Shown here piece by piece: positions 1 through 64,000 of a stretch of DNA of 64,000 nucleotides. Positions within the stretch are counted from its first letter, which is position 1. Each line of letters starts with the position of its first letter. The DNA is taken from positions 124,001 through 188,000 of the forward strand of contig NZ_JALIQP010000003.1 of NCBI RefSeq assembly GCF_023566055.1, in the 5' to 3' direction. Source of the DNA: Halosolutus amylolyticus. Its GTDB lineage: Archaea; Halobacteriota; Halobacteria; Halobacteriales; Natrialbaceae. A model generated the notes under the pieces. That model made no database searches. It worked only from the letters and a program-made list of their open reading frames with translations, and was not told where the DNA came from. Made by a program: the position numbers and the translations under genes.

Positions 1-74
1 GGCCCGGACGGCCCCGATCGATCTCCGTCCCGCGTGTAGTCACCGTTTTACCACTCGAGGCGCTACGCGGGGAC

Positions 75-1808
75 ATGACCGACCCCGAACGTCTCTCCGT
101 GACGATCGTCGACGGCTACGTCGACGAACCCGCACACTTCGGGGTACCGCCGTACATCTCGACCTACCCGCGGTACGCGGCGGGTGCGCTCGTCGACGCG
201 GGCGTCCCCCGCGAGCGGATCACGTACCACACGATCGACGGCCTACGCGACGAACCCGATCGGTGGCGCGACGTCGACGAGGCCGACCTCATGATCTACC
301 TGGGCGGGATGACCGTGCCGGGCAAGTACGTCGGCGGTACGCCCGCAGAGCCGGACGAAGTGCGAAAGCTCGCCTGGACGGCGAACGGGACGAGCCTGAT
401 GGGTGGCCCCGTCAAGTTCGGCGTCGGCGACGAGAACGCCGGCGCGACCGAGACCGAACGCCAGGACCTGGACTTCGACTTCGTCGCCAAGGGCGACGTC
501 GAGGCCGCCGTCTTCGATCTCGTCGAGAGCGGCCTCGAGGGGTTCAACAACCGGATGCGCGACGTCGACGAGGTGTCGCGATGGGCCCGGGACGGTGCCT
601 TCATCGTCGAGCACCATCCAAACCATCCCGACCACCTCATCGCCGAACTCGAGACCTCCCGGGGCTGTGCGTATCGCTGTTCGTTCTGTACCGAACCCCT
701 CTACGGCAACCCCTCGTTCCGGCCGCCGCCGACGGTCGTGGGCGAGGTCGACGCCCTCTCGGACCACGGCGTCAAACACTTCCGGATCGGCCGCCAGGCC
801 AACATCCTGGCCTACGGCGGCGACGGCGAAGCGCCGAACCCGGACGCCCTCCGGCAACTCTACGGCGGCATCCGCGAGGTCGCACCGGACCTCGAGACGC
901 TCCACCTGGACAACATGAACCCCATCACGATCGTCGAGTGGCCCGAGGCGAGCCGGGAGGGGATCCGGATCATCGCCGAGCACAACACGCCCGGCGACAC
1001 GGCCGCGTTCGGGCTGGAGTCCGCGGATCCGGTGGTCCAGGAGGAGAACAACCTGAACGTCACCGCCGAGGAGTGTTTCGAGGCAGTCCGGATCGTCAAC
1101 GAGGAAGCGGGCTGGCGACCCGGTGAGGATCCCGCCGACGCGCCCACGTTCGGTCCGGACGCCCCGCGACGGCTCCCGAAACTCCTGCCGGGGATCAACC
1201 TCCTGCACGGCCTCAAGGGGGAACGCGAGGAGACCTACGAGCGCAACCGCGAGTTCCTCCAGCGCGTCTACGACGAGGGCTACATGCTCCGCCGGATCAA
1301 CATCCGGCAGGTGATGGCCTTCGACGGCACCGACATGAGCGACACGGGGGCCCAGATCGCCAACGAGCACAAACAGCTGTTCAAGCGCTACAAGACCCAG
1401 ATCCGCGAGGAGATCGACCAGCCGATGCTCGAACGGGTCGCCCCACCTGGAACGGTCCTCCCCGACGTCCACCTCGAGTATCACCAGGACGGGCGGACCT
1501 TCGGCCGCCAGCTCGGCACCTATCCGTTGCTGGTCGGCATCCCCGGCGAGCGCGACCTCGGACGCATCGTCGACGTCGCGGTCGTCGATCACGGCTACCG
1601 ATCGGTCACCGCCGTCCCCTACCCGCTCGACCTCAACGACGCCTCGATGGACGAACTCACCGCCATCCCTGGCGTCGGCGACAGCACCGCCGGCGACATC
1701 GTCGTCAACCGCCCCTACGAGTCCGTTCTCGAGGCCGACCTCGGCACGGAGTTCGATCTCACGCAGTTCGTGACGACCCGGCCGATCGAGCGAGAGCGCG
1801 CGGAGTGA
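75..1808 (+). CDS. Radical SAM protein with C-terminal helix-hairpin-helix
   Basis: A 577-residue cytosolic radical SAM enzyme. The 4Fe-4S/SAM motif is visible as CAYRCSFC with cysteines at 198, 202 and 205. About 190 residues precede it and resemble the Rossmann-like N-terminal part of B12-type radical SAM proteins, although I see no clear cobalamin-binding histidine motif. Residues about 515-550 form a helix-hairpin-helix unit (DELTAIPGVGDSTAGDI), usually a DNA- or RNA-contacting element. The combination suggests a radical SAM enzyme acting on or near nucleic acid, but substrate and reaction are unknown. The ATG at 75 is the first in-frame start and follows a TTTTACC box at 47-53. It is transcribed toward the TRAM gene but separated from it by about 250 bases. 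Confidence 0.85.
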   Translation: MTDPERLSVTIVDGYVDEPAHFGVPPYISTYPRYAAGALVDAGVPRERITYHTIDGLRDEPDRWRDVDEADLMIYLGGMTVPGKYVGGTPAEPDEVRKLAWTANGTSLMGGPVKFGVGDENAGATETERQDLDFDFVAKGDVEAAVFDLVESGLEGFNNRMRDVDEVSRWARDGAFIVEHHPNHPDHLIAELETSRGCAYRCSFCTEPLYGNPSFRPPPTVVGEVDALSDHGVKHFRIGRQANILAYGGDGEAPNPDALRQLYGGIREVAPDLETLHLDNMNPITIVEWPEASREGIRIIAEHNTPGDTAAFGLESADPVVQEENNLNVTAEECFEAVRIVNEEAGWRPGEDPADAPTFGPDAPRRLPKLLPGINLLHGLKGEREETYERNREFLQRVYDEGYMLRRINIRQVMAFDGTDMSDTGAQIANEHKQLFKRYKTQIREEIDQPMLERVAPPGTVLPDVHLEYHQDGRTFGRQLGTYPLLVGIPGERDLGRIVDVAVVDHGYRSVTAVPYPLDLNDASMDELTAIPGVGDSTAGDIVVNRPYESVLEADLGTEFDLTQFVTTRPIERERAE

Positions 1809-2061
1809 GTGTGCCGACCGAGCGTGCGCCGGGAGCCGTTCGTACCGTGGGCTGACGGGCCCGCCCTGTGCCGATACTGGTTCCCGCTGGTCGGGCGCGC
1901 GGACCCGATCGATCACGCGGTGAATCTGTCGTTCCCGTGGCAAGAATTGCGCTCGATCGGCCTAATCGGACGCTACTTGCGGCTATTTGCCGTCGAATGT
2001 CGGCAATCGGTCGGTAGTTCTATTATGGAGGGGCCGCAGAGTGAACATCGAGGGTCTACCT

Positions 2062-2466
2062 GTGGAAATATCTGAAAAACTGCTGTGTCTGTTCAGTACG
2101 GACGTCTCGGCGGAGGACGATCGGTACGTCATCGAGGTACCGCGTCAGGAAGTCGAAACTGGCGACATCGATCCGGGGGAGGTCTACCGCGTGGCGCTCA
2201 TCTCGCGGGACGAGTCGACCGACGACGGATCGGCGACGACCCAGCCCGAGAGTGCACCGTCTGAGCCACAGCCACCGGTCGACGTCGGCGAAACGCGGTA
2301 CGTCGAGATCGAAGACATCGGCAAACAGGGCGACGGCATCGCGCGCGTCGAACGGGGATACGTCATCATCGTCCCCGGTGCAGACGTCGGCGAGCGCGTC
2401 AAGATCGAAGTCACCGAGGTCAAGTCGAACTTCGCCGTCGGCGAGATCATCGAGGAAACGTTCTAA
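2062..2466 (+). CDS. TRAM domain protein, haloarchaeal type
   Basis: A 134-residue small protein. The N-terminal half (MEISEKLLCLF...) is specific to haloarchaeal TRAM proteins. A Pro/Ser/Asp-rich linker at about 50-70 leads into a TRAM domain at about 75-132 (YVEIEDIGKQGDGIARV, then VIIVPGADVGERV). TRAM domains bind RNA, and stand-alone archaeal versions are proposed RNA chaperones or cold-shock-like factors. I chose GTG 2062 because it gives the family-like start and lies about 33 bases after the TATA-like TCTATTATGG at 2021-2030. An in-frame GTG at 2041 is too close to that box. A T6 run follows the stop codon. Confidence 0.85.
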   Translation: MEISEKLLCLFSTDVSAEDDRYVIEVPRQEVETGDIDPGEVYRVALISRDESTDDGSATTQPESAPSEPQPPVDVGETRYVEIEDIGKQGDGIARVERGYVIIVPGADVGERVKIEVTEVKSNFAVGEIIEETF

Positions 2467-2474
2467 AGACGAAC

Positions 2475-2480
2475 TTTTTT
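2475..2480 (+). terminator. T-run terminator after the TRAM gene
   Basis: Six consecutive T lie 9 bases after the TRAM stop codon, as expected for an archaeal intrinsic terminator. A6 runs at 2524-2529 and 2538-2543 read as U-runs on the minus strand and could end the opposing transcript from the Fe/Zn-cluster gene. Confidence 0.5.
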
Positions 2481-2483
2481 ACT

Positions 2484-2594
2484 GGGGTCCTCGCGCGGCC
2501 GCAGGCCGCGCTCGAACCCCGGCAAAAAACTTCGATGAAAAAAGGCCGAGCGCGCTTTCAGCGCGCTCGGTGAAACGGCGCGCCTTGCGCGCCG
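2484..2594. repeat. Cluster of three short perfect hairpins between convergent genes
   Basis: Three GC-rich inverted repeats follow each other. The first is GCGCGGCC/GGCCGCGC around a 3-base loop (2493-2511), enclosed by an outer GGGGT/ACCCC pair (2484-2520). The second is an 11-bp stem CCGAGCGCGCT with a 3-base loop (2546-2570). The third is CGGCGCGC/GCGCGCCG with loop CTT (2576-2594). A-runs separate the first two. The stretch lies between the stops of the TRAM gene (+) and the Fe/Zn-cluster gene (-), so it may act as a bidirectional terminator. No coding potential is apparent. Confidence 0.7.
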
Positions 2595-2645
2595 TACAGT
2601 TACGACTGACGGCTCCTTGCCTTCGACCGCAGTTCCAGAACGAAT

Positions 2646-3317
2646 TCACTCATCGATCGGCGTTCCGTCGACTCGCTTTGCGCCCTCGGAGTCGTGGACG
2701 ACGACCTCGCCCGGCCCCGGATCCGCGGGCGCGTAGTTGTCGCGGACCGCGATCGCTTCTTCGAGTTCCCTGATCGCACGTTCTTTCAGCGCAGTCGCGA
2801 GGTCCTCGGCGTCTCCACGGGAGATGTCCCGACCGAGCCCCTCGCACTCGTGGGCGCGGACGACGCCTGCCTCGTCAACAGCTTCGCCCATCGGCTGGCT
2901 CGTCCCCGCGAGCGCGACACTGAAGGGGTACGTGCGACAGATCAGCGGCCGATCGTCGTGGGCGCGGCAGGCCCCGGTCCCGTCGTCGTCCTCCGCGTAG
3001 AAGACGCAGTCGCCGCAAGCGTCGGTCTGGAGCGCCCACTCGAAGGTCTCGCCCTCGAGGTCGCCGTCCCGGTCCTCGAGGCCGTACGGCATCGGCCGCG
3101 CGACGTCGCGCCAGTCGTACTCGCCGTCGTACTCGTCGCTCGCCGCGAGAGCTCGCACCTCGTCCGGGAAGACGGTCGCCGTGTGGTCGTCCTCGTCGTC
3201 GCCTTTGCAACAGGCCCCACAGCGGGTACACTCGAAGCCGATCGACTCGATGGCGTCGGCGAGGTCGTCGACTGCGAGCGAACGGGCCGCCTCGAGTTCG
3301 GCTTCGAGCGATTGCAC
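2646..3317 (-). CDS. YkgJ-type Fe/Zn-chelating cysteine cluster protein
   Basis: A 223-residue protein with the cysteine pattern of the YkgJ/UPF0153 (CxxCxxCC) family. CTRCGACC gives C30, C33, C36 and C37, followed by C101, C104, C117 and C127, the last in the typical RPLICRTYPF context. These residues are thought to bind a metal or Fe-S cluster, and the cellular role is unknown. An Asp/Glu-rich stretch at 38-45 is usual haloarchaeal surface acidity. The gene converges on the TRAM gene across the hairpin cluster at 2484-2594. The family assignment is firm; the function is open. Confidence 0.85.
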   Translation of the reverse strand: MQSLEAELEAARSLAVDDLADAIESIGFECTRCGACCKGDDEDDHTATVFPDEVRALAASDEYDGEYDWRDVARPMPYGLEDRDGDLEGETFEWALQTDACGDCVFYAEDDDGTGACRAHDDRPLICRTYPFSVALAGTSQPMGEAVDEAGVVRAHECEGLGRDISRGDAEDLATALKERAIRELEEAIAVRDNYAPADPGPGEVVVHDSEGAKRVDGTPIDE

Positions 3318-3428
3318 GCCTGATCCTACGCGTCGATGCGGAAAAACCAGTCGCTACCGAAGCGGTCGGTCCTGCCCGTACCGGGTCGGGGGAACACGCT
3401 TACGCCCGATCGTGTCCTATGGTATCTA

Positions 3429-3701
3429 ATGACATCTCTCAACGACGAGATGGCCGACGCACAGTCACAGGTCGCCGAGGTCAGGGACCATCTCAGGCAG
3501 GAGATTCCGGAGCTTTTCGAGTTCGACGTCATCGTCGGCGGCATCGAGTACAACGCGAACAACAACACCGTCACGATCACGGTCGAGCCGAGTGCCGACG
3601 CGCGAGAACAACTCTCCGACCGGTTCGGCGGCGTCAAGGTAAAAATCGAGGACGAGTTGACGTTCCAGTTTCAGCTGACTTCGACGGAACGGATCGAGTA
3701 G
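3429..3701 (+). CDS. Small conserved haloarchaeal protein of unknown function
   Basis: A 90-residue protein with a heptad-like N-terminal helix (EMADAQSQVAEVRDHLRQEI) followed by a beta-rich half (VIVGGIEYNANNNTVTITVEP, FQFQLTSTERIE). There is no signal peptide or membrane segment. ATG 3429 was chosen because a TATA-like GCTTACGC centred near 3402 lies about 27 bases upstream, giving a leaderless start. A later in-frame ATG at about 3450 is possible. I do not recognise a named domain. It stands alone between the Fe/Zn-cluster gene and a convergent MBL hydrolase. Confidence 0.7.
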   Translation: MTSLNDEMADAQSQVAEVRDHLRQEIPELFEFDVIVGGIEYNANNNTVTITVEPSADAREQLSDRFGGVKVKIEDELTFQFQLTSTERIE

Positions 3702-3726
3702 CGGGCCGAACGAAGGGCGACGCGAG

Positions 3727-4515
3727 CTACCGGTTCGAGACGTGGGCGCGTTCACCGTCCCACGCGAGCCGACCCTCGACGGCGAGTTTCTCGAGATGTG
3801 CGCGCACGGTCGCTCGCGCGAGGTCCTCGACGCCGGTCAGGTCCTTCGCGTAGGCACCGTCGAGGATCTCGGAAATCGTTTCGGCGCCGTCGTCGACCGC
3901 GTCCAGCACGCGTCGTTCACGCCTGGCCCGGTGGGTGAGTAACCGCTCGAGGGTCGCTCTCGGGGCGTCGATCGCGGGCCCGTGACCGGGATAGAGCGTG
4001 GGCGGGTCGATCGCCCGGAGCCGTCGCAGGGTACTCAGGTACGCGCGCATGTCTCCCTCGGGAGCGCCGACGACGACGCTCCCCTCCCGGATCGCGCAGT
4101 CGCCACACAGGATCGGGCCGCCCTCGCCCGCTTCGAGGGCGACGTGATCGGGCGCGTGGCCGGGGGCGTCGAGGATCGTAACGCGGCCGCCGTCGATCGG
4201 AATCGTCGTCCCCGGCACGAAGACCCGATCGGGCTCGCGGCCGGTTGCCTCCCGGAACCGATCGCGTCGGCCGACCCGCGCCCAGACGGTCGCACCAGTC
4301 TCCGCGGCGTACGCGTCGACGCCGCCAACGTGGTCGGGATGTGCGTGGGTCACCAGGACGTGTTCGACGCGACGGTCGCGAACCAGGCGATCGAGATCGT
4401 CCGTTCGGGCCGCGGGATCGACGAGAACGGCCGGATCGGAGCCGAGCAGATAGGCGTTCGTCGTGCCGGTCGGCACGCGACTCGACGTCGAGACCGAACA
4501 GCGGGTGACGTCCAT
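3727..4515 (-). CDS. MBL-fold metallo-hydrolase with C-terminal winged helix (LACTB2-like)
   Basis: A 262-residue metallo-beta-lactamase fold hydrolase. The zinc motif THAHPDH is near residues 56-62. Further ligands are visible as DAPGHAPDH, ILCGDCAI and YPGHGP. The last 70 residues form a small helical domain (AETISEILDGAYAKDLTG, ARATVRAHLEKLAVEGRL), the layout of LACTB2/glyoxalase II-like enzymes, some of which are RNases or thioesterases. The substrate cannot be read from sequence. ATG 4515 fits a leaderless start after CCTTTTGC (about 4540-4547); GTG 4524 would add three residues. Confidence 0.85.
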   Translation of the reverse strand: MDVTRCSVSTSSRVPTGTTNAYLLGSDPAVLVDPAARTDDLDRLVRDRRVEHVLVTHAHPDHVGGVDAYAAETGATVWARVGRRDRFREATGREPDRVFVPGTTIPIDGGRVTILDAPGHAPDHVALEAGEGGPILCGDCAIREGSVVVGAPEGDMRAYLSTLRRLRAIDPPTLYPGHGPAIDAPRATLERLLTHRARRERRVLDAVDDGAETISEILDGAYAKDLTGVEDLARATVRAHLEKLAVEGRLAWDGERAHVSNR

Positions 4516-4646
4516 ATCGTCCACTCAGACTGCGAGCAAAAGGGAGTGTCGACCGCGTCCGTGCCACCCTCATGTGGCCGATCGAGCTCATGACACGCCA
4601 GCGTGCGGTCGCGTTCGTCAGTTCGCGTCGGTGCGATCCGATCGCG

Positions 4647-4670
4647 TCATACGGACAGTTGTCCGTCTCA
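4647..4670 (-). repeat. Short family B palindrome on a stop codon
   Basis: On the minus strand this reads TGA-GACGGACA-AC-TGTCCGTA-TGA, with a perfect 7-bp ACGGACA/TGTCCGT stem. The first TGA is the stop codon of the small regulator gene ending here. The same element occurs at 25179-25202, and longer relatives at 51611-51652 and 55040-55125, always at a gene 3' end. Confidence 0.8.
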
Positions 4671-4949
4671 GTGCTTGAGGTAGTAGACCTGTTTGCGGGC
4701 GTCCCGGAAGCTGTACCGGGAGCCGACGATGTCGACGTCTTCGAGGCGATTGAGCGCGTAGCGGACGGTTCGATCGGGGAGCAGGGATTCCTCGGCGAGC
4801 TGGCCCTGCGAGAGCGGCGAGTCGGATTCGAGGACCTTGGCGACGAGTTTCGCACTCGGGGGCAGGTCACGCAGGCGGTCACGGTATTCGTCTTCCGAGA
4901 GGGTCTCCTCGGCGGCTGCGGCACGATCGTCAGCGGTACTCATGCTCAT
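4668..4949 (-). CDS. Small winged-helix (MarR-like) transcription regulator
   Basis: A 93-residue protein, about the size of a single winged helix. After an acidic N-terminus, residues about 30-90 give the helix-turn-helix (SPLSQGQLAEESLLPDRTVRYALNRLED) and wing (IVGSRYSFRDARKQVYYL). It probably binds DNA as a dimer; the target and any ligand are unknown. Start ATG 4949 fits a TATA-like GCTTTACC about 27 bases upstream; ATG 4943 would remove two residues. The stop codon lies inside a family B palindrome. The AT-rich region upstream (4977-5090) may hold its own operator. Confidence 0.8.
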   Translation of the reverse strand: MSMSTADDRAAAAEETLSEDEYRDRLRDLPPSAKLVAKVLESDSPLSQGQLAEESLLPDRTVRYALNRLEDVDIVGSRYSFRDARKQVYYLKH

Positions 4950-5328
4950 ACCACACCACGCGGAATCGGTGGTGGTAAAGCTTCCCTATATGTGGATACG
5001 AATAGTCTATTTTGTATAAGGTGTATGAATGAGGTATTAACACAAAAGGGGCGACCCCTCTCCGGTCGGGCGATTGCCGTTATATACCCCCAGGCTCGAA
5101 CGGGACCGGTCACGAGATCGAGTAGTTGACGAGTGGTCACTTCAGGCGTCTCGTCGCCACCGACCCGGGTGGTGGATCGACGCGATCGAGTCGCGACCTC
5201 GTCCGGAACGGGCCAGCCCCGCTCGACCGGGGCGGTCGAGTGGGCGTCCAGGAGGTCGCGGCCTCCCGAACACGCGCCGACGGACTCCAGTATCGTTTTA
5301 TCCTCCGCCTCCTGTAGTTGCGCCCAGT
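4950..5328. other. 379-base gene-free region with AT-rich promoter-like stretch
   Basis: No convincing gene. Bases 4977-5045 are unusually AT-rich for this genome and contain several TATA-like motifs (CCTATATGTG, TATTTTGTATAAGG, GGTATTAACAC). A strong TATA-like TTATATACC is at 5080-5088. The left part serves the divergent regulator gene and GTTTTATCC at 5295-5303 serves the methyltransferase. The 5080 box has no assigned gene. Confidence 0.5.
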
Positions 5329-6051
5329 GTGAAAGGACAGGAGTGGTACCAGGCCGACGACGTCGCCCAGGAGTACGACGACAAGCGGTTCTCCCGTGGC
5401 GGGCAGCTGATCGACCGCCGGGAGAAAGAAGCCGTCCTCGACGCGATCGTGCCTGTCGAGGGGAAAAACGTACTCGAGATCGCCTGTGGTACCGGGCGAT
5501 TTACCGTCATGCTCGCGGAGCGTGGTGCTGACGTCGTGGGACTCGATATTTCGGCGGCGATGCTACAGCAGGGTCGCCAGAAGGTACAGGACGCCGATCT
5601 CGCGGGGACGCTCGAATTTCTCCGCGGTGACGCCGGACGACTCCCCTTCCCGGACGATCACTTCGACATCGTCATCGCGATGCGCTTTTTCCACCTCGCG
5701 GACGATCCGGAAGCGTTCCTGCGGGAGATGCGCCGGGTCTCGAGTGAACAGATCGTCTTCGACACGTTCAACCGGTTCAGCGCCCGTAGCGTCTACAACT
5801 GGGCACTGCCCATGGGGTCGCGACTCTACTCGAAGAGCGAGGTGGCCACGCTACTGGCCAAAACCGATCTGACGCTCGTCGACGTGGAAGACGACTTCCT
5901 CGCACCCTACGGGCTCTACCGATCGATTCCGAACGCGCTCGCCGAACCGATCAGGAACCTCGACACCGCGATCGGTGGCCACCCGATCACGGACCACTTC
6001 GCGTCCGTCTCCTACTGGAATACGCGCGTTCGATCGCCGGCCAGTAACTGA
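5329..6051 (+). CDS. SAM-dependent methyltransferase, class I
   Basis: A 240-residue class I methyltransferase. Motif I (VLEIACGTGRFTVMLAERG) binds SAM, then VVGLDIS follows with its acidic residue, and post-motif LPFPDDHFDIVIAM matches the UbiE/Methyltransf_11 group. The C-terminal half (NRFSARSVYNWALPMGSRLYS) probably contacts the substrate, which is unknown. The start is GTG 5329, because GTTTTATCC at 5295-5303 is placed about 27 bases upstream for a leaderless transcript; an in-frame ATG at 5074 would add 85 residues unlike this family. The glycosyltransferase gene follows after 109 bases with its own promoter. Confidence 0.85.
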   Translation: MKGQEWYQADDVAQEYDDKRFSRGGQLIDRREKEAVLDAIVPVEGKNVLEIACGTGRFTVMLAERGADVVGLDISAAMLQQGRQKVQDADLAGTLEFLRGDAGRLPFPDDHFDIVIAMRFFHLADDPEAFLREMRRVSSEQIVFDTFNRFSARSVYNWALPMGSRLYSKSEVATLLAKTDLTLVDVEDDFLAPYGLYRSIPNALAEPIRNLDTAIGGHPITDHFASVSYWNTRVRSPASN

Positions 6052-6160
6052 CGCGCCGATCGGCCGTCGCGTCTCACGTCGGTCGCCGGTCGCCAGGGAA
6101 GGAATCGATCGCCGACGAGAACCCCCGTATTTTTACTCCTCGGGAATTCTACCCCCTAGT

Positions 6161-7057
6161 ATGGAGCTCTCGGTAGTGGTGTCGACGCTCAACGACCGAG
6201 AGCAGTTACTGTCGGCTCTCGACGCACTTCACCGGCAGACGCCGTCCGAGACGGAGATCATCGTGGTCAACGGCCCCTCCTCGGACGGGACGACCGGCGT
6301 CGTCCGCGATCGGCCGGACGTCGACGTCCTCGTCGAGATTTCCGAACGGAACCCGAACGTCTCGCGCAACGCCGGCTTCGAGGCCGCCTCGGGGGACGTC
6401 GTCGCCTTCCTCGGCGGCGAGTTCGTCGTCGAACCGGGGTGGTACGACGCGCTCGCGGACGCGATCGAGACCGACGCGGACGTCGTCACCGGCCCGATCA
6501 CGGCCGCCGACGGCTCCGTCGAGGACCCGGTCCGGACGGTCGCCGGTCGTCGCGTGGCGCACGTCGAGGGCGACAACGCCGCGTTCGATCGGACCGTACT
6601 CGAGGCTCTCGACGGGTTCGACGAGTACCTCGCGGCCGACGGCGCGCGGGACTGTGCCCACCGCGTGGCCGGACTGGGATTCGACGTCGCGTGGACCCCG
6701 GGGATGGCCGCCCGCAGCGACGTCGGCGCCGACGGCGGACGGGCGGATCCTGACTGGGGCGGCACCTATCGAGCGCTCGCGTACCGACTGGCGAAAAACT
6801 ACGGCCCGCGGCCCCGCGTCCTCGTGCGGACGATCGGGAGCGCCGTTCGCGACGGGGCCGCCGGCGCTCGCGGAATCCTCGAAGGTGACGAGAAGCCGAC
6901 TGAGTGGCTCGGCGACGGGATCGACGTCGCCAAGAGCTCTCTCTGCGGGTTCCGGGACGGACTCCGCGCCAGGTACGCCGATCGATCGACCCGGCGCAAC
7001 CCGAACGGCCTCTCGACGCGCCACGATCGAGCGGTCCGGATCTACGACCGGCGGTGA
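6161..7057 (+). CDS. Family 2 glycosyltransferase
   Basis: A 298-residue GT-A fold glycosyltransferase. The N-terminus starts directly with the nucleotide-sugar strand (MELSVVVSTLNDREQLLSAL), followed by EIIVVNGPSSDGT, NVSRNAGFEAASGDVVAFLGGEF and the acceptor-region DNAAFDR. There are no transmembrane segments, so it should act on the cytosolic face. The C-terminal 90 residues are basic and could mediate membrane or protein contacts. Sugar and acceptor are unknown. ATG 6161 is supported by the TATA-like GTATTTTTAC at 6127-6136. The DXD motif is not canonical; the acidic GGEF sits at its position. Confidence 0.8.
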   Translation: MELSVVVSTLNDREQLLSALDALHRQTPSETEIIVVNGPSSDGTTGVVRDRPDVDVLVEISERNPNVSRNAGFEAASGDVVAFLGGEFVVEPGWYDALADAIETDADVVTGPITAADGSVEDPVRTVAGRRVAHVEGDNAAFDRTVLEALDGFDEYLAADGARDCAHRVAGLGFDVAWTPGMAARSDVGADGGRADPDWGGTYRALAYRLAKNYGPRPRVLVRTIGSAVRDGAAGARGILEGDEKPTEWLGDGIDVAKSSLCGFRDGLRARYADRSTRRNPNGLSTRHDRAVRIYDRR

Positions 7058-7084
7058 CGGCCCGGCCGTCGCTCGCCGACTGCG

Positions 7085-7873
7085 CTATTCGCGGCGGAAC
7101 TCCGGCTCTCGATCCTCGAGTCGCGCCTCGAACCCTTCCCGGTAGTCCCGGGTGTCGTCAAGGTCGTGGCCGAGCGATCGCTCGAGCGCCAGCCCCTGCT
7201 CGAGGGGCGTCTCCAGGGCGGCGTTGAGCGATCGCTTGGCGTACTCGAGGCCGAGCGGCGCGTTCTCGGTGAGCCGATCGGCGAACGCTTTCGTCCGCTC
7301 GTCGACGTCTTCGTCGGGATGGATCTCGTGGACCAGCCCCATCTCGGCCGCGTCCTCCGGATCGACGAACTCGCCGGTGAGGACGATCTCCTTGGCGTTC
7401 GAGAGGCCGACGAGCCGCGGGAGCCGCTGGGTACCGCCGCCGTGGGGGAACGTGCCCAGCGCGACCTCCAGCAGGCCGTACTTCGCGTCCTCGCCGATGA
7501 TCCGGAAATCACAGGGGAGCGTGAGTTCGAACGCCCCCGCGGGCGCGGCGCGCTTGATGCCGGCGACGACCGGTTGACGGAGGTCCTCGATCGTCTCGAG
7601 CAGATAGGGGAAGACGTCACGGTCGATTCCCGCGTCGGGATCGACCCGATCGCGCATCATCTCGAGGTCCATGCCCGCCGAGAAGACCGGCCCCTCACCG
7701 AGGAGCGTGACGGCCCACACGTCCTCGTTCGCGTCGACCCGCTCGAACGCCTCGGTGAGGTCGCGCATGAGGTCGACGGTCATCGCGTTTCGCTTCTCCG
7801 GCCGCGAGAGGGAGACGTCCGCTCGTCGATCGTTCCAGTCGATCGCCGCGAGTCCCGTGCCAACTGATTCCAT
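7085..7873 (-). CDS. Enoyl-CoA hydratase/isomerase family protein
   Basis: A 262-residue crotonase-fold protein. The oxyanion-hole segments are visible as FSAGMDLEMM and RAAPAGAFELTLPCDFRI. The first catalytic-Glu position of classical hydratases appears as A/F in this variant and the second falls in FPHGGGTQRLPRLVG. The usual pattern GGxxLAxxCD is replaced by AGAFELTLPCD. It probably acts on an acyl-CoA (hydration, isomerisation or hydrolysis) in fatty- or amino-acid catabolism. No other beta-oxidation gene is adjacent, so the substrate is open. It is a single gene with start ATG 7873. Confidence 0.8.
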   Translation of the reverse strand: MESVGTGLAAIDWNDRRADVSLSRPEKRNAMTVDLMRDLTEAFERVDANEDVWAVTLLGEGPVFSAGMDLEMMRDRVDPDAGIDRDVFPYLLETIEDLRQPVVAGIKRAAPAGAFELTLPCDFRIIGEDAKYGLLEVALGTFPHGGGTQRLPRLVGLSNAKEIVLTGEFVDPEDAAEMGLVHEIHPDEDVDERTKAFADRLTENAPLGLEYAKRSLNAALETPLEQGLALERSLGHDLDDTRDYREGFEARLEDREPEFRRE

Positions 7874-7974
7874 GGGGGACGATCCCGGGCCACCCTCTTA
7901 ATTTTCCGGACAGGACGAATGTGCTGCCGTTTCCATATCGCGTCAATCCGTCGGCGGTCGGCCTTTCCGCGGCG

Positions 7975-8826
7975 TTACTCCCGGAGTTCCGCGTCCGGCC
8001 CGAGCGCGTCGATCACGCGACAGGCGTTCTTCGAGAAGACCCGCCAGAGTTTGTCCTCCGAGACGTCCAGGGTGAGGATTTCCATGACGGCGACGTCGGG
8101 GTGACAGGCCGGGGTGCCGCTGCCGAACAGGACCCGATCGGGGTGTTCGAGCAGGGCGCGCTCGAGTTCCCGGCGGTACCTGACGAAACTCGTCTCGACG
8201 TAGCAGTCGTCGTACTTGTCGAGCAGGTCGATCATCCCGTTCATGAGGGATCGTTCGAGCGGGTGGCCGCCGAAGTGGGCGACGACGACCGGGAAGGAGC
8301 GATCGAGCAGCATCGTCGCGAGGGTGTCGGGTGGCGCGTCGACGCCGCCGCCCACGATCACCGGCAGGCCGACGTCGTCGAGGACGGCGAGGACGTCGTC
8401 GTCGGGGTAGCCGTCTACGCCTGGTTCGAGCACGAACCCGTGGAACCGATCGTCGTAGGCGTAGCGCTCGACGTCCTCGGGCGTCGTGTGGTGATCCTTC
8501 CGCCGGCTCACGGCGTTTCGGAGACGACCGGTCGCGCTTTCTTCGGACCGCTGGGTGCCGTTGATCCGGGCGAAGGCGACGAACGGCCGATCGACGCTCC
8601 GGCGGGCGACCCCGTTGTTCGGCGCGACGTAGCTCGTCTCTGCCGTCGCGGGCGGGAAGACGACGGCCTTCGTGATGCCGGCCTGGTGCATCTCCCGCTC
8701 CAGACGATCGGGGGTGATCGCGTCTTCGCCCGTCCCGTCGTCCGGGGGAAGCTGTGTATAGACGTCGACGATACGAAACCCGTGTTCCAGCTCCAGCATC
8801 CACGGGATGGTTGCGACCGGCCCCAT
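7975..8826 (-). CDS. Amidohydrolase-fold protein with degenerate metal site
   Basis: A 283-residue amidohydrolase-2 (TIM-barrel) family protein. The fold is recognisable from LPVIVGGGVDAPPDTLATML, FPVVVAHFGGHPLERSLM, CYVETSFVRYR, RVLFGSGTPACHP and KNACRVIDALG. The first metal-binding HxH expected after VD reads VDVYTQL, and the catalytic Asp expected in GSDxP is Gly (GSGTPACHP). Catalysis by the usual metal mechanism is therefore doubtful, although the H of VAHFGG remains. Start ATG 8826 is followed by a second Met (MLELEHGF), which is a possible alternative. It may be a binding or structural paralogue. It diverges from the chaperonin gene. Confidence 0.75.
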   Translation of the reverse strand: MGPVATIPWMLELEHGFRIVDVYTQLPPDDGTGEDAITPDRLEREMHQAGITKAVVFPPATAETSYVAPNNGVARRSVDRPFVAFARINGTQRSEESATGRLRNAVSRRKDHHTTPEDVERYAYDDRFHGFVLEPGVDGYPDDDVLAVLDDVGLPVIVGGGVDAPPDTLATMLLDRSFPVVVAHFGGHPLERSLMNGMIDLLDKYDDCYVETSFVRYRRELERALLEHPDRVLFGSGTPACHPDVAVMEILTLDVSEDKLWRVFSKNACRVIDALGPDAELRE

Positions 8827-8922
8827 ATTGTGCTACCGGCTTCCGATCGGGGCACGATCGGTCAGGTGTGGCCACCCGTCACACGGGCAATCGCCAGAGG
8901 GAGCGGTGTCGGTAGGGAAACT

Positions 8923-8930
8923 TTTATATA
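8923..8930 (+). promoter_or_regulatory. TATA box of the chaperonin gene
   Basis: TTTATATA, one of the strongest TATA boxes in the window, lies about 37 bases before the chaperonin ATG and is preceded by a purine-rich GGGAAAC BRE-like stretch. The predicted leader is about 10 bases. Haloarchaeal chaperonin genes are commonly heat-inducible from such core promoters; inducibility here is inferred. Confidence 0.6.
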
Positions 8931-8963
8931 GAAGTGCTGACGACATGGTTAGTGAGTACAACC

Positions 8964-10541
8964 ATGGCACAACAGCGACGCATGGGCGGACAGCCCATGT
9001 TCATTATGAGCGAGGACAGCCAGCGAACGCAGGGTCGAGACGCCCAGTCGTCCAACATTATGGCCGGCAAGGCCGTCGCCGAAGCAGTACGGACGACACT
9101 CGGGCCCCGCGGGATGGACAAGATGCTCGTCGACTCCGGCGGCGAGGTCGTCATCACGAACGACGGCGCGACCATCCTCAACGAGATGGACATCGAGCAC
9201 CCCGCGGCCCAGATGATCGTCGAGGTCGCCGACTCCCAGGAGGAGGAGGTCGGCGACGGGACGACGACCGCGGCCGTGATCGCTGGTAACCTCCTCGGTG
9301 AGGCCGAGGACCTCATCGAGCAGGACGTCCACGCGACGACGATCGTCGAGGGCTACCACGAGGCCGCCGAAATCGCGCTCGAAGCGATCGAGTCGCAGGT
9401 CGGCGAGGCCGAAGTCGATGACGAGATCCTCAAGCAGGTCGCCGAGTCGAGCATGACCGGCAAGGGAACCGGTGGCCTGACCGCCGAATCGCTCGCCGAG
9501 ACGGTCGTCGAGGCCATCCGCCACGTCGAGATGGACGCGGGCGTCCAGCGCGACAACGTCTCCATCCACACCCAGATCGGCGCGTCCTCGAACGCGACCG
9601 AACTCGTCCCCGGGATCGTCGTCGACGAGGAGGCCGCCCACGACGCGATGCCCGCGAACGTCGAGGACGCCTCGATCGCGGTGCTGGACGTCGAACTCGG
9701 CGTCCGAACGGGCGAGATCGACGCCGAGTACGCCATCGACTCGATCGACCAGCTCAACCAGGCGATCGACGCCGAGGAGAGCGAGGTCCGGGGCTACGCC
9801 GAGACGATCGCCGAGAGCGGCGCTGACGTCGTCTTCACCACCGAAGACGTCGACGACCGCGTCAGCACGTTCCTCGCGAACGAGGGCGTGCTCGTCTTCG
9901 AGAGCGTCGGCGACTCCGACGCCCGCGACATCGCCTCCGCGACGGGTGCCCGCCGCGTCGGCGCGCTCGACGACCTGGAGGAAGACGACTTCGGTGCCGC
10001 CGATCACATCCGAACGAAGAACTACGGCGACGACGACCTCGCGTTCGTCGAGGGCGGCGCGGCCGCCGAAGCCGTCACCGTCTTCGTCCGCGGCGGGACC
10101 GAACACGTCGTGGACGAACTCGAACGTGCCATCGAGGACGCACTCGACGTCGTCGCGACGGCGCTCGCCTCCGGCGAGGTCGTCCCCGGTGCCGGTGCGA
10201 CCGAGATCGCGATCGCCGACACGATCCGCTCGGAAGCCGCCGGTATCGAGGGCCGCAAACAGCTCGCCGTCAACGCCTTTGCGGACGCGATCGACGTCGT
10301 CCCGCGAACGCTCGCGGCCAACACGGGTCAGGACCCGATCGACTCCCTCGTGGACCTCCGTGCCGCCCACGAGTCCGAGGGTCGTGCGGGCCTCATCACC
10401 GCCGGCGAGGAGGTCACGATCGACGATCCCTTCGAGTACGGCGTCGTCGACCCGGCCGACGTCAAGCGCGAGGCGATCGAGAGCGCGACCGAGGCCGCGA
10501 CGATGATCGTCCGCATCGACGACGTCATCGCCGCCGAGTAA
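8964..10541 (+). CDS. Thermosome (group II chaperonin) subunit, divergent CCT3-like type
   Basis: A 525-residue subunit of the ATP-driven thermosome that folds cytosolic proteins. The signatures are [35 protein letters not shown], the nucleotide motif GDGTTTAA near residue 97, and [10 protein letters not shown] in the C-terminal half. It ends RIDDVIAAE without the Gly/Met-rich GGM tail of the main haloarchaeal subunits, and it is more divergent in the apical domain, resembling the third (CCT3-type) subunit. ATG 8964 is the first Met of the family N-terminus ([13 protein letters not shown]). A T6 terminator follows 29 bases after the stop. Confidence 0.93.
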
Positions 10542-10570
10542 CGCGGATCGATCGCCGCCGAGTTCGACCG

Positions 10571-10576
10571 TTTTTT
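10571..10576 (+). terminator. T6 terminator after the chaperonin gene
   Basis: A run of six T, 29 bases downstream of the chaperonin stop, lies between convergent genes. It fits an archaeal U-run terminator. Confidence 0.55.
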
Positions 10577-10629
10577 GGGACGGGGCGCGTTTCGCCGATC
10601 GAGACGCCGGTCCCGCGACCCGACCAGCG

Positions 10630-11487
10630 CTACCTGCCGGACGTGGGTTCGAGCACGACCTCGTCGCCGGCCGCGAGCCCGAACGCGTCGTCGCCCCGAC
10701 CCTGGTTGACGTCCAGTTCCACGTAGCCGTGACTGCCGACCGTCGCGAGCCGATCGCCGACCGGGACCGCCGCGAACGTCTCGCCGACGGGGACGGTGTC
10801 GCCGTTCGCGCGGATCCGCTCGCGCCCGTCGAGATAGCCGCCGGGGACGTTCGTAATCACGTTGCCGAAGTCGTCGACGACCAGCACGTCCCCGTGTGCG
10901 CGATCGTCCGCCGCGTCCACGGTCGCCGTCGGTAACTCGAGTTCGACGACGGACTCAGCCGGGGCCAGGAACGCGAGGTCGTCGAGCGTCGAGAGCGGAG
11001 CGTCGTGAACCGCCGCAGCGGCCGGCGCGAAGACGTCCCGGCCGTGGAAGGTGTTGCTCGTGGGTCCCCCATCGCCGTCCCCGCTCGCGTCCGTTCCGAG
11101 GATATCGGCGTCGGCCGAGGGCCCGGACGTCGGTTCGACCGGGTCGAGGCGGGTCTCGTCGATCACGTACGTCTCGATCGGGCCGTCGCCGGCGAGCCGT
11201 CGCGCCGGCGGACGCAGGACGCCGTTGTTCGGGCCGACGAGCGCGTGCTCGCCCGTCCGGACGACGATCGCCGATCGATCGGTTCCGACGCCGGGATCGA
11301 CCACGACGAGATGCGTCGCGGGCGGGAAGTACGGCAGCGTCTCGCGGAGCCAGAACGCGGCCGCACGGACGTCCTGCCGGGGGAAGTCGTGGGCGACGTC
11401 GACGAGTCGCGCGTCGGTTCGCTGGCAGAGGACGCCTCTCATCGCCGCCGGGTACGGCGAGCCGAAGTCCGATGCGAGCGTGAGCAT
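10630..11487 (-). CDS. SAM hydrolase / SAM hydroxide adenosyltransferase (DUF62 family)
   Basis: A 285-residue member of the fluorinase/chlorinase-like DUF62 family, whose archaeal members hydrolyse S-adenosylmethionine to adenosine and methionine using water. Recognisable features are the N-terminal LTLASDFGSPYPAAMRGV, VVVDPGVGTDRSAIVVRT, the LVGPNNGVL loop, TFHGRDVFAPAAA and VVDDFGNVITN in the C-terminal barrel. An acidic insertion (about residues 120-145, rich in Asp and Gly) is not part of the core fold. It lies 79 bases downstream of nadM on the same strand, a pairing I associate with haloarchaea. A link between the two products is unproven. Confidence 0.88.
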   Translation of the reverse strand: MLTLASDFGSPYPAAMRGVLCQRTDARLVDVAHDFPRQDVRAAAFWLRETLPYFPPATHLVVVDPGVGTDRSAIVVRTGEHALVGPNNGVLRPPARRLAGDGPIETYVIDETRLDPVEPTSGPSADADILGTDASGDGDGGPTSNTFHGRDVFAPAAAAVHDAPLSTLDDLAFLAPAESVVELELPTATVDAADDRAHGDVLVVDDFGNVITNVPGGYLDGRERIRANGDTVPVGETFAAVPVGDRLATVGSHGYVELDVNQGRGDDAFGLAAGDEVVLEPTSGR

Positions 11488-11566
11488 GACCGGGGGTAGC
11501 CGCGCGATCGGTAAAAGTCGGTGCGTCTCGCGATCGGTACTGACCGCCTTCGCCCGGTTGCGGGGA

Positions 11567-12085
11567 CTACTCGCCGTTCGAGTCGGACTGGCTGACCATC
11601 TGGATTCGCTCGATCCCGTCGATTTCGTCGACGACTTCGGCGACCGGTTCGGGGACGAGCGTCTCCCAGTCGTCGCCGTTGATCATCCGTTCGCGGACTT
11701 CCGAGCCCTCGAGCACCTCCCGGTTGAACATCGGCGACTGTCTGATCTCGATGTCGGCCTCGCGAAACAGCTGGATGACGAGGGGGTTGTTCGAGTACGC
11801 GACGTCGAAGTCCGGACTCATGCTCTGGACGTGACTCACCCACACCGAGTTCCGTTCGAGGTCCTCGATCGGGACGGCGTAGGTGACGAGGTCGGAGTCG
11901 ACAAGCGACTTCGTGATCATCATGATCCGTTCGCCCGCCGTGAACGGGTTCCGTGTCGTGTGCGAGTCGTCGGCGCTCCCGATCCCCAGGACGAGTTCGT
12001 CGACGTCCTCGGCGATCTGTTCGACCATGCTGAGGTGGCCGTTGTGGAAGGGCTGGAATCGGCCGATGTAGAACCCCCGGGTCAT
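11567..12085 (-). CDS. nadM: Nicotinamide-nucleotide adenylyltransferase, archaeal type
   Basis: A 172-residue enzyme making NAD+ (or deamido-NAD+) from the mononucleotide and ATP. The nucleotidyltransferase motif GRFQPFHNGH is at residues 8-17; GIGSADDSHTTRNPFTAGER follows and EGSEVRERM replaces the ISxTxxR-type motif. Length is normal for archaeal NadM. Start ATG 12085 places the motif at the usual distance from the N-terminus; upstream in-frame codons are not family-like. The C-terminus carries a short acidic extension. It is transcribed divergently from lonB and ahead of the SAM hydrolase gene. Confidence 0.93.
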   Translation of the reverse strand: MTRGFYIGRFQPFHNGHLSMVEQIAEDVDELVLGIGSADDSHTTRNPFTAGERIMMITKSLVDSDLVTYAVPIEDLERNSVWVSHVQSMSPDFDVAYSNNPLVIQLFREADIEIRQSPMFNREVLEGSEVRERMINGDDWETLVPEPVAEVVDEIDGIERIQMVSQSDSNGE

Positions 12086-12393
12086 GGGGAACACTGTTCG
12101 TGGCGTCCGCTTAAGCATGGCGTGTTTCGACCGGTTGCCGTTTCGCGTCCGGACGAGTCCCGACGCAGAACGGCCGGGAGTCGCCGGTCTCCAGCCCAGA
12201 ACGTTCGTCCGTACGGACAGGTCGTCACCGAGATAATTCACGCCGATTGTGGCTGTACGAAATCCCCGATCGATAATCCCCAATCATGCCCGTCGACCGC
12301 TGTGGCTGGCGGTATCACCAACTGACACGATCCTCCGCATGGAGAAAGTATATCAGTGGCAATCCCTTCGAATCAGGTACTGAACAGAGTTCT
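12086..12393. other. 308-base divergent intergenic region nadM-lonB
   Basis: No gene. It contains the lonB TATA-like AGTATATCAG at 12346-12355, about 40 bases before the ATG, and CGCTTAAGC near the nadM start (12108-12116), which can serve nadM on the minus strand. I see no clear palindrome or repeat. Confidence 0.5.
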
Positions 12394-14565
12394 ATGAGCA
12401 ACGATACGAACGTTGACGACCCTCCCGAAGACGCTACCGGGACGCCTGCACGTGAGGACGAGTCTCACGAGCAGACCCAGGACCAGGAGCGTCAGGGAGA
12501 TCGGTCGCCACTCGAGGAGGAGGGCGACCGTCACGACGACGTCGACGACCCGATCGAGGAGTTCGATCCCGAATCGGTGTCCGACGACGGTGACGACGAC
12601 ATCGAGACCGTCGAAGACCTCGGTAGCGATGTCGAGGTCGATCCGGGCGTCGAGGTCGACGAGGAGAACGCCGAGGACGACCTCCTCGGCGGCCTCAAGA
12701 TCGACACGACCGAGGACATCGAGGTCCCCGATCGACTCGTCGACCAGGTCATCGGACAGGACGAGGCACGGGACATCATCATCAAGGCGGCCAAGCAGCG
12801 CCGACACGTGATGATGATCGGTTCGCCGGGGACCGGGAAGTCGATGCTGGCGAAGGCGATGAGCCAGCTTCTGCCCCAGGAGGATCTGCAGGACGTCCTC
12901 GTCTATCACAACCCCGACGACGGGAACGCGCCGAAGGTGCGGACCGTTCCCGCAGGCAAGGGCGAACAGATCATCGACGCGCACAAGGAGGAAGCCCGCA
13001 AGCGCAACCAGATGCGATCGATCCTGATGTGGATCATCATCGCGATCATCGTCGGCTACGCGATTCTCACCGCCAGCATCCTCCTTGGCATTCTGGCAGC
13101 GGGTATCGTCTGGCTGATCTTCCGCTACACCTCCCGCGGCACGGATGCGATGGTGCCGAACATGATCGTCGACAACGGCGATCAGCGCACCGCGCCGTTC
13201 GAGGACGCGACCGGTGCCCACGCCGGCGCGCTGCTCGGCGACGTTCGCCACGACCCGTTCCAGTCCGGCGGCATGGAGACGCCGTCCCACGATCGGGTCG
13301 AACCCGGCTCCATCCACAAGTCGAACAAGGGCGTGCTGTTCGTCGACGAGATCAACACGCTCGACGTCCGGACCCAGCAGAAGCTGATGACGGCGATCCA
13401 GGAGGGCGAGTTCTCCATCACGGGCCAGTCCGAGCGCTCCTCGGGCGCGATGGTCCAGACCGAACCCGTCCCCTGTGACTTCGTCATGATCGCGGCGGGC
13501 AACCTCGACGCGATGGAGAACATGCACCCCGCGCTCCGGAACCGGATCAAGGGGTACGGGTACGAGGTCTACATGGAGGACACCATCGAGGACACCCCCG
13601 AGATGCGCCGGAAGTACGCCCGGTTCGTCGCCCAGGAGGTCGAACGCGACGGTCGGCTCCCCCACTTCACGCGCGACGCCGTCGAGGAACTCATCCTCGA
13701 GGCCAAGCGCCGCTCCGGCCGGAAGAACCACCTGACGCTTCACTTCCGGACCCTCGGCGGCCTCGTCCGCGTCGCCGGCGACATCGCCCGCTCCGAAGAC
13801 CGGGAGTTCACCACCCGCGAGGACGTCCTGCAGGCCAAGGGTCGCTCGCGCTCGATCGAGCAACAGCTCGCGGACGACTACATCGAGCGCCGCAAGGACT
13901 ACGAGCTGCAGGTCGCCGAAGGCGGCGTCGAGGGCCGGGTCAACGGCCTCGCCGTCATGGGCGAAGACAGCGGGATCATGCTCCCCGTGATGGCCGAAAT
14001 CGCCCCGGCGCAGGGCCAGGGCCAGGTCATCGCCACCGGCCAGCTCAAGGAGATGGCCGAGGAGTCGGTCCAGAACGTCTCGGCGATCATCAAGAAGTTC
14101 TCCGACGTGAACCTCTCGGAGAAGGACATCCACATCCAGTTCGTCCAGGCCGGCCAGCAGGGCGTCGACGGCGACTCCGCCTCCATCACGGTGGCGACGG
14201 CCGTCATCAGCGCTCTCGAGGACATCCCGGTCGACCAGACCGTCGCCATGACCGGGTCGCTCTCCGTTCGCGGGGACGTGCTCCCGGTCGGCGGCGTCAC
14301 GCACAAGATCGAGGCCGCGGCCAAGGCAGGCTGTGACACGGTCATCATCCCGAAGGCCAACGAACAGGACGTGATGATCGAGGACGAGTACGAGGAGATG
14401 GTCGACATCGTCCCGTGCTCGAACATCAGCGAAGTCCTGGACGTCGCCCTGATGGGCGAACCGAAGAAGGACTCGCTCGTCGATCGGCTCAAGTCGATCA
14501 CCGGCTCGGCGCTCGATCACGGCGCCGTCGGCTCCACGAGCGGGTCGAACCCGAGTCCCCAGTAA
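12394..14565 (+). CDS. lonB: Membrane-anchored ATP-dependent protease LonB
   Basis: A 723-residue archaeal Lon. The order is an acidic N-terminal extension (1-115), then an AAA+ domain with Walker A GSPGTGKS at 143-150. Two transmembrane helices at about 208-247 are inserted in the AAA+ domain. After them come Walker B region VLFVDEIN and sensor AGNLDAM, then the Lon protease domain. The Ser-Lys dyad is S595 (GDSAS) and K638 (THK). It degrades membrane and cytosolic proteins from the inner face and is essential in some haloarchaea. ATG 12394 follows AGTATATCAG by about 40 bases. The stop overlaps the next ATG (TAATG), indicating co-transcription with the CPBP gene. Confidence 0.95.
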   Translation: MSNDTNVDDPPEDATGTPAREDESHEQTQDQERQGDRSPLEEEGDRHDDVDDPIEEFDPESVSDDGDDDIETVEDLGSDVEVDPGVEVDEENAEDDLLGGLKIDTTEDIEVPDRLVDQVIGQDEARDIIIKAAKQRRHVMMIGSPGTGKSMLAKAMSQLLPQEDLQDVLVYHNPDDGNAPKVRTVPAGKGEQIIDAHKEEARKRNQMRSILMWIIIAIIVGYAILTASILLGILAAGIVWLIFRYTSRGTDAMVPNMIVDNGDQRTAPFEDATGAHAGALLGDVRHDPFQSGGMETPSHDRVEPGSIHKSNKGVLFVDEINTLDVRTQQKLMTAIQEGEFSITGQSERSSGAMVQTEPVPCDFVMIAAGNLDAMENMHPALRNRIKGYGYEVYMEDTIEDTPEMRRKYARFVAQEVERDGRLPHFTRDAVEELILEAKRRSGRKNHLTLHFRTLGGLVRVAGDIARSEDREFTTREDVLQAKGRSRSIEQQLADDYIERRKDYELQVAEGGVEGRVNGLAVMGEDSGIMLPVMAEIAPAQGQGQVIATGQLKEMAEESVQNVSAIIKKFSDVNLSEKDIHIQFVQAGQQGVDGDSASITVATAVISALEDIPVDQTVAMTGSLSVRGDVLPVGGVTHKIEAAAKAGCDTVIIPKANEQDVMIEDEYEEMVDIVPCSNISEVLDVALMGEPKKDSLVDRLKSITGSALDHGAVGSTSGSNPSPQ

Positions 14566-15584
14566 TGCCCCAGTGGGCGACGTTCGCCGGGATAACGGGC
14601 GTCGTCCTCGTACTCTTGCTCGTTCTTTCGTATCTCACACAGTCCTCGATTACCGACGGGACCGGCGCATCCGACCGCGACGCCGATCCGGATCCACGGG
14701 ACGAGTTCGAGACCCGGCTCCCCCAGTCGGGACCCGACGGTCCGGCGACGGTCGATCGATCGTCACCGCCGACGGCCCGGGAGTCGTCCGGTGCGGACGG
14801 GCACCCACAAAACGGGCCCGAACCCCAGCGCGACGCACCCGAGGGCGTGTCGCCGCGGGAGGCGTCGTCCGCGTCGCCCGCCGATCGCACGTCGCAGGTC
14901 GATCGATCGCCTAACGGGCCCCTCGAGCACCCGCCCCGACCCCGCGGCGGGCGAGACCGCCAGGTCGACCGGGAGTCGCTGTCGACCGGGATGGTGCTGG
15001 CGAACGTGGCGGCCTCGCAGGGACTGTTCGCGCTCGTGCTGATCGGCGCGGCGATCTACGCCGGCATTCCGGCGGACGCGCTCGGGATCGAGATTTCGCG
15101 ATCGTACCTGGAGACCGGACTGCTCTGGGGGACGGCGTTCGGGGGCGTCCTCTACGTCGCGAACGAGGTCGGTGCGGCGGCGGCGACCTGGTTCGGCTTC
15201 GACCACGACGAAGGGTTGCGCGAACTGCTGGCCCCGGACTCGATCCGGGGCTGGCTCGTGCTCCTGGTGGGCGTCCTGCCGATCATCGCGGTGTTCGAGG
15301 AACTGCTCTTTCGCGCGGCGCTGATCGGTGCCGTCTCGACCGGCTTCGGCGTCTCGGTCTGGGTGCTGGCGATCGGCTCCTCGATCGCGTTCGCGCTGGG
15401 CCACGGGATGCAGGGGACCGTCGGCATCGTCGTCACCGGCGCGCTCGGCTTCGTGCTCGCGGCGGGCTTTATCCTCACCGGAAGCTTCCTCGTGGTCGTC
15501 GTCGCCCACTACTGGATCAACGCACTGGAGTTCGTCGTCCATGAGGGGCTGGGCTTCGAGTGGGCCAGTGCCCTCGGAAGCTAA
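14565..15584 (+). CDS. CPBP-family intramembrane metalloprotease
   Basis: A 339-residue membrane protein. It has one N-terminal transmembrane helix (5-25), a long hydrophilic Pro/Ser/Asp-rich linker (about 27-140), and then five or six helices forming the CPBP (CAAX protease-like/Abi) core. The motif EELLFR is at 245-250, followed by FALGHG and HYWIN, which supply the other putative catalytic or metal residues. Family members cleave substrates in the membrane, process prenylated proteins or confer bacteriocin immunity. Here the substrate is unknown. It overlaps lonB by one base, which suggests a shared role in membrane protein turnover. The long linker is unusual for the family. Confidence 0.85.
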   Translation: MPQWATFAGITGVVLVLLLVLSYLTQSSITDGTGASDRDADPDPRDEFETRLPQSGPDGPATVDRSSPPTARESSGADGHPQNGPEPQRDAPEGVSPREASSASPADRTSQVDRSPNGPLEHPPRPRGGRDRQVDRESLSTGMVLANVAASQGLFALVLIGAAIYAGIPADALGIEISRSYLETGLLWGTAFGGVLYVANEVGAAAATWFGFDHDEGLRELLAPDSIRGWLVLLVGVLPIIAVFEELLFRAALIGAVSTGFGVSVWVLAIGSSIAFALGHGMQGTVGIVVTGALGFVLAAGFILTGSFLVVVVAHYWINALEFVVHEGLGFEWASALGS

Positions 15585-15609
15585 GAGGGCGGCGTTCGTT
15601 CGACGTGAT

Positions 15610-15969
15610 ATGACGAGACTCGAGGATGCCCCGCCGCTGGTGTATCGGACGATCGTGGTCGGCGTCGTCGGCTACTTTCTCCTGCTCGCCTACGCGACGA
15701 TCGCCGGTGACCCCCTCGCGCTGTCCGTCGCCGACGCCCTGTTCGGACTCATCGCGATCGGCGTCGGAAGCGTCCTCTACTGGCAGTCCTCCCGCGAACT
15801 CGATCCCATCACCGCCGCCGCGACCTGTCTCGTCGTTGGCGGCGTGACGCAACTGGCGGGCCTCGCCGTCTCGGAACTGGATCTGATCGCTTCGATCACG
15901 GTGTTCCTCGGTATCCTCCTCTACGGGTACGCGATCTACACGCGGCACGGTGAGCCGTCGCCGCGGTAA
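15610..15969 (+). CDS. Small four-helix membrane protein, unknown function
   Basis: A 119-residue protein with four predicted transmembrane helices (about 15-33, 38-57, 68-86 and 90-108) and short polar ends. I recognise no named domain. It lies 25 bases after the CPBP protease gene on the same strand and may belong to the lonB operon. The start at ATG 15610 gives a short charged N-terminus (MTRLEDAPPLVYR) before the first helix. Confidence 0.7.
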   Translation: MTRLEDAPPLVYRTIVVGVVGYFLLLAYATIAGDPLALSVADALFGLIAIGVGSVLYWQSSRELDPITAAATCLVVGGVTQLAGLAVSELDLIASITVFLGILLYGYAIYTRHGEPSPR

Positions 15970-16014
15970 CAACGAGCGGCAGGCACTCTGCGGCCGTCGG
16001 GCGAACAGCCCCGA

Positions 16015-16485
16015 TCAGAGGCCCTCGACCGATCGCAACTTCTGCTCGACCGCCGGCGGTGCGGCGCTCGGGCCGTCGCGGACGCGGTGGTCGGGAAGCA
16101 AGATCGGTGCTGGGTTGGCGTCGAGTGCGGTCCGCACCAGCGTGAGGTCGTCCTCGTCGTCCGGGTCGAGTTCGGGGGTCATCCGGGCGAGGCTCTTCAC
16201 GCCGACCTGTTCGCCGTAGGGAATCTCCCGGAGCCGTTCCAGCACCGCACGCTGATCCGTCGGCATGGTCAGCGCCACCTGCACGTCGTCGAACTCGACC
16301 TCCTCGAGCCCCTCGAGGTACTCGAAAATTCGATCGAGGATGGGATGATCCTCCGCCGCGTCCGAGTCCGGTCTGTCGGGAAACGAGACGCGCAAGACGC
16401 GACCGCTGGCCACGCCTAGCTGTACGTACCGATCGAGGTAGGTCGACTCCCGCGCGTAGATCCCCGCGTCGGTGACCTCTTCCAT
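16015..16485 (-). CDS. MGMT-like protein with the alkyl-acceptor Cys replaced by Asp
   Basis: A 156-residue protein whose C-terminal half matches the DNA-binding domain of O6-alkylguanine-DNA alkyltransferase (VLERLREIPYGEQVGVKSLARM, ALDANPAPILLPDHRV). The conserved PCHRV active site reads PDHRV, with Asp at about residue 132, so suicidal alkyl transfer is not expected. The N-terminal half has a diverged alpha/beta domain. It could act like alkyltransferase-like (ATL) proteins, which bind alkylated DNA and recruit excision repair, but those carry Trp or Ala at this site. Start ATG 16485; it is divergent from trpC. Confidence 0.75.
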   Translation of the reverse strand: MEEVTDAGIYARESTYLDRYVQLGVASGRVLRVSFPDRPDSDAAEDHPILDRIFEYLEGLEEVEFDDVQVALTMPTDQRAVLERLREIPYGEQVGVKSLARMTPELDPDDEDDLTLVRTALDANPAPILLPDHRVRDGPSAAPPAVEQKLRSVEGL

Positions 16486-16580
16486 ACCTGCCCGAAGGGG
16501 GTCAATCCTTGAATATCCGCCGGTCTCGCCGATCTCGGGCCTCGCCGCCGTCACGACCCCAGACGCATCGATGGCGCAAG

Positions 16581-16611
16581 CCTTATGTACATATGAGTAC
16601 GTCGATGTACA
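16581..16611 (+). promoter_or_regulatory. trpC promoter with overlapping inverted repeat (candidate trp operator)
   Basis: The TATA-like CCTTATGTA (16581-16589) sits 27 bases before the trpC ATG. A perfect inverted repeat TGTACAT (16586-16592) / ATGTACA (16605-16611) with a 12-base spacer fills the region from TATA to the transcription start. A bound protein would block initiation, so a tryptophan-responsive repressor is a reasonable inference. The regulator is not in this window. Confidence 0.6.
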
Positions 16612-16614
16612 ATA

Positions 16615-17418
16615 ATGAACTCTGAAACGGAGGTCGCGCCTGCCGTGGCGTCGATCCTCGCGGCCGCGCGGGAGCGATCGGCCGACGGCCACGATCGGGT
16701 CTCGGTCGCGGCGCGGTCGATCCCGGACGCGATCGAACGGGCCGCGGCGGACGGGCGCGTGCCGGTGATCGCGGAAGTGAAACCGACGAGTCCGACGGCC
16801 GACGGGACGCGCGACGACGACCCCGTCGACCTGGCCGAGGCGATGGTCGACGGCGGCGCGGCGGCCATCTCGGTGCTGACCGAGCCCTCGCACTTCGGTG
16901 GCTCGCCCGAGGCGCTGACTCGCGTCCGCGAGGCGGTCGACGTTCCAGTGCTCCGGAAGGACTTCCTCCTGCGGGAAGACCAACTGGACGTCGTCGAGGC
17001 CGACCTGGTCCTGCTGATCGCGCGGTTCGTGGACGACCTCGGGGGACTGGTGACGGCGGCGCGCGATCGCGGGTTCCAGCCGCTGGTCGAGGTCCACGAT
17101 CGGGCGGAACTCGAAACCGCGATCGAGGCGGGTGCCGACGTGATCGGTGTGAACAACCGCGATCTGGCGAAACTGGAGGTCGATCTCGGAACGTTCGAGT
17201 CGGTTTCGGCCCACGTTCCGGACGGCGTGACTCTAATCGCCGAAAGCGGTATTTCGACGCCCGCCGACGTCCGCCGGATGCGTGAGGCGGGTGCCGACGC
17301 CCTGCTCGTCGGGAGCGCGATCATGGACCACGACGCGGAGGGCGACGTGACGGAGAACACGCGCCGACTGACGCGAGTGGCGGCAACCGAGGAGACGGAC
17401 ACGGAGACCCAGACATGA
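16615..17418 (+). CDS. trpC: Indole-3-glycerol phosphate synthase
   Basis: A 267-residue TIM-barrel enzyme closing carboxyphenylamino-deoxyribulose phosphate to indole-3-glycerol phosphate, the step before tryptophan synthase. The visible active-site segments are [10 protein letters not shown] (K56), VLRKDFLL (K115), GVNNRDL and the phosphate-binding AESGIS and [11 protein letters not shown] 16615 is the leaderless start after CCTTATGTA. It is the first gene of trpCBA; its stop overlaps the trpB ATG (ATGA). Confidence 0.95.
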
Positions 17419-18773
17419 GCACGAGCGAACGCAATCGAGAACGCGACAGCGAGAGGACGTTCGGCGACTACGGCGGCCAGTACGTCCCCGAGGCGCTGAT
17501 GCCGGCGCTGCAGGAACTCGAGGACGCCTACGAGCGGTACGTCATAGAGAACGAGGACGGCTTCATGGACGAGTTCCGCGATCGAATGCGGGACTTCGGC
17601 GGCCGACCGACGCCGCTCCAGCGGGCCGATCGGTTGAGCGAGCGCTACGATCGGGAGATCTACCTCAAGCGCGAGGACCTCGTTCACGGCGGGGCGCACA
17701 AACTCAATAATGCGCTCGGCCAGGTCCTGCTCGCCAAGTACATGGGCAAAGAGCGGATCATCGCCGAGACCGGGGCCGGCCAGCACGGGACCGCGACGGC
17801 GATGGCGGCGGCCCACCTCGATATGCCCTGCGAGATCTACATGGGCCGGACGGACATCAACCGCCAGCGGCCAAACGTCTACCGGATGCGGATGAACGGG
17901 GCCGAGGTGAACCCCGTGACTGCGGGGTCGGGCACGCTGAAGGAGGCGATCAACGAGACGATGCGCGACTGGGCGACGACCGTCGAGCGGACCCACTACG
18001 TCATCGGGTCGGTCGTCGGCCCGCACCCCTTCCCGAAACTGGTCCGGGACTTCCAGTCGGTGATCGGCCGCGAGGCTCGCGCGCAGATACAGGATCGGGC
18101 GGGGCGACTCCCGGACAGCGTCGTCGCCTGTGCGGGCGGCGGTTCGAACACGATGGGCGCGTTTCACGAGTTCGTTCCGGACTGCGCGAACCCGCGGTTC
18201 GCGGATGACTCGAGTAGCGCGGAACGAAGTTCCGCGGACAGTCAAGCGGCGCAGCCGCGAGACGACGGCGATGAGCCGCGAGAGCACGTCGACCTCGTCG
18301 CCGTCGAAGCCGGCGGTTCGAGCCTCGAGATCGACGAGGCGGCGGGGCTCGCGCCCAACTCCGCGACGCTCTCGACGGGGACCGACGGCGTGCTCCACGG
18401 CGCAATGACGAAACTGCTCCAGCAGGGGGACGGCCAGATCGTCGAATCCCACAGCGTCAGCGCGGGGCTGGACTACGCCGGCGTCGGACCGGAACTCGCC
18501 CACCTCGTCGAGACGGGCCGGGTGACGCCGGTCACCGTCGACGACGAGGCGGCGCTGAACGGCTTCCACCGACTCTCGAATCTCGAGGGGATCATCCCGG
18601 CGCTCGAATCGAGTCACGCCCTGGGCTACCTCGAAGAATCGCACGACGAACTCGGGGACGTCGTCGTCGTCAACGTCTCCGGTCGCGGCGACAAGGACCT
18701 CGAGACGGTGCTCGAGGAGACCGAGAAGCGCGATCTGGAGGCCGCGCCGGACGTGGAGGTGTTCGACGGATGA
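17415..18773 (+). CDS. trpB: Tryptophan synthase beta chain
   Basis: A 452-residue PLP enzyme condensing indole and serine to tryptophan. The PLP lysine is K96 in [20 protein letters not shown] and the glycine-rich [10 protein letters not shown] phosphate loop are intact, as is GRGDKDL near the C-terminus. An extra hydrophilic segment of about 30 residues (263-292, Ser/Ala/Asp/Glu/Arg-rich) separates two core strands. Its DNA consists of two perfect hairpins, so it looks like an in-frame repeat insertion into a surface loop. It overlaps trpC and trpA by four bases each (ATGA), so it is translationally coupled. Confidence 0.95.
18218..18258 (+). repeat. Two short hairpins inserted in frame in trpB
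   Basis: CGCGGAAC-GAA-GTTCCGCG (18218-18236) and GCGGC-GCA-GCCGC (18246-18258) are perfect inverted repeats with 3-base loops. They have the same style as the intergenic hairpins at 2493-2594 and encode the extra loop of TrpB. Confidence 0.75.
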
Positions 18774-19690
18774 GCGGCGAGGATCGACGACCGAAGGGAG
18801 AAGAGCCTCGGAACGGCGAGCGGGGAGCAAAGCGACCCGCGAGCGTCGAACCGGCGTACGACAGCGACGTCGAGGCCGCCATCCGCGAGAACTACCCCGC
18901 ACTGATCGCCTACGTCACCGCGGGCGACCCCTCGCTCGCGGACACAAAGGCGTACGTCGAGGCGCTCGATCGCGGCGGCGCGGACCTGATCGAACTCGGC
19001 CTGCCGTTCTCGGAACCGATCGCGGAGGGGCCGACGATCCAGGCGGCGATCAACCGGGCGCTCGAGGCCGGCACGACCCCCCAGGGCTTTTTCGAACTGG
19101 TCGATGACCTCGAGACCGAGGCGCCGCTACTGGTGATGACGTACTACAACATGATCCTGCAGTATGGTCCCGAGGCCGACGTCAGGCCCTTCGTCGAGCG
19201 CGCGGCCGAGGCCGGCCTCTCGGGGATCATCGTTCCCGACCTCCCCGCCGAGGAGGCCGACCCGTTGCGCGATGCCTGCGACGAGCACGGGCTCGATCTG
19301 GTCTTCATCGTCGCGCCGACGACCGAGGGCGATCGGCTCGATCGGATCATGTCGCAGGTGTCGGGCTTCGCCTACGTCCAGGCCCGGCTCGGAACCACCG
19401 GCGCGCGGGCGAACGTCTCGACGGCGACCCACGACAGTCTCGCGCGACTCTCGGCGTACGACGTCCCCAAGGCGGTCGGGTTCGGCGTCAGCGAGGGCGA
19501 TCACGCCGCCGAGATAATCGAGGCCGGCGCGGACGGCGTCATCGTCGGCAGCGCGCTCGTCGACATCATCGCTGAGCACGGGGCGGACGGCGACGCCGCG
19601 GCCGCACTCGAGGCCAAAGCGGCGGAACTCAAGCGCGGCGCGCGACGCGGTGCGACCGGCGAAGATGCACCGGAACCAGAACAGCCATAA
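18770..19690 (+). CDS. trpA: Tryptophan synthase alpha chain
   Basis: A 306-residue TIM barrel that cleaves indole-3-glycerol phosphate and passes indole to TrpB. The core is clear: [45 protein letters not shown] and [10 protein letters not shown]. The first catalytic Glu (E75, Glu49 in E. coli) is present. The second acid (Asp60 in E. coli, in ADGP) is Glu here (AEGP, E86). An N-terminal extension of about 35 charged residues precedes the barrel; ATG 18770 overlaps the trpB stop (ATGA), which supports this start. Confidence 0.95.
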
Positions 19691-19714
19691 CTGCAAGCTT
19701 GCTACAGTCCCGCA

Positions 19715-20515
19715 ATGACCACATCGACCGGAATCGACGCACGACTCGATCGTATCAGCACAGACGGATCGTACATGATCATCCCCATGGATCACGGGCT
19801 CACGATGGGCGCCGTAACGGGGCTCAAGGACATCGAATCGACGATCGACGGCGTCACCCGCGGCGGTGCCGACGCCGTCCTCACGCAGAAAGGAATCGCG
19901 CCCCGCGTCCACGACAACAAGAACGGGAAGGGCTACATCGTCCACCTCAACGGCTCGACGACGATCGGCCCCGACGAGCAGGACAAGCGCCTGACCGGGA
20001 CCGTCGAGGAGGCGATCCGGGTCGGCGCAGACGCCGTCTCATTCCACATCAACGTCGGCTCGAACTACGAACCCGACCAGCTCACCCAGCTCGCCGAAGT
20101 CACGGAGACGGCCGACCGGTTCGGGATGCCGGTGCTGGCGATGGCCTACGCCCGCGGCCCGGGCGTCGACTCGACCGATCCCGAGGCGCTGGGCCACGCG
20201 GTCCGCCTCGCCGAGGAAGTCGGCGCGGACATCGTCAAGACGGGCTACAGCGGCGACGCCGAGAGCTTCCAGCACGTCGTCGAGTCGACCCGCCTGCCGG
20301 TCGTCATCGCCGGGGGGTCGAAAGGGACCGATCGCGAGACCGTCGAGATGGTCCGCGGCGTGATGGACGCCGGCGGCGCGGGCATCTCCATGGGCCGATC
20401 GATCTTCCAGCACGAGGACCCCGAAGCGATCGCGACCGCGGTCTCGGGCGTCATCCACGACGATCTCTCGACCGACGAGGCGCTGTCGACGGCGGGACTG
20501 GCGATCGAGGCCTGA
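19715..20515 (+). CDS. 2-amino-3,7-dideoxy-D-threo-hept-6-ulosonate synthase (archaeal aromatic pathway aldolase)
   Basis: A 266-residue DeoC/FbaB-type class I aldolase. The features are PMDHGLTMG (D26), the Tyr in MAYARG (Y145) and the Schiff-base Lys in DIVKTGYSGD (K175), with phosphate-binding GGSKGTDRE and GGAGISMGRS. In archaea lacking the DAHP route this enzyme makes the precursor that dehydroquinate synthase II converts to 3-dehydroquinate. A true fructose-bisphosphate aldolase is the alternative. Its position 24 bases behind trpCBA, and the presence of the type II dehydroquinate synthase in the same window, favour the aromatic role. The two are about 7 kb apart here. Confidence 0.88.
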   Translation: MTTSTGIDARLDRISTDGSYMIIPMDHGLTMGAVTGLKDIESTIDGVTRGGADAVLTQKGIAPRVHDNKNGKGYIVHLNGSTTIGPDEQDKRLTGTVEEAIRVGADAVSFHINVGSNYEPDQLTQLAEVTETADRFGMPVLAMAYARGPGVDSTDPEALGHAVRLAEEVGADIVKTGYSGDAESFQHVVESTRLPVVIAGGSKGTDRETVEMVRGVMDAGGAGISMGRSIFQHEDPEAIATAVSGVIHDDLSTDEALSTAGLAIEA

Positions 20516-20559
20516 ACGCCGCGCCCGAATTTCTTCGACGGCTCTCGTTCTCGATGTTC

Positions 20560-20675
20560 TATAGTAGCAACTGAAAGTCACTGCACACCTGATCGCAGGG
20601 CGGGAGCGTGATTCGGAGCGAGCGAGAATCGCGGACAGTGCGATCAGTGTGTAACTCGTTTCAGTTGCTACTGTA
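20560..20675. repeat. Family A palindromic element, copy 1 (116 bp)
   Basis: The terminal inverted repeats are about 38 bp. The left arm starts TATAGTAGCAACTGAAAG, runs through GCACACCTGATCGCA, and is mirrored by TGCGATCAGTGTGTAAC ... TTTCAGTTGCTACTGTA. A 40-base centre holds a GATTC/GAATC pair. It lies between the convergent stops of the aldolase (+) and amidase (-) genes, and its right end encodes the last residues (YSSN) and the TGA stop of the amidase. It has no ORF of its own. Confidence 0.85.
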
Positions 20676-22118
20676 CCCGTCCGGATAGTGCCCGGCCCAG
20701 GGCCGTTCGCGCTCGATCGCCGCGGCGACGGCCAGAACGTCGGATTCGGCGTACCGGCGACCGACGACCTGGCAGCCGATCGGTACCCCGTCCGGGGTCA
20801 GCCCGGTGGGAACCGACGCGGCGGGGTGACCGGTCAGGTTGAACACCCACGTCAGCATCGCGTCGGTCGGGATCCCGTCGACGGACTGGCCGTCGATCTC
20901 CGTCGGGTAGCGATCGCTGAGGTGCTTGCCGTACGGCGGAACGGTAAGCGTGGGCGTCACGAGGACGTCGTGATCGCCCACCGCCGCCTCGATCGCGTCG
21001 TAGGCCGCGGTCCGGGGGACGTTCGCGAGGCGTTCCTCGATCGCGCTCGTGTCATCGGCCAGCCCGATCGTCGATCGGAGCGTGGGTTCGACGTCGGCGC
21101 GTTCGAGATCGATCCCGAAGCGCTCCTCGATCTGGGCGGCGACCGCGGCGAAGTAGCTCCCGACTTGCGTATAGTAGGCACTCCGGAGGTCTTCGTAGTC
21201 GGGAAGCGCAACGTCGACGCGCTCGACCGTTGCGCCCGCGGCCGCGAGGTCGTCGACGGCCGCTCCGACGGTCTCACGGACGATCGGGTCGACGGGCTGG
21301 AGGTCCAGGTCCGGGCTGTACGCGATCGAGAGGTCGTCCGTAGGCCGATCGATCGCCGCGAGGACGTCGTCGTCTCCGCCCGGGACGGCGAACGGGTCGC
21401 GGTGGTCCTGCCCCGAGAGCACGTCGAACGCGAGCGCGACGTCCGCGGCGGAGCGGCCGATCGGCCCGCCGATCATGAACGGCGTGTGGGTCCCGAACCG
21501 GTCGGTCCGGGCGTTGACCGGCACGCGCCCGAAGCTGGGTTTCAGCCCGATTACGTTACAGCAGGACGCTGGTACCCGGAGGGAGCCGCCGATGTCCGAC
21601 CCGGTGGCGACCGTCGCGAGCCCGGCCGCGACTGCCGCCGCGGATCCGCCGGAGGAGCCGCCGGCCGATCGCTCGTCGTCGAACGGTGTCGGCGTCGCAC
21701 CGACGAGGCGATTCTCCGTCTTGATCGTGTGGGCTAGCGCTGGCGTATTGGTCGTCCCGACGATCACCGCACCTGCGGCGTCGAGCCGTTCGACGGTGAT
21801 CGAGTCCTCGGCGGCGACGTTCTCGGCGAGCGCGGCGAGTCCCATCGTGTTCCGGACGCCCGCCTTGCGATCGCGCAGGTCCTTGATCGCGACCGGGACG
21901 CCGTGCAGCGGACCGAGATCCTCGCCGGCCGCGGCGGCACGATCGGCCTCGCGGGCTCGTTCGCGGGCCTTCGCTTCGATCACCGTCACGTAGGCGTTCA
22001 GGTCGTCACGGGCCGCGATGCGATCGAGGACGCGATCGACGAGTTCGAGCGACGACCGATCGCCGCTCCGGATGGCCGACGCCAGTTCCCGTGCCGACGT
22101 CGTCTGAACGAGAGTCAC
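20661..22118 (-). CDS. Amidase signature family hydrolase
   Basis: A 485-residue Ser-Ser-Lys amidase. The triad is K79 (VAIKD), S155 in the SAGGSSGGSAA signature and S179 in GSDIGGSLRVP. The family includes aliphatic and aryl amidases and GatA, but there is no GatB/C context here and the C-terminal part is of the stand-alone type. It probably hydrolyses a small amide in the cytosol. The start is GTG 22118, 27 bases after TTTATTA on the minus strand. The last codons and stop come from a family A element. It is divergent from a poly-gamma-glutamate hydrolase gene, possibly a joint amide-degrading unit. Confidence 0.88.
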   Translation of the reverse strand: MTLVQTTSARELASAIRSGDRSSLELVDRVLDRIAARDDLNAYVTVIEAKARERAREADRAAAAGEDLGPLHGVPVAIKDLRDRKAGVRNTMGLAALAENVAAEDSITVERLDAAGAVIVGTTNTPALAHTIKTENRLVGATPTPFDDERSAGGSSGGSAAAVAAGLATVATGSDIGGSLRVPASCCNVIGLKPSFGRVPVNARTDRFGTHTPFMIGGPIGRSAADVALAFDVLSGQDHRDPFAVPGGDDDVLAAIDRPTDDLSIAYSPDLDLQPVDPIVRETVGAAVDDLAAAGATVERVDVALPDYEDLRSAYYTQVGSYFAAVAAQIEERFGIDLERADVEPTLRSTIGLADDTSAIEERLANVPRTAAYDAIEAAVGDHDVLVTPTLTVPPYGKHLSDRYPTEIDGQSVDGIPTDAMLTWVFNLTGHPAASVPTGLTPDGVPIGCQVVGRRYAESDVLAVAAAIERERPWAGHYPDGYSSN

Positions 22119-22220
22119 GACCGGCTAGACCGAACAGTTGCTAATAAATTCCTGGGCCGGTTCCGGATCCCGGTCCCGGACGACCAAGAGCTATTTTGGC
22201 TCGTGCCGTACCCCTGCGAC

Positions 22221-22829
22221 GTGCCGGGATCGACGTTCCGAACCCACACCATCGAGCGCACCGAGACCGGCGAACTCACGGAACTGCTGTACGACGACGG
22301 CGCGAACGACGAGGTGCTGGTCTGTGCGGCCCACGGCGGCCGCGTCGAGCCCGGGACGGCGGAACAGGCCGTCGACCTCGCCGCTCGGCTCCCGAACGCC
22401 AGTTGCTGGGCCTGTCTCGGCTACGACGAGATCCGCAGCGAGTTCGACCTGTGGCACCCGCCGTCGTCGGCCATCGCACCCGACGAGTACCCCCTGCTCG
22501 GGGAGATCGCCGATCGCGGCTTCGAGACGGTGATCAGTCTCCACGGGCTCGGCGACGATCGGGTGGTCGTCGGAGGCCGGATCGACGAGGGGAGCAAGGG
22601 ACTGGTCGCCGATCGACTCGCCCGGGCCGTGTCGCACCCGGTCGAGGCCGTCGACGGCGGGCCATACGGCGGAGTCAGCCCTAACAACTTCGTCAACTGG
22701 CTCGCCACCGGCGATCGCGGGGGGCTCCAGCTCGAACAGAGCGTTCGGACGCGGTTCGAGGACGCCGACGCCGTCGTCGCCGAACTCGTCGCACTCGTCC
22801 GCGAGGGTGCCCTCTATAGTAGCCACTGA
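22221..22829 (+). CDS. Poly-gamma-glutamate hydrolase family protein
   Basis: A 202-residue zinc-peptidase-like protein of the PGA-hydrolase/DUF867 family (phage and Bacillus enzymes cutting gamma-glutamyl bonds). The metal motif AAHGGRVEPGT gives H38 and E43, and a later SLHG supplies H109. There is no signal peptide, so it appears cytosolic. GTG 22221 is chosen because CTATTTTGGC (22191-22200) lies about 26 bases upstream; GTG 22203 is an alternative. The C-terminal YSSH and the stop codon are encoded by a family A element. Its neighbour, a divergent amidase, suggests use of amide-linked polymers, but the substrate is unproven. Confidence 0.75.
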   Translation: MPGSTFRTHTIERTETGELTELLYDDGANDEVLVCAAHGGRVEPGTAEQAVDLAARLPNASCWACLGYDEIRSEFDLWHPPSSAIAPDEYPLLGEIADRGFETVISLHGLGDDRVVVGGRIDEGSKGLVADRLARAVSHPVEAVDGGPYGGVSPNNFVNWLATGDRGGLQLEQSVRTRFEDADAVVAELVALVREGALYSSH

Positions 22830-22899
22830 AAGTCAATGCACACCTGATCGCAGGACGGCGTTGCGATCAGTGTGTAACTCGTTTCAGTGGCTACTATAG
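22814..22899. repeat. Family A palindromic element, copy 2 (86 bp)
   Basis: It begins CTATAGTAGCCACTGAAA and ends with the exact reverse complement TTTCAGTGGCTACTATAG. Inner arms GCACACCTGATCGCA and TGCGATCAGTGTGTAAC also pair, leaving a centre of about 9 bases. It fills the gap between two convergent genes. It supplies the YSSH codons and stop of the hydrolase on the plus strand, and it ends one base before the stop codon of the nucleoside phosphorylase-like gene on the minus strand. Confidence 0.9.
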
Positions 22900-23871
22900 C
22901 TACGCCGTCGCCCGGATACCGAGCGGATCGGTCGCGAGGAGTCGCTCCACGATCGCCGAGCCGACGCGTTCGGCGTTGTCGATCGCCAGCGCGAGGCTCG
23001 CGTCGCTCCCCTCGAAACTCTCCTCGACGGATCCGCCGGGCGGCGCTCGATCGTAGTTCGCGATCGCCCGCACGCTCAGGTAGCGATCGAGCAGGCCGAA
23101 CCGCTCGAGCGCGGTGGCCGTCGCGGCGTCTTCCATCTGGGTGGTCGCGTAGGGCGCGGCGTCGTACTGCTCGCAGAGCCACTCGACCTGCCGGGCGTAC
23201 CGGGGGCCGTGCCAGAACTCGTCGCCACAGACCGTCGTTCCGGTCGTGACCGTCGGGCCTGCGTCCGGTGCGGCCGGGTACTCGCGCTGGTCTTCCCGCG
23301 CGGACGGGTTCGCCCCGAGGTCGACCTCGCGGGCCGCGGTGATCCCCGTCTCCACGACCCGGTCGTCGAGGTGCCAGACGTTGTCCCGCGGTCGGTAGGC
23401 GAGGAGGTCGATCGGCCGATCGTCGCTCGCCCGGGGAGTCGCCTCGGCCTCGTCCGTTCCCGTGGCCGTTCGATCCCAGCGGTGTTTCCGGTCCCAGTCG
23501 ACGACGGCGTCGGCGACGACGACCGACCCGAGGGCGGCAGTGTCCGGCGAGGCGCCCCCGATTCCCGCCGAGACGACGTACGCTGATTCTAGATCGAGGC
23601 CGGGAGCCGCGAGCAGCGCCGCCGTCGTCGTCGCGGCGTCGCTCTTGCCGAGGCCGGAGGTCGTGAGGGCCACCCCCTCGGCCGTCAGGTACACCGGCGT
23701 CTCCGCGCCGGGGACCGCCAGCGCGTCGACGATCTCGTGGCGATCGAGCCACGGTTCGCGTTCGTTCAGCGGCGGGTCGGCGACCGCGGGCAGGACCAGC
23801 GCGGCTGGGTCGACGGGGTCCGCGGGGTCCGGGGCGCGCGGTTCCGGGAGGGATCGATCGCTCTGGGTCAT
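22900..23871 (-). CDS. Purine nucleoside permease/phosphorylase-like (NUP family) protein
   Basis: A 323-residue protein of the nucleoside phosphorylase superfamily, NUP branch. The diagnostic segments are NEREPWLDRHEIVDAL, YLTAEGVALTTSGLGKSDA, VVSAGIGGASPDTAALGSVV, DAVVDWDRKHRW and TTQMEDAATATALERFG. The name permease comes from fungal homologues, but the protein has no transmembrane helices and should be a cytosolic nucleoside-binding or -cleaving enzyme. ATG 23871 was chosen over 23898. Its stop codon abuts a family A element. It diverges from the SprT-like gene. Confidence 0.8.
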   Translation of the reverse strand: MTQSDRSLPEPRAPDPADPVDPAALVLPAVADPPLNEREPWLDRHEIVDALAVPGAETPVYLTAEGVALTTSGLGKSDAATTTAALLAAPGLDLESAYVVSAGIGGASPDTAALGSVVVADAVVDWDRKHRWDRTATGTDEAEATPRASDDRPIDLLAYRPRDNVWHLDDRVVETGITAAREVDLGANPSAREDQREYPAAPDAGPTVTTGTTVCGDEFWHGPRYARQVEWLCEQYDAAPYATTQMEDAATATALERFGLLDRYLSVRAIANYDRAPPGGSVEESFEGSDASLALAIDNAERVGSAIVERLLATDPLGIRATA

Positions 23872-23966
23872 GTCCGATCGATCGTCGCGGGCGCGCAAAG
23901 GGCCACCGGAGTTCGCCGACCCGTCGGACCGGAAGAATTTCGGTTCCAGTTCCCCTTGCTCGGCCC

Positions 23967-24536
23967 GTGACGGACGAGGAGTACACGATCGCGGACGAGA
24001 TCGTCGCGCGGGCGCGGATCCACGCCCGCGAGGTCTGCGACGCGCACGAACTGGCGATCGATCGCGACGCCCTCGAGTGGACCGTCTCCGAGCGGGCGCG
24101 GCGACGCGCCGGGGCGTGTCGCTGGCATCCCGATCGCGGGGCGGCCACGATCGTGCTCGCGCGGCGGGCCTACGAGGCGTACGACTGGTCGGAGTTCGCG
24201 GCGATCGTCAGGCACGAACTCGTCCACGCCTGGGAGTTCCAGCAGTTCGGCGAGTCCGGCCACGGGCCGCGGTTTCGCGATCGGGCGGCGGCCCTCGACG
24301 CACCGCGACACTGTCGATCGTTCTCGGAGCCGCGGTACGTGCTCCGCTGTCGAGACGGGAACTGCGAGTGGGAAGCGACGCGCCACCGGGCCTCGAAGCC
24401 GGTGAAGGCGCCCGATCGGTACCGCTGTGGTGTCTGCGGCGGGGCCTACGAGGTCGAACACGTCGCGAGCGGCCGGACGTGGTCGACGGCGAGCGGCTAC
24501 GGGGGCGCGAAGGCCGCGCTGGGAGCGGAGTGGTGA
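23967..24536 (+). CDS. SprT-like zinc metalloprotease
   Basis: A 189-residue SprT/Spartan-like domain protein. The zinc-peptidase motif HELVH is at 83-87 with the third His in GHGPRF (H99). A C-terminal zinc ribbon is formed by C128, C133, C154 and C157. Eukaryotic Spartan removes DNA-protein crosslinks; archaeal relatives have no established role. The start is GTG 23967 with AGAATTTCGG about 27 bases upstream. The protein is rich in Arg for a haloarchaeal one, consistent with nucleic-acid contact. Confidence 0.85.
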   Translation: MTDEEYTIADEIVARARIHAREVCDAHELAIDRDALEWTVSERARRRAGACRWHPDRGAATIVLARRAYEAYDWSEFAAIVRHELVHAWEFQQFGESGHGPRFRDRAAALDAPRHCRSFSEPRYVLRCRDGNCEWEATRHRASKPVKAPDRYRCGVCGGAYEVEHVASGRTWSTASGYGGAKAALGAEW

Positions 24537-24597
24537 GCGACCGGGAGCGACGAAAGAGCACGGAACACTTATTCCGCCGTCGCTTGCAGGTCCATTC

Positions 24598-25140
24598 ATG
24601 GGGATACTCGAGTTGATGCTGGGACAGTCGTCGGCGGGTGACGGTGCGACCATGGCGAACTCGTACGTACTCGCCGAGGAGACCCACGACGAGGTGTATC
24701 CAGTCGCCGTGCGCCGGGCGGAGATCGACGCGCTTCGCGAGGCGAGCGACGCGCTCGAGGCCGCACCGTCGCTCGAGGAGAACAGGGACGAACTGGAACG
24801 GGTGTTCGAGGGCTTCGGGGACGACGCCGCGATCGACGTCGACGACCTCGTCGAGCAGACCCGGTCGCCACGGCAGGCGATCGAGCCGCTGCTCGGGACC
24901 TGGGACGAACAGGTCCCCGACGGGACGGACCTCGGCGTCGTCTACCTCCTGCCCGGATCCGTCGGCGACGTCCGGGCGTTCGTCAGCGTCTGCAAGCAAC
25001 GCGCCGACCACGAGCACGACCCGTTCGAACTGCCGGACGGATTCGGCCACGTCGCGGCCCTGCTGAAGCGAATCGAGGACGTCGCGGCCGGCCAGTACCG
25101 GGCCGTGATTCACACCGACCTCGTCCCCGCGGCGGAGTAG
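24598..25140 (+). CDS. Conserved haloarchaeal protein, unknown function
   Basis: A 180-residue acidic soluble protein with no recognised domain. It has an N-terminal helix (MGILELMLGQ), a region YVLAEETHDEVYPVAVRRAEID, helical middle (residues about 45-95) and a C-terminal alpha/beta part ending YRAVIHTDLVPAAE. ATG 24598 is supported by CACTTATT at 24566-24573. It is a single gene converging on a HAD gene, with a family B palindrome between them. Confidence 0.65.
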   Translation: MGILELMLGQSSAGDGATMANSYVLAEETHDEVYPVAVRRAEIDALREASDALEAAPSLEENRDELERVFEGFGDDAAIDVDDLVEQTRSPRQAIEPLLGTWDEQVPDGTDLGVVYLLPGSVGDVRAFVSVCKQRADHEHDPFELPDGFGHVAALLKRIEDVAAGQYRAVIHTDLVPAAE

Positions 25141-25178
25141 GCGGTCTGCTGGCCGGGGTTCCGGTCGGCCCCAACCGC

Positions 25179-25202
25179 TCATACGGATTGCTGTCCGTCT
25201 CA
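25179..25202 (-). repeat. Short family B palindrome on the HAD stop codon
   Basis: On the minus strand this reads TGA-GACGGA-CAGCAA-TCCGTA-TGA. The first TGA is the stop of the HAD gene. It differs from the copy at 4647-4670 only in the loop and adjoining bases, while gene sequences outside are unrelated. It lies between convergent genes. Confidence 0.8.
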
Positions 25203-25871
25203 GACGATCCGATCGAACGTCTCGAGCGACGCGAGTTCGTAGGTCGGTTCGTGGTCGGCCGACTGGCCGTGGCCGGTGTCGATCCAGGCCGAATCGATTC
25301 CCATCGCGTTCGCCCCCGCGACGTCGGCGTGCAGGGAGTCCCCGACGTGGACCGTCCGATCGGGACCCGCCTCGAGCGACGAGAGGGCGCGCTCGAACGG
25401 GGCCGTGTCGGGTTTCGGGTAGATCCCAGCACTCGGTTCGGTGAACACCCGGACGTCGAAGGCGTCCTCGATGTCTAGCGCCCGGAGTTTCTTCGTCTGG
25501 GTCTCCCGGCCGCCGTTGGTGATGAGTCCGACCCCCCCGCGGTCGCGGGCGTGTTCGAGGGCGGCCTCGGCGCCCGGCTTGAACTGGACGGCGGTCGGAT
25601 CCCGCAGTTCGAGATATCGGTTCGCGAGCGACGACGAGACGCCGGGATCGACGTTCGCCCTGCTCGCGACTTCGGCGAAGAGGTGTTCGTAGAACTCGCG
25701 ATCGGTCTCGACCGTCGGCAGCGACGGCACGGCTGCCCGGAGTTCCGCGGGCGTACAGAACTGGTCGATCCCGGCCCGGGCGAAGGTCCGCTCGAGGAGC
25801 GTCCCGGCGTCCCGGCTGGGCTCGCACAGCGTGCTGTCGAGGTCGAAACAGATCGCGTCGTACGCGGCCAT
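25200..25871 (-). CDS. HAD-superfamily hydrolase
   Basis: A 223-residue HAD phosphatase. Motif I is FDLDST (nucleophile D10, acid D12), motif II ITNGG, the lysine is in IYPKPDTAPFE, and motif IV is HVGDSLHADVAGANAMG. The helical cap lies between residues 15 and 90. It is of the Gph/YjjG-like type, usually acting on small phosphomonoesters; the substrate is not predictable. Start ATG 25871. The stop codon lies in a family B palindrome. Confidence 0.85.
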   Translation of the reverse strand: MAAYDAICFDLDSTLCEPSRDAGTLLERTFARAGIDQFCTPAELRAAVPSLPTVETDREFYEHLFAEVASRANVDPGVSSSLANRYLELRDPTAVQFKPGAEAALEHARDRGGVGLITNGGRETQTKKLRALDIEDAFDVRVFTEPSAGIYPKPDTAPFERALSSLEAGPDRTVHVGDSLHADVAGANAMGIDSAWIDTGHGQSADHEPTYELASLETFDRIV

Positions 25872-25966
25872 TCGTCTGTCGTACGCGGGCGATCGTTCTC
25901 AAGCTTTCGCACGCGATCGGTCGCCGTTCGTGACGATCGACCCGTAGACGTCCACGAGCGCTGACG

Positions 25967-25983
25967 TTTCGATGGCTACTATA
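25967..25983. repeat. Family A end fragment overlapping a promoter
   Basis: TTTCGATGGCTACTATA matches the right end of the 22814-22899 element at 15 of 17 positions. Its TACTATA lies about 26 bases before the ATG of the CARF-type gene, so it may provide the TATA box. It could be a remnant of a family A element or a chance match. Confidence 0.4.
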
Positions 25984-26005
25984 CGCTCCCGTTCCCTGTC
26001 GGCGT

Positions 26006-26872
26006 ATGGACGTCGTCAAGCGAGTCCACGTCGTGCCGCTGGGCTACGAGTACGATCGGATCGTCGAACCGATCCGGGACCAGCGAGCCGATCTGGTCTA
26101 CCTGCTCGAGGGCGATCACGCCGGTCGTGGGGCCGACGACGCACGACGGGGCGAGACCGACGGAGGACACACCGAGCGAAACGCGACGGCGACTGCGGAC
26201 TATCACGGCGAGTTGCGCGAGGAACTCGCGTCGATCGTGCCGGAGATTCGAACCCGGGAGTGTGATCTGACGGACGTCTACGCCGTCCTCGGTGACGTGA
26301 CGACGATCGCCGACGAGCACGCCGACGATCAGGTGTACGTCAACGTTTCCGGCGCCGGGACGATTCCGGCGATCGGGGCGACGATCGCGTGTATGGACGT
26401 CTCGACGAACGCCCACGCTTACTACGTCGAGCCGTCGACGTACGCCCACGACGGGACGGGGGAACCGATCTCGTTCGGCGTCGACGAGATCGAATCGGTG
26501 CCGACCTATCCGATCGAGTCGCCGACGGCCGACCAGGTCGCGATCATGGAGTTCCTGGCGGATCCGGCCGCCTGGGACGGGTACCACGACGACCGGACGG
26601 CCCCACCGAAGAAGAAGGACCTCATCGAGTACGCACGGGACAACGACCTCTCCCTCATGGCCGATCGGCGCTCGCCCGACGAGCGCGCCGGCGAGGACAA
26701 GGGGGCGTTCCGCGTGCTGGACACGCACGTCCTCGACCCGCTCGCCGAGGACGGCTACGTCACGATCGAGTCGGTCGGCCGCCGACGCGTCGTCGAGTTG
26801 ACCGAGCGGGGCGAAAACGCCTACCGGGCGTTCCGACACAAGGTCGTAGACGACGCCGGCGAGCCACGGTAG
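26006..26872 (+). CDS. CARF-like sensor fused to a winged helix (DUF6293/HFX_2341-type regulator)
   Basis: A 288-residue protein. Residues 1-165 look like a CARF (CRISPR-associated Rossmann fold) domain: the first strand and loop VHVVPLGYEYDRI, a charged low-complexity loop at 36-66, and the ligand-loop YVNVSGAGTIPAIGATIA (111-128). Residues about 172-280 form a winged helix (ADQVAIMEFLADP, KKDLIEYARDN, DTHVLDPLAEDGYVTIESV, RRVVELTERGENAYRAF). CARF domains sense cyclic oligoadenylates or related nucleotides; this subgroup occurs widely in haloarchaea without CRISPR. No cas gene or array is in the window. ATG 26006 is leaderless after CTACTATACG. Confidence 0.75.
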   Translation: MDVVKRVHVVPLGYEYDRIVEPIRDQRADLVYLLEGDHAGRGADDARRGETDGGHTERNATATADYHGELREELASIVPEIRTRECDLTDVYAVLGDVTTIADEHADDQVYVNVSGAGTIPAIGATIACMDVSTNAHAYYVEPSTYAHDGTGEPISFGVDEIESVPTYPIESPTADQVAIMEFLADPAAWDGYHDDRTAPPKKKDLIEYARDNDLSLMADRRSPDERAGEDKGAFRVLDTHVLDPLAEDGYVTIESVGRRRVVELTERGENAYRAFRHKVVDDAGEPR

Positions 26873-26903
26873 GTGGAGTGTAACGGGACGAGATCGAAGC
26901 CGT

Positions 26904-27488
26904 TCAGTTCTCGTCGTGGACCAGCGCGTACAGTTTCGTCCCCAGCCGAGCCAGCTCGAGGTCGGCCTCGAGCCGCTCGACGTGGTCACGAAGCGCCGCC
27001 GCGTCGAGTCCCCGGAACTCGCGATCGGTGCGGGAGTCGAGGTGACTGCTCGCTCGCGCGAGCAGGAAGGGCGCGGCGTCAGCGAGGTGCGAGCCGGGAA
27101 GCTCGGGGCCAGCGGTGCGGCCGCGCTCGACCGCGGCCAGGACCTCCCGGGCCACGATGAGCGTCCGTCGCAGCTCCCGGATCTCGTCGGCGCTCGCGGG
27201 CGAACTCAGGTGCCGCGCCTGCAGTTCGTCGGCCGCGACGACTCGATCCGGGTCGACGTCGAACGCGTCCGCGACCCGTTCGCGGTCGAGGTCGCCGACG
27301 TCGGTGCGGCGAGCGGCGAGCCGCACGGCTCCGAGCACGGCCGCCGTCCGACCGTACTCGATCGTCGCCAGGTCGCCCGCGTGGTCGAACACCGCGCGGG
27401 CGACGTCGGCCACGGAGTCCACCTCGAGTCGGTGGGCGGCGCAGTCGATCGGCAGTTCGGCGTCCGGTTCGAGGTGGCGCTGACCCAT
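26904..27488 (-). CDS. Hypothetical all-helical haloarchaeal protein
   Basis: A 194-residue, mostly helical, acidic protein. The middle section (LGAVRLAARRTDVGDLDRERVADAFDV) has the rhythm of a TFB cyclin-like repeat, and the C-terminus (LDAAALRDHVERLEADLELARLG) looks like a coiled coil, but neither is certain. No catalytic motif is seen. ATG 27488 fits the TATA-like GATAATATC (minus strand, about 27509-27518) for a leaderless transcript. Upstream lies an AT-rich stretch with phased ACTATC repeats, suggesting regulation. Confidence 0.6.
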   Translation of the reverse strand: MGQRHLEPDAELPIDCAAHRLEVDSVADVARAVFDHAGDLATIEYGRTAAVLGAVRLAARRTDVGDLDRERVADAFDVDPDRVVAADELQARHLSSPASADEIRELRRTLIVAREVLAAVERGRTAGPELPGSHLADAAPFLLARASSHLDSRTDREFRGLDAAALRDHVERLEADLELARLGTKLYALVHDEN

Positions 27489-27530
27489 ACTCTATCGATC
27501 GGCCGCACAGATATTATCAACTTCCAAGAA

Positions 27531-27572
27531 AGTATCTGTACTATCGTAACTATCGTGAGTATTGATACTATC
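27531..27572. promoter_or_regulatory. Phased ACTATC repeats, candidate operator
   Basis: ACTATC occurs at 27540-27545, 27549-27554 and 27567-27572, at spacings of 9 and 18 bases. AGTATC (27531-27536) and GATACT (27564-27569) form an inverted pair around them. The block is AT-rich and lies just upstream of the TATA-like box of the gene starting at 27488. Confidence 0.45.
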
Positions 27573-27708
27573 TATTCTGACTCGTCAATACCGCCGATCG
27601 ATCGGGGCACCGGGGGACCGTGACACCGATCGCGTTCCGGACCCCGCGACGTCTGACGGTCCTGCGCGATCCGCCACGTTCAAGCCGATTCCCTTCGAGG
27701 GTCGTGAT

Positions 27709-28899
27709 ATGACGAGAGCTGTCTGGGTCAAGGCCGACGACACCGTCGGCGACTGGGACGATCGCCGGGCGCGGATCACCGCCGCGCTCGAGGCGGGCGC
27801 CGACTGGGTACTGGTCGACGAGGACGACGTCGAGCGCGTTCGCGAACTCGGCGACATCAACGTCGCGGCGTTTCGTACCGACGGCGACGTGACACTGGTC
27901 GACGACATCGAGGACGCCGAGGCCGACGGCGAACCGGACGCACGGCCGGACGCGGTCATCGTCGGGAAAGAGGGCGAGGGCGACGCGACGATCGATCTCC
28001 CCGAGGACTTCTCGGGATCGGCCGACCTCTCGACGCTGCGTCGCGACGGCGACCTCGATCGGGGTGCCTACGTTCGCATCCTCGGGAAAGAGTACGAGGC
28101 GTTCGCCGAGACGGCCGCCGAGGAGGCCGATCACACAATCGTCGTCGGCGAGGACTGGACGATCATCCCGCTGGAGAACCTGATCGCCCGGATCGGCGAG
28201 GAGACCGACCTCGTCGCGGGCGTGACCAGCGCCGAGGAAGCCAAGACGGCCTTCGAGACCCTCGAGATCGGGGCCGACTCCGTCCTGCTCGACTCGGACG
28301 ATCCCGACGAGATCCGGGGCGCGGTCGAGGTTCGCGACGAGGCCGAACGCGAGTCGCTCGACCTCGAGTACGCCGAGGTGCTGGACGTCGAACGCGTCGG
28401 CAGCGCCGATCGGGTCTGTGTCGATACGGGCAGCCTGCTCGAACACGACGAGGGGATGCTCGTCGGGTCGATGGCCCGCGGCCTCGTGTTCGTCCACGCC
28501 GAGACGGCCGAGTCGCCGTACGTGGCCTCGCGGCCGTTCCGGGTCAACGCGGGCGCGGTTCACGCCTACGTCCGTACCCCCGACGGCGGCACGAAGTACC
28601 TCTCGGAACTGCAAAGCGGCGACGAGGTCCAGGTCGTCGATACGAACGGCAACACCCGCGAAGCGATCGTCGGCCGGGTCAAGATCGAACAGCGGCCGAT
28701 GTTCCGGATCGCCCTCGAGACCCAGGACGGCGATCGGGTCGAGACGCTCCTCCAGAACGCGGAGACGATCAAGGTGCCGACGAGCGAGGGGCGGACGGCC
28801 GTCACCGATCTCGAGGCCGGCGACGAACTCCTGCTGTACTACGAGGACACCGCGCGTCACTTCGGCGAGGCCGTCGAGGAGAGTATCATCGAGAAGTAG
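27709..28899 (+). CDS. 3-dehydroquinate synthase type II
   Basis: A 396-residue archaeal dehydroquinate synthase (AroB' type), which uses NAD to turn the aldolase product into 3-dehydroquinate. It has the family start TRAVWVKADDTVGDWDDRR, the central TIIPLENLIARI, EVLDVERVGSADRVCVDTGSLL, GMLVGSMARGLVFVHAE and the C-terminal ELLLYYEDTARHFG. ATG 27709 gives the family N-terminus. The gene is usually linked to the aldolase gene found here at 19715, but about 7 kb intervenes. Confidence 0.93.
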   Translation: MTRAVWVKADDTVGDWDDRRARITAALEAGADWVLVDEDDVERVRELGDINVAAFRTDGDVTLVDDIEDAEADGEPDARPDAVIVGKEGEGDATIDLPEDFSGSADLSTLRRDGDLDRGAYVRILGKEYEAFAETAAEEADHTIVVGEDWTIIPLENLIARIGEETDLVAGVTSAEEAKTAFETLEIGADSVLLDSDDPDEIRGAVEVRDEAERESLDLEYAEVLDVERVGSADRVCVDTGSLLEHDEGMLVGSMARGLVFVHAETAESPYVASRPFRVNAGAVHAYVRTPDGGTKYLSELQSGDEVQVVDTNGNTREAIVGRVKIEQRPMFRIALETQDGDRVETLLQNAETIKVPTSEGRTAVTDLEAGDELLLYYEDTARHFGEAVEESIIEK

Positions 28900-29114
28900 T
28901 GGGGTCGCGTGACGTCTCGCCCTGCCAACACTGGGTAATGCTGTCATACCACATACTTTCGAACTGACTGTCGATACTCGCCGGTTCGAGTGACTAATTC
29001 ACGAATTGTTGCTCAGAACTACAGCTAAAATCGTTTTAACGCGTAGGGTTTCCAGTATTTTACGGCATCTGTTGCCAAATGCTATGCGAATTGGTGTCGT
29101 TGAACACAGTAGCC

Positions 29115-30344
29115 ATGAGCGTCACTCGAGAGCGACTTCGACAGCTGGAACTGCCCGAGTTCGCGGTGACACTCCGCAACGCTGGCCTGGCGGGTGCCGG
29201 CGGTGCCGGGTTCCCCACGTACGCCAAGTGGGACCGACTGGACGAGGTCGACTCGTTGCTGGTCAACCACCAGGAGAGCGAACCGAACTACTACATCGAC
29301 AAGTGGCTGGGACGCGATCGGACCGAGGAACTGGCGACGCTGTTCGAGGGCCTACTCGATCGGGCGTTCGACCGGATCGTGATCGCCGCCAAGGAGACGG
29401 ACCGCGAGGCGTGGCTGGAACCGCTCGAGACCGCCACCGACGCCACGGTATACGAACCCAAGGAGTTACCGGTGGACGAGGACGAGACGGGGATCGTCGT
29501 GGCCTACACCGACGACAGGTACGAGTACGGGATGGAGAGCGTTCTCATGCGCCTCGTCGCGGGCGTCGTTCTCGGGGGCGACGACCTCCCCATGGACGAG
29601 GGCTGGATCGTCCAGAACACGGAGACGCTGCTGAACGTCTCCCGGGCGCTCGCCGACGGCGAGCCGATGACGCGGAAGTTCGTCCACGTCGACGGGCGGG
29701 TGCCGCGTCACCGCTTCCTCGAGGTGCCGATCGGGACGCCGGCGACGGACCTCCTCGAGGCCGCGGGCCGAACGGACGACCTCGACGAGAACGAGGTCCT
29801 GTTGGACGGCGGCCCGGGCTGGTCGTTCGAGATCGATCGCGCACCCGATCGGTTCGGCGTGCGCAAGCGGACGAACTGCCTGCTGGTGATGGAGGAATCC
29901 GTCGTCGAGGAGAACAAACTCGGCGGGGGCCGGGTCAACGTCCTCGCGCCGGCGGCCTGGAAGGAGAGCGTCCACGAGACGGAGCCGACCGAGACGCTGG
30001 ATCCTGATCGGGTCACGGTTCCGCTGATCACCAACCCCGCGTTCGAGGGCGTCGTCACGCCGAGCGAACCGATCGTTCGGCCGGGTGACGAACTCGAGGC
30101 CGGCGAGATGATCGCTCGGCCGGGCGAAGGCATCAGCGTCGCCCAGCACGCGCCGATCGACGGGACGGTCACCAGCGTCGAAGACCGGTCGATCACGATC
30201 GACCGCCAGGACGACCCGGCGATGGAAGCGGGCGAGGCGTACCGGATCTACTGGACGTGGTGTGCCGAGTGCGGCCGCTACCTGCCTGAACCGCAACTCG
30301 AGGCGACGGACACGTCGACGTTCGTCTGCGATCGCTGTCTGTGA
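29115..30344 (+). CDS. RnfC/PduS-like protein lacking Fe-S cysteines, with C-terminal zinc ribbon
   Basis: A 409-residue protein related to RnfC/NuoF-type NADH/FMN modules. LAGAGGAGFPTYAKW (26-39) is the FMN/NADH-loop motif and NHQESEPNYYIDKWL corresponds to the NxxECEPY stretch of RnfC with Cys replaced by Ser. An SLBB-like part follows, then a barrel-sandwich domain (PGDELEAGEMIARPGE ... IDGTVTSVED). The 4Fe-4S cysteines of RnfC/NuoF are absent. The C-terminus has CAEC ... CDRC, probably zinc-binding. No other rnf or nuo genes adjoin it. It may be a soluble NADH- or flavin-binding protein. ATG 29115 fits GCTATGCG 27 bases upstream. Confidence 0.75.
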   Translation: MSVTRERLRQLELPEFAVTLRNAGLAGAGGAGFPTYAKWDRLDEVDSLLVNHQESEPNYYIDKWLGRDRTEELATLFEGLLDRAFDRIVIAAKETDREAWLEPLETATDATVYEPKELPVDEDETGIVVAYTDDRYEYGMESVLMRLVAGVVLGGDDLPMDEGWIVQNTETLLNVSRALADGEPMTRKFVHVDGRVPRHRFLEVPIGTPATDLLEAAGRTDDLDENEVLLDGGPGWSFEIDRAPDRFGVRKRTNCLLVMEESVVEENKLGGGRVNVLAPAAWKESVHETEPTETLDPDRVTVPLITNPAFEGVVTPSEPIVRPGDELEAGEMIARPGEGISVAQHAPIDGTVTSVEDRSITIDRQDDPAMEAGEAYRIYWTWCAECGRYLPEPQLEATDTSTFVCDRCL

Positions 30345-30446
30345 CGAAGTCGTCGCCGTCCGTGCGGTGGTCTCCTCGTCGTGCGCGTTCGGACGTCGGT
30401 CGCCGGCACCGCGGGTCCGTCGACCGGGGGTTTCCCCCGGGCCGGA

Positions 30447-30608
30447 CTACCGCCGACAGGGAACCAGTTCGGTCGCCCGGATCCAGGCGGCCGGGTTCGA
30501 TCGATCGCAGACGACCGTGCCGTCGTCGTCCTCGTAGGTCACGTACTGGTCGAACCGGACCGATTCCGCCGCGGGCTGGCGGTCCGGCGTGGGGAGTTGG
30601 TCAGTCAT
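30447..30608 (-). CDS. Small haloarchaeal protein (DUF7331-like)
   Basis: A 53-residue protein, MTDQLPTPDRQPAAE at the start and TYEDDDGTVVCDRSNPAAW in the middle, ending VPCRR. The pattern Y-x-DDG-x-VV-x-DR-x-NP-x-AWI is typical of a family of very short haloarchaeal proteins annotated DUF7331. Function is unknown. ATG 30608 to TAG 30447 is uninterrupted, and codon use is typical of the genome. A single Cys pair (in VVCDR and VPCRR) is unusual and could bind metal only in a multimer. Confidence 0.65.
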   Translation of the reverse strand: MTDQLPTPDRQPAAESVRFDQYVTYEDDDGTVVCDRSNPAAWIRATELVPCRR

Positions 30609-30743
30609 CGAAATCGTGTCGCGATGGGTGTCGCTGGTTCCGGTATCCGCGGATCGCGGAAAAAGCCTCCGTGGAAGTACTACTAGTGTGATTATATCCC
30701 GCGACTCCCGTTTACAGTCCTCCGGCGGTTCACCGATTGCCGT

Positions 30744-31181
30744 CTAGGGCTGCGTGAGTTCGTCCTCCCGTTCGTCGACTTCGGGCCGTTCCAGCCGCGT
30801 CGTACACCAGTGACAGAACGTGAGGTCCTCGTCGAGTTCCTTGCCACACTCGGGACAGGTCGGGCCGTCGGCGGCGTCACCCGCGTTCGGTGGGAATCCC
30901 ATCGCCCGGAAGGCCGCGTCGATCGTGGCGAACAGCACGATAAACGAGAGGACGAACCGACTCAGCGTACTGGTCTCATCGGTGACGACGTCCATTCCCT
31001 CCGTTACCGTGCCGGCAGCGGCGAGCTGTTCGGTGGGCAGGAGAATCACGAACGCCGAGAGGAACAGTCCCGAGAAGACCAGCGCGCGGAGCCAGTCCCG
31101 GATGAGAACGTGACCTGCGCCTGGCATGACTACGGAGAGACCGGCGGCGGCGAGCGCACGAAGCCACGTCATCCACGTCAT
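30744..31181 (-). CDS. Membrane protein with C-terminal zinc ribbon
   Basis: A 145-residue protein with two or three hydrophobic segments (about 7-24, 32-50 and 72-95) and a cytosolic zinc ribbon CPECGKELDEDLTFCHWC near residues 110-127. The architecture is common in haloarchaea and of unknown function. ATG 31181 was selected from upstream alternatives because it starts just before the first helix (MTWMTWLRALAAAG). TGTTAAGGG on the minus strand about 30 bases upstream is its likely TATA box. Confidence 0.75.
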   Translation of the reverse strand: MTWMTWLRALAAAGLSVVMPGAGHVLIRDWLRALVFSGLFLSAFVILLPTEQLAAAGTVTEGMDVVTDETSTLSRFVLSFIVLFATIDAAFRAMGFPPNAGDAADGPTCPECGKELDEDLTFCHWCTTRLERPEVDEREDELTQP

Positions 31182-31285
31182 TGTAGAGTGGTAGGGGACC
31201 CGCGCCCTTAACATTCCGATTTCGATTTCAGTTTCGGTATCTGTCCAGTGAGCGCCGGACACGGTCCCGAACCGTCGTCGCCCGA

Positions 31286-31972
31286 TCACGAGAGCCGATC
31301 GACGAGTCGCGAGAGCGTCTCGAGATCGTACTGTCCGGGCGCGGTCGCGTCGGCCGGGTCGACGGGCGCGTAGCCGATCCGGGAGCCGTACACCGGTGCT
31401 ACGGCTCGCGTGTGTCGTCCCGCCTCCCCCATCGCCATCGTCGCCACGGTGTCGCCGTGGGCCGTCAACTGTTCCGTCGCCGAGAGCAGGGCGAGCGTAT
31501 CGGCCCTCGATTCCGCAGTCACGGCCAGTTTCGCGACGTCACCGTACTTGCCGGCCTCCGTCAGCGTCCGGACGAGTTCCTGGCGGGGCGGCGTTCCCTC
31601 GAAGTCGTGGGCCGAGACGACGATCGAGACGGTCCGGTCGCGCACGGTCTCGAGGAGGTCGTCGGCGTCGCCGTCGAGGACCGCCGCGAGTTCGACGTCG
31701 ATCGCGTCGACCGCGTCGATCGCCGTCGCCCGGGCGAGCACGTCGAGTCGGGTCTCGTCGTCGCCCGTCCACTCGCCGCCCTCCCAGTCGGCGCGGTTCG
31801 TCGCGAGGATCGGCAGGTCGCCGTCGTACGCTTCGAGCGCGGCCAGCGGGTCGTCGGCGAGGTCCATCCGGTACTCGATCGCGTCGGCGTGTTCGCGGGC
31901 GATCGGATCGGCGGCGTCCGCGAGGTCGGCGGTCGAGGCGGCGCAGACGAAGGTGTCGAACGAGAGCGTCAT
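31286..31972 (-). CDS. aroD: 3-dehydroquinate dehydratase, type I
   Basis: A 228-residue class I dehydroquinase forming 3-dehydroshikimate via a Schiff base. The active-site residues are visible: H122 in SAHDFEGTP and K148 in AKLAVTA, with substrate-binding EYRMD (E33, R35) and the C-terminal GQYDLETLSRL. Start ATG 31972 places the first strand at the N-terminus (MTLSFDTFVCAAS). It is downstream of, and on the same strand as, tfb, 79 bases away, and belongs to the aromatic pathway with the genes at 19715 and 27709. Confidence 0.93.
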   Translation of the reverse strand: MTLSFDTFVCAASTADLADAADPIAREHADAIEYRMDLADDPLAALEAYDGDLPILATNRADWEGGEWTGDDETRLDVLARATAIDAVDAIDVELAAVLDGDADDLLETVRDRTVSIVVSAHDFEGTPPRQELVRTLTEAGKYGDVAKLAVTAESRADTLALLSATEQLTAHGDTVATMAMGEAGRHTRAVAPVYGSRIGYAPVDPADATAPGQYDLETLSRLVDRLS

Positions 31973-32051
31973 CACTGGTCGATACTGTGGCCGACGGCGC
32001 GAAAAACGGTGTCGTTCCGGCGAGTTCCGCGGGGACTGGGCGAAACGGCCG

Positions 32052-33032
32052 TTACGCGAGCCCGAGCGTCTCTTCGGCCTCAAGCAGTTCGTGGTAACGG
32101 TTCCGGATCGTGACCTCGGAGATGTCCGCGACGTCGCTAACGGCCGCCTGCGTGGTCTTCTCGTTGGTCAGCAGGGCGGCGGCGTAGACCGCCGCGGCGG
32201 CCAGACCGACCGGCGACTTGCCGCTGTGGACGCCCTTCTCCTTCGCGTTCTGGAGCAGGCCGCGCGCGCGGTGTTCGGCCTCGTCCGAGAGGTCGAGTCC
32301 CGACGCGAACCGTGGCACGTAGCTCTCGGGGTCCGCGGGCTGGACCTCGAGGCCCAGTTCCCGCACGACGTAGCGGTAGGTGCGGGCGATCTCGTTCTTC
32401 TCGACGCGGGAGACGTCCGCGATCTCGTCGAGCGATCGGGGGACGCCGGCCTGGCGCGCGGCGGCGTAGACGCAGGACGTCGAGACGCCCTCGATCGATC
32501 GACCCGGGAGGAGGTCCTCGTCGAGCGCGCGGCGGTAGATGACGCTGGCGGTTTCGCGGACGTTCGTCGGGAGGCCGAGCGCGCTGGCCATCCGATCGAT
32601 CTCGCCGAGGGCCTGTTTGAGGTTGCGCTCCTTCGAGTCGCGAGTGCGGAAGCGCTCGTTCCACTTGCGCAGGCGCTGCATCTTCTCGCGCTGGCGCGAT
32701 CCCAGCGAGTTGCCGTAGGCGTCCTTGTTGCGCCAGTCGATGTTGGTCGAGAGCCCCTTGTCGTGCATCGTGTTCGTCGTGGGTGCGCCCACGCGGGACT
32801 TCTCGTTCTTCTCGGTGGCGTCGAACGCGCGCCACTCCGGCCCGCGGTCCACGGAGTCCTCCTCGACGACGAGGCCGCAGTCCTCACAGACGGTTTCGCC
32901 GTGCTCGTCGTCGACGACGAGATTGCCCGTACACTCCGGGCACGCGAGGTCGTTTTCCTCCTGCTCGGTCGTTTCGTCCGTCGTTTCCTGTTCGGTACGC
33001 CGTACTCTGGTGTTCGATGGTGCGTTTGTCAT
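32052..33032 (-). CDS. tfb: Transcription initiation factor IIB (TFB)
   Basis: A 326-residue archaeal TFB that bridges TBP, BRE and RNA polymerase. It has an acidic N-terminus, then a zinc ribbon (C31, C34, C49, C52), the B-reader/linker (GPEWRAFDATEKNEKSRVGAP), and two cyclin folds at about 130-220 and 225-320. The second repeat ends with the BRE-recognition helix region (SDVADISEVTIRNRYHELLE). Haloarchaea carry many TFB paralogues; which one this is cannot be decided here. The linkage to aroD is seen in other haloarchaea. Confidence 0.95.
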   Translation of the reverse strand: MTNAPSNTRVRRTEQETTDETTEQEENDLACPECTGNLVVDDEHGETVCEDCGLVVEEDSVDRGPEWRAFDATEKNEKSRVGAPTTNTMHDKGLSTNIDWRNKDAYGNSLGSRQREKMQRLRKWNERFRTRDSKERNLKQALGEIDRMASALGLPTNVRETASVIYRRALDEDLLPGRSIEGVSTSCVYAAARQAGVPRSLDEIADVSRVEKNEIARTYRYVVRELGLEVQPADPESYVPRFASGLDLSDEAEHRARGLLQNAKEKGVHSGKSPVGLAAAAVYAAALLTNEKTTQAAVSDVADISEVTIRNRYHELLEAEETLGLA

Positions 33033-33251
33033 TGCGATGGCGAGTGCTGTCCGGCCGAACCACGCGCAAAAGCCGGACGGATTCGTTATCTACCTCGTTC
33101 AGACAGCCACGGTTTAACAGTTTCGAAATACCGGCCCACCAACGCTCGAAAACGGGTAATTCGTCGGAACTGGTATGAAAGATGCAAACATTCAAGCAGG
33201 GGTGCGAGCGCGAAACGTGGCAGTCAAACCGTCCCGGTGGGAACGGCGACC

Positions 33252-33770
33252 ATGAACGTCGCCGTCGGGAGCACGAACCCGGTCAAGGTCGCGGCCGTCG
33301 AACGGAGACTCGATCGATTCGATCCGACCGTCACTGCCGTCGCGGTCGACTCCGGCGTCCCCGAACAGCCGTGGTCGATCGAGGAGACCGTCACGGGGGC
33401 GGAGAACCGCGCCCGACGCGCTCGTGCCGCGACGGACGCGACGTACGGCGTCGGCCTCGAAGGCGGTGTCGCCCGACTCGACGGGGTGGAGGGTCTTTCG
33501 CTGATCATGTGGGCTGTCGCGACCGACGGGAAACGCATCGAGCACGGCGGCGGGCCGACGCTTCGTCTCCCCGATCGTATCGCGTCGCGACTCGAGGCGG
33601 GCGAGGAACTCGGGCCGGTCATGGACGACGTCCTCGGGACCGAGAACGTCGCCGAAGCCGAGGGTGCCGCCGGCGTGCTCACCGACGACCTGACCGATCG
33701 GACGCAGGCGCTCGGCGAGGCCGTCGCCTGTGCGTTCGGGCCGCTCGTCCGATCGGGTATCGAGCCGTAG
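33252..33770 (+). CDS. Inosine/xanthosine triphosphatase (DUF84/YjjX family)
   Basis: A 172-residue house-cleaning NTPase that removes non-canonical purine nucleotides such as ITP and XTP. The features are the start MNVAVGSTNPVKVAAVE, DSGVPEQPWSIEETVTGAENRA, GVGLEGGV and the C-terminal EGAAGVLTDDLTDRTQALGEAVACAF. Length fits the family. ATG 33252 gives the conserved first strand. It is divergent from tfb and not in an evident operon. Confidence 0.88.
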   Translation: MNVAVGSTNPVKVAAVERRLDRFDPTVTAVAVDSGVPEQPWSIEETVTGAENRARRARAATDATYGVGLEGGVARLDGVEGLSLIMWAVATDGKRIEHGGGPTLRLPDRIASRLEAGEELGPVMDDVLGTENVAEAEGAAGVLTDDLTDRTQALGEAVACAFGPLVRSGIEP

Positions 33771-33962
33771 GTAGGCCGGCGTTACACACCGAAACAGTTC
33801 CGGAAGCCGGAGTGTCGTCGGTCCGAACGAATTAACCGGTCGTACCAACGCCACCTTTCGGATCGATTATTCCACGATTACTGGACGGGAAAACCGCAGG
33901 AAGGCGTCGGGTTAACTTCCCGTACCAAACCCCCTAAGGGTGACGCTGTCGTCCGTACGGGT

Positions 33963-34196
33963 ATGAGCACTGCAATGGCCCCCGACCTCACGAGCAAACA
34001 GCGCCAGATTCTCCAGTACCTCCGGGAGAACGCGGCGACGAAGACGTACTTCAAGTCGCGGCTCATCGGGAAAGAGCTCGGGATGACGGCCAAGGAGGTC
34101 GGTGCGAACATCACCGCACTCCAGGAAGGTGACTACGAGGTCGAGATCGAAAAGTGGGGCTACTCCTCGAGTACGACCTGGAAGGTCGACGTGTAA
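33963..34196 (+). CDS. Small winged-helix protein (DUF7123-like)
   Basis: A 77-residue protein that is essentially a single winged helix (TSKQRQILQYLRENAATKTYFKS, LIGKELGMTAKEVGANITAL, VEIEKWGYSSSTTWKV). It is very conserved in haloarchaea and presumably a DNA-binding regulator; targets are unknown. The start is ATG 33963, with a second Met at residue 5. The 192 bases upstream have no gene. Confidence 0.8.
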   Translation: MSTAMAPDLTSKQRQILQYLRENAATKTYFKSRLIGKELGMTAKEVGANITALQEGDYEVEIEKWGYSSSTTWKVDV

Positions 34197-34356
34197 TTCG
34201 GCCAGCACGCGCGCTCTCTTTCGACGCCCTTTCTCCGCGACGTCATCGACGCCCTTCCTCCGAGACGTGACGGCCCCTGGACAGGGAGTCACTGCTCCGA
34301 ACACCCCGACAGCGATACCGAACCGTCTTTTTCACAGGCGTCCACAGTGTGGCGAC

Positions 34357-35022
34357 ATGGAACCGGTCCTCTTCGATATGGACGGGGTCATCCTCGAGGG
34401 TCCCCGGACCGACCCGCAGGTCTACGACGACGCCGCGGACGCCGCCCTCGCTGACCTCGGTGCCGACCCGACGCCAGCCCAGCGGCGGTCGCTCCGGCAA
34501 CACGATCTCGAGGGCGTCGAGGCGACGTGTACGGACCTCGGAATCGACTCCGATCGCTTCTGGCGACTGAAAGAGCACTACGCCTCCGTGGGCACCCACG
34601 AGCGGATCCGCTCGGGCGACCGGGGGCTCTACGACGTCGACGCGATTGCCGATCTCGGAGGTCGAACGACGATCGGACTGGTCACCAACAACCGCCACGA
34701 GACGGCGACGTTCGTCGCCGATTACCTCGAGAGCGAATTCGGCGTCGCGTTCGACGTCGTCCGCGGACGAGAACCGACGTTCGAGGGGTACCGGCGACGG
34801 AAACCGGACCCGTACTACCTCGAGCGCGCGCTCGGCGACCTCGGCGTCGAAGGGGGACTCTACATCGGCGACTTCCCGAAAGACGTGACGGCGGGCACTG
34901 CGGCCGGACTCGAGACTGCCCTCCTGCGTCGTCCACACAACCGCGGTCTCGAGCGCCCCGCGGACGCGACCTACGAACTCGAGTCGCTCGCGGCGCTTCT
35001 GGACACCGTCTCGATCGACTGA
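34357..35022 (+). CDS. HAD-superfamily hydrolase
   Basis: A 221-residue phosphatase-type HAD protein. Motif I is LFDMDGV (D7, D9), motif II VTNNRH, the lysine lies in RRKPDPYYLERAL and motif IV is YIGDFPKDVTAGTAAG. The cap is helical (about 15-85). The substrate is unknown; the beta-phosphoglucomutase/Gph group is closest by motif. ATG 34357 follows TCTTTTTCAC by about 27 bases. Confidence 0.85.
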   Translation: MEPVLFDMDGVILEGPRTDPQVYDDAADAALADLGADPTPAQRRSLRQHDLEGVEATCTDLGIDSDRFWRLKEHYASVGTHERIRSGDRGLYDVDAIADLGGRTTIGLVTNNRHETATFVADYLESEFGVAFDVVRGREPTFEGYRRRKPDPYYLERALGDLGVEGGLYIGDFPKDVTAGTAAGLETALLRRPHNRGLERPADATYELESLAALLDTVSID

Positions 35023-35051
35023 CCGCGTGAGAAGAGCGCGTTCGAACCGAT

Positions 35052-35669
35052 CTATCCGGTGTACTCGAGGTGGGCGTTCGCTTCGCGGGCGAGCGTCATC
35101 GCTCGCTCGCCGAAGGAGTCGGCGTGGCGGACGATCAGGAGCAACACCGTTTCGGGCCGCTCGACCGCGTAGCCGTCGTCGCGCGAGAGGAGGGACGCCT
35201 CCTCCAGTTCGCCCGCGTACTTGCTCACGGTCGGCGGTGACACTTCGAGCGCGTCCGCGAGGTCACCGGCGGTGGCGTCGGGATCCAGGAGGAGTTCGAT
35301 CAGCATGCCCCGGGGCGTCGATCGACGGAGATAGCCCAGCGCGTCCTTTTCGAACTCGTCGAACCGGTCAGCCAGGACGAACCGCTTGTAGTCGCCGTCG
35401 CTGTATCGCTCGATCGCCCCGGCCTCCTCGAGCTGGCGGAGGTGGTGCTGGGTTTCACCCGTTCCGAGCCGGAGGTCGTCCCGGATCTTCGAGAAGTGAG
35501 CCCCGGGCGTCGTCGAGAGGTAGCCCGCGATCGCGTCACGGGCATCGCTCTCGCCCGTCTCGGCACTCGCGGTTTCGGAAAACCGGGCGAGCGGGGCAGT
35601 GGCCCCGAGGGCGGCGAATCGGCGCAGGGTTGCCCGTTTGTCGTCGTCGACCCCGTCGGGCGATACCAT
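35052..35669 (-). CDS. Two-domain winged-helix transcription regulator
   Basis: A 205-residue regulator with two helix-turn-helix units. The first is at about 43-105 (ARDAIAGYLSTTPGAHFSKIRDDLRLGTGETQHHLRQLEEAGAI in part), and the second at about 115-175 (RGMLIELLLDPDATAGDLADALEVSPPTVSKYAGELEEA in part). The layout is a common haloarchaeal MarR/ArsR-like type. Targets are not known. A short membrane protein gene ends 7 bases upstream on the same strand, so they may be co-transcribed, which could link the regulator to the envelope. Confidence 0.82.
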   Translation of the reverse strand: MVSPDGVDDDKRATLRRFAALGATAPLARFSETASAETGESDARDAIAGYLSTTPGAHFSKIRDDLRLGTGETQHHLRQLEEAGAIERYSDGDYKRFVLADRFDEFEKDALGYLRRSTPRGMLIELLLDPDATAGDLADALEVSPPTVSKYAGELEEASLLSRDDGYAVERPETVLLLIVRHADSFGERAMTLAREANAHLEYTG

Positions 35670-35676
35670 CGTGTCT

Positions 35677-35925
35677 CTACAGTCGGAAATGGGCCGAGTC
35701 GTAAAACCGGTTTCGCTCCGCCTCGCTCACCGAATCGTGACTCTCACGCGCGGCGAGGAGTCCGCTTCCGTCGGCCGCGACCGTGTCACTCCCCGCGCTG
35801 GTCCTCGCCGATTCCGCCGGCGTCGACGATGACGATCGAACTGCGCAACACGATGGGGCAAGCACCAGGACGAGGAGGCCGATCAGCAGGCCGGCAGCCG
35901 TCGTCGCGAAGAGCGGGGACTCCAT
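35677..35925 (-). CDS. Possible small membrane protein
   Basis: An open frame of 82 codons with an N-terminal hydrophobic helix (residues 8-29, AGLLIGLLVLVLA) followed by a Ser/Ala/acidic tail. Two adjacent Cys (CC at 26-27) end the helix. It lies 7 bases upstream of the winged-helix gene on the same strand, which supports reality, but no family is recognised. Confidence 0.45.
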   Translation of the reverse strand: MESPLFATTAAGLLIGLLVLVLAPSCCAVRSSSSTPAESARTSAGSDTVAADGSGLLAARESHDSVSEAERNRFYDSAHFRL

Positions 35926-36033
35926 ACTGGTACGACGAAAGTGATGATAGAAAAACAGTTCTTTCCGATCGATCCCGTCGGACCGGTTCGATCGGTACGG
36001 ACGAACCCGCTCGACCGCCGTTCAGGACGCGAG

Positions 36034-37206
36034 TTAGTCGTCCGTCCGTGAGCCGTCGGCGTCGCCCGCGGAGGCGTCGGTCCCGCCGTCGGTCCGGCCC
36101 TGGAAGTCCTGGTCCATCTCCTCGATGACCTCGTCCGGGTCGGCGATGTTCGACGGATCCTCGCCTTCCTTGATCGCCTGGGCCTCCTGTTCCATCGCCT
36201 CGACGTCCATCTCCGCTTCCTGGTCGATCTCGCCGATGATCTCGGCGATGTCGTCCAGGCCGATCAGTTCGCGGGTTTCCTCGTCGAACTCGAGACTCTC
36301 GAGCTGTTCGCCGTCCTCCTTGACGTCGCTTCCCGAGAGGTGCTTGCCGTAGCGGCCGACCATCGAGGTCAGTTCCTGGGGCATGACGAACGTCGTCGAT
36401 TCGCTCTGGCCGATCTCGGTCAGGGCGTCCATCCCCTTGTCGATGACCGCGCGTTCGCCCATCGATTCGGCCGAACGGGCGCGCAGGACGGTCGAGATGG
36501 CGTCACCCTGCGCTTCGAGAATCTGGCTCTGCTTTTCACCCTGGGCGCGGATGATCTCGGACTGCTTGTCACCCTCGGCCTTCTCGACGGCGCTGCGGCG
36601 TTCACCCTGGGCCTCGAGAATCATGGCGCGACGTTTGCGCTCCGCGGAGGTCTGTTGCTCCATCGCGCGCTGGACGTCCTTCGAGGGGTTGACCTCGCGG
36701 ACTTCCACGCTCTCGACGCGGATCCCCCACTCGTCGGTGGGTTCGTCGAGTTCGGTGCGGATCTTCGCGTTGATCTCCTGGCGCTTGTTCAGGGTGTCGT
36801 CGAGTTCCATGTCCCCCAGCACGGCACGCAGGGTCGTCTGGGCGAGGTTCGAGACGGCCTTCTTGTAGTCGTCGACCTCGAGGAAGGCCTTCTTCGCGTC
36901 CATCACTTTGATGTAGACGACCGCGTCGGCGGTCACGGGGGAGTTGTCCCGCGTGATCGCCTCCTGGCGGGGCACGTCCAGCGTCTGTGTCCGCATGTCG
37001 AATCGGTACGTGTTCGAGACGAACGGCGGCACCCAGTTGATCCCGGGCTCCAGCAGCTTCCGGTATTCGCCGAACACCGTCAGCGTGCGCTTCTCGTAGG
37101 CGTTGACGATCTCGATCGCGCTGAGAAGCGCGGCGATGACGACGACGAGGAGGAGGGCACCGATGAACAGCAGGGCACCACCGGTTTGCAGTGGGAGTAG
37201 CTCCAT
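36034..37206 (-). CDS. SPFH/band 7 (stomatin-like) membrane protein
   Basis: A 390-residue protein with an N-terminal transmembrane helix (10-32), then the SPFH domain (TVFGEYRKLLEPGINWVPP, TLDVPRQEAITRDNSPVTADA) and a long coiled coil with repeated EAQGERRSA/EAQGDA units (about 190-240). The C-terminal tail of about 110 residues is strongly acidic. Such proteins oligomerise on membranes and partner with NfeD proteins, one of which is encoded 89 bases upstream on the same strand. The acidic tail is longer than in bacterial stomatins. Confidence 0.9.
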   Translation of the reverse strand: MELLPLQTGGALLFIGALLLVVVIAALLSAIEIVNAYEKRTLTVFGEYRKLLEPGINWVPPFVSNTYRFDMRTQTLDVPRQEAITRDNSPVTADAVVYIKVMDAKKAFLEVDDYKKAVSNLAQTTLRAVLGDMELDDTLNKRQEINAKIRTELDEPTDEWGIRVESVEVREVNPSKDVQRAMEQQTSAERKRRAMILEAQGERRSAVEKAEGDKQSEIIRAQGEKQSQILEAQGDAISTVLRARSAESMGERAVIDKGMDALTEIGQSESTTFVMPQELTSMVGRYGKHLSGSDVKEDGEQLESLEFDEETRELIGLDDIAEIIGEIDQEAEMDVEAMEQEAQAIKEGEDPSNIADPDEVIEEMDQDFQGRTDGGTDASAGDADGSRTDD

Positions 37207-37295
37207 GTTTCAGTGTTACGGTGGGGGGATGAAAAGGGTTCCCTTGTTTCACTGACAAGATGCCCGATCCCGATCGGCCCGTCGGGCGGGAGCGA

Positions 37296-37910
37296 TCAGT
37301 CGGACCGACTCGATTCCGTTTCGGTCGCCGACTCGTCGGACTCCTCGGACTCGTCGCGTGCGGTCGACGCGCCGGCATCCGCGTCGCGATCGGCGTTGGC
37401 GGCCGACTCCTCTGCGAGCGCGCGATCGATCTCGTCCTCGCCGATCGCGCCGAGCGATTCGACCGTGAGGACGTTCCCGCCGCCGGGATCGAGAACGATT
37501 ATCTCTTCGCCCTCGTCGATCGTCCCGCTGGTCGTTCGGGCGCTGTAGTAGGGTGCAAAGCCGCCAGCGTCGAGTTTGACCTCGCCGCCGCGGGTCGTGA
37601 CGGTCTCGGTGACGTAGCCCGTCGACCCGGCCAGGGACTTCGAGTCCGACGTCTGTGCCGTCCCCTTCCCGCCGTAGAAGTCGAACTCGCGGTAGACGTA
37701 GGTCGCCGCGATACCGATCACGAGCGTGAGCGCGGCCAGCGCGAGCGGGCCCACCGTGCCGGGAAAGACGATCCCGACGAGGCCCGCACCGACCAGTGCG
37801 ATCCCGATGACGATGAGGTGAGCCCCCGGCGAGAGAGCCTCCAGCCCCATCAGGACGAGCCCCGCCGCCAGCAACGCGAGGGCCATATTTTCCACGAGGA
37901 GTTCGAGCAT
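37296..37910 (-). CDS. NfeD-family membrane protein
   Basis: A 204-residue protein: two or three N-terminal transmembrane helices (about 5-25, 28-48 and 50-72), then an OB-fold NfeD C-terminal domain (SKSLAGSTGYVTETVTTRGG, GGFAPYYSARTTSGTIDEGEEI) and a Ser/Asp/Glu-rich tail. NfeD proteins act with stomatins in membrane microdomains; the stomatin gene follows. Start ATG 37910. It is probably co-transcribed with the DUF7312-like gene 56 bases upstream. Confidence 0.88.
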   Translation of the reverse strand: MLELLVENMALALLAAGLVLMGLEALSPGAHLIVIGIALVGAGLVGIVFPGTVGPLALAALTLVIGIAATYVYREFDFYGGKGTAQTSDSKSLAGSTGYVTETVTTRGGEVKLDAGGFAPYYSARTTSGTIDEGEEIIVLDPGGGNVLTVESLGAIGEDEIDRALAEESAANADRDADAGASTARDESEESDESATETESSRSD

Positions 37911-37966
37911 ACGAACAGCTAGGGTCTCAGCCCGATTAAAGGTTTATTGGCCAGCGGGGGTGGATT

Positions 37967-38386
37967 TCAACCAAGTGGAAGCGCCAGCAGTCGGATAATG
38001 ACAAGGATCATCGCGATCGCGCCCAGCAGGACGAAGATCGCGTGCTCGAGGGTCGGATCGCCGGCCTCGATCGGTGTCGAACTCGGTTCCGGTACGTATC
38101 CCTCCTCGTCCGTGTCCGCGGGCTCGTCGCCCCACTCCCGATCGTCGTCCGGCCCCGAGAGATCGATCGGAATCCGATCGCGCTCGGCCCGATCGCCGCC
38201 GGCACCGATGTGACCGGAGTCGTCGTCCCCGTCACGCCGACCCGGTGCGTCCGCGCCATCGTCGGGCGTCGGTGCGTCGTCGCGATCGGTCTGCCAGTCT
38301 TCCGCCGTGGCGTCCCGTGGTCCCTCCGACTGCCAGTCTCGTCCGTCGCGGTCGTCGCGATCGTCACCGGACGCGTCCTCTGCCAT
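37967..38386 (-). CDS. Tail-anchored acidic membrane protein (DUF7312-like)
   Basis: A 139-residue protein with about 110 very hydrophilic residues (Asp, Arg, Gly, Glu-rich, low complexity) followed by one C-terminal transmembrane helix (HAIFVLLGAIAMILVIIRLL). This layout matches a haloarchaeal family placed near nfeD/pyk. Function is unknown. ATG 38386 was chosen over 38413 because the extra residues are not of the acidic type. Confidence 0.7.
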   Translation of the reverse strand: MAEDASGDDRDDRDGRDWQSEGPRDATAEDWQTDRDDAPTPDDGADAPGRRDGDDDSGHIGAGGDRAERDRIPIDLSGPDDDREWGDEPADTDEEGYVPEPSSTPIEAGDPTLEHAIFVLLGAIAMILVIIRLLALPLG

Positions 38387-38475
38387 ACGTGACTCCAGGA
38401 CGGCCACGGCCAAAAATCCGCGGTCCGAGCGCGACGGGGCTCGAGGCGGCGTGCCACGAGGGTGTCGACGCCGCG

Positions 38476-38492
38476 ACTCGCGATACGCGAGT
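38476..38492 (-). terminator. Hairpin directly after the pyruvate kinase stop
   Basis: ACTCGCG-ATA-CGCGAGT is a perfect 7-bp stem with a 3-base loop that begins at the base next to the pyruvate kinase stop codon (38493-38495). No T-run follows, so it may stabilise or process the 3' end rather than terminate. Confidence 0.45.
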
Positions 38493-40250
38493 TCAGGCCC
38501 GATCGCTCCCGTCGCGGGTGTCCCCGCCGTAGACGACGCCGCGCTCGGCGTCGAGGGTCACGGTCTGTCCGTCGCCGTCGTCCGTGAGGTCCGCGCCGCT
38601 GATCATCGGGATCCCTATCTCGCGGGCGACCAGCGAAGGGTAGCCGGTCATGCCGCGCTGGGCGTCGACGATCCCGCCGATCTTCGTGAGGTCGCCCTCG
38701 AACTCGTCGTCGAACTCGGCCGGCAGTGCGAGGATGGCGCCGTCCGGAACCTCGGAGAGATCCCCGTCCCGGACCGACACGAGCGGGCCGGAGGTCCGGC
38801 CCTCGACGACCACCCGGCCGGTTGTCAGCGCCTCCGCGGCGACGTGGACCTTGAGCATGTTCGTCGTGTTCGCACCCTCGAGTTCGGTCATCATCCCACA
38901 GAGGACGACTACCGTGTCGCCGCTTTCGGCCACGTCGGCGTTCAGCGCCGCCTGCACCGCTTTCTCGACGACGGCGCCGGCCCCCTGGTCCGAGACGTTG
39001 GCGTACAGCGGGGTCACGCCCCACGAGAGCGCGAGTTGTCGGCGGACGCGGTGGCTCGGCGTCGACGCGACGACCGGCACGCCGGGACGGTACTTCGCCG
39101 TCTTCAGCGCGGTGTAGCCGGACTCGGTCGCGGCCACGACGGCGTCCGCGCCGATGTCCCGCGCCAGGAAGCGGGCCGATCGAGCCAGCGCGTCCGTCCG
39201 CGCGTCTCCCGACGCGGGCACGCGCTGTTCGAGTAACTCGTCGTACTCCGCGGAGCCCTCGACCTCGCGGATGATGCTGTCCATGGCGCTCACGACCGCG
39301 GGCGGGTGGTCGCCGATCGCGGTTTCCGCGGACAGCATGACCGCGTCGGTGCCGTCGAGGACGGCGTTGGCGACGTCCGACGCCTCGGCCCGGGTGGGAC
39401 GGCGCGCGTGGACCATCGAGTCGAGCATCTCCGTGGCCGTGATGACCGGCTTGCCCGCCTCGTGGCACTTGCGAATGATCCGCTTCTGGATCATCGGGAC
39501 GTCCTCCATCGGACACTCGACGCCGAGGTCTCCGCGAGCGACCATGACCCCGTAGGAGGCGTCGACGATCTCGTTCAGGTTGTCCACCGCGCCGGCGCGT
39601 TCGATCTTCGCGACGATCGGAATCTCCGCGCCGAGGTCTTCCAGGACCTCGCTGACCTCGTAGACGTCCTCGGCGTCCCGGACGAAACTCGCCGCGACGA
39701 AGTCGACCTCCTTCTCGGCGGCGAGTTCGAGGTCCTTCCGATCGGACTCGGTGACGACGTCGAGATCGAGGTCGACGCCGGGGACGTTGACGCCCTTGCG
39801 ACCACCGAGGTCGCCGCCGGTGTCGACCCGGGCGCGGATCCCGTCGTCGTCCTGCTCGATCACGGTCGTCTCGATCAACCCGTCGTCGAGCAGGATGCGA
39901 TCACCCGCCTCGACGGCGTCGATCGGCAAGGAGAGGCCGATCCGATCGGGAGTCGCGTCCTCGCCCTCGGCGAAGACGATCTCGGAGCCGGTCTCGAGGT
40001 GAACCGTCTCGCCCTCGGGAAGCGGTGCAGTGCGGATCTCGGGGCCCTGCATGTCGAGCATCACCGCGACGGGTTCGTCGCGTTCGTCGTCGACGGCCCG
40101 GACGCGATCGATCAGTTCGGCCCGGTCCTCGCGGCTGCCGTGGCTCGCGTTCAGCCTGGCGACGGACATGCCCGCGTCGGCGAGGCTCCGGATCGCCGAC
40201 CGGGTGTTCGAGGCCGGCCCCAGGGTACAGACGATCTTCGCGTTTCTCAT
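38493..40250 (-). CDS. pyk: Pyruvate kinase with extra C-terminal phosphohistidine-type domain
   Basis: A 585-residue enzyme converting PEP and ADP to pyruvate and ATP. The N-terminus MRNAKIVCTLGPASN, the metal/PEP-site KIERAGAVDNLNEI, VARGDLGVECP, and the signature ITATEMLDSMVHARRPTRAEASDVANAVLDG (quoted in part) are present. After about residue 470 an extra domain related to PEP-utilising mobile domains follows (TTGRVVVEGRTSGPLVS ... GIVDAQRGMTGYPSLVARE), as in Bacillus pyruvate kinases. Start ATG 40250. The promoter carries a TrmB-like site (40292-40307). Confidence 0.95.
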   Translation of the reverse strand: MRNAKIVCTLGPASNTRSAIRSLADAGMSVARLNASHGSREDRAELIDRVRAVDDERDEPVAVMLDMQGPEIRTAPLPEGETVHLETGSEIVFAEGEDATPDRIGLSLPIDAVEAGDRILLDDGLIETTVIEQDDDGIRARVDTGGDLGGRKGVNVPGVDLDLDVVTESDRKDLELAAEKEVDFVAASFVRDAEDVYEVSEVLEDLGAEIPIVAKIERAGAVDNLNEIVDASYGVMVARGDLGVECPMEDVPMIQKRIIRKCHEAGKPVITATEMLDSMVHARRPTRAEASDVANAVLDGTDAVMLSAETAIGDHPPAVVSAMDSIIREVEGSAEYDELLEQRVPASGDARTDALARSARFLARDIGADAVVAATESGYTALKTAKYRPGVPVVASTPSHRVRRQLALSWGVTPLYANVSDQGAGAVVEKAVQAALNADVAESGDTVVVLCGMMTELEGANTTNMLKVHVAAEALTTGRVVVEGRTSGPLVSVRDGDLSEVPDGAILALPAEFDDEFEGDLTKIGGIVDAQRGMTGYPSLVAREIGIPMISGADLTDDGDGQTVTLDAERGVVYGGDTRDGSDRA

Positions 40251-40291
40251 GTCGACCTCTATCGCGGGCACTGGCAAAAAGATGGGTGACT

Positions 40292-40307
40292 TACTCGTTA
40301 TAGAGTT
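40292..40307 (-). promoter_or_regulatory. TrmB-like site in the pyruvate kinase promoter
   Basis: TACT-CGTTATA-GAGTT matches the haloarchaeal TrmB consensus TACT-N7/8-GAGTA at 8 of 9 defined bases. It lies 42-57 bases before the ATG and overlaps the AT-rich TATA region, the position expected for repression of glycolysis. Regulation is inferred from published work on Halobacterium TrmB. Confidence 0.5.
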
Positions 40308-40383
40308 TATTTTTGAACGATAGTTTCGGCGCCCGTCCTGTGCCACGTCAACCGTTTTCCGAGTGCCGTCCGTCCCGTCGGAC

Positions 40384-40671
40384 GTGCCCACCTACGCCTC
40401 GCTCATCGAACTCGCCGATCGGGACGTCCAGAACGCCCAGGAGATGGCCTCGATCTGGGGTGAGGTCAGAACCGAGTTCGAACAGCACAACGCCGAACTG
40501 CTGGACTCGTACGCGATCCTCGGGGAACACGACTTCCTCGCCCTGTTCGAGGCAGGTGACAACGAGGCGGCGTTCAAATGCGCGCTCACGCTCCGTCGTC
40601 ACGGCCTCGACGGCCAGACCATGGAGGTCGTCGACACGGACGACATCTCCAATCTGGTCGACGAGATCTGA
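40384..40671 (+). CDS. GYD domain protein
   Basis: A 95-residue GYD-domain protein (PTYASLIELADRDVQNAQEMA, LDSYAILGEHDFLALFEAGD). The fold is a small ferredoxin-like dimer of unknown function. It starts at GTG 40384, about 27 bases after the TATA-like CGTTTTCC; GTG 40363 would add seven non-family residues. It diverges from pyruvate kinase and converges on the channel-like gene. Confidence 0.8.
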   Translation: MPTYASLIELADRDVQNAQEMASIWGEVRTEFEQHNAELLDSYAILGEHDFLALFEAGDNEAAFKCALTLRRHGLDGQTMEVVDTDDISNLVDEI

Positions 40672-40695
40672 TCGGTCTCGCCGTCGACGCGAGTC

Positions 40696-41436
40696 TCACT
40701 CCGGCGACTCCTCGAGCAGCCGAGTTATCTGCTGACCGCTGACGACCTCGGGGATGACGACCTCGTCTGCGCCGGCCTCCCTCGCGACCGACTCGTACAT
40801 CTCTTCGCCGACGCGGACGAGCAGTTCCGGCGTGTTCTCCGCCGTCCCACTGACGATCGTGATCTGGATCGTGATATTCGAATCGTCGATCGCGGCGACG
40901 AGTTTCGACGCGCGATTGATCCCCGCGTCTCGCAGTACCCCCTCGCGTCTGGCGTCGCCCTCGACGAGCAGGTGGCCGTCGTCTCGCGCTCGACGGGCGG
41001 TATCCTCGTCGAATTCGACGACGACGATGTCCCGCCCGGCGTCGGCGAGACGGTTCGCGATCGTTCGTCCGAACATTCCGTAGCCGCAGACGATGACGTG
41101 GTTTTCGAGTTCCGAGATCTGTCGACGCATGGTTGCTCGTGTCACCTCCGCTCGAATCTGTCCGCCGAACGCCGCAGTGAGCACCGTTTCACCGATCCAC
41201 AGGCCCGAGAGGACCAGTCCGACCGTAACCAGGATCGAATACGCCTTGATGGCTCGGACCGGTCCATCGTGCTGTTCGAAGTGAAGTTCGATGCTCGTCG
41301 GATCGATCAGCCAGAACGCCGCCTCGACGAGTCCGACGCCGTCGAGAGTCGCGAACCCGAAGACGCCGGCGGAAACGATCGCCACGAAACTCGTGATCGG
41401 CGCCAGCGTCCGTCGCAGGATCGGTCGATCGGCCAT
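40696..41436 (-). CDS. Channel-like membrane protein with TrkA-N (RCK) domain, selectivity filter absent
   Basis: A 246-residue protein with two transmembrane helices (about 10-32 and 65-88) and a cytosolic NAD-binding TrkA-N domain (NHVIVCGYGMFGRTIANRLADAG at about 110, VVVEFDEDTARRARDDGH). The layout resembles two-helix K+ channels such as MthK. However, the pore-loop region (AFWLIDPTSIELHFEQHDG) has no TVGYG filter, so K+ conduction is unlikely. It could be a nucleotide-sensing membrane regulator. ATG 41436 gives the short basic N-terminus MADRPILRRTL. Confidence 0.8.
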   Translation of the reverse strand: MADRPILRRTLAPITSFVAIVSAGVFGFATLDGVGLVEAAFWLIDPTSIELHFEQHDGPVRAIKAYSILVTVGLVLSGLWIGETVLTAAFGGQIRAEVTRATMRRQISELENHVIVCGYGMFGRTIANRLADAGRDIVVVEFDEDTARRARDDGHLLVEGDARREGVLRDAGINRASKLVAAIDDSNITIQITIVSGTAENTPELLVRVGEEMYESVAREAGADEVVIPEVVSGQQITRLLEESPE

Positions 41437-41611
41437 CGGGGAGCCGAGTGCTGATCGCACAGGCGACAGTAGGAGGGAGCACGTATAGACGTGCGGATTG
41501 CTGCAAAGCGGTCCTCGACTCGTCGCGACGCGACCGACGTCGCTGACTGTCGTTCCCGCGGCGTGGTAATCGTGACCTGGGTTTGACCCTCGTGTCAGCG
41601 TAGCGGCTCCT

Positions 41612-43330
41612 ATGAGCACACCTTCTCCCGACGACCCGATACCATCGGACGCGGAGATCGCGCGCGCGGCGACCGAACAACCGATCGAGGACGTGGTTTC
41701 CTCGCTCGGTCTCGAACCCGACGACCTCGATCCGTACGGAGATTCCGTCGCCAAACTCACGGCCGAGACCACCCGACAACTCGCGGAGCGATCGACAGCC
41801 GACGCCCGGTACGTCCTCGTCACCGGCATGACGCCGACGCCACGCGGTGAAGGGAAGACGGTGACCAACGTCGGCCTCGCACAGGCGTTCGATCGGCTCG
41901 GCAAGACCGCCGTCGCTGCGATCCGCGAGCCCTCGCTCGGGCCGGTGTTCGGGCTCAAAGGCGGCGCGGCCGGCGGCGGCTATTCCCAGGTCCTCCCGAT
42001 GGAGGACATCAACCTGCACTTCACGGGCGACCTCCACGCTGTCACGGCCGCGCACAACGTGATTTCGGCGACGCTCGACAACCACGTCCACCAGGGGAAC
42101 GAACTCGGCGTCGACCCAACGGAGATCGTCTGGCCGCGGGCGATCGACGTCAACGATCGCGCGCTGCGCGAACTCGTCGTCGGACTCGGCGGCTCGGCGA
42201 ACGGGCCGCCACGCGAGGACGGGTTCGTCCTGACGGCGGCCTCGGAGCTCATGGCCGTGCTCTGTCTGGCCGACGGGATCGCCGACCTGAAAGACCGGAT
42301 CGGGAGAATCATCGTCGCCTACGACGCCGACGACGACCCCGTCACCGTCGACGACCTCGGCGTAACCGGCGCGGTCGCCGTGTTGCTCAGGGACGCGTTC
42401 CGGCCCAACGTCGTCGGAACGATCGAGGGGACGCCGGCGTTCGTCCACGGGGGGCCGTTCGCGAACATCGCTCACGGAACGAACTCGATCGTCGCGGACC
42501 GGGTCGGCGGCGCACTCGCCGACTACGTCGTCACGGAGGCCGGTTTCGGTGCGGACCTCGGGGCCGAGAAGTTCTTCGACATCGTCGCTCCGGCCGCCGG
42601 CATCGAGCCCGCGGCCGCGGCGCTGGTCGTCTCCGTCCGCGCGCTCAAGTACCACGGCAAGGACATGTGGCCCGTCGAGTTCGACACCCTCGAGGAACCC
42701 GACGTCGACGCCGTCCGCGCCGGCTTCGAGAACCTCGATCGGCACGTCGCGATCCTCGAAGCGTTCGGCGTTCCCGTCGTCGTCGCCGTCAACCGGTTCC
42801 CCGGGGACGCTGACGACGAAGTCGACGCGATCCTCGACCACTGTCGGGAGGGTCTCGGCGTTCGAGCCGCCGAATCGACGGTCTACCGGGATGGCGGCGA
42901 CGGTGGGATCGAACTCGCGACGGCGATCGACGACGCCGTCGACGAGCACGACGAGCCGTTCGAACCGATATACGACCGCGACGCGCCGGTCGCCGAGAAG
43001 ATCGAAACGGTCGCGACCCGGGTCTACGGTGCGGACGGCGTCACCTTTACGGACGACGCCCGCGCCGATCTCGATCGACTCGAATCGATCGGGCTCGCGG
43101 ACGCCCCGGTCTGTCTCTCGAAGACGCCGTACTCGTTCAGCGACGATCCGTCGAAAAACGGCGTGCCGGAGGGGTGGGAGCTGACGGTCCGGGAACTCCG
43201 ACCCTCGGCAGGCGCAGGGTTCGTCGTCGCGCTCACCGGTGACGTCCTCACGATGCCCGGACTCCCGTCGGATCCGGCTGCACTCGAGATCGACCTCGAG
43301 GGGGATGGGACCGTGACGGGGCTGTTCTAG
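41612..43330 (+). CDS. fhs: Formate-tetrahydrofolate ligase (10-formyl-THF synthetase)
   Basis: A 572-residue monofunctional enzyme making 10-formyl-THF from formate, THF and ATP, feeding purine and one-carbon metabolism. The P-loop TPRGEGKT is at 76-83. Other family stretches are EPSLGPVFGLKGGAAGGGYSQV, DINLHFTGDLHAV, GGPFANIAHGTNSI, TEAGFGADLGAEKFF and the C-terminal GDVLTMPGLP. Start ATG 41612. Its stop lies 4 bases from the stop of the convergent metG. Confidence 0.94.
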   Translation: MSTPSPDDPIPSDAEIARAATEQPIEDVVSSLGLEPDDLDPYGDSVAKLTAETTRQLAERSTADARYVLVTGMTPTPRGEGKTVTNVGLAQAFDRLGKTAVAAIREPSLGPVFGLKGGAAGGGYSQVLPMEDINLHFTGDLHAVTAAHNVISATLDNHVHQGNELGVDPTEIVWPRAIDVNDRALRELVVGLGGSANGPPREDGFVLTAASELMAVLCLADGIADLKDRIGRIIVAYDADDDPVTVDDLGVTGAVAVLLRDAFRPNVVGTIEGTPAFVHGGPFANIAHGTNSIVADRVGGALADYVVTEAGFGADLGAEKFFDIVAPAAGIEPAAAALVVSVRALKYHGKDMWPVEFDTLEEPDVDAVRAGFENLDRHVAILEAFGVPVVVAVNRFPGDADDEVDAILDHCREGLGVRAAESTVYRDGGDGGIELATAIDDAVDEHDEPFEPIYDRDAPVAEKIETVATRVYGADGVTFTDDARADLDRLESIGLADAPVCLSKTPYSFSDDPSKNGVPEGWELTVRELRPSAGAGFVVALTGDVLTMPGLPSDPAALEIDLEGDGTVTGLF

Positions 43331-43334
43331 ATCG

Positions 43335-45425
43335 CTACCGGATCTTCTCGCCGATCGCGGCGTCGCCGTGGGTCGTCAGCAGGTCGGCCTCGTCGCCGGC
43401 CGCGAGGATCATGCCGTTGGACTCGACGCCGAACAGTTCCGCGGGCTCCATGTTCGCCAGCAGGATGCACTTCTGGCCCGGCAGTTCGTCGAGGTCGTGG
43501 AGCTGCTTGATCCCCGCGACCACCTGGCGAGTCTCGAAGCCGATGTCGACCTCGAGGCGCGCGAGGTCGTCGGCGCCCTCGATGCCCTCGGCCGACTCGA
43601 TGCGGCCGACACGAATGTCCAGTTCCTGGAAGTCCTCGAATCCGATGCGGTCCTCGAGTAGCGGCTCGAGATCGTCGGTTGCTGCCATGGACTCCGATTC
43701 GTCCGCGGCGGTGTCGTCGCTTTCGGTTTCCGCCTCGTCGTCATCGTCGGCTGCGTCCGCCACGCGTTCCTCGAGCTTCTCGTTCAGTTCCGCGACCCGA
43801 TCGTCCTCGATCTTCGCGAACAGTTCGCCGGGTTCGTCGAAGGTCCGCGGCGGTGCCTCGAGCGCGTCCTCGAGGTGGGCGTCGGCGATGTCGCCGTCCT
43901 CGCCGAGTTGCTCCCAGAGCCCCTGGGCCTTGTCGGGAGCGATCGGTTCGAGCAGGACGGCGACGGCCTTGGCGATCTGGACGCAGTCGCGGATGACTTG
44001 CTCGGCGCGCTCGGGGTCGTCGTCGGTGAGCTTCCAGGGCTCGTTGCGCTGGATGTACTCGTTGCCGAACTGCGCGAGTTGCGTCGCGGCCTGCCCGATC
44101 CCGCGCAGGTCGTAGTCGTTGACGCTCTCGCGGGCGTCGCCGATCGCACCCTCGATGCGCTCGCGAACCTCTTCGGAGACGTCCGCCTCCGGCGTCCCCT
44201 CGTAGTTCCGGTAGGCGAAGAGCAGCGATCGGTACCAGAAGTTGCCCACGGTGCCGACGAGTTCGCCGTTGACCTTCTCCTGGAAGGCGTCCCAGGAGAA
44301 GTCGACGTCTTGCTGGAGGCCGCCGGTCGTCGTCAGGTAGTACCGGAGCAGGTCGGGGTGGAACCCCTCGTCGAGGTACTCTTTGGCCCAGATCGCCCGA
44401 TTGCGACTCGTGGAGAGGCCCTTGCCGTTGATCGTGATGAAGCCGGTCGCGGCGACGCCCCGGGGTGCGTTGTAGCCCGCCCCTTCGAGCATCGCGGGCC
44501 AGAAGATGGTGTGGTGCTGGATGATGTCGCGGCCGATGACGTGGACGATCTCACCCTCCTCTCTCCAGACCTGTTCCCAGTCGTACTCGTCGCTCCCGAC
44601 GCGCTCGGAGTACTGCTTCGTCGAGGAGATGTACTCGATCGGCGCGTCGACCCAGACGTAGAGGACGAGGTCCGATTCGCCGTCTGGATAGTCGATCCCC
44701 CAGTCCATGTCGCGCGTAATGCACCAGTCCTGCAGGCCGTCCTCGATCCACTGCCGGGGCTGGTTCCGGGCGTTCGAGGTCCCCTCGAGACCGTCGAGGA
44801 ACTCGGTCAGGTAGTCCGCGAACTCGGAGACCTCGAAGAACTTGTGGGTCCGATCGCGGTACTCGGCCGGGTTCCCGGTGATCGTGCTGGTCGGGTCCTC
44901 GACCTCCCCGGGTTCGAGGTGGCGCTGACAGCCCTCGTCGCACTCGTCGCCACGGGCTTTCGCGCCGCAGTAGGGACAGGTCCCCTCGACGTACCGATCC
45001 GGGAGGTACTGGTCGGCGTCGGGGTCGTAGGCGACCTGGATCTCCTTCTCGTAGATGTACCCCTGCTCGTCCAGGGAGCGGACGATGTCCTGCGTGGTCT
45101 CGACGTTGGTCTCGTCGTGGGTGTGGCCGTAGTTGTCGAACTCGACGTTGAACTGCGGGAACGTCTCCTCGTACTGGCGGTGCCAGTCCAGGGCGAACGC
45201 TTCGGGGTCGACGCCCTCTTTCTCGGCGTTGACGGCGACCGGGGTGCCGTGCATGTCCGAGCCACAGACGTAGGCCGTCTCCTGGCCGAGCGTCTGGAGC
45301 GCGCGATTGAAGGCGTCTGCGCCGATATACCCCCGCAGGTGGCCGATGTGCAGGTCGCCGTTGGCGTACGGCAACCCGCAGGTCACGACCGCGGGTCGAT
45401 CCGTCGGAAAGTCGTCGGTGCTCAT
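43335..45425 (-). CDS. metG: Methionyl-tRNA synthetase with C-terminal tRNA-binding domain
   Basis: A 696-residue class Ia synthetase. The HIGH motif is in PYANGDLHIGHLRGY (26-29), the zinc knuckle in CPYCGAKARGDECDEGC, and the KMSKS equivalent in GKGLSTSRNRAIW. An anticodon-binding helical domain follows. A highly acidic linker (about 560-590) joins it to an EMAP-II/Arc1-type tRNA-binding domain (DIRVGRIESAEGIEGADDL ... PAELFGVESNGM). Start ATG 45425. The fusion is normal for many prokaryotes. Confidence 0.96.
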   Translation of the reverse strand: MSTDDFPTDRPAVVTCGLPYANGDLHIGHLRGYIGADAFNRALQTLGQETAYVCGSDMHGTPVAVNAEKEGVDPEAFALDWHRQYEETFPQFNVEFDNYGHTHDETNVETTQDIVRSLDEQGYIYEKEIQVAYDPDADQYLPDRYVEGTCPYCGAKARGDECDEGCQRHLEPGEVEDPTSTITGNPAEYRDRTHKFFEVSEFADYLTEFLDGLEGTSNARNQPRQWIEDGLQDWCITRDMDWGIDYPDGESDLVLYVWVDAPIEYISSTKQYSERVGSDEYDWEQVWREEGEIVHVIGRDIIQHHTIFWPAMLEGAGYNAPRGVAATGFITINGKGLSTSRNRAIWAKEYLDEGFHPDLLRYYLTTTGGLQQDVDFSWDAFQEKVNGELVGTVGNFWYRSLLFAYRNYEGTPEADVSEEVRERIEGAIGDARESVNDYDLRGIGQAATQLAQFGNEYIQRNEPWKLTDDDPERAEQVIRDCVQIAKAVAVLLEPIAPDKAQGLWEQLGEDGDIADAHLEDALEAPPRTFDEPGELFAKIEDDRVAELNEKLEERVADAADDDDEAETESDDTAADESESMAATDDLEPLLEDRIGFEDFQELDIRVGRIESAEGIEGADDLARLEVDIGFETRQVVAGIKQLHDLDELPGQKCILLANMEPAELFGVESNGMILAAGDEADLLTTHGDAAIGEKIR

Positions 45426-45842
45426 ATCTGTGTGCTGTCGGTGACGGGCGTAAAACCCGCCGGTTTTCGATCGTCGATCGGTTCTCGAGGGAGACTCGTC
45501 GCTGAGACGAACGCGTCGATTCGCGTCGGGTTTCGACGCCGCGTGGACACCGGATGAGCGATGCGATCGCGGCGATCCTCCCGGTCGAGAGTGCCGTCGC
45601 TACATCCGCATGAGAAGGGCGTCGCGGACGGCAGGCGTCGTCATCGACTCCGAGTTGTGGGTGATCTCACATAACGTTTCGCCTCGGCGATCGCGCGTCG
45701 CGTGTGTCCGCCTTCGGCCCCGCAGTCTCCAGTTTGAGTCCGATGACAGTCCGGGTATCGATCGTATACGAGTCACAAAGCCTGGCTTTCCGCTTTCGAC
45801 GGTCACCTACTGTTTTGCGATCACATCTCACACGTCACGTCC
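45426..45842. other. 417-base gene-free region upstream of metG and the SNF transporter
   Basis: No supported gene; only short frames of under 25 codons from plausible starts. Base composition is like the genome, with ATAACG near 45671 and a TATA-like CTGTTTTGCG at about 45811-45820 serving the transporter. No repeat or RNA gene is recognised. Confidence 0.5.
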
Positions 45843-47189
45843 ATGAGTTCCATCGATATCCCGCGCGAGCAGTGGGCGACGCGAGCAGGATTCATCCTCG
45901 CTGCCGTCGGGAGCGCAGTGGGGCTCGGGAACATCTGGCGGTTCCCGTTCCTGACGGCGGAATCGGGCGGTGCGATCTTCGTGCTGGTCTACCTGCTTCT
46001 CGTCGCGCTCATCGGACTCCCCGTGATGCTCGTCGAGTTCGTCATCGGACGCCGATCCGAGCGGAACCCGATCGGTGCCTTCAGGCGCCTCGGTCATCCC
46101 TCCTGGCGCTTTGCCGGGGCGATCGGTGCGTTCGCGGGCTTTGTCATCCTGTCGTACTACAGCGTCGTCGGCGGCTGGGTGCTCCAGTACATCGTCGCCA
46201 GCTTTTCGGGCGGCTACGGCGGCGACGCCGAACTGTTCTTCGTCGAGACCGCGTCCGGAACGAACGCGATCGTCTCCCACGCCGCCTTCATGGGGCTCGT
46301 GGCCGGTATCGTCGCCCTCGGCGTCCGCGAGGGGCTCGAGCGGGCGGCCAAGGTGATGGTGCCGAGCGTCATCGTGCTCCTCGTGATCCTCGCCGGGTAC
46401 GGCGCCACGCTCCCGAACGCGAGCACGGGCTACCAGTTTTACCTCAATCCGGACGTGAGCACGTTCGCGTCCGACGCCGTTTCGATCCTCCCCGCTGCGG
46501 CGGGGCAGGCGTTCTTCACGCTGTCGCTCGGGATGGGCGTGATGATCACGTACTCCTCGTATCTGGGCGAAGACCGCGATCTGCTGAACGATTCGATCAT
46601 CATCGTCGTGATCGACACGTTCATCGCGATCCTGGCGGGCCTCGTCGTCTTCCCCTTCCTCGCCTCGCAGGGAGTCGATCTCGAAACCGGCGGCGGCGGT
46701 GCCGGCGCCGTCTTCATCAGTCTCGCGACCGCGTTCGAGTCCATGCCGGCCGGCCATCTCGTCGGTGGCCTCTTCTTCATCATGCTGGCGATCGCCGCGC
46801 TGTCGAGCGCGTTCAGCATCCTCGAAGTCGTCGTCTCGTTCGTGACCGACACGTTCGACGTCGATCGCGTCCCGGCGACGATCGGGCTCGCGGCCGTCAT
46901 CTTCGTCGTGGGTATCCCGACCGCGACGGATTTGAACTACCTCGACGCATACGACCTGTTCGCGAACAATATCCTGCTCATCGTCGGCGGCCTGTTACTC
47001 TCGATCTTCATCGGCTGGGTTTACGCCCCCGACGCGCTCGAGGAACTCGGGCAGGGCCGGGGCGGAAACGGCCTGTTCGACACGTACTGGATCACTGTCG
47101 TCCGGGTCGTCGTCCCGCTGGTGCTCCTCTACACGGTGTACCTCGCGGTCGTGGAGTACATCGAGTTCCTCCAGGGGACGTTCTTCTAA
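45843..47189 (+). CDS. Sodium-dependent transporter, neurotransmitter:sodium symporter (SNF) family
   Basis: A 448-residue membrane protein with 11 predicted helices, typical of bacterial/archaeal LeuT-like members. The first helix WATRAGFILAAVGSAVGLGN with IWRFPFL carries the unwound substrate/Na+ site. YSSYLGEDRD after helix 6 and ALSSAFSILEVVVSF in helix 8 are further matches. It probably imports an amino acid with Na+. ATG 45843 is leaderless after CTGTTTTGCG. Confidence 0.9.
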   Translation: MSSIDIPREQWATRAGFILAAVGSAVGLGNIWRFPFLTAESGGAIFVLVYLLLVALIGLPVMLVEFVIGRRSERNPIGAFRRLGHPSWRFAGAIGAFAGFVILSYYSVVGGWVLQYIVASFSGGYGGDAELFFVETASGTNAIVSHAAFMGLVAGIVALGVREGLERAAKVMVPSVIVLLVILAGYGATLPNASTGYQFYLNPDVSTFASDAVSILPAAAGQAFFTLSLGMGVMITYSSYLGEDRDLLNDSIIIVVIDTFIAILAGLVVFPFLASQGVDLETGGGGAGAVFISLATAFESMPAGHLVGGLFFIMLAIAALSSAFSILEVVVSFVTDTFDVDRVPATIGLAAVIFVVGIPTATDLNYLDAYDLFANNILLIVGGLLLSIFIGWVYAPDALEELGQGRGGNGLFDTYWITVVRVVVPLVLLYTVYLAVVEYIEFLQGTFF

Positions 47190-47193
47190 CTCA

Positions 47194-47532
47194 CTACCGT
47201 TCGTCGACCGTCCCTCGATCGACGTCCCAGATCGCCGGAAGCAGGTCGAACCGGCTGCCAAAGAGCAGTCCCAGGCCGACGAGTAGCGGTCCGAGAAACA
47301 GCACCCCGTACGCTCGGTCTCCGGACGGGAGGACCGGCGCGACCGCGGCTCCGACCCACGCGAGCCAGGCCAGCGCCTCCCACGGCTTCCCGTCGTAGAG
47401 GCGCCAGACGGCGACCGAGAGGAGGAAGCCGGCGAGTGCAGCCGAAAGCGGTGCGGGATCGACGGCGCGCGAGAGCGCGACGATCGTCGCGAAGCCGACG
47501 ACTGCGACCCCGTCGTGTCGATCGAAATCCAT
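47194..47532 (-). CDS. Small membrane protein, unknown function
   Basis: A 112-residue protein with about four hydrophobic helices (10-26, 28-46, 52-68 and 74-93) and short hydrophilic termini. No domain is recognised. It converges on the SNF transporter, with stops 4 bases apart. ATG 47532 is chosen because it leaves a short polar N-terminus (MDFDRHDG) before the first helix; the frame is open further upstream but over another gene region. Confidence 0.65.
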   Translation of the reverse strand: MDFDRHDGVAVVGFATIVALSRAVDPAPLSAALAGFLLSVAVWRLYDGKPWEALAWLAWVGAAVAPVLPSGDRAYGVLFLGPLLVGLGLLFGSRFDLLPAIWDVDRGTVDER

Positions 47533-47672
47533 GCGGGTACCTGCTCGGGGAGGGCAAAAACGCGTATCGGTTTCGCGGCCCGACCGTCGTTCATCCGGAC
47601 TGTTGCCCGTCGGTTCCGGCCCATCCGCGACCCGTCTGCGGGTGCGCCGGGACCTCGGGGCGGCGATCCGTA

Positions 47673-48758
47673 TCAGTCGTCGCAGACGACCGGGACGCTC
47701 GCGCGCACCTCCAGTCGATCGAGGTCGGCGACGAACGAGGCGAGCATCTCCCGGGAGACGTGGGGCATACAGACGATCCGGAGTTCGCCGGTCCCGGTCC
47801 GGGAGATGCGCCAGCCCCGGTCCCGGAGCGCGTCGAAGGTCGATCGAGGGACGTCCGCCGCGACCAGCGGCAGGGTGGGCTCGACGACCTCGTACCCTCG
47901 CTTTTCCAGCGCGTCGGCGAGCCACTCGGCGTTGTTCTGCGAGCGGACGTACTGCGTCCGGTAGCCGGTGGGCCACAGTTCCGCCATGGCCGCGACGGCG
48001 CTCGCGACCCCCGCACCCGATCGGGTTCCGGTCAGCGTCGCCTGGGCTGTCGACTCGAGGTACGGCGTGTCGACGGCGAGTTCGTCCAGCAGGTCCGCGG
48101 AGCGGACGAGCAATCCGCCGGCCGGGACGGCGGCCTGGCCCATCTTGTGCGGGTCGATCGCCATCGTGTCGACTGGCGCGTGCGAGAAGTTCCACTCGTG
48201 GTCCGTAAAGGGAAGGACGAACCCACCCCACGCGGCGTCGACGTGGAGCATGGCGTCGACCTCACGGGCAACGCGGCCGAGTTCCGGGATCGGATCGACG
48301 CGACCGTACTCGGTCGTCCCCGCGACGCCGACCACCAGCGCCGTCTCCGCGTCGACGCAGGTGCGGACGGCCTCGAGATCGACCCGGTGGTCCGCGTCGG
48401 TCGGGACGATCCGGAGGTCGACCCCGAGCACGTCGGCCGCCTTCTGGAAACTGAAGTGGGCGGACTCTGGCATGACGACGTTCGGCGTCGTCGTGTCCGC
48501 ACGCTCGCGAGCGATGCGGACGGCCTGGAGGTTCGCTTCCGTTCCGCCGCTCGCGACGTACCCCGTCGGATCGTCCAGCCCGGCGATCTCGCCGAGCATC
48601 GCGATCGCCTCGTCTTCGAGCGCTGTGACGGTGGGATACGTCCCGGGATCGCCGGGATTCGTCGCGAGAAATCGTTCGGCCGCGTCGCGCGCTACCGGGT
48701 GTGGCTCCGTACACATCGACGAGAGCACCCGATCGAACGCTTGCGGCTCGGCTTGCAT
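47673..48758 (-). CDS. mfnA: L-aspartate/L-tyrosine decarboxylase (MfnA family)
   Basis: A 361-residue PLP-dependent group II decarboxylase. The PLP lysine is K205 in DPHKMGQ; the stacking histidine is H101 in [14 protein letters not shown] and D174 lies in LHVDAAWGG. In methanogens MfnA makes tyramine for methanofuran; in haloarchaea, which lack methanofuran, the likely product is beta-alanine from aspartate for coenzyme A. Start ATG 48758 is preceded by an AT-rich TATA region (AATAAACCG on the minus strand). Confidence 0.88.
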
Positions 48759-48915
48759 ATCACGTGAGATGATGGTCAACGGTTTATTACTTGCGTTTAC
48801 CGGTCGATCGTACCGCCAGAACGACGGAGCGTGGCGGATCTCGTCGCCGGCGAACCGACGATCGGTTCCGCGTCGGCCGTCGGCACGGGAGCGCAGTCGC
48901 GGTCGGGACGACGCG

Positions 48916-51249
48916 CTACCGGACGGAATCGAGGAGCAACTTCTGCTCGACCCGCTTGACCTCGTGCTGGACGTCACGGACGGCGTCGATGTTCGCCGAG
49001 ATCGAACTGATTCCCTCGTTGACGAGGAACTGGACCATCTCGGGTTTGGAACCGGCCTGTCCGCAGATGCTCGTGTCGACGTCGTGTTCGCGGCAGGTCT
49101 CGATGACGTCGCCGATGAGGCGCAACACGGACGGGTGGAGTTCGTCGAACCGATCGGCGACGTTCTCGTTGTTCCGATCGACCGCCAGCGTGTACTGGGT
49201 GAGGTCGTTCGTGCCGAACGAGGCGAAGTCGATTCCCGCGGCGGCCATCTCCTCGATCGCGAGGGCGGACGCGGGGGTCTCGACCATGATACCCCACTTG
49301 CGCTTCTCGGGGTCGATTCCGGACTCGGTCAGGAGTTGCCTGGCGCGGTAGACGTCATCGGCGTCGTTGACCAGCGGGAACATGATCTCGACGTTGTCGT
49401 ACCCCATCTCGTAGAGTCGGCGGAACGCCTCGAGTTCGTGGGCGAAGACGTCCGGCCGATCGAGCGAGCGGCGGATGCCGCGGTAGCCGAGCATCGGGTT
49501 GTGCTCGGCGGGTTCGTCCTCGCCGCCCTCGAGCTGGCGGAACTCGTCGGTCGGGGCGTCGAGGGTCCGGACGCGAACTGGTCGCGGGTAGAACTCGTCG
49601 GCGACGCCGCGGATCCCGTCGATCAGTTCCTTGGTGTAGGCGTCGGCGCCGTTTTCCTCGATGAACTTCTCCGGCGTCTGGTTCAGCGAGAGGATCATGT
49701 GCTCCGTCCGCAGCAGTCCGACGCCGTCGGCACCGGTCGCAGCCGCGCGCTCTGCGGCCTCCGGAATCGAGACGTTGACCTTGACCTCGGTCGCGGTCAT
49801 CGGCTTGACCGGCGATTTCGGCCGGACCTCTTCGACGGGTTCGGCCTCCTCTTCCGGTTCGACGACCTGCCCTTCGAGCACCGACCCCTTGTCGCCGTCG
49901 AGCGTGACGACCTGGCCGTCCTCGAGGACGGTCGTGGCGTTCGTGGTCCCGACGATCGCGGGGACGCCGAGTTCCCGGGAGACGATCGCGGCGTGGCTGG
50001 TCATGCCGCCCTCGTCGGTGATGATCCCCGCGGCGCGTTTCATCGCGGGCACCATGTCCGGCATCGTCATCTCGGTGACGATGATGTCGCCCTCGCCGAC
50101 CTTGGCGAGGTCGTCGAGTTTCGTGACGATCCGGGCCTCGCCGCTTACCGTGCCGGGACTCGATCCGAGTCCGTCGACGATGACCTCGCCGGTCTGCTCC
50201 GGTTCTGCGGCGCTTCCGGCCTCGGCGGCCTGGACGCTGCCACTCCCGTCGGTGAGTCCCGCCGTCGCCTCGGCGTCGCTCTCGCCTGGATCGTATCCTT
50301 CCCCGGCGTCGTCGATCGTCGTGATCGGTCGGGACTGGAGCATGTAGACGTCGCCGTCGACGATCGCCCACTCGACGTCCTGTGGCTCGTCGTAGTGGTC
50401 CTCGACGCGTTCGCCGAGGTCGAGGAGGGCGTCGATCTCCGCGTCGTCGATGACCCGGGCGTTCCGTTTGTCCTGGGGGACCTCGCGTTCGACGGTTGTC
50501 CCGGTCTCCTCGTCTTTGACGTGCATGACCTTCTTCTCGGCGACGGTCACGTCGACCGATCGATCGTCGCGTTCGACGACGTAGTTGTCCGGCGAGACGG
50601 CGCCGGAGACGACGGCCTCGCCCAGTCCCCAGGCGGCCTCGATGATCATCGTCGGATCGCCCGTCGACGGGTGGCTGGTGAACATGACGCCCGACTTCTC
50701 GGCGTCGACCATCTGCTGGACGACGACCGCGATGTTGACGGCGGAGTGGTCGAACCCTTGCTCCTGGCGGTAGTAGATCGCCCGCTGGGTGAACAGCGAC
50801 GCCCAGCACTCCCGGACTCGATCGAGCAGGTTCTCCTCGGTGACGTTGAGGAACGTCTCCTGCTGGCCGGCGAAGGATGCGTCGGGCAGGTCTTCGGCGG
50901 TCGCGGACGAGCGGACCGCGACGAACGCCTCGCCGTCGCCGACCTCGCGGTAGGACTCGACGATCTCCTCGCGGAGGTCGTCGGGGAAGGGCGTCTCGAG
51001 GATCAATTCCTGGGCGCGCTCGGCGGCGTCCGCGAGCGCGCTCGAATCGTCGACGTCGACGTCGACGGCGGCGAACAGTTCCTCGTCGATGTTCGCCTCT
51101 TCGATGAACGAGCGGTACGTTCCCGCGGTCACGACGAATCCGGGTGGGACGGGGAGCCCGGCACCCGTCAACTCGCCGAGGGACGCACCTTTGCCGCCGA
51201 CCGTCTCGAGGTCGTCGGCGCTGATTTCCTCCAGCCAGAGTACAGCCAT
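48916..51249 (-). CDS. ppsA: Phosphoenolpyruvate synthase
   Basis: A 777-residue enzyme turning pyruvate, ATP and water into PEP, AMP and phosphate, the first step of gluconeogenesis. The N-terminal ATP-binding domain starts [20 protein letters not shown]; the swivelling phosphohistidine is H419 in [15 protein letters not shown]. The C-terminal PEP-binding TIM barrel has [10 protein letters not shown] and [12 protein letters not shown] hydrophilic insertion (about 315-350) precedes the swivelling domain. ATG 51249 matches the family start; ATG or GTG codons further up add only a few residues. A T-rich weak terminator is not obvious. Confidence 0.95.
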
Positions 51250-51610
51250 TGCTATCTGGTGGGTCACTCGACCGAATAAAGAAGGTTGCGAACGGCTCCC
51301 AGGAGTCGCAACTCACGTGTGAATGAGTTTCTCCAGTTTGGTGGCAAATACTGCGCGGCCCGCGAGAGAACGGCGCGCTTAATATTGCCTATAACGCGCT
51401 CGATAATGCCCCTATACGCCGAACTCGATAGCAATCGTCCCGTTCGGCACTCGTGTTCGATATCGAGTATGTTCTCGATCGAGTCTGTCTCACCGAGTGA
51501 CGTGAACGGCTCCGGCGCGAGGACTGGCTTCTCGGAGGGCGACCGGTTCCGTTATCGCTCGCCCGGACCGGTCCCAGTTCCGGCGCCGACAGCAACGCCC
51601 ACCGTGGTCC
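51250..51610. other. Long ppsA upstream region with AT-rich promoter stretch
   Basis: No gene. Bases 51377-51420 are AT-rich (TTAATATTGCCTATAACG, GATAATGCCCCTATACG) and probably hold the ppsA promoter, giving a leader of about 100 bases. Further upstream, minus-strand TACT-CGATATC-GAAC (51455-51469) partly matches the TrmB site seen at pyruvate kinase. The family B element begins at 51611. Confidence 0.45.
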
Positions 51611-51652
51611 GGGCGGCGGTTGCGCCGGTAAATCGTACAGCAATCCGTATCA
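51611..51652 (-). repeat. Family B half-element on the PhzF stop codon
   Basis: On the minus strand it begins TGATACGGATTGCTGTA, where TGA is the PhzF stop, and continues to ACCGGCGCAACCGCCGCCC. It matches one arm of the full element at 55040-55125 with few differences. Confidence 0.85.
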
Positions 51653-52549
51653 GGCCTCGAGTATCTCGTCTTCGTCGTCCTCCGGGACGACGATCGAGCC
51701 GTCGAGGACCGTCACGCCGCGGCCGCCGACCTGGACCGCGCTCCCGACGCGCACCCGGACGATCCCGGGCCGATCGACGTAGTGGCCCTGCTCCAGTCGC
51801 AGTTCCTCGGGAAAGTCGTCGTCGAACGCGCCGAACCGATCGAGGTAGGCACCGGCGGCCCCACTCGCGGTCCCCGTCACGGGGTCTTCCGGGACGCCTG
51901 CTCCGGGGGCGAACATCCGGCCGTGGAGCGTCGACTCGGCCTCGAGCGCGTCGAACGTGAAACAGTATATTCCGGTCGCGTCGAGGTCGTCGGTCAGGGT
52001 CTCGATCGCCCGCATATCCGGCTCCGCGCTCCCGAGATCGGACAGGTAGGTGATCGGGACGACCAGGAACGGGAGTCCGGTCGAGGAGACCGCCAGCGGA
52101 AGGTCCGCGCTCGCGCCCTCGAGCGCGGCCCGGTCGACGCCGAGCGCGTCCGCGACGCGATCGTAGCCGACGTCGACCTCGCGAATCGTCGGCGCGTCCT
52201 GGGTCATCCAGACCGTTCCGTCCGCTTCGACGTCGATCTCGAGAACGCCGACGTTCGTCTCGAGCGTCGTCGTTCCGGGTTCGAGCCCGGCGTCGTGGAG
52301 GTGGGCGAACGAGCCGATCGTGGCGTGGCCGCAGAGGTCGACCTCCTGGGTCGGCGTGAAGTAGCGGACGCGGCGGTCCGCGGCCGCGCTGGACCGGAGG
52401 AAGGCCGTCTCGCTGAGCGCGAGTTCGTTCGCGATCGACTGCATCTGGGTCTCGGAGAGGTCGTCGGCGTCCGGAACGACGCCCGCCGGGTTCCCCGTGA
52501 GCGGTTCGTCGGTGAACGCGTCGACCTGGAGCGCGCGAACCGTATCCAT
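51650..52549 (-). CDS. PhzF-family isomerase/epimerase-like protein
   Basis: A 299-residue protein with the double hot-dog-like PhzF fold. The N-terminal VDAFTDEPLTGNPAGVV and catalytic-Glu region ELALSETAFL (Glu about 46), then YFTPTQEVDLCGHATIGS and FAPGAGVPEDPVTGTASGA in the second half, are characteristic. PhzF relatives isomerise small acids; in archaea the role is unknown. ATG 52549 gives the family start MDTVRALQVDAF. The stop codon is part of a family B half-element. Confidence 0.9.
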   Translation of the reverse strand: MDTVRALQVDAFTDEPLTGNPAGVVPDADDLSETQMQSIANELALSETAFLRSSAAADRRVRYFTPTQEVDLCGHATIGSFAHLHDAGLEPGTTTLETNVGVLEIDVEADGTVWMTQDAPTIREVDVGYDRVADALGVDRAALEGASADLPLAVSSTGLPFLVVPITYLSDLGSAEPDMRAIETLTDDLDATGIYCFTFDALEAESTLHGRMFAPGAGVPEDPVTGTASGAAGAYLDRFGAFDDDFPEELRLEQGHYVDRPGIVRVRVGSAVQVGGRGVTVLDGSIVVPEDDEDEILEA

Positions 52550-52657
52550 ACCGTCGCGGTCGAACGGGAAGGGTATCAATCCATCGTCGGCTCGCGGTCT
52601 CCCTGCCCCGGTTCCGGAGGCGATCCATCGCGATTGCGGGCGGCGTTCCAGTCCGTC

Positions 52658-54094
52658 TCAGTCGTCCTCGGCGGGTTCGACCGGAGACACGTCAACGTCG
52701 TCGAGGGGTGAGCGGACGCCGGAGTCGTGCGTGCCGACTGGCGGCAGATTCACGTCAGCAGCCGGCGACTCCGCGAGATCGGTCGCCGGCTCCAGACGGT
52801 CCATCTCGCCCTCTTCCCGCGTATCTTGATCGATCCGCATCGAGCAGAACTCCGCGCCGCACATCGAGCAGAAGCGGGCCTCCTTGTAGTTGTCTCCGGG
52901 CAACGTCTGGTCGTGGAACGAGCGGGCGCGATCGGGATCGAGGGCCAGTCGGAACTGTTCGCGCCAGTCGAACGCGTAGCGGGCTTCAGAGAGGGCGTCG
53001 TCCCAGTCACGCGCGCCGGGGCGTTCGGTTCCCACGTCGGCGGCGTGGGCGGCGATCCGGTACGCGGCCAGGCCGTCGCGGACGTCCTCCGCCTCGGGGA
53101 GTCCCAGGTGTTCCTTCGGGGTGACGTAACAGAGCATCGCGGCCCCGGCCTGGGCCGCCATCGCGGCCCCGATCGCGCTCGTGATGTGGTCGTAGCCCGG
53201 CGCGATATCGGTCACGAGCGGGCCGAGGACGTAGAACGGTGCGCCATCGCAGACCTCCTGCTGGCGCTCGACGTTCTCGGCGATCTTGTGCATGGGAACG
53301 TGGCCGGGGCCTTCGACCATGACCTGGACGCCGTGGTCCCATCCCACTCGGGTCAGTTCGCCCAGCGTGTCGAGTTCGGCGTACTGGGCCTCGTCGCAGG
53401 CGTCGGCCAGACAGCCCGGTCGCAGGCTGTCCCCGAGGCTGACCGTGACGTCGTGGTCGGCGAAAATCTCGCAGATCTCCGGAAAGACCTGGTACAGCGG
53501 GTTCTGTTCGCCGTTCGCTTCCATCCACTTCGCCACGATCGACCCGCCGCGGGAGACGATCCCCGTCTTCCGGCCGTCCGTCAGCGGCAGGTGTTCGGCC
53601 AGAATTCCCGCGTGGATCGTCATGTAGTCGACGCCCTGCTCGGCCTGTTTCTCGACGATCTCGAGGAGCAACTCTTTCGTGATCGCGTCGGGACTGCCGG
53701 CCTGTGTGACCGCCTCGTACAGCGGTACCGTCCCGATCGGCACCGGCGAGTGCTCGACGTGCATCTCCCGGATCTCGTCCAGGGCGCTTCCGGTACCCAG
53801 GTCCATCACCGTGTCCGCGCCGTAGTGGATCGCCGCGTGGAGTTTCTCGAGTTCGGTCTCGCGATCGCTGGTCGTCTCGCTGTTGCCGATGTTGGCGTTG
53901 ACCTTCGTCGCGAACTCGCGGCCGATGATCATCGGATCGAGCGCGTCGTGGTTCCGGTTCGACGGGATGACGGCCTGACCCTCCGCAACCTGTTCCCGGA
54001 CGAACGCCGGATCGCGGTTCTCGCGATCGGCGACGCGGCGCATCGCTTCCGTTACGACGCCGTTACGAGCGGCCTGGAGCTGTGTTGGCGGCAT
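52658..54094 (-). CDS. thiC: Phosphomethylpyrimidine synthase ThiC
   Basis: A 478-residue radical SAM enzyme turning AIR into HMP-phosphate for thiamine. The barrel residues ([27 protein letters not shown]-equivalent region, [21 protein letters not shown]) are clear. The C-terminal CSMCGAEFC is the unusual C-terminal radical SAM cluster motif. A non-core acidic tail of about 45 residues follows. Start ATG 54094; a palindrome covers its promoter. No other thi gene is adjacent. Confidence 0.95.
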
Positions 54095-54104
54095 TGATAA
54101 CTAG

Positions 54105-54125
54105 GTTATACTACTAGATTATAAC
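54105..54125 (-). promoter_or_regulatory. Inverted repeat over the thiC promoter
   Basis: GTTATA (54105-54110) and TATAAC (54120-54125) form a perfect inverted pair with a 9-base spacer, starting 10 bases before the thiC ATG. The same bases contain the TATA box (minus strand TTATAATC), so a bound protein would exclude TBP/TFB. A thiamine-responsive repressor is a plausible reader; no TPP riboswitch is seen. Confidence 0.5.
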
Positions 54126-54343
54126 TCTGGGGACTGGCTCCACTCGATCGTCCCACTGCGCCGAGTCGAACCGATCGGGGCACTGAAAGGGACCGGGACC
54201 CCGACGGTAACCGAACCGCGACGGTGACCGGCCCGCTGGCGGAGAGGGGCCGTTGACGGCCGCACGCGATCGATCTCCCCGACGGACGGGATTCCGCCAA
54301 CTTATGAGGATCGGGATGCAGTCTCTCGAGTAGGTGCCACCAG

Positions 54344-55042
54344 ATGTCCGACTTACCGGACGATTTCGACTGTACGATCACGAACTGGGAGTACATTTAC
54401 AGCCTCTGTCGCGACGTCAGCGACGAGGTTCGGCGCGACGCGTTCGAACCCGACGTCATCGTCGCGCTCGCCCGCGGTGGCTGGTTCGCCGGGCGGTGTC
54501 TCTGTGACTTTCTCGGTCTCGACGACCTGACGAGCCTGAAGATGGAACACTACGTCGGCACCGCCGAGAAGAGCGGCGAACCGACGGTCCGGTACCCCAT
54601 GCCCGAGGGGAGCGTCGAGGACAAGGACGTGCTCATCATCGACGACATCGCCGACACCGGCGGCTCGATCGAGCGCGCCCACGAGTACGTCGACGATCGC
54701 GGTGCCGGCGAGGTCCGGACTGCGACCCTCCAGTTGCTCGGAACCAGCGAGTACCAACCCGACTACGTCGGGGAACACCTGGACGACTGGACCTGGATCG
54801 TCTACCCCTGGAACTTCATCGAGGACATGATCGATCTCGTCTCGGGCGTCATGGCACAGGCCGACCAGGAGACGTTCACGCAGGAGGAAATTCGCCACTA
54901 CCTCGCCGAGTTCCACGGTATCGATCGCATCGAGATGGAGATCGCCCAGCCGAACCGGATCCCCGAGGTCGTTACCGAGATGGAACGGCGCGACGTCATC
55001 GCGTCGGAGGGGCCGGGCGAGTGGACGCTGGCCGACGACTGA
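54344..55042 (+). CDS. Phosphoribosyltransferase family protein
   Basis: A 232-residue type I phosphoribosyltransferase. The PRPP loop is VLIIDDIADTGGS (96-108), and the N-terminal VIVALARGGWFAGR supplies the pyrophosphate loop. The C-terminal 80 residues form an extra helical domain (FTQEEIRHYLAEFHGIDRIEMEIAQ, with MERRDVIASEGPGEWTL resembling a winged helix). It is of the Xpt/HGPRT-like group, base unknown, and the extra domain may regulate. The TGA stop is the first codon of a family B element. Confidence 0.85.
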   Translation: MSDLPDDFDCTITNWEYIYSLCRDVSDEVRRDAFEPDVIVALARGGWFAGRCLCDFLGLDDLTSLKMEHYVGTAEKSGEPTVRYPMPEGSVEDKDVLIIDDIADTGGSIERAHEYVDDRGAGEVRTATLQLLGTSEYQPDYVGEHLDDWTWIVYPWNFIEDMIDLVSGVMAQADQETFTQEEIRHYLAEFHGIDRIEMEIAQPNRIPEVVTEMERRDVIASEGPGEWTLADD

Positions 55043-55125
55043 TACGGTTTACTGTAAGTCATTACCGGCGCAACCGCGATTCTGGCGGCGGTTGCGCCGG
55101 TACATCGTTACAGCAATCCGTATGA
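55040..55125. repeat. Full-length family B palindromic element (86 bp)
   Basis: The left arm begins TGATACGGTTTACTGTAA and runs to ACCGGCGCAACCGC; the right arm is GCGGTTGCGCCGGT ... TTACAGCAATCCGTATGA. The arms pair over about 38 bp with a few mismatches around an 8-10 base centre. The left TGA is the stop of the phosphoribosyltransferase gene. It lies between convergent genes, 78 bases from the MATE stop. Confidence 0.88.
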
Positions 55126-55202
55126 GACGGGCCGCTGTACCGGATTACCGGCACATCGCAACCGTCCGGCGAGTGTGCCGGACCTGAACTGGGCCGTACG
55201 GG

Positions 55203-56639
55203 CTACTCTGCGGCGGCCGTGTCCTCCGGCGTCTCGCAGGCGACGGTCTCGTCCTCGTCGACGATCGACCCCTTCCACGTGCCGCGGGTGAACCACGCGA
55301 CCGCCGCGAGTGCGCCGACGACGTCGCCCACGAGAACGCCGGTCCAGATCCCCGTCGTTCCCCAGCCGGCGACGAAGATCAGGTAGTAGGTGACCGGGAC
55401 GCGGACGACCCACAGCCCGAACACCGCGAACACGAGCGCGGTCTTGGTGTTCCCGGCCCCGCGGAACGCCCCCTGGATCACCTGCAGGACGCCCATGAAG
55501 ACGAACGCGCCGGCCGCGAACTGCAGGTACGTGACGCCGTAGTCGATCGTCGCCGCGCGCCCCTCGGCCTCCGCCGTCAGGAACACCGAGACGAACGGCT
55601 CCGGGAACAGGAACGCGACGGCGGCCGCGGCGAGCATGATCGCGGCGATCACCCCCGCGGCGATCCACGTGGCTCTCGCCGCCCGATCGGCCCTGTCGGC
55701 CCCGAGGTTCTGGCCGACGATCGTGTCCGTCGCCTGTCCGAGACCGAGCGCCGGCAGGAACGCCAGCGAGATGAGCCGGTTCCCGAGGCCGTAGGCCGCG
55801 ACGACCGCGGGCGGGAAGGTGACGACCATCGCCGTCATCGCGATCATCGCGAGCGCGGTCATCGACTGTTCGAGGGCCGTGGGGACGCCCAGACGGGTGA
55901 TCTCGCCGACGTACTCGAGGCGCGGCACCAGGTGCTCGGCCCGGATGTCGGGCCCCACGTCGGTGTAGTAGAGCACGTAGAACCCGATCGCGGTCGCGAG
56001 CGCTCGCGAGAGGACGCTCGCGACTGCGGCACCCTGGACCTCGAGACGCGGGACGGGACCGACGCCGAAGATGAACACCGGGTCGATGACGAGGTTGAGC
56101 AACACGCTGATGGCCATCACGCGCATCGGCGCGCGGGTGTTGCCGTACCCCCGCATGAGCGAGACGAAGACGAAGAAGCCAAAGAGGAAGGGCAGGCCGA
56201 GGAAGAACACCCGCAGGTACTCGGCCGCGAGCGGGATGATCGCCGCCTGCGTGTCGCCCTGGGCCGGGAGGAGCGCGAGCATCGGATCGGTCGCGGCGTA
56301 CCCGAGGAGACCGAGCCCGATCGCGACCAGCGAGACGAACGAGAGCGTCTGCCCGGCGATCAGCCCGTCCTCGCCGCTCTCGGCACCGGTGTGCTGGGCG
56401 ACGAGGATGGCCCCCGCCGCCGTGAAGCCGCCGCCGACCGCGATCAGCAAGAAGAGGAGGGGAAAGGCGAGACTCACCGCGCCGACGGCGTCGGGTGAGA
56501 GCGCCCCGAGCCAGAACGTGTCGCCGACGTTGTACGCGACCTGCAACAGCTGGATGACCACGAGCGGCCACGCCAGCCTGAACATCGGCCGAACGAGGGT
56601 CCCCTCGGTGAGGCTCTCCTCGGCTACCTGGTCCGACAT
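55203..56639 (-). CDS. MATE-family multidrug/antiporter
   Basis: A 478-residue membrane protein with 12 predicted helices in two homologous halves. The N-terminal FRLAWPLVVIQLLQVAYNVGDTFWLG (quoted in part) and the second half PTALEQSMTALAMIAMTAMVV are typical of MATE exporters, which use H+ or Na+ to export drugs or metabolites. ATG 56639 gives MSDQVAEES before helix 1. The C-terminal tail is acidic. The substrate is unknown. Confidence 0.92.
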   Translation of the reverse strand: MSDQVAEESLTEGTLVRPMFRLAWPLVVIQLLQVAYNVGDTFWLGALSPDAVGAVSLAFPLLFLLIAVGGGFTAAGAILVAQHTGAESGEDGLIAGQTLSFVSLVAIGLGLLGYAATDPMLALLPAQGDTQAAIIPLAAEYLRVFFLGLPFLFGFFVFVSLMRGYGNTRAPMRVMAISVLLNLVIDPVFIFGVGPVPRLEVQGAAVASVLSRALATAIGFYVLYYTDVGPDIRAEHLVPRLEYVGEITRLGVPTALEQSMTALAMIAMTAMVVTFPPAVVAAYGLGNRLISLAFLPALGLGQATDTIVGQNLGADRADRAARATWIAAGVIAAIMLAAAAVAFLFPEPFVSVFLTAEAEGRAATIDYGVTYLQFAAGAFVFMGVLQVIQGAFRGAGNTKTALVFAVFGLWVVRVPVTYYLIFVAGWGTTGIWTGVLVGDVVGALAAVAWFTRGTWKGSIVDEDETVACETPEDTAAAE

Positions 56640-56801
56640 ACCACCATCCAGTCGCTCCGCCCACTTGTGCGCTCGTGAGATGTGATAGCTGTTATCATTC
56701 CAGATCGGTGACCTGTTCGCCGGCGCTCTCGTCCGCGTCTCCACCCGCGTTCTCCACAGTCGAACGCGCGATCGAGTTCGAGCGATCCGCTCGACCTGGC
56801 C

Positions 56802-57836
56802 TCAGTCCGCGATCGCTTCCGTCGCGTCCGCCTCGACCGTGGCGTCCTGAATCCAGAGGTCGCCGAACAGTTCGTCCTGGTCGAGGCGGATCCGGCCGCG
56901 GTGTGCAAGGAAGAGCAGGGCGAGGTAGGTCATCACGCGGGAGCCGCCGACCTCGTCGATCTCGGCGTAGAGGACTTCCTCGCGACCCTTCTCGTACTGG
57001 TCGGCCAGCACCGTCTCGACCTCCTCGATCACCGTCTCGATGTCCTCCTCGTGAGTCGTGTGCGTGACGTCGTCGCTGGTCGGCTCGTCGTCGACCCGGA
57101 AGTCGTCGTCGGAGTGGTAGTGCAGTTCCTGGACCCCCCGATCGTACCCGCGAGGCGAGTCGCTGGTGTCGTAACTCCGGGAGTCTTTCCACCAGCTTCC
57201 CCGCTCGGCCTCCCGGAGGTCCCGGACGAGTTCGTCCAGCGTCTCGGGTTTGCCGCGGGCGTGTTTTCGTTCGAGTCGGCGTTCCATCTCCGCTTCCAGG
57301 CCCTCGACGGGGTCGAAGCCGGGTGCCGGCCCGTCGCCGTCCGCGCCGTCCATCGCCCCCTCGTCGGCGAAGGGAGCCTCCCACGGCGGGAGTTCCTCCT
57401 CCTCGGGTTCGTCCGGCGCGAACAGTTCGTCGCTTTTCATCCGCAGGAGGACGCTCGCGTAGAACAGCGCCCGGCCCGACGTGCGGAGGTCGACGTCGTC
57501 GAGTGCCTCGAGGAACTTGTCCGTCACCCGTACGACGTCGATATCCCACGGATCGATCTCGCCGTCCTTGGCCAACTGAACGAGCAGTTCGACCGGTTCG
57601 ACTTCCTCCTCGTCCCCGTCTTCGACATCGCTTCCGTCCTCGTCGACGCCCGACTCGTCGTCGCCGTCCGCGAACTCGAGGACCGTGCCGTCCGCGCCCG
57701 GCCGATCGCGATCCTCGTGACCGGCGATGTTCAGGGGGATGTCGTCGTCGGACCCGCCGTCTCGCGGGTCGTCGCGACGCTCGTCCCCGCTCGACGCGTC
57801 CGGGTCTCGTGGGGGCTCGCTCCCCTCGCTAGTCAT
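56802..57836 (-). CDS. scpA: Segregation and condensation protein A (ScpA)
   Basis: A 344-residue kleisin that closes the SMC ring. The first 75 residues are an acidic linker, then the N-terminal kleisin helices (VELLVQLAKDGEIDPWDIDVVRVTDKFLEAL in part), the central variable section with HARGKPETLDELVRDLR, and the C-terminal winged helix (TYLALLFLAHRGRIRLDQDELFGDLWIQ in part). Start ATG 57836 overlaps the end of smc by 8 bases, so it is translationally coupled. No scpB is seen next to it in this window. Confidence 0.93.
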   Translation of the reverse strand: MTSEGSEPPRDPDASSGDERRDDPRDGGSDDDIPLNIAGHEDRDRPGADGTVLEFADGDDESGVDEDGSDVEDGDEEEVEPVELLVQLAKDGEIDPWDIDVVRVTDKFLEALDDVDLRTSGRALFYASVLLRMKSDELFAPDEPEEEELPPWEAPFADEGAMDGADGDGPAPGFDPVEGLEAEMERRLERKHARGKPETLDELVRDLREAERGSWWKDSRSYDTSDSPRGYDRGVQELHYHSDDDFRVDDEPTSDDVTHTTHEEDIETVIEEVETVLADQYEKGREEVLYAEIDEVGGSRVMTYLALLFLAHRGRIRLDQDELFGDLWIQDATVEADATEAIAD

Positions 57837-60800
57837 CGGCCGGTACCTCCTCGCTGCTCAGATCGATCCCGGTCACCGCGCTCACGTTGTCCTGTTGCAT
57901 CGTCACGCCGATCGCCCGCTCGGAGCGATCGAGCATCGCCGAGCGGTGCGAGACGACGACGAACTGTGCCTTCTCGGAGAGTTCCTCGACCATCTGGCCG
58001 ATCCGCTCGGCGTTGACGGCGTCGAGGAAGGCGTCGACCTCGTCCAGCGCGTAGAACGGGGCCGGGTTGTGCCGCTGGATCGCGAAAATGAAGGCCAGCG
58101 CGGTCAGCGACTTCTCGCCGCCCGACATCGCGTCGAGGCGCTGGATCGGCTTGTCGCCCGGCTGGGCCTTCATCGTCAGGCCGCCGTCGAAGGGATCGTC
58201 CTCGTTCTCGAGGTGCAAGGTCCCGGTCCCCTCCGAGAGCTGTTCGAAGATCTCGGTGAAGTGCGCCGAAATCGCCTCGTAGGCGTCCATGAACGTCTGC
58301 TTCTTCTGGGTCTCGTACTGTTCGATCCGATCGCGGATGCCGTCGGCCTCCTCGACCAGCGTGGCCTTCGCGTCCTCGAGTTCCTCGAGGTCGCTTCGCA
58401 CCTCGTCGTACTCGTCGATCGCGAGCATATTGACCGGCTCCATCGCCTCCATGTCCGCCTCCAGGAGGTCGATCATCTCGAGGACGGTGTCGTGGTCGGG
58501 GACGTCCTCGGGATCGTAGTCGCCGACCTCCGACTCGAGCGAGTCGATCTCCCACTCGAGGCTGCTCGCCCGTTCGCGGCTGTCCTCGAGTTTGCTCTCG
58601 ACGGCGTTGACCCTGTCCTGTTGCTGGTCGCGCTTCGTTCGCGCGTCGGCGAGTTCCTCCTTGAGGTCGCTCCGCTCGGCCTTCAGCTCCGTGAGTTCTT
58701 CCTCGAGTTCCTCGACGGCCTCGTGTTTCGCTTCGAGCGTCTCGCGCTTCTCGGCGATCGTCTCCTCGTACTCCGCGATTCGCTCCTCGTGTTCGGCCGT
58801 GCGGTTCTGTGCGGCCTCGATGTCGTCGTGGAGGTCCTCGATCGCGTCCTCTGCGTACTCCTTCTCGAGGCCCAGTTCGTTGAGTTTGCTGTCGATCTCG
58901 TCGATCCGGTCCTCCCGCTCGTCGATCTCTTCCTCCAGCTCCTCGATCTGGGCGGTCAACTCGGGGATCTTCGAGTCCGCGAGTTCGCTCTCTAGCTCCG
59001 CGATGTCGGCCTCGATCGACTCGACGTCGGCCGTCTTCGTCTCGATCTGCTCGCCGATCTCGGTCATCCGCTCGTCGACCGACTCGCGTTCCGCGTTCAG
59101 TTCCGCGAGTTCGTCCTCGAGCGTCTCGATCTCGTCCGCGATCGAGTCGCGCCTGTCGTCGAGTTTCTCGATCTCGGTCTCGATCGATCGCACCTCGTCG
59201 GCCGCGTCGGTCTTGCGGTCGCGGGCGTCGTCGAGCCGCTCCTCGACGTCCCGGAGGTCCTCGCGGAGCGACTCGCGTTCCTCCTGTAGCTCGGTGATCT
59301 GCTTGGCGACCCGTTCCAGCTGGCCCTCGCCGCCGCCGGTGAAGGAGTAGCGCGATCCCTTCCCGGAGCCGCCGGTCATCGCGCCGCTCTTCTCGACCAG
59401 GTCGCCGTCGAGCGTGACCATCCGGTAGTCGCCCATGTACGATCGGGCGGTCTCGATGTCCTCGACGACGAGCGTGTCGCCCAGCACGTACGAGAAGACG
59501 CCGGCGTACTCCGAATCGAAGTCGACGAGGTTGTACGCGAAGTCGACGACGCCCGGATCGCTGGGCGCGTTCGGGAGCCGGCGCTGGCTCATGTCCGTCA
59601 GCGGCAGGAAGGTCGCGCGACCGGCGTTGCGCGACTTGAGGTGTTCGATACACTGCTGACCGACGACGTCGTCGTCGACGACCACGTTCGCCAGCCGGCC
59701 CCCCGCAGCGGTCTCGCAGGCGACCGCGTACTCGCCGGGAACGTTCCCCAGCTGGGCGACCGCGCCGTGGACGCCGTCGATCCCGGAGTTGAGGATCGTC
59801 GTCACCGCGCGACCGAACGAGGAGTCGCCGCTCTCTCCCGCGTTGGCCTCGAGTTCGGCGTACTCCTGCTGTTTCGCCTGGATCTCGTCGTCGAGATCGT
59901 CGACGTCCGACTGGATGCGCCGCTTCTCGGCCTTCAGGTCGTCGACCACGTCGGCGATGTTCTCGCGGTTCTGCTCGGCCTTCTCCAGTTCGCGTTCGAG
60001 ATCCGATCGCCGGCTCTCGATCTCGGGAATCTCCTCGCGGCGCTCCTCGATCGTCTCCTCTTTCTCGCTGATCGCGTTCGATCGGCGGCGAGCCTCGTCG
60101 AGCAGGCGGTCCTGCTCGCGCTGGAGGTCGTTCTTCTCGGTCTTTGCCTCTTCGAGGTCGTCCTTGCGCTCCGCGAGTTCGGCCTTGAGTTCGTCGAACT
60201 CGGTGTCGACGGCCTCGATCTCGGCCTCGAGTTCGTCGCGTTCGGCCTCGCGCTCCTGGATCTCCGTCTTGATCGAGGCTTTCTCGAGTTTGTGCTCGCG
60301 CATCTCGTCCTCGAGGTCCTCGATCGTCTCCTGTTTGCGATCGATCTGGACGAACGCCTCCCGGCGCTTCGATTCGGCGTCCTCGATCTGCTCCTCGCTG
60401 GCCTCGATCTTGTCCTCGAGCCGCGAGATGTCGCCTTTGATCTCCTCGATCTCGCTTTTGATCCGGAGCTGTTCGTCCTCGCCCTTGCGCTCGATTTCGG
60501 CGTGTAAGTCCTCGAGATCCTCTTGCAGGCGGACGACCTTGCCCTCGCGCTCGTCGAGTTCGCGCTGGAGGCCTTCGAGTTCGTCCGCGAGGTCGTCGAC
60601 CCGGTCCTCGACGCCCGCGAGTTCCTCGCGTTTCTCCTCGAGTTCGCTCGCCTTCCGGTACCCCTCGTACTCCTCTTTCTCGCGGCGGAGTCGACGGTAG
60701 CGAAGCGCCTGCTGGCGTTCGTCCTCTAGCTGGGCGAGGCGATCGCGCTTCTCCTCGATCCGCAACTCGGCCTCGTCGATCCGCTCCTGGACGACCTCGA

Positions 60801-61401
60801 GTTCCTCGAAGGCGTCCTCCTTCTTGGCGTCGAACTCCGCGACGCCCGCGATCTCGTCGATGATCTCCCGGCGGGCGTGGGGCGTCATGTTGATGATCTC
60901 GGTGACGTCGCCCTGCATGACGACGTTGTACCCCTCCGGGGTGACGCCCGCCTGGGCCAGCAGGTCCTGGATGTCCGAGAGGTTGACCGAGCGATCGTTC
61001 AGGTAGTAGTAGGAGTAGTAGTTGTCCTCGGTCTCCTTGACGCGCCGGCGGATGCGGATCTCGTCGACGTCGCCGACGTCCTCGCTGCCGGCGGCGTTGA
61101 CGACCTGCGATCGAGTCAGGGCCCCGTCGGCGTTGTCGAGGATCACCTCCACGGTGGCCTCTCGCGGTCCGCCCGAGGCGGATCCGTCCTCGTGACCGGG
61201 GTTGTAGATGAGATCGGTCAGTTTCTCGGCGCGGATGCCGCGGGTCCGGGCCAGTCCGAGGGCGAAGAGGACGGCGTCGATGATGTTCGACTTGCCGGAG
61301 CCGTTGGGCCCGGTGACGACGGTGAAGTCCTCGTAGAACGGGATCTTCGTCTTCCGGCCGAAGCTCTTGAAGTTGTCCAGAACGAGCGCCTTGATATACA
61401 T
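57829..61401 (-). CDS. smc: Chromosome segregation protein SMC
   Basis: A 1190-residue condensin ATPase. Walker A GPNGSGKS is at 31-38. Two long coiled coils (about 165-495 and 670-1010) flank a hinge (about 510-665, VHGAVAQLGNVPGEYAVACETAAGG in part). The C-terminal half-site has the signature MSGGEKSLTALAF and Walker B PFYALDEVDAFLD. It organises and segregates the chromosome with ScpA, encoded immediately downstream with an 8-base overlap. Length and domain order are normal. Confidence 0.97.
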   Translation of the reverse strand: MYIKALVLDNFKSFGRKTKIPFYEDFTVVTGPNGSGKSNIIDAVLFALGLARTRGIRAEKLTDLIYNPGHEDGSASGGPREATVEVILDNADGALTRSQVVNAAGSEDVGDVDEIRIRRRVKETEDNYYSYYYLNDRSVNLSDIQDLLAQAGVTPEGYNVVMQGDVTEIINMTPHARREIIDEIAGVAEFDAKKEDAFEELEVVQERIDEAELRIEEKRDRLAQLEDERQQALRYRRLRREKEEYEGYRKASELEEKREELAGVEDRVDDLADELEGLQRELDEREGKVVRLQEDLEDLHAEIERKGEDEQLRIKSEIEEIKGDISRLEDKIEASEEQIEDAESKRREAFVQIDRKQETIEDLEDEMREHKLEKASIKTEIQEREAERDELEAEIEAVDTEFDELKAELAERKDDLEEAKTEKNDLQREQDRLLDEARRRSNAISEKEETIEERREEIPEIESRRSDLERELEKAEQNRENIADVVDDLKAEKRRIQSDVDDLDDEIQAKQQEYAELEANAGESGDSSFGRAVTTILNSGIDGVHGAVAQLGNVPGEYAVACETAAGGRLANVVVDDDVVGQQCIEHLKSRNAGRATFLPLTDMSQRRLPNAPSDPGVVDFAYNLVDFDSEYAGVFSYVLGDTLVVEDIETARSYMGDYRMVTLDGDLVEKSGAMTGGSGKGSRYSFTGGGEGQLERVAKQITELQEERESLREDLRDVEERLDDARDRKTDAADEVRSIETEIEKLDDRRDSIADEIETLEDELAELNAERESVDERMTEIGEQIETKTADVESIEADIAELESELADSKIPELTAQIEELEEEIDEREDRIDEIDSKLNELGLEKEYAEDAIEDLHDDIEAAQNRTAEHEERIAEYEETIAEKRETLEAKHEAVEELEEELTELKAERSDLKEELADARTKRDQQQDRVNAVESKLEDSRERASSLEWEIDSLESEVGDYDPEDVPDHDTVLEMIDLLEADMEAMEPVNMLAIDEYDEVRSDLEELEDAKATLVEEADGIRDRIEQYETQKKQTFMDAYEAISAHFTEIFEQLSEGTGTLHLENEDDPFDGGLTMKAQPGDKPIQRLDAMSGGEKSLTALAFIFAIQRHNPAPFYALDEVDAFLDAVNAERIGQMVEELSEKAQFVVVSHRSAMLDRSERAIGVTMQQDNVSAVTGIDLSSEEVPADD

Positions 61402-61485
61402 ACCCTTCTCGAAACCTCCGTCGGCCTGATCGAGACGGCCGCGGGCCGATGCCGCGGTGCAGTCGTGCGGTTCGCAGTCGTGCGG

Positions 61486-61791
61486 TTATGCGACTATAAT
61501 GTCGTCGCTACCTGAGTCTTCCGCTTCGTCGCCGGCGGACTCGTCGGCGTCGGCTGCTGCCTCGGCGACGTCGTCCGGATTCGCTTCGGCCGTCTCCTCC
61601 TCCGCGAGGTCGTCGAGGTCCGCCTCGGTGCTACGGCGCTCCGGGACGCGCGTTGGCGTGTCGGCGTCGAGTTCGGCCTCGAGAACGCGGATGCGCTCTT
61701 TCGCTTCGATGAGTTCGTCCGTCAGTCCCTCAACAGTTGACTCGAGTTCCGCCACCGTCGATTCGAGCTGCTCGACGCGGTTTTTCGACAT
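61486..61791 (-). CDS. Small coiled-coil protein upstream of smc (DUF7518-like)
   Basis: A 101-residue protein with an N-terminal heptad-repeat coiled coil (MSKNRVEQLESTVAELEST, EELIEAKERIRVLEAELD-like) and an acidic Ala/Glu/Asp tail. It resembles a haloarchaeal family encoded next to smc and may help SMC/ScpA, but this is only context. ATG 61791 starts with the coiled coil; the stop lies 84 bases before the smc ATG. Confidence 0.7.
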   Translation of the reverse strand: MSKNRVEQLESTVAELESTVEGLTDELIEAKERIRVLEAELDADTPTRVPERRSTEADLDDLAEEETAEANPDDVAEAAADADESAGDEAEDSGSDDIIVA

Positions 61792-61933
61792 ACGTCCTAG
61801 GGATCTGTCCGGACACATAAACGTACGTCAGACAAGACTAACCGTTCTGGTAACTCGCTGGCGATCGGATCGTCGATACGGCTACTCGTCACCCCGGTGA
61901 CGCCGAGTTCGACGGGCCGGACCCGGTGGCCGA

Positions 61934-62650
61934 TTAGAACGTCTCGGTGTCGTCCAGCTGATCGAGCGCGGTCAGTGCCGCTTTCAGGATCTTCCGTTCA
62001 CCGCGGCGGAGGTTCATCGAGACGGCCGTTTTCGACACGTCGAAGTGGTCCGCCAGGTCGTCGAGCGTCGTGTCCCGTGGCGTCTCGTAGTACCCCCTGG
62101 CGGTCGCGACCTCGAAGGTTTCGCGTTCCGTCTCGGTCAGGGACCGGCAGCCTTCGAGGAGCGCGGTTGCGCTGTCGGAGTTCTCGAGCAGGTCGAACAG
62201 GGTCGTCGGGCCGAACTGGTCGCGTCCCTCGACGGAGTAGTCGTTGTGTCGTTCGAGCTCGGCGAGCGCGCGGTCCTCGTCCTGGTCGTCGTCGAACCCG
62301 ACGTGCCAGCGCTCCCGGCCGTTCTCGATCCGGAACGGGCCGGTGATGTAGCCGCCGTTGTCCTGGATGGTCGCCATGGCGTTCGTCTGCTCGATCGTCG
62401 TCCCGATCTCGGCGACGTTGTCCCGCTTCGAGAGGATGTAACAGTCCGTCATGTTCGGGTGCTCCCGGAGCGCGCGGAGTCCGTCGTCGAGCGCACCCAT
62501 CGAGTCCGCCTGCGCGATGAGTCGCGTCTCGAGTTTCTCGTCGTCCGTATCGAGTTGCCACTGGACGGCCGAGAACGCGATGTCGACGTCGTCGGTCGTA
62601 TCGATGAACGGGCAATCGTACTGCCGCATGTCGATATCGAGGTCGATCAT
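61934..62650 (-). CDS. Bat-type HTH-10 transcription regulator
   Basis: A 238-residue regulator. Residues 1-155 form a sensor-like alpha/beta region without a recognised cofactor motif (CPFIDTTDDVDIAFSAV, MGALDDGLRALREHPNMTDCYIL in part). The last 65 residues are the bacterio-opsin activator-type HTH_10 domain (LTETERETFEVATARGYYETPRDTTLDDLADHFDVSKTAVSMNLRRGE in part). Paralogues are numerous in haloarchaea. It is divergent from the hydroxybutyrate-type dehydrogenase gene, which may be its target. ATG 62650 was chosen; ATG 62629 is possible. Confidence 0.85.
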   Translation of the reverse strand: MIDLDIDMRQYDCPFIDTTDDVDIAFSAVQWQLDTDDEKLETRLIAQADSMGALDDGLRALREHPNMTDCYILSKRDNVAEIGTTIEQTNAMATIQDNGGYITGPFRIENGRERWHVGFDDDQDEDRALAELERHNDYSVEGRDQFGPTTLFDLLENSDSATALLEGCRSLTETERETFEVATARGYYETPRDTTLDDLADHFDVSKTAVSMNLRRGERKILKAALTALDQLDDTETF

Positions 62651-62816
62651 CGCTCGATAGCCAACAACAACCATGGAGGGAATTAACTGTTTTCATTTCT
62701 GGCACGTCCGACCGGCGACGGCCGACCCGTTCGCGACCGTGCGACCGCGATCGTCGTTGATATGTTAACGGCGCCGTTTTACCGTGCCCCTAGCGAACGT
62801 TTCTCGTGTTCGAGCC

Positions 62817-63674
62817 ATGTCTCAGGACCAGGTTACACCGCCGACGGTGACGCGAGAGGACATTCACAGGATCGACGACGACTCGTTTACCGAACGGAAC
62901 ATCTGTCTCGTCACGGGCGCCGGATCGGGGATCGGACGTGCGACCGCGCTCGCGGCCGCGGGCAACGGGCTCACCGTCGCGGCGACCGACGTCGACGAGG
63001 ACGGCCTCGAGGGTACCGTCGATCGGGGCGCGGAACTCGATCTCGCGGGGTCGATCGAACCGATCGCGGGGGATCTCACGGACGACGACGACATCGAGCG
63101 GATCGTCGCGGACGCCGCGGAACTGGGCGACGTCAAGTACCTCGCGAACGTCGCGGGGATGCAACACATCGATTCGATCGACGACTTCCCGATGGCGGCC
63201 TACGATCGAATGCACCAGGTGATGCTTCGAGCGCCGCTGTACCTCTCGAAGCTGTGCATTCCGCACTTCCGGGAGACCGAGGACGGACAGGGGTGCGTCG
63301 GTAACATGGCCTCGGTCCACGGCCACTACGTCACCAGCGACAAGGTCGGCTACAACGTCTCGAAGTTCGGCCTGCGCGGGCTGACACAGTCGATCGCCGC
63401 CGAGGGCGACGGCGAGATCCGCTCGTTCTCGGTCAGCACCGGCTACGTCCAGACGCCGCTCGTGACGGACCAGCTAGAGGACACCGCCGAACAGCGCGGC
63501 ATCAGCGTCGACGAGGTGGTCGAGGACGTGATGCTCGGCCAGTCCCGCGTCAAAGAGATGATGGACCCGATCGACGTGGGGAACCTCTTCCTGCTCGGCT
63601 TCTCGGATCTGGGACGGCACCTCGACGGTGGAGACCTGTTGTTTGATGGTGGAATGACTCTTACGTACGAGTGA
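62817..63674 (+). CDS. Short-chain dehydrogenase, 3-hydroxybutyrate dehydrogenase-like
   Basis: A 285-residue SDR. The NAD-binding TGAGSGIG is at 33-40, NVAG at 111-114 and the catalytic S166 (NMASVHG), Y179 and K183 are in order. The sequence around NVAGMQH and ASVHG resembles bacterial D-3-hydroxybutyrate dehydrogenases. It has about 25 extra N-terminal residues. The next gene, 5 bases on, encodes an acyl-CoA synthetase-like protein, which together suggests hydroxybutyrate to acetoacetate and then acetoacetyl-CoA. ATG 62817 follows a CGTTTTACC box. Confidence 0.85.
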   Translation: MSQDQVTPPTVTREDIHRIDDDSFTERNICLVTGAGSGIGRATALAAAGNGLTVAATDVDEDGLEGTVDRGAELDLAGSIEPIAGDLTDDDDIERIVADAAELGDVKYLANVAGMQHIDSIDDFPMAAYDRMHQVMLRAPLYLSKLCIPHFRETEDGQGCVGNMASVHGHYVTSDKVGYNVSKFGLRGLTQSIAAEGDGEIRSFSVSTGYVQTPLVTDQLEDTAEQRGISVDEVVEDVMLGQSRVKEMMDPIDVGNLFLLGFSDLGRHLDGGDLLFDGGMTLTYE

Positions 63675-63679
63675 GTTCC

Positions 63680-64000
63680 ATGTCCGCAGATACCAGCCTG
63701 GAAGACGTCGACGAGATCGTTCACGAACCCAGCGAGGAGTTCGTCGAGTCGACGAACGTCCACGAGTTCATGCAGGCGTACGACATCGACGACTACGACG
63801 AACTCGTCGAGCGAACCACGACGGACCTCGAGGGCGTCGAGGCGTCGGGCGTCGACTGGTTCTGGGACGAACTGGTCGACTACCTCGATATCGAGTTCTA
63901 CGAGGAGTACGACGACGTACGGGACGACAGCGAGGGGCCGCAGTTCACCGACTGGTACCCCGGGGGCGAACTCAACGTCGCCCACAACGTCTGCGATCGC
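63680..64000 (+). CDS. Acyl-CoA synthetase (AMP-forming), N-terminal part
   Basis: Only the first 107 codons are inside the window and the frame is open to the edge. ATG 63680 lies 5 bases after the dehydrogenase stop. The visible part has an acidic extension (MSADTSLEDVDEIVHEPSEE) and then the acetyl-CoA synthetase N-terminal region (VDWFWDELVDYLDIEFYEEYDD, FTDWYPGGELNVAHNVCDR). It probably activates acetoacetate or another short acid with CoA and ATP. The catalytic core is outside the window. Confidence 0.85.
   Translation, partial: MSADTSLEDVDEIVHEPSEEFVESTNVHEFMQAYDIDDYDELVERTTTDLEGVEASGVDWFWDELVDYLDIEFYEEYDDVRDDSEGPQFTDWYPGGELNVAHNVCDR

Follow-up and report, generated by a model that had tools for sequence, protein, structure and literature searches.

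Why should the same palindromic sequence lie directly at the stop codons of several unrelated genes? This question is raised by a window of 64 kb, that is, the whole stretch of DNA analyzed here (positions 124001–188000 of a contig, C3, in the 4.59-Mb genome G000 of a haloarchaeon that groups with Natrialbaceae). An earlier note had listed four copies of one element in this window, each with the TGA stop codon of the adjacent gene as its first three bases, and had proposed that either the element inserts at TGA or the genes drift to end at it. The results given below indicate that the element is very probably a non-autonomous, MITE-like DNA transposon of 79–80 bp that enters T(G/C)A targets, most of which are stop codons.

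Copies of the Element in the Window

The described sequence was read directly in the window at 4/4 of the noted sites. The adjacent genes were those named before, encoding a winged-helix protein, an HAD protein, PhzF and a phosphoribosyltransferase, and TGA was the stop codon of each of them (Table 1). The boundaries and the number of copies had to be changed. The TGA belongs to a 3-bp repeat that flanks the element on both sides and lies outside of it; the copy at the PhzF gene is only the right half of an element; and a covariance model built from the copies of the genome added two older, diverged copies that had been missed. One of the latter adjoins the long copy, and its left TGA is common to both; the long copy lies between the TGA of the phosphoribosyltransferase gene and the older copy.

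Table 1. Positions of the element copies, their parts and the adjacent stop codons in the window.
Feature	Position (bp)	Strand	Basis
Left target-site duplication TGA of the long copy, stop codon of the phosphoribosyltransferase gene (54344–55042)	55040–55042	+	Sequence, gene identity, empty congener sites
Full 80-bp element (long copy)	55043–55122	+	Sequence, alignment, folding, model match
Terminal inverted repeats of the long copy	55043–55057 and 55108–55122		
Inner stem of the long copy (loop 55078–55087)	55063–55077 with 55088–55102		
Right target-site duplication TGA of the long copy	55123–55125	+	Sequence
Older diverged copy adjoining the long copy	55126–55198	+	Match of model R1 on the minus strand (E 8e-4), sequence
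Short 18-bp form (4650–4667) between two TCA	4647–4670	-	Sequence
Stop codon of the winged-helix gene (HTH_24; 4668–4949, minus strand)	4668–4670		
Short 18-bp form (25182–25199) between two TCA	25179–25202	-	Sequence
Stop codon of the HAD hydrolase gene (25200–25871, minus strand)	25200–25202		
Right half-element (left arm missing) with TCA at its end (51650–51652)	51611–51652	+	Model match, sequence
Stop codon of the PhzF gene (51650–52579, minus strand)	51650–51652		
Diverged 79-bp copy (47594–47672) with TCA...TCA flanks	47591–47675	+	Model match (E 5e-9), sequence, gene call
Stop codon of a predicted gene (47673–48716, minus strand)	47673–47675		

The short form occurs twice in the window, with 0.00 expected. 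The solitary 18-bp forms, namely the two of the window and the loci L142 and L144, resemble one terminal palindrome of the full element, and TCA...TCA flanks were intact in three of the four. These forms may be deletion products or separate mobile units.

Element Family and Its Distribution

A search of the genome with the seed ACAGCAATCCGTAT at no more than one mismatch returned 147 places, far above chance, as the reversed control returned 0. One hundred of the seeded places were read, and 98 proved to be complete or near-complete elements. The element is 79 or 80 bp long and has the form TACGG...CCGTA; its terminal inverted repeats are imperfect, and a hairpin lies at its center. About 100 copies are present in the genome. 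The consensus reads TACGGTTTACTGTACGTCATTTCCGGCGCAACCGC-loop-GCGGTTGCGCCGGTACATCGGTACAGCAATCCGTA, with a mean column identity of 87%. A second subfamily has different inner arms (CCGCCGATCACC...) and unchanged ends.

Among 125 relatives the copy number was patchy, from 0 to about 106, as after independent bursts. Individual species from other genera (G037, G040, G098, G103 and G118) contained approximately 60–106 copies, and the two congeners 0–1. So far, the family has been found only in Natrialbaceae; no match was obtained among phage records or viral contigs. No account of the family was found in the literature searched, although this does not prove that none exists.

Target-Site Duplication

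The flanks of the copies followed a simple rule. TCA...TCA was found in 43 and TGA...TGA in 37 copies (80 of about 98 in total), and mixed TGA/TCA pairs were absent (p = 8e-25 if the two sides were independent). If T(G/C)A were a part of the inverted repeat, mixed flanks would be seen, and they never are; the matching flanks in the same direction therefore identify the 3-bp repeat as a target-site duplication. About 18 of the 98 copies were without an intact duplication, owing to decay or another history. Note that the last base of the first seed was the T of the right duplication, which introduces a bias at that one base. A left-seeded set is free of this bias, and the same flank rule held in 66 of its 72 copies from named Natrialbaceae (such as Natrialba, Natrarchaeobius, Natronorubrum and Salinadaptatus). 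The same direct flanks were also seen in the genus g25 and in low-copy relatives.

Empty Sites in Congeners

Two genomes of the same genus, G015 and G016, are collinear with the region at 83–93% identity; the 13-mer core occurs 0 times in G015 and once in G016. Of the 32 element-bearing gene ends queried, G016 provided a match for 30, with one gene end entering the count twice since its element had been used in both orientations. The orthologous gene ends of G016 were empty in 30/30 cases; the stop codon was at the same codon in 27, and 24 of those were TGA. In both congeners, the PhzF gene has the same TGA stop and lacks the element, and the empty end of the phosphoribosyltransferase gene carries TGA in G015 and TAG in G016.

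Since most of the empty sites already have the stop at the same codon, the element enters pre-existing stops and regenerates them, and the stop predates the element at the tested gene ends. Of the two alternatives offered by the earlier note, insertion at TGA was thus borne out by both the duplications and the empty sites. The other one, namely that genes drifted to end at the TGA of a pre-existing element, could draw on the few copies with a flank mismatch. It is refuted at the tested sites by the empty orthologues, and the presence of TGA on both sides in the same direction does not agree with the end of an inverted repeat; as a general explanation, drift is hardly credible.

Preference for Stop Codons

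Genome-wide, the copies were not placed at random relative to stop codons. With gene calls made by a simple codon-model caller (later refined) rather than taken from the official annotation, the duplicated triplet was exactly the stop codon of the adjacent gene in 79/98 copies, and 5 more were borderline. Only 20% of the non-coding TSA triplets are stops in a background sample of 464 kb, approximately 1/10 of the genome. The stops used were TGA in 77 cases, TAA in 2 and TAG in 0, and TAG accounts for 23% of the background stops.

A part of this preference is found in the DNA target itself. The target profile is palindromic, GAC-TSA-GTC. Of the stops that carry an insertion, 51% had GACTGA and 49% CTGAG; the shares among all TGA stops were 16% and 14%, respectively (Fisher test, p about 5e-8). 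When non-coding TSA sites were weighted by the motif, the expected share at stops was 45%, or 53% after exclusion of divergent gaps and 64% within convergent gaps; these weights were obtained from 67 insertions with the positions treated as independent. The observed share was 81% overall and, in convergent gaps, 39/45 against the 64% expected there (p = 7e-4). The motif and the restriction to non-coding DNA predict 45–64% where 81–87% is seen, and part of the excess is therefore unaccounted for. Thus, about half of the copies at stops are explained by the DNA preference together with the loss of damaging insertions through selection. The odds are still 3- to 4-fold too high, which may reflect a specificity tighter than the weights, selection or a genuine recognition of gene ends.

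The last possibility corresponds to a transposition machinery that is guided to gene ends or stop codons themselves, for example, by 3'-end chromatin or by the translation or transcription machinery, with the duplication of the stop as built-in harmlessness. Such targeting would produce the excess that persists after motif weighting, also in convergent gaps, and would fit the fact that the same stop can be struck again. The GACTGA portion of the motif is, however, also present at some non-stop insertions; the weights, given how they were derived, may underrate the specificity for DNA; and on plasmids with an official annotation 5/10 copies were located exactly at an annotated stop and 5/10 were not, with the gene table being incomplete there. 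Direct targeting of gene ends is therefore considered unlikely, and preference for the DNA target combined with selection is the preferred reading.

Since the duplication restores the target, the same stop can receive another insertion, and one stop codon appears to have been struck more than once. In addition to the neighboring copies at the phosphoribosyltransferase gene, two tandem copies with one TCA in common were found in G118 (L178), and a remnant adjoining a copy was found at the locus L038.

Position Relative to Genes and the Hairpin

Convergent gaps contained about 48% of the copies and made up 21% of the gaps, and divergent gaps contained almost none. Downstream genes of the same direction were never less than 57 bp behind the element, while convergent neighbors were as near as 4 bp. 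The orientation of the element to the gene was roughly random (about 33 TGA-side and 44 TCA-side). This pattern of gaps and spacing is that of a tolerated insertion and not of a conserved signal.

The long copy folds into one hairpin (z -7.6 as DNA), and the hairpin is also stable as RNA (z -7.8). Because the first RNAalifold model had 6 pairs only, the hairpin was re-tested using a more diverse alignment. Over 31 diverse copies the stem was found to covary, with 29 double-change cells versus 13.8 in shuffles, and fewer such cells were obtained at every slid register of the stem. Both subfamilies contain the loop in either orientation, GATCCGGGCG or CGCCCGGATC, with the outer ends fixed (elements L001–L090 of G000, columns 36–45 of the alignment A1). 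This switch suggests inversion of the loop by strand switching. Covariation and the two loop orientations would be compatible with correction or flipping of the palindrome by strand switching, or with its retention for a hairpin-forming step of transposition.

A role as a 3'-end terminator or RNA-processing site had been called plausible in the earlier note. Under this explanation, the hairpin terminates transcription or protects or processes the 3' ends of mRNA and is kept for that. The position right behind stops and between convergent genes, the stability of the RNA hairpin and the compensatory changes in the stem all agree with such a function, yet the hairpin-forming DNA of a mobile element explains the covariation equally well. 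Furthermore, the random orientation and the consensus, which contains no T-tract, speak against a terminator; species of the same genus hold 0–1 copies at the same genes, within a range among relatives that reaches about 106; and the duplication, together with the palindromic nature of the target, shows that the copies arose by insertion and not by shared ancestry. The Rfam search gave no family at the gathering score and only sub-threshold hairpin-like matches. A functional 3'-end element is accordingly regarded as improbable, and a hairpin behind a stop codon need not be a terminator.

The covarying stem is also relevant to another alternative, an archaeal REPIN, in which paired REP palindromes are moved as a single-stranded hairpin by a Y1 (RAYT/TnpA-like) transposase. 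The inverted terminal palindromes around a spacer, the solitary short forms and the extragenic 3' location resemble such elements, and three Y1 transposase genes are present in the genome. None of these three genes has element ends nearby, and the copies carry a 3-bp duplication at both ends. Y1 transposases (IS200/IS605) are not known to make such a duplication. A REPIN is therefore highly improbable, and transposition with target duplication remains the preferred reading.

Proposed Mechanism and Search for a Helper

According to the proposed mechanism, a transposase acting in trans would cut the palindromic target GAC/TSA/GTC with a 3-base stagger. The element would enter in either orientation, and gap repair would copy T(G/C)A to both sides. 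Gene ends would be good targets because haloarchaeal genes often end in Asp(GAC)-TGA, and the host protein would stay intact after the insertion because the duplication regenerates the stop beside the gene. Selection, acting as a filter, would remove insertions in reading frames, operons and promoters, so that the surviving copies would be found at stops and, above all, between convergent genes.

The helper would most likely be a DDE transposase of the IS5/PHIS type, judging from the target and the duplication. The insertion sequence encoding it would be expected to carry ends like TACGGATTGCTGTA and TSA duplications. No element ends were found near the PF01609 or PF01797 loci in G000 or near the PF13359/PF13586 loci in six genomes. 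The search of low-copy genomes for an autonomous copy gave only elements of 77–80 bp, decayed copies or chance 13-mers. The element is therefore called MITE-like.

Two high-copy genomes, G000 and G037, share an insertion sequence of 969 bp (L149 in G000:C7; L322 in G037:C3), which has the ends GTAGGATCGCTAG and contains a transposase-like frame of 280 aa. Inspected by eye, it had neither the ends of the element nor a TNA duplication, and it was rejected as the helper.

On the proposed mechanism, the element would be a case of a transposon that escapes counter-selection, with a short palindromic target that matches the usual end of a haloarchaeal gene and a duplication that repairs the stop. 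This would connect the target-site motif, host codon usage and the spread of intergenic repeats.

Comparison with Known Systems

Several known systems share some of these features. REP and REPIN elements are palindromic and extragenic (PMC3116915), and the GTAG REPs supply TAG stops from their own ends (PMC3733652). Similarly, the element described here is an inverted pair of short palindromes with a spacer, is extragenic, often lies directly at gene ends and can supply a stop. It differs from them in that the stop comes from the duplicated target and not from the element's own end, and a direct duplication is present where REP/REPIN elements have none; a RAYT (Y1) gene flanked by copies, to which they are linked, was not found among the three Y1 genes of the genome.

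The small mobile repeats (SMR) of Haloquadratum are 80–110 bp long, make no target duplication and insert in other mobile elements (PMC3119063). The element is of similar size, likewise has inverted ends that match no known transposon, strongly prefers a certain target and is mobilized in an unexplained manner, but it does make a target duplication.

The NuwaII group of the IS5-related PHIS transposons uses a C/TNA/G target and produces a 3-bp TNA duplication (PMC4482050). The same habit was found here: the duplicated TNA triplet lies within a palindromic target, with C before it and G after it. Unlike NuwaII, which is eukaryotic and encodes a transposase, the element has no transposase attached, and it prefers the longer target GAC-TSA-GTC, with S in place of any base.

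MITEs are known in prokaryotes, including the haloarchaeon Haloquadratum walsbyi (PMC3119063; reviewed in PMC10969869). Like them, the element is short and non-coding (79–80 bp), has inverted ends, occurs in many copies (about 100), is flanked by short (TSA) duplications and is patchy among relatives, with 30/30 sites empty in G016. In contrast to prokaryotic MITEs, a transposon with matching ends was not found for it among the transposase loci and low-copy genomes searched, and its copies lie mostly on stop codons, a placement for which no report on MITEs was found in the literature searched. Thus, the element is best described as MITE-like, with an IS5/PHIS habit.
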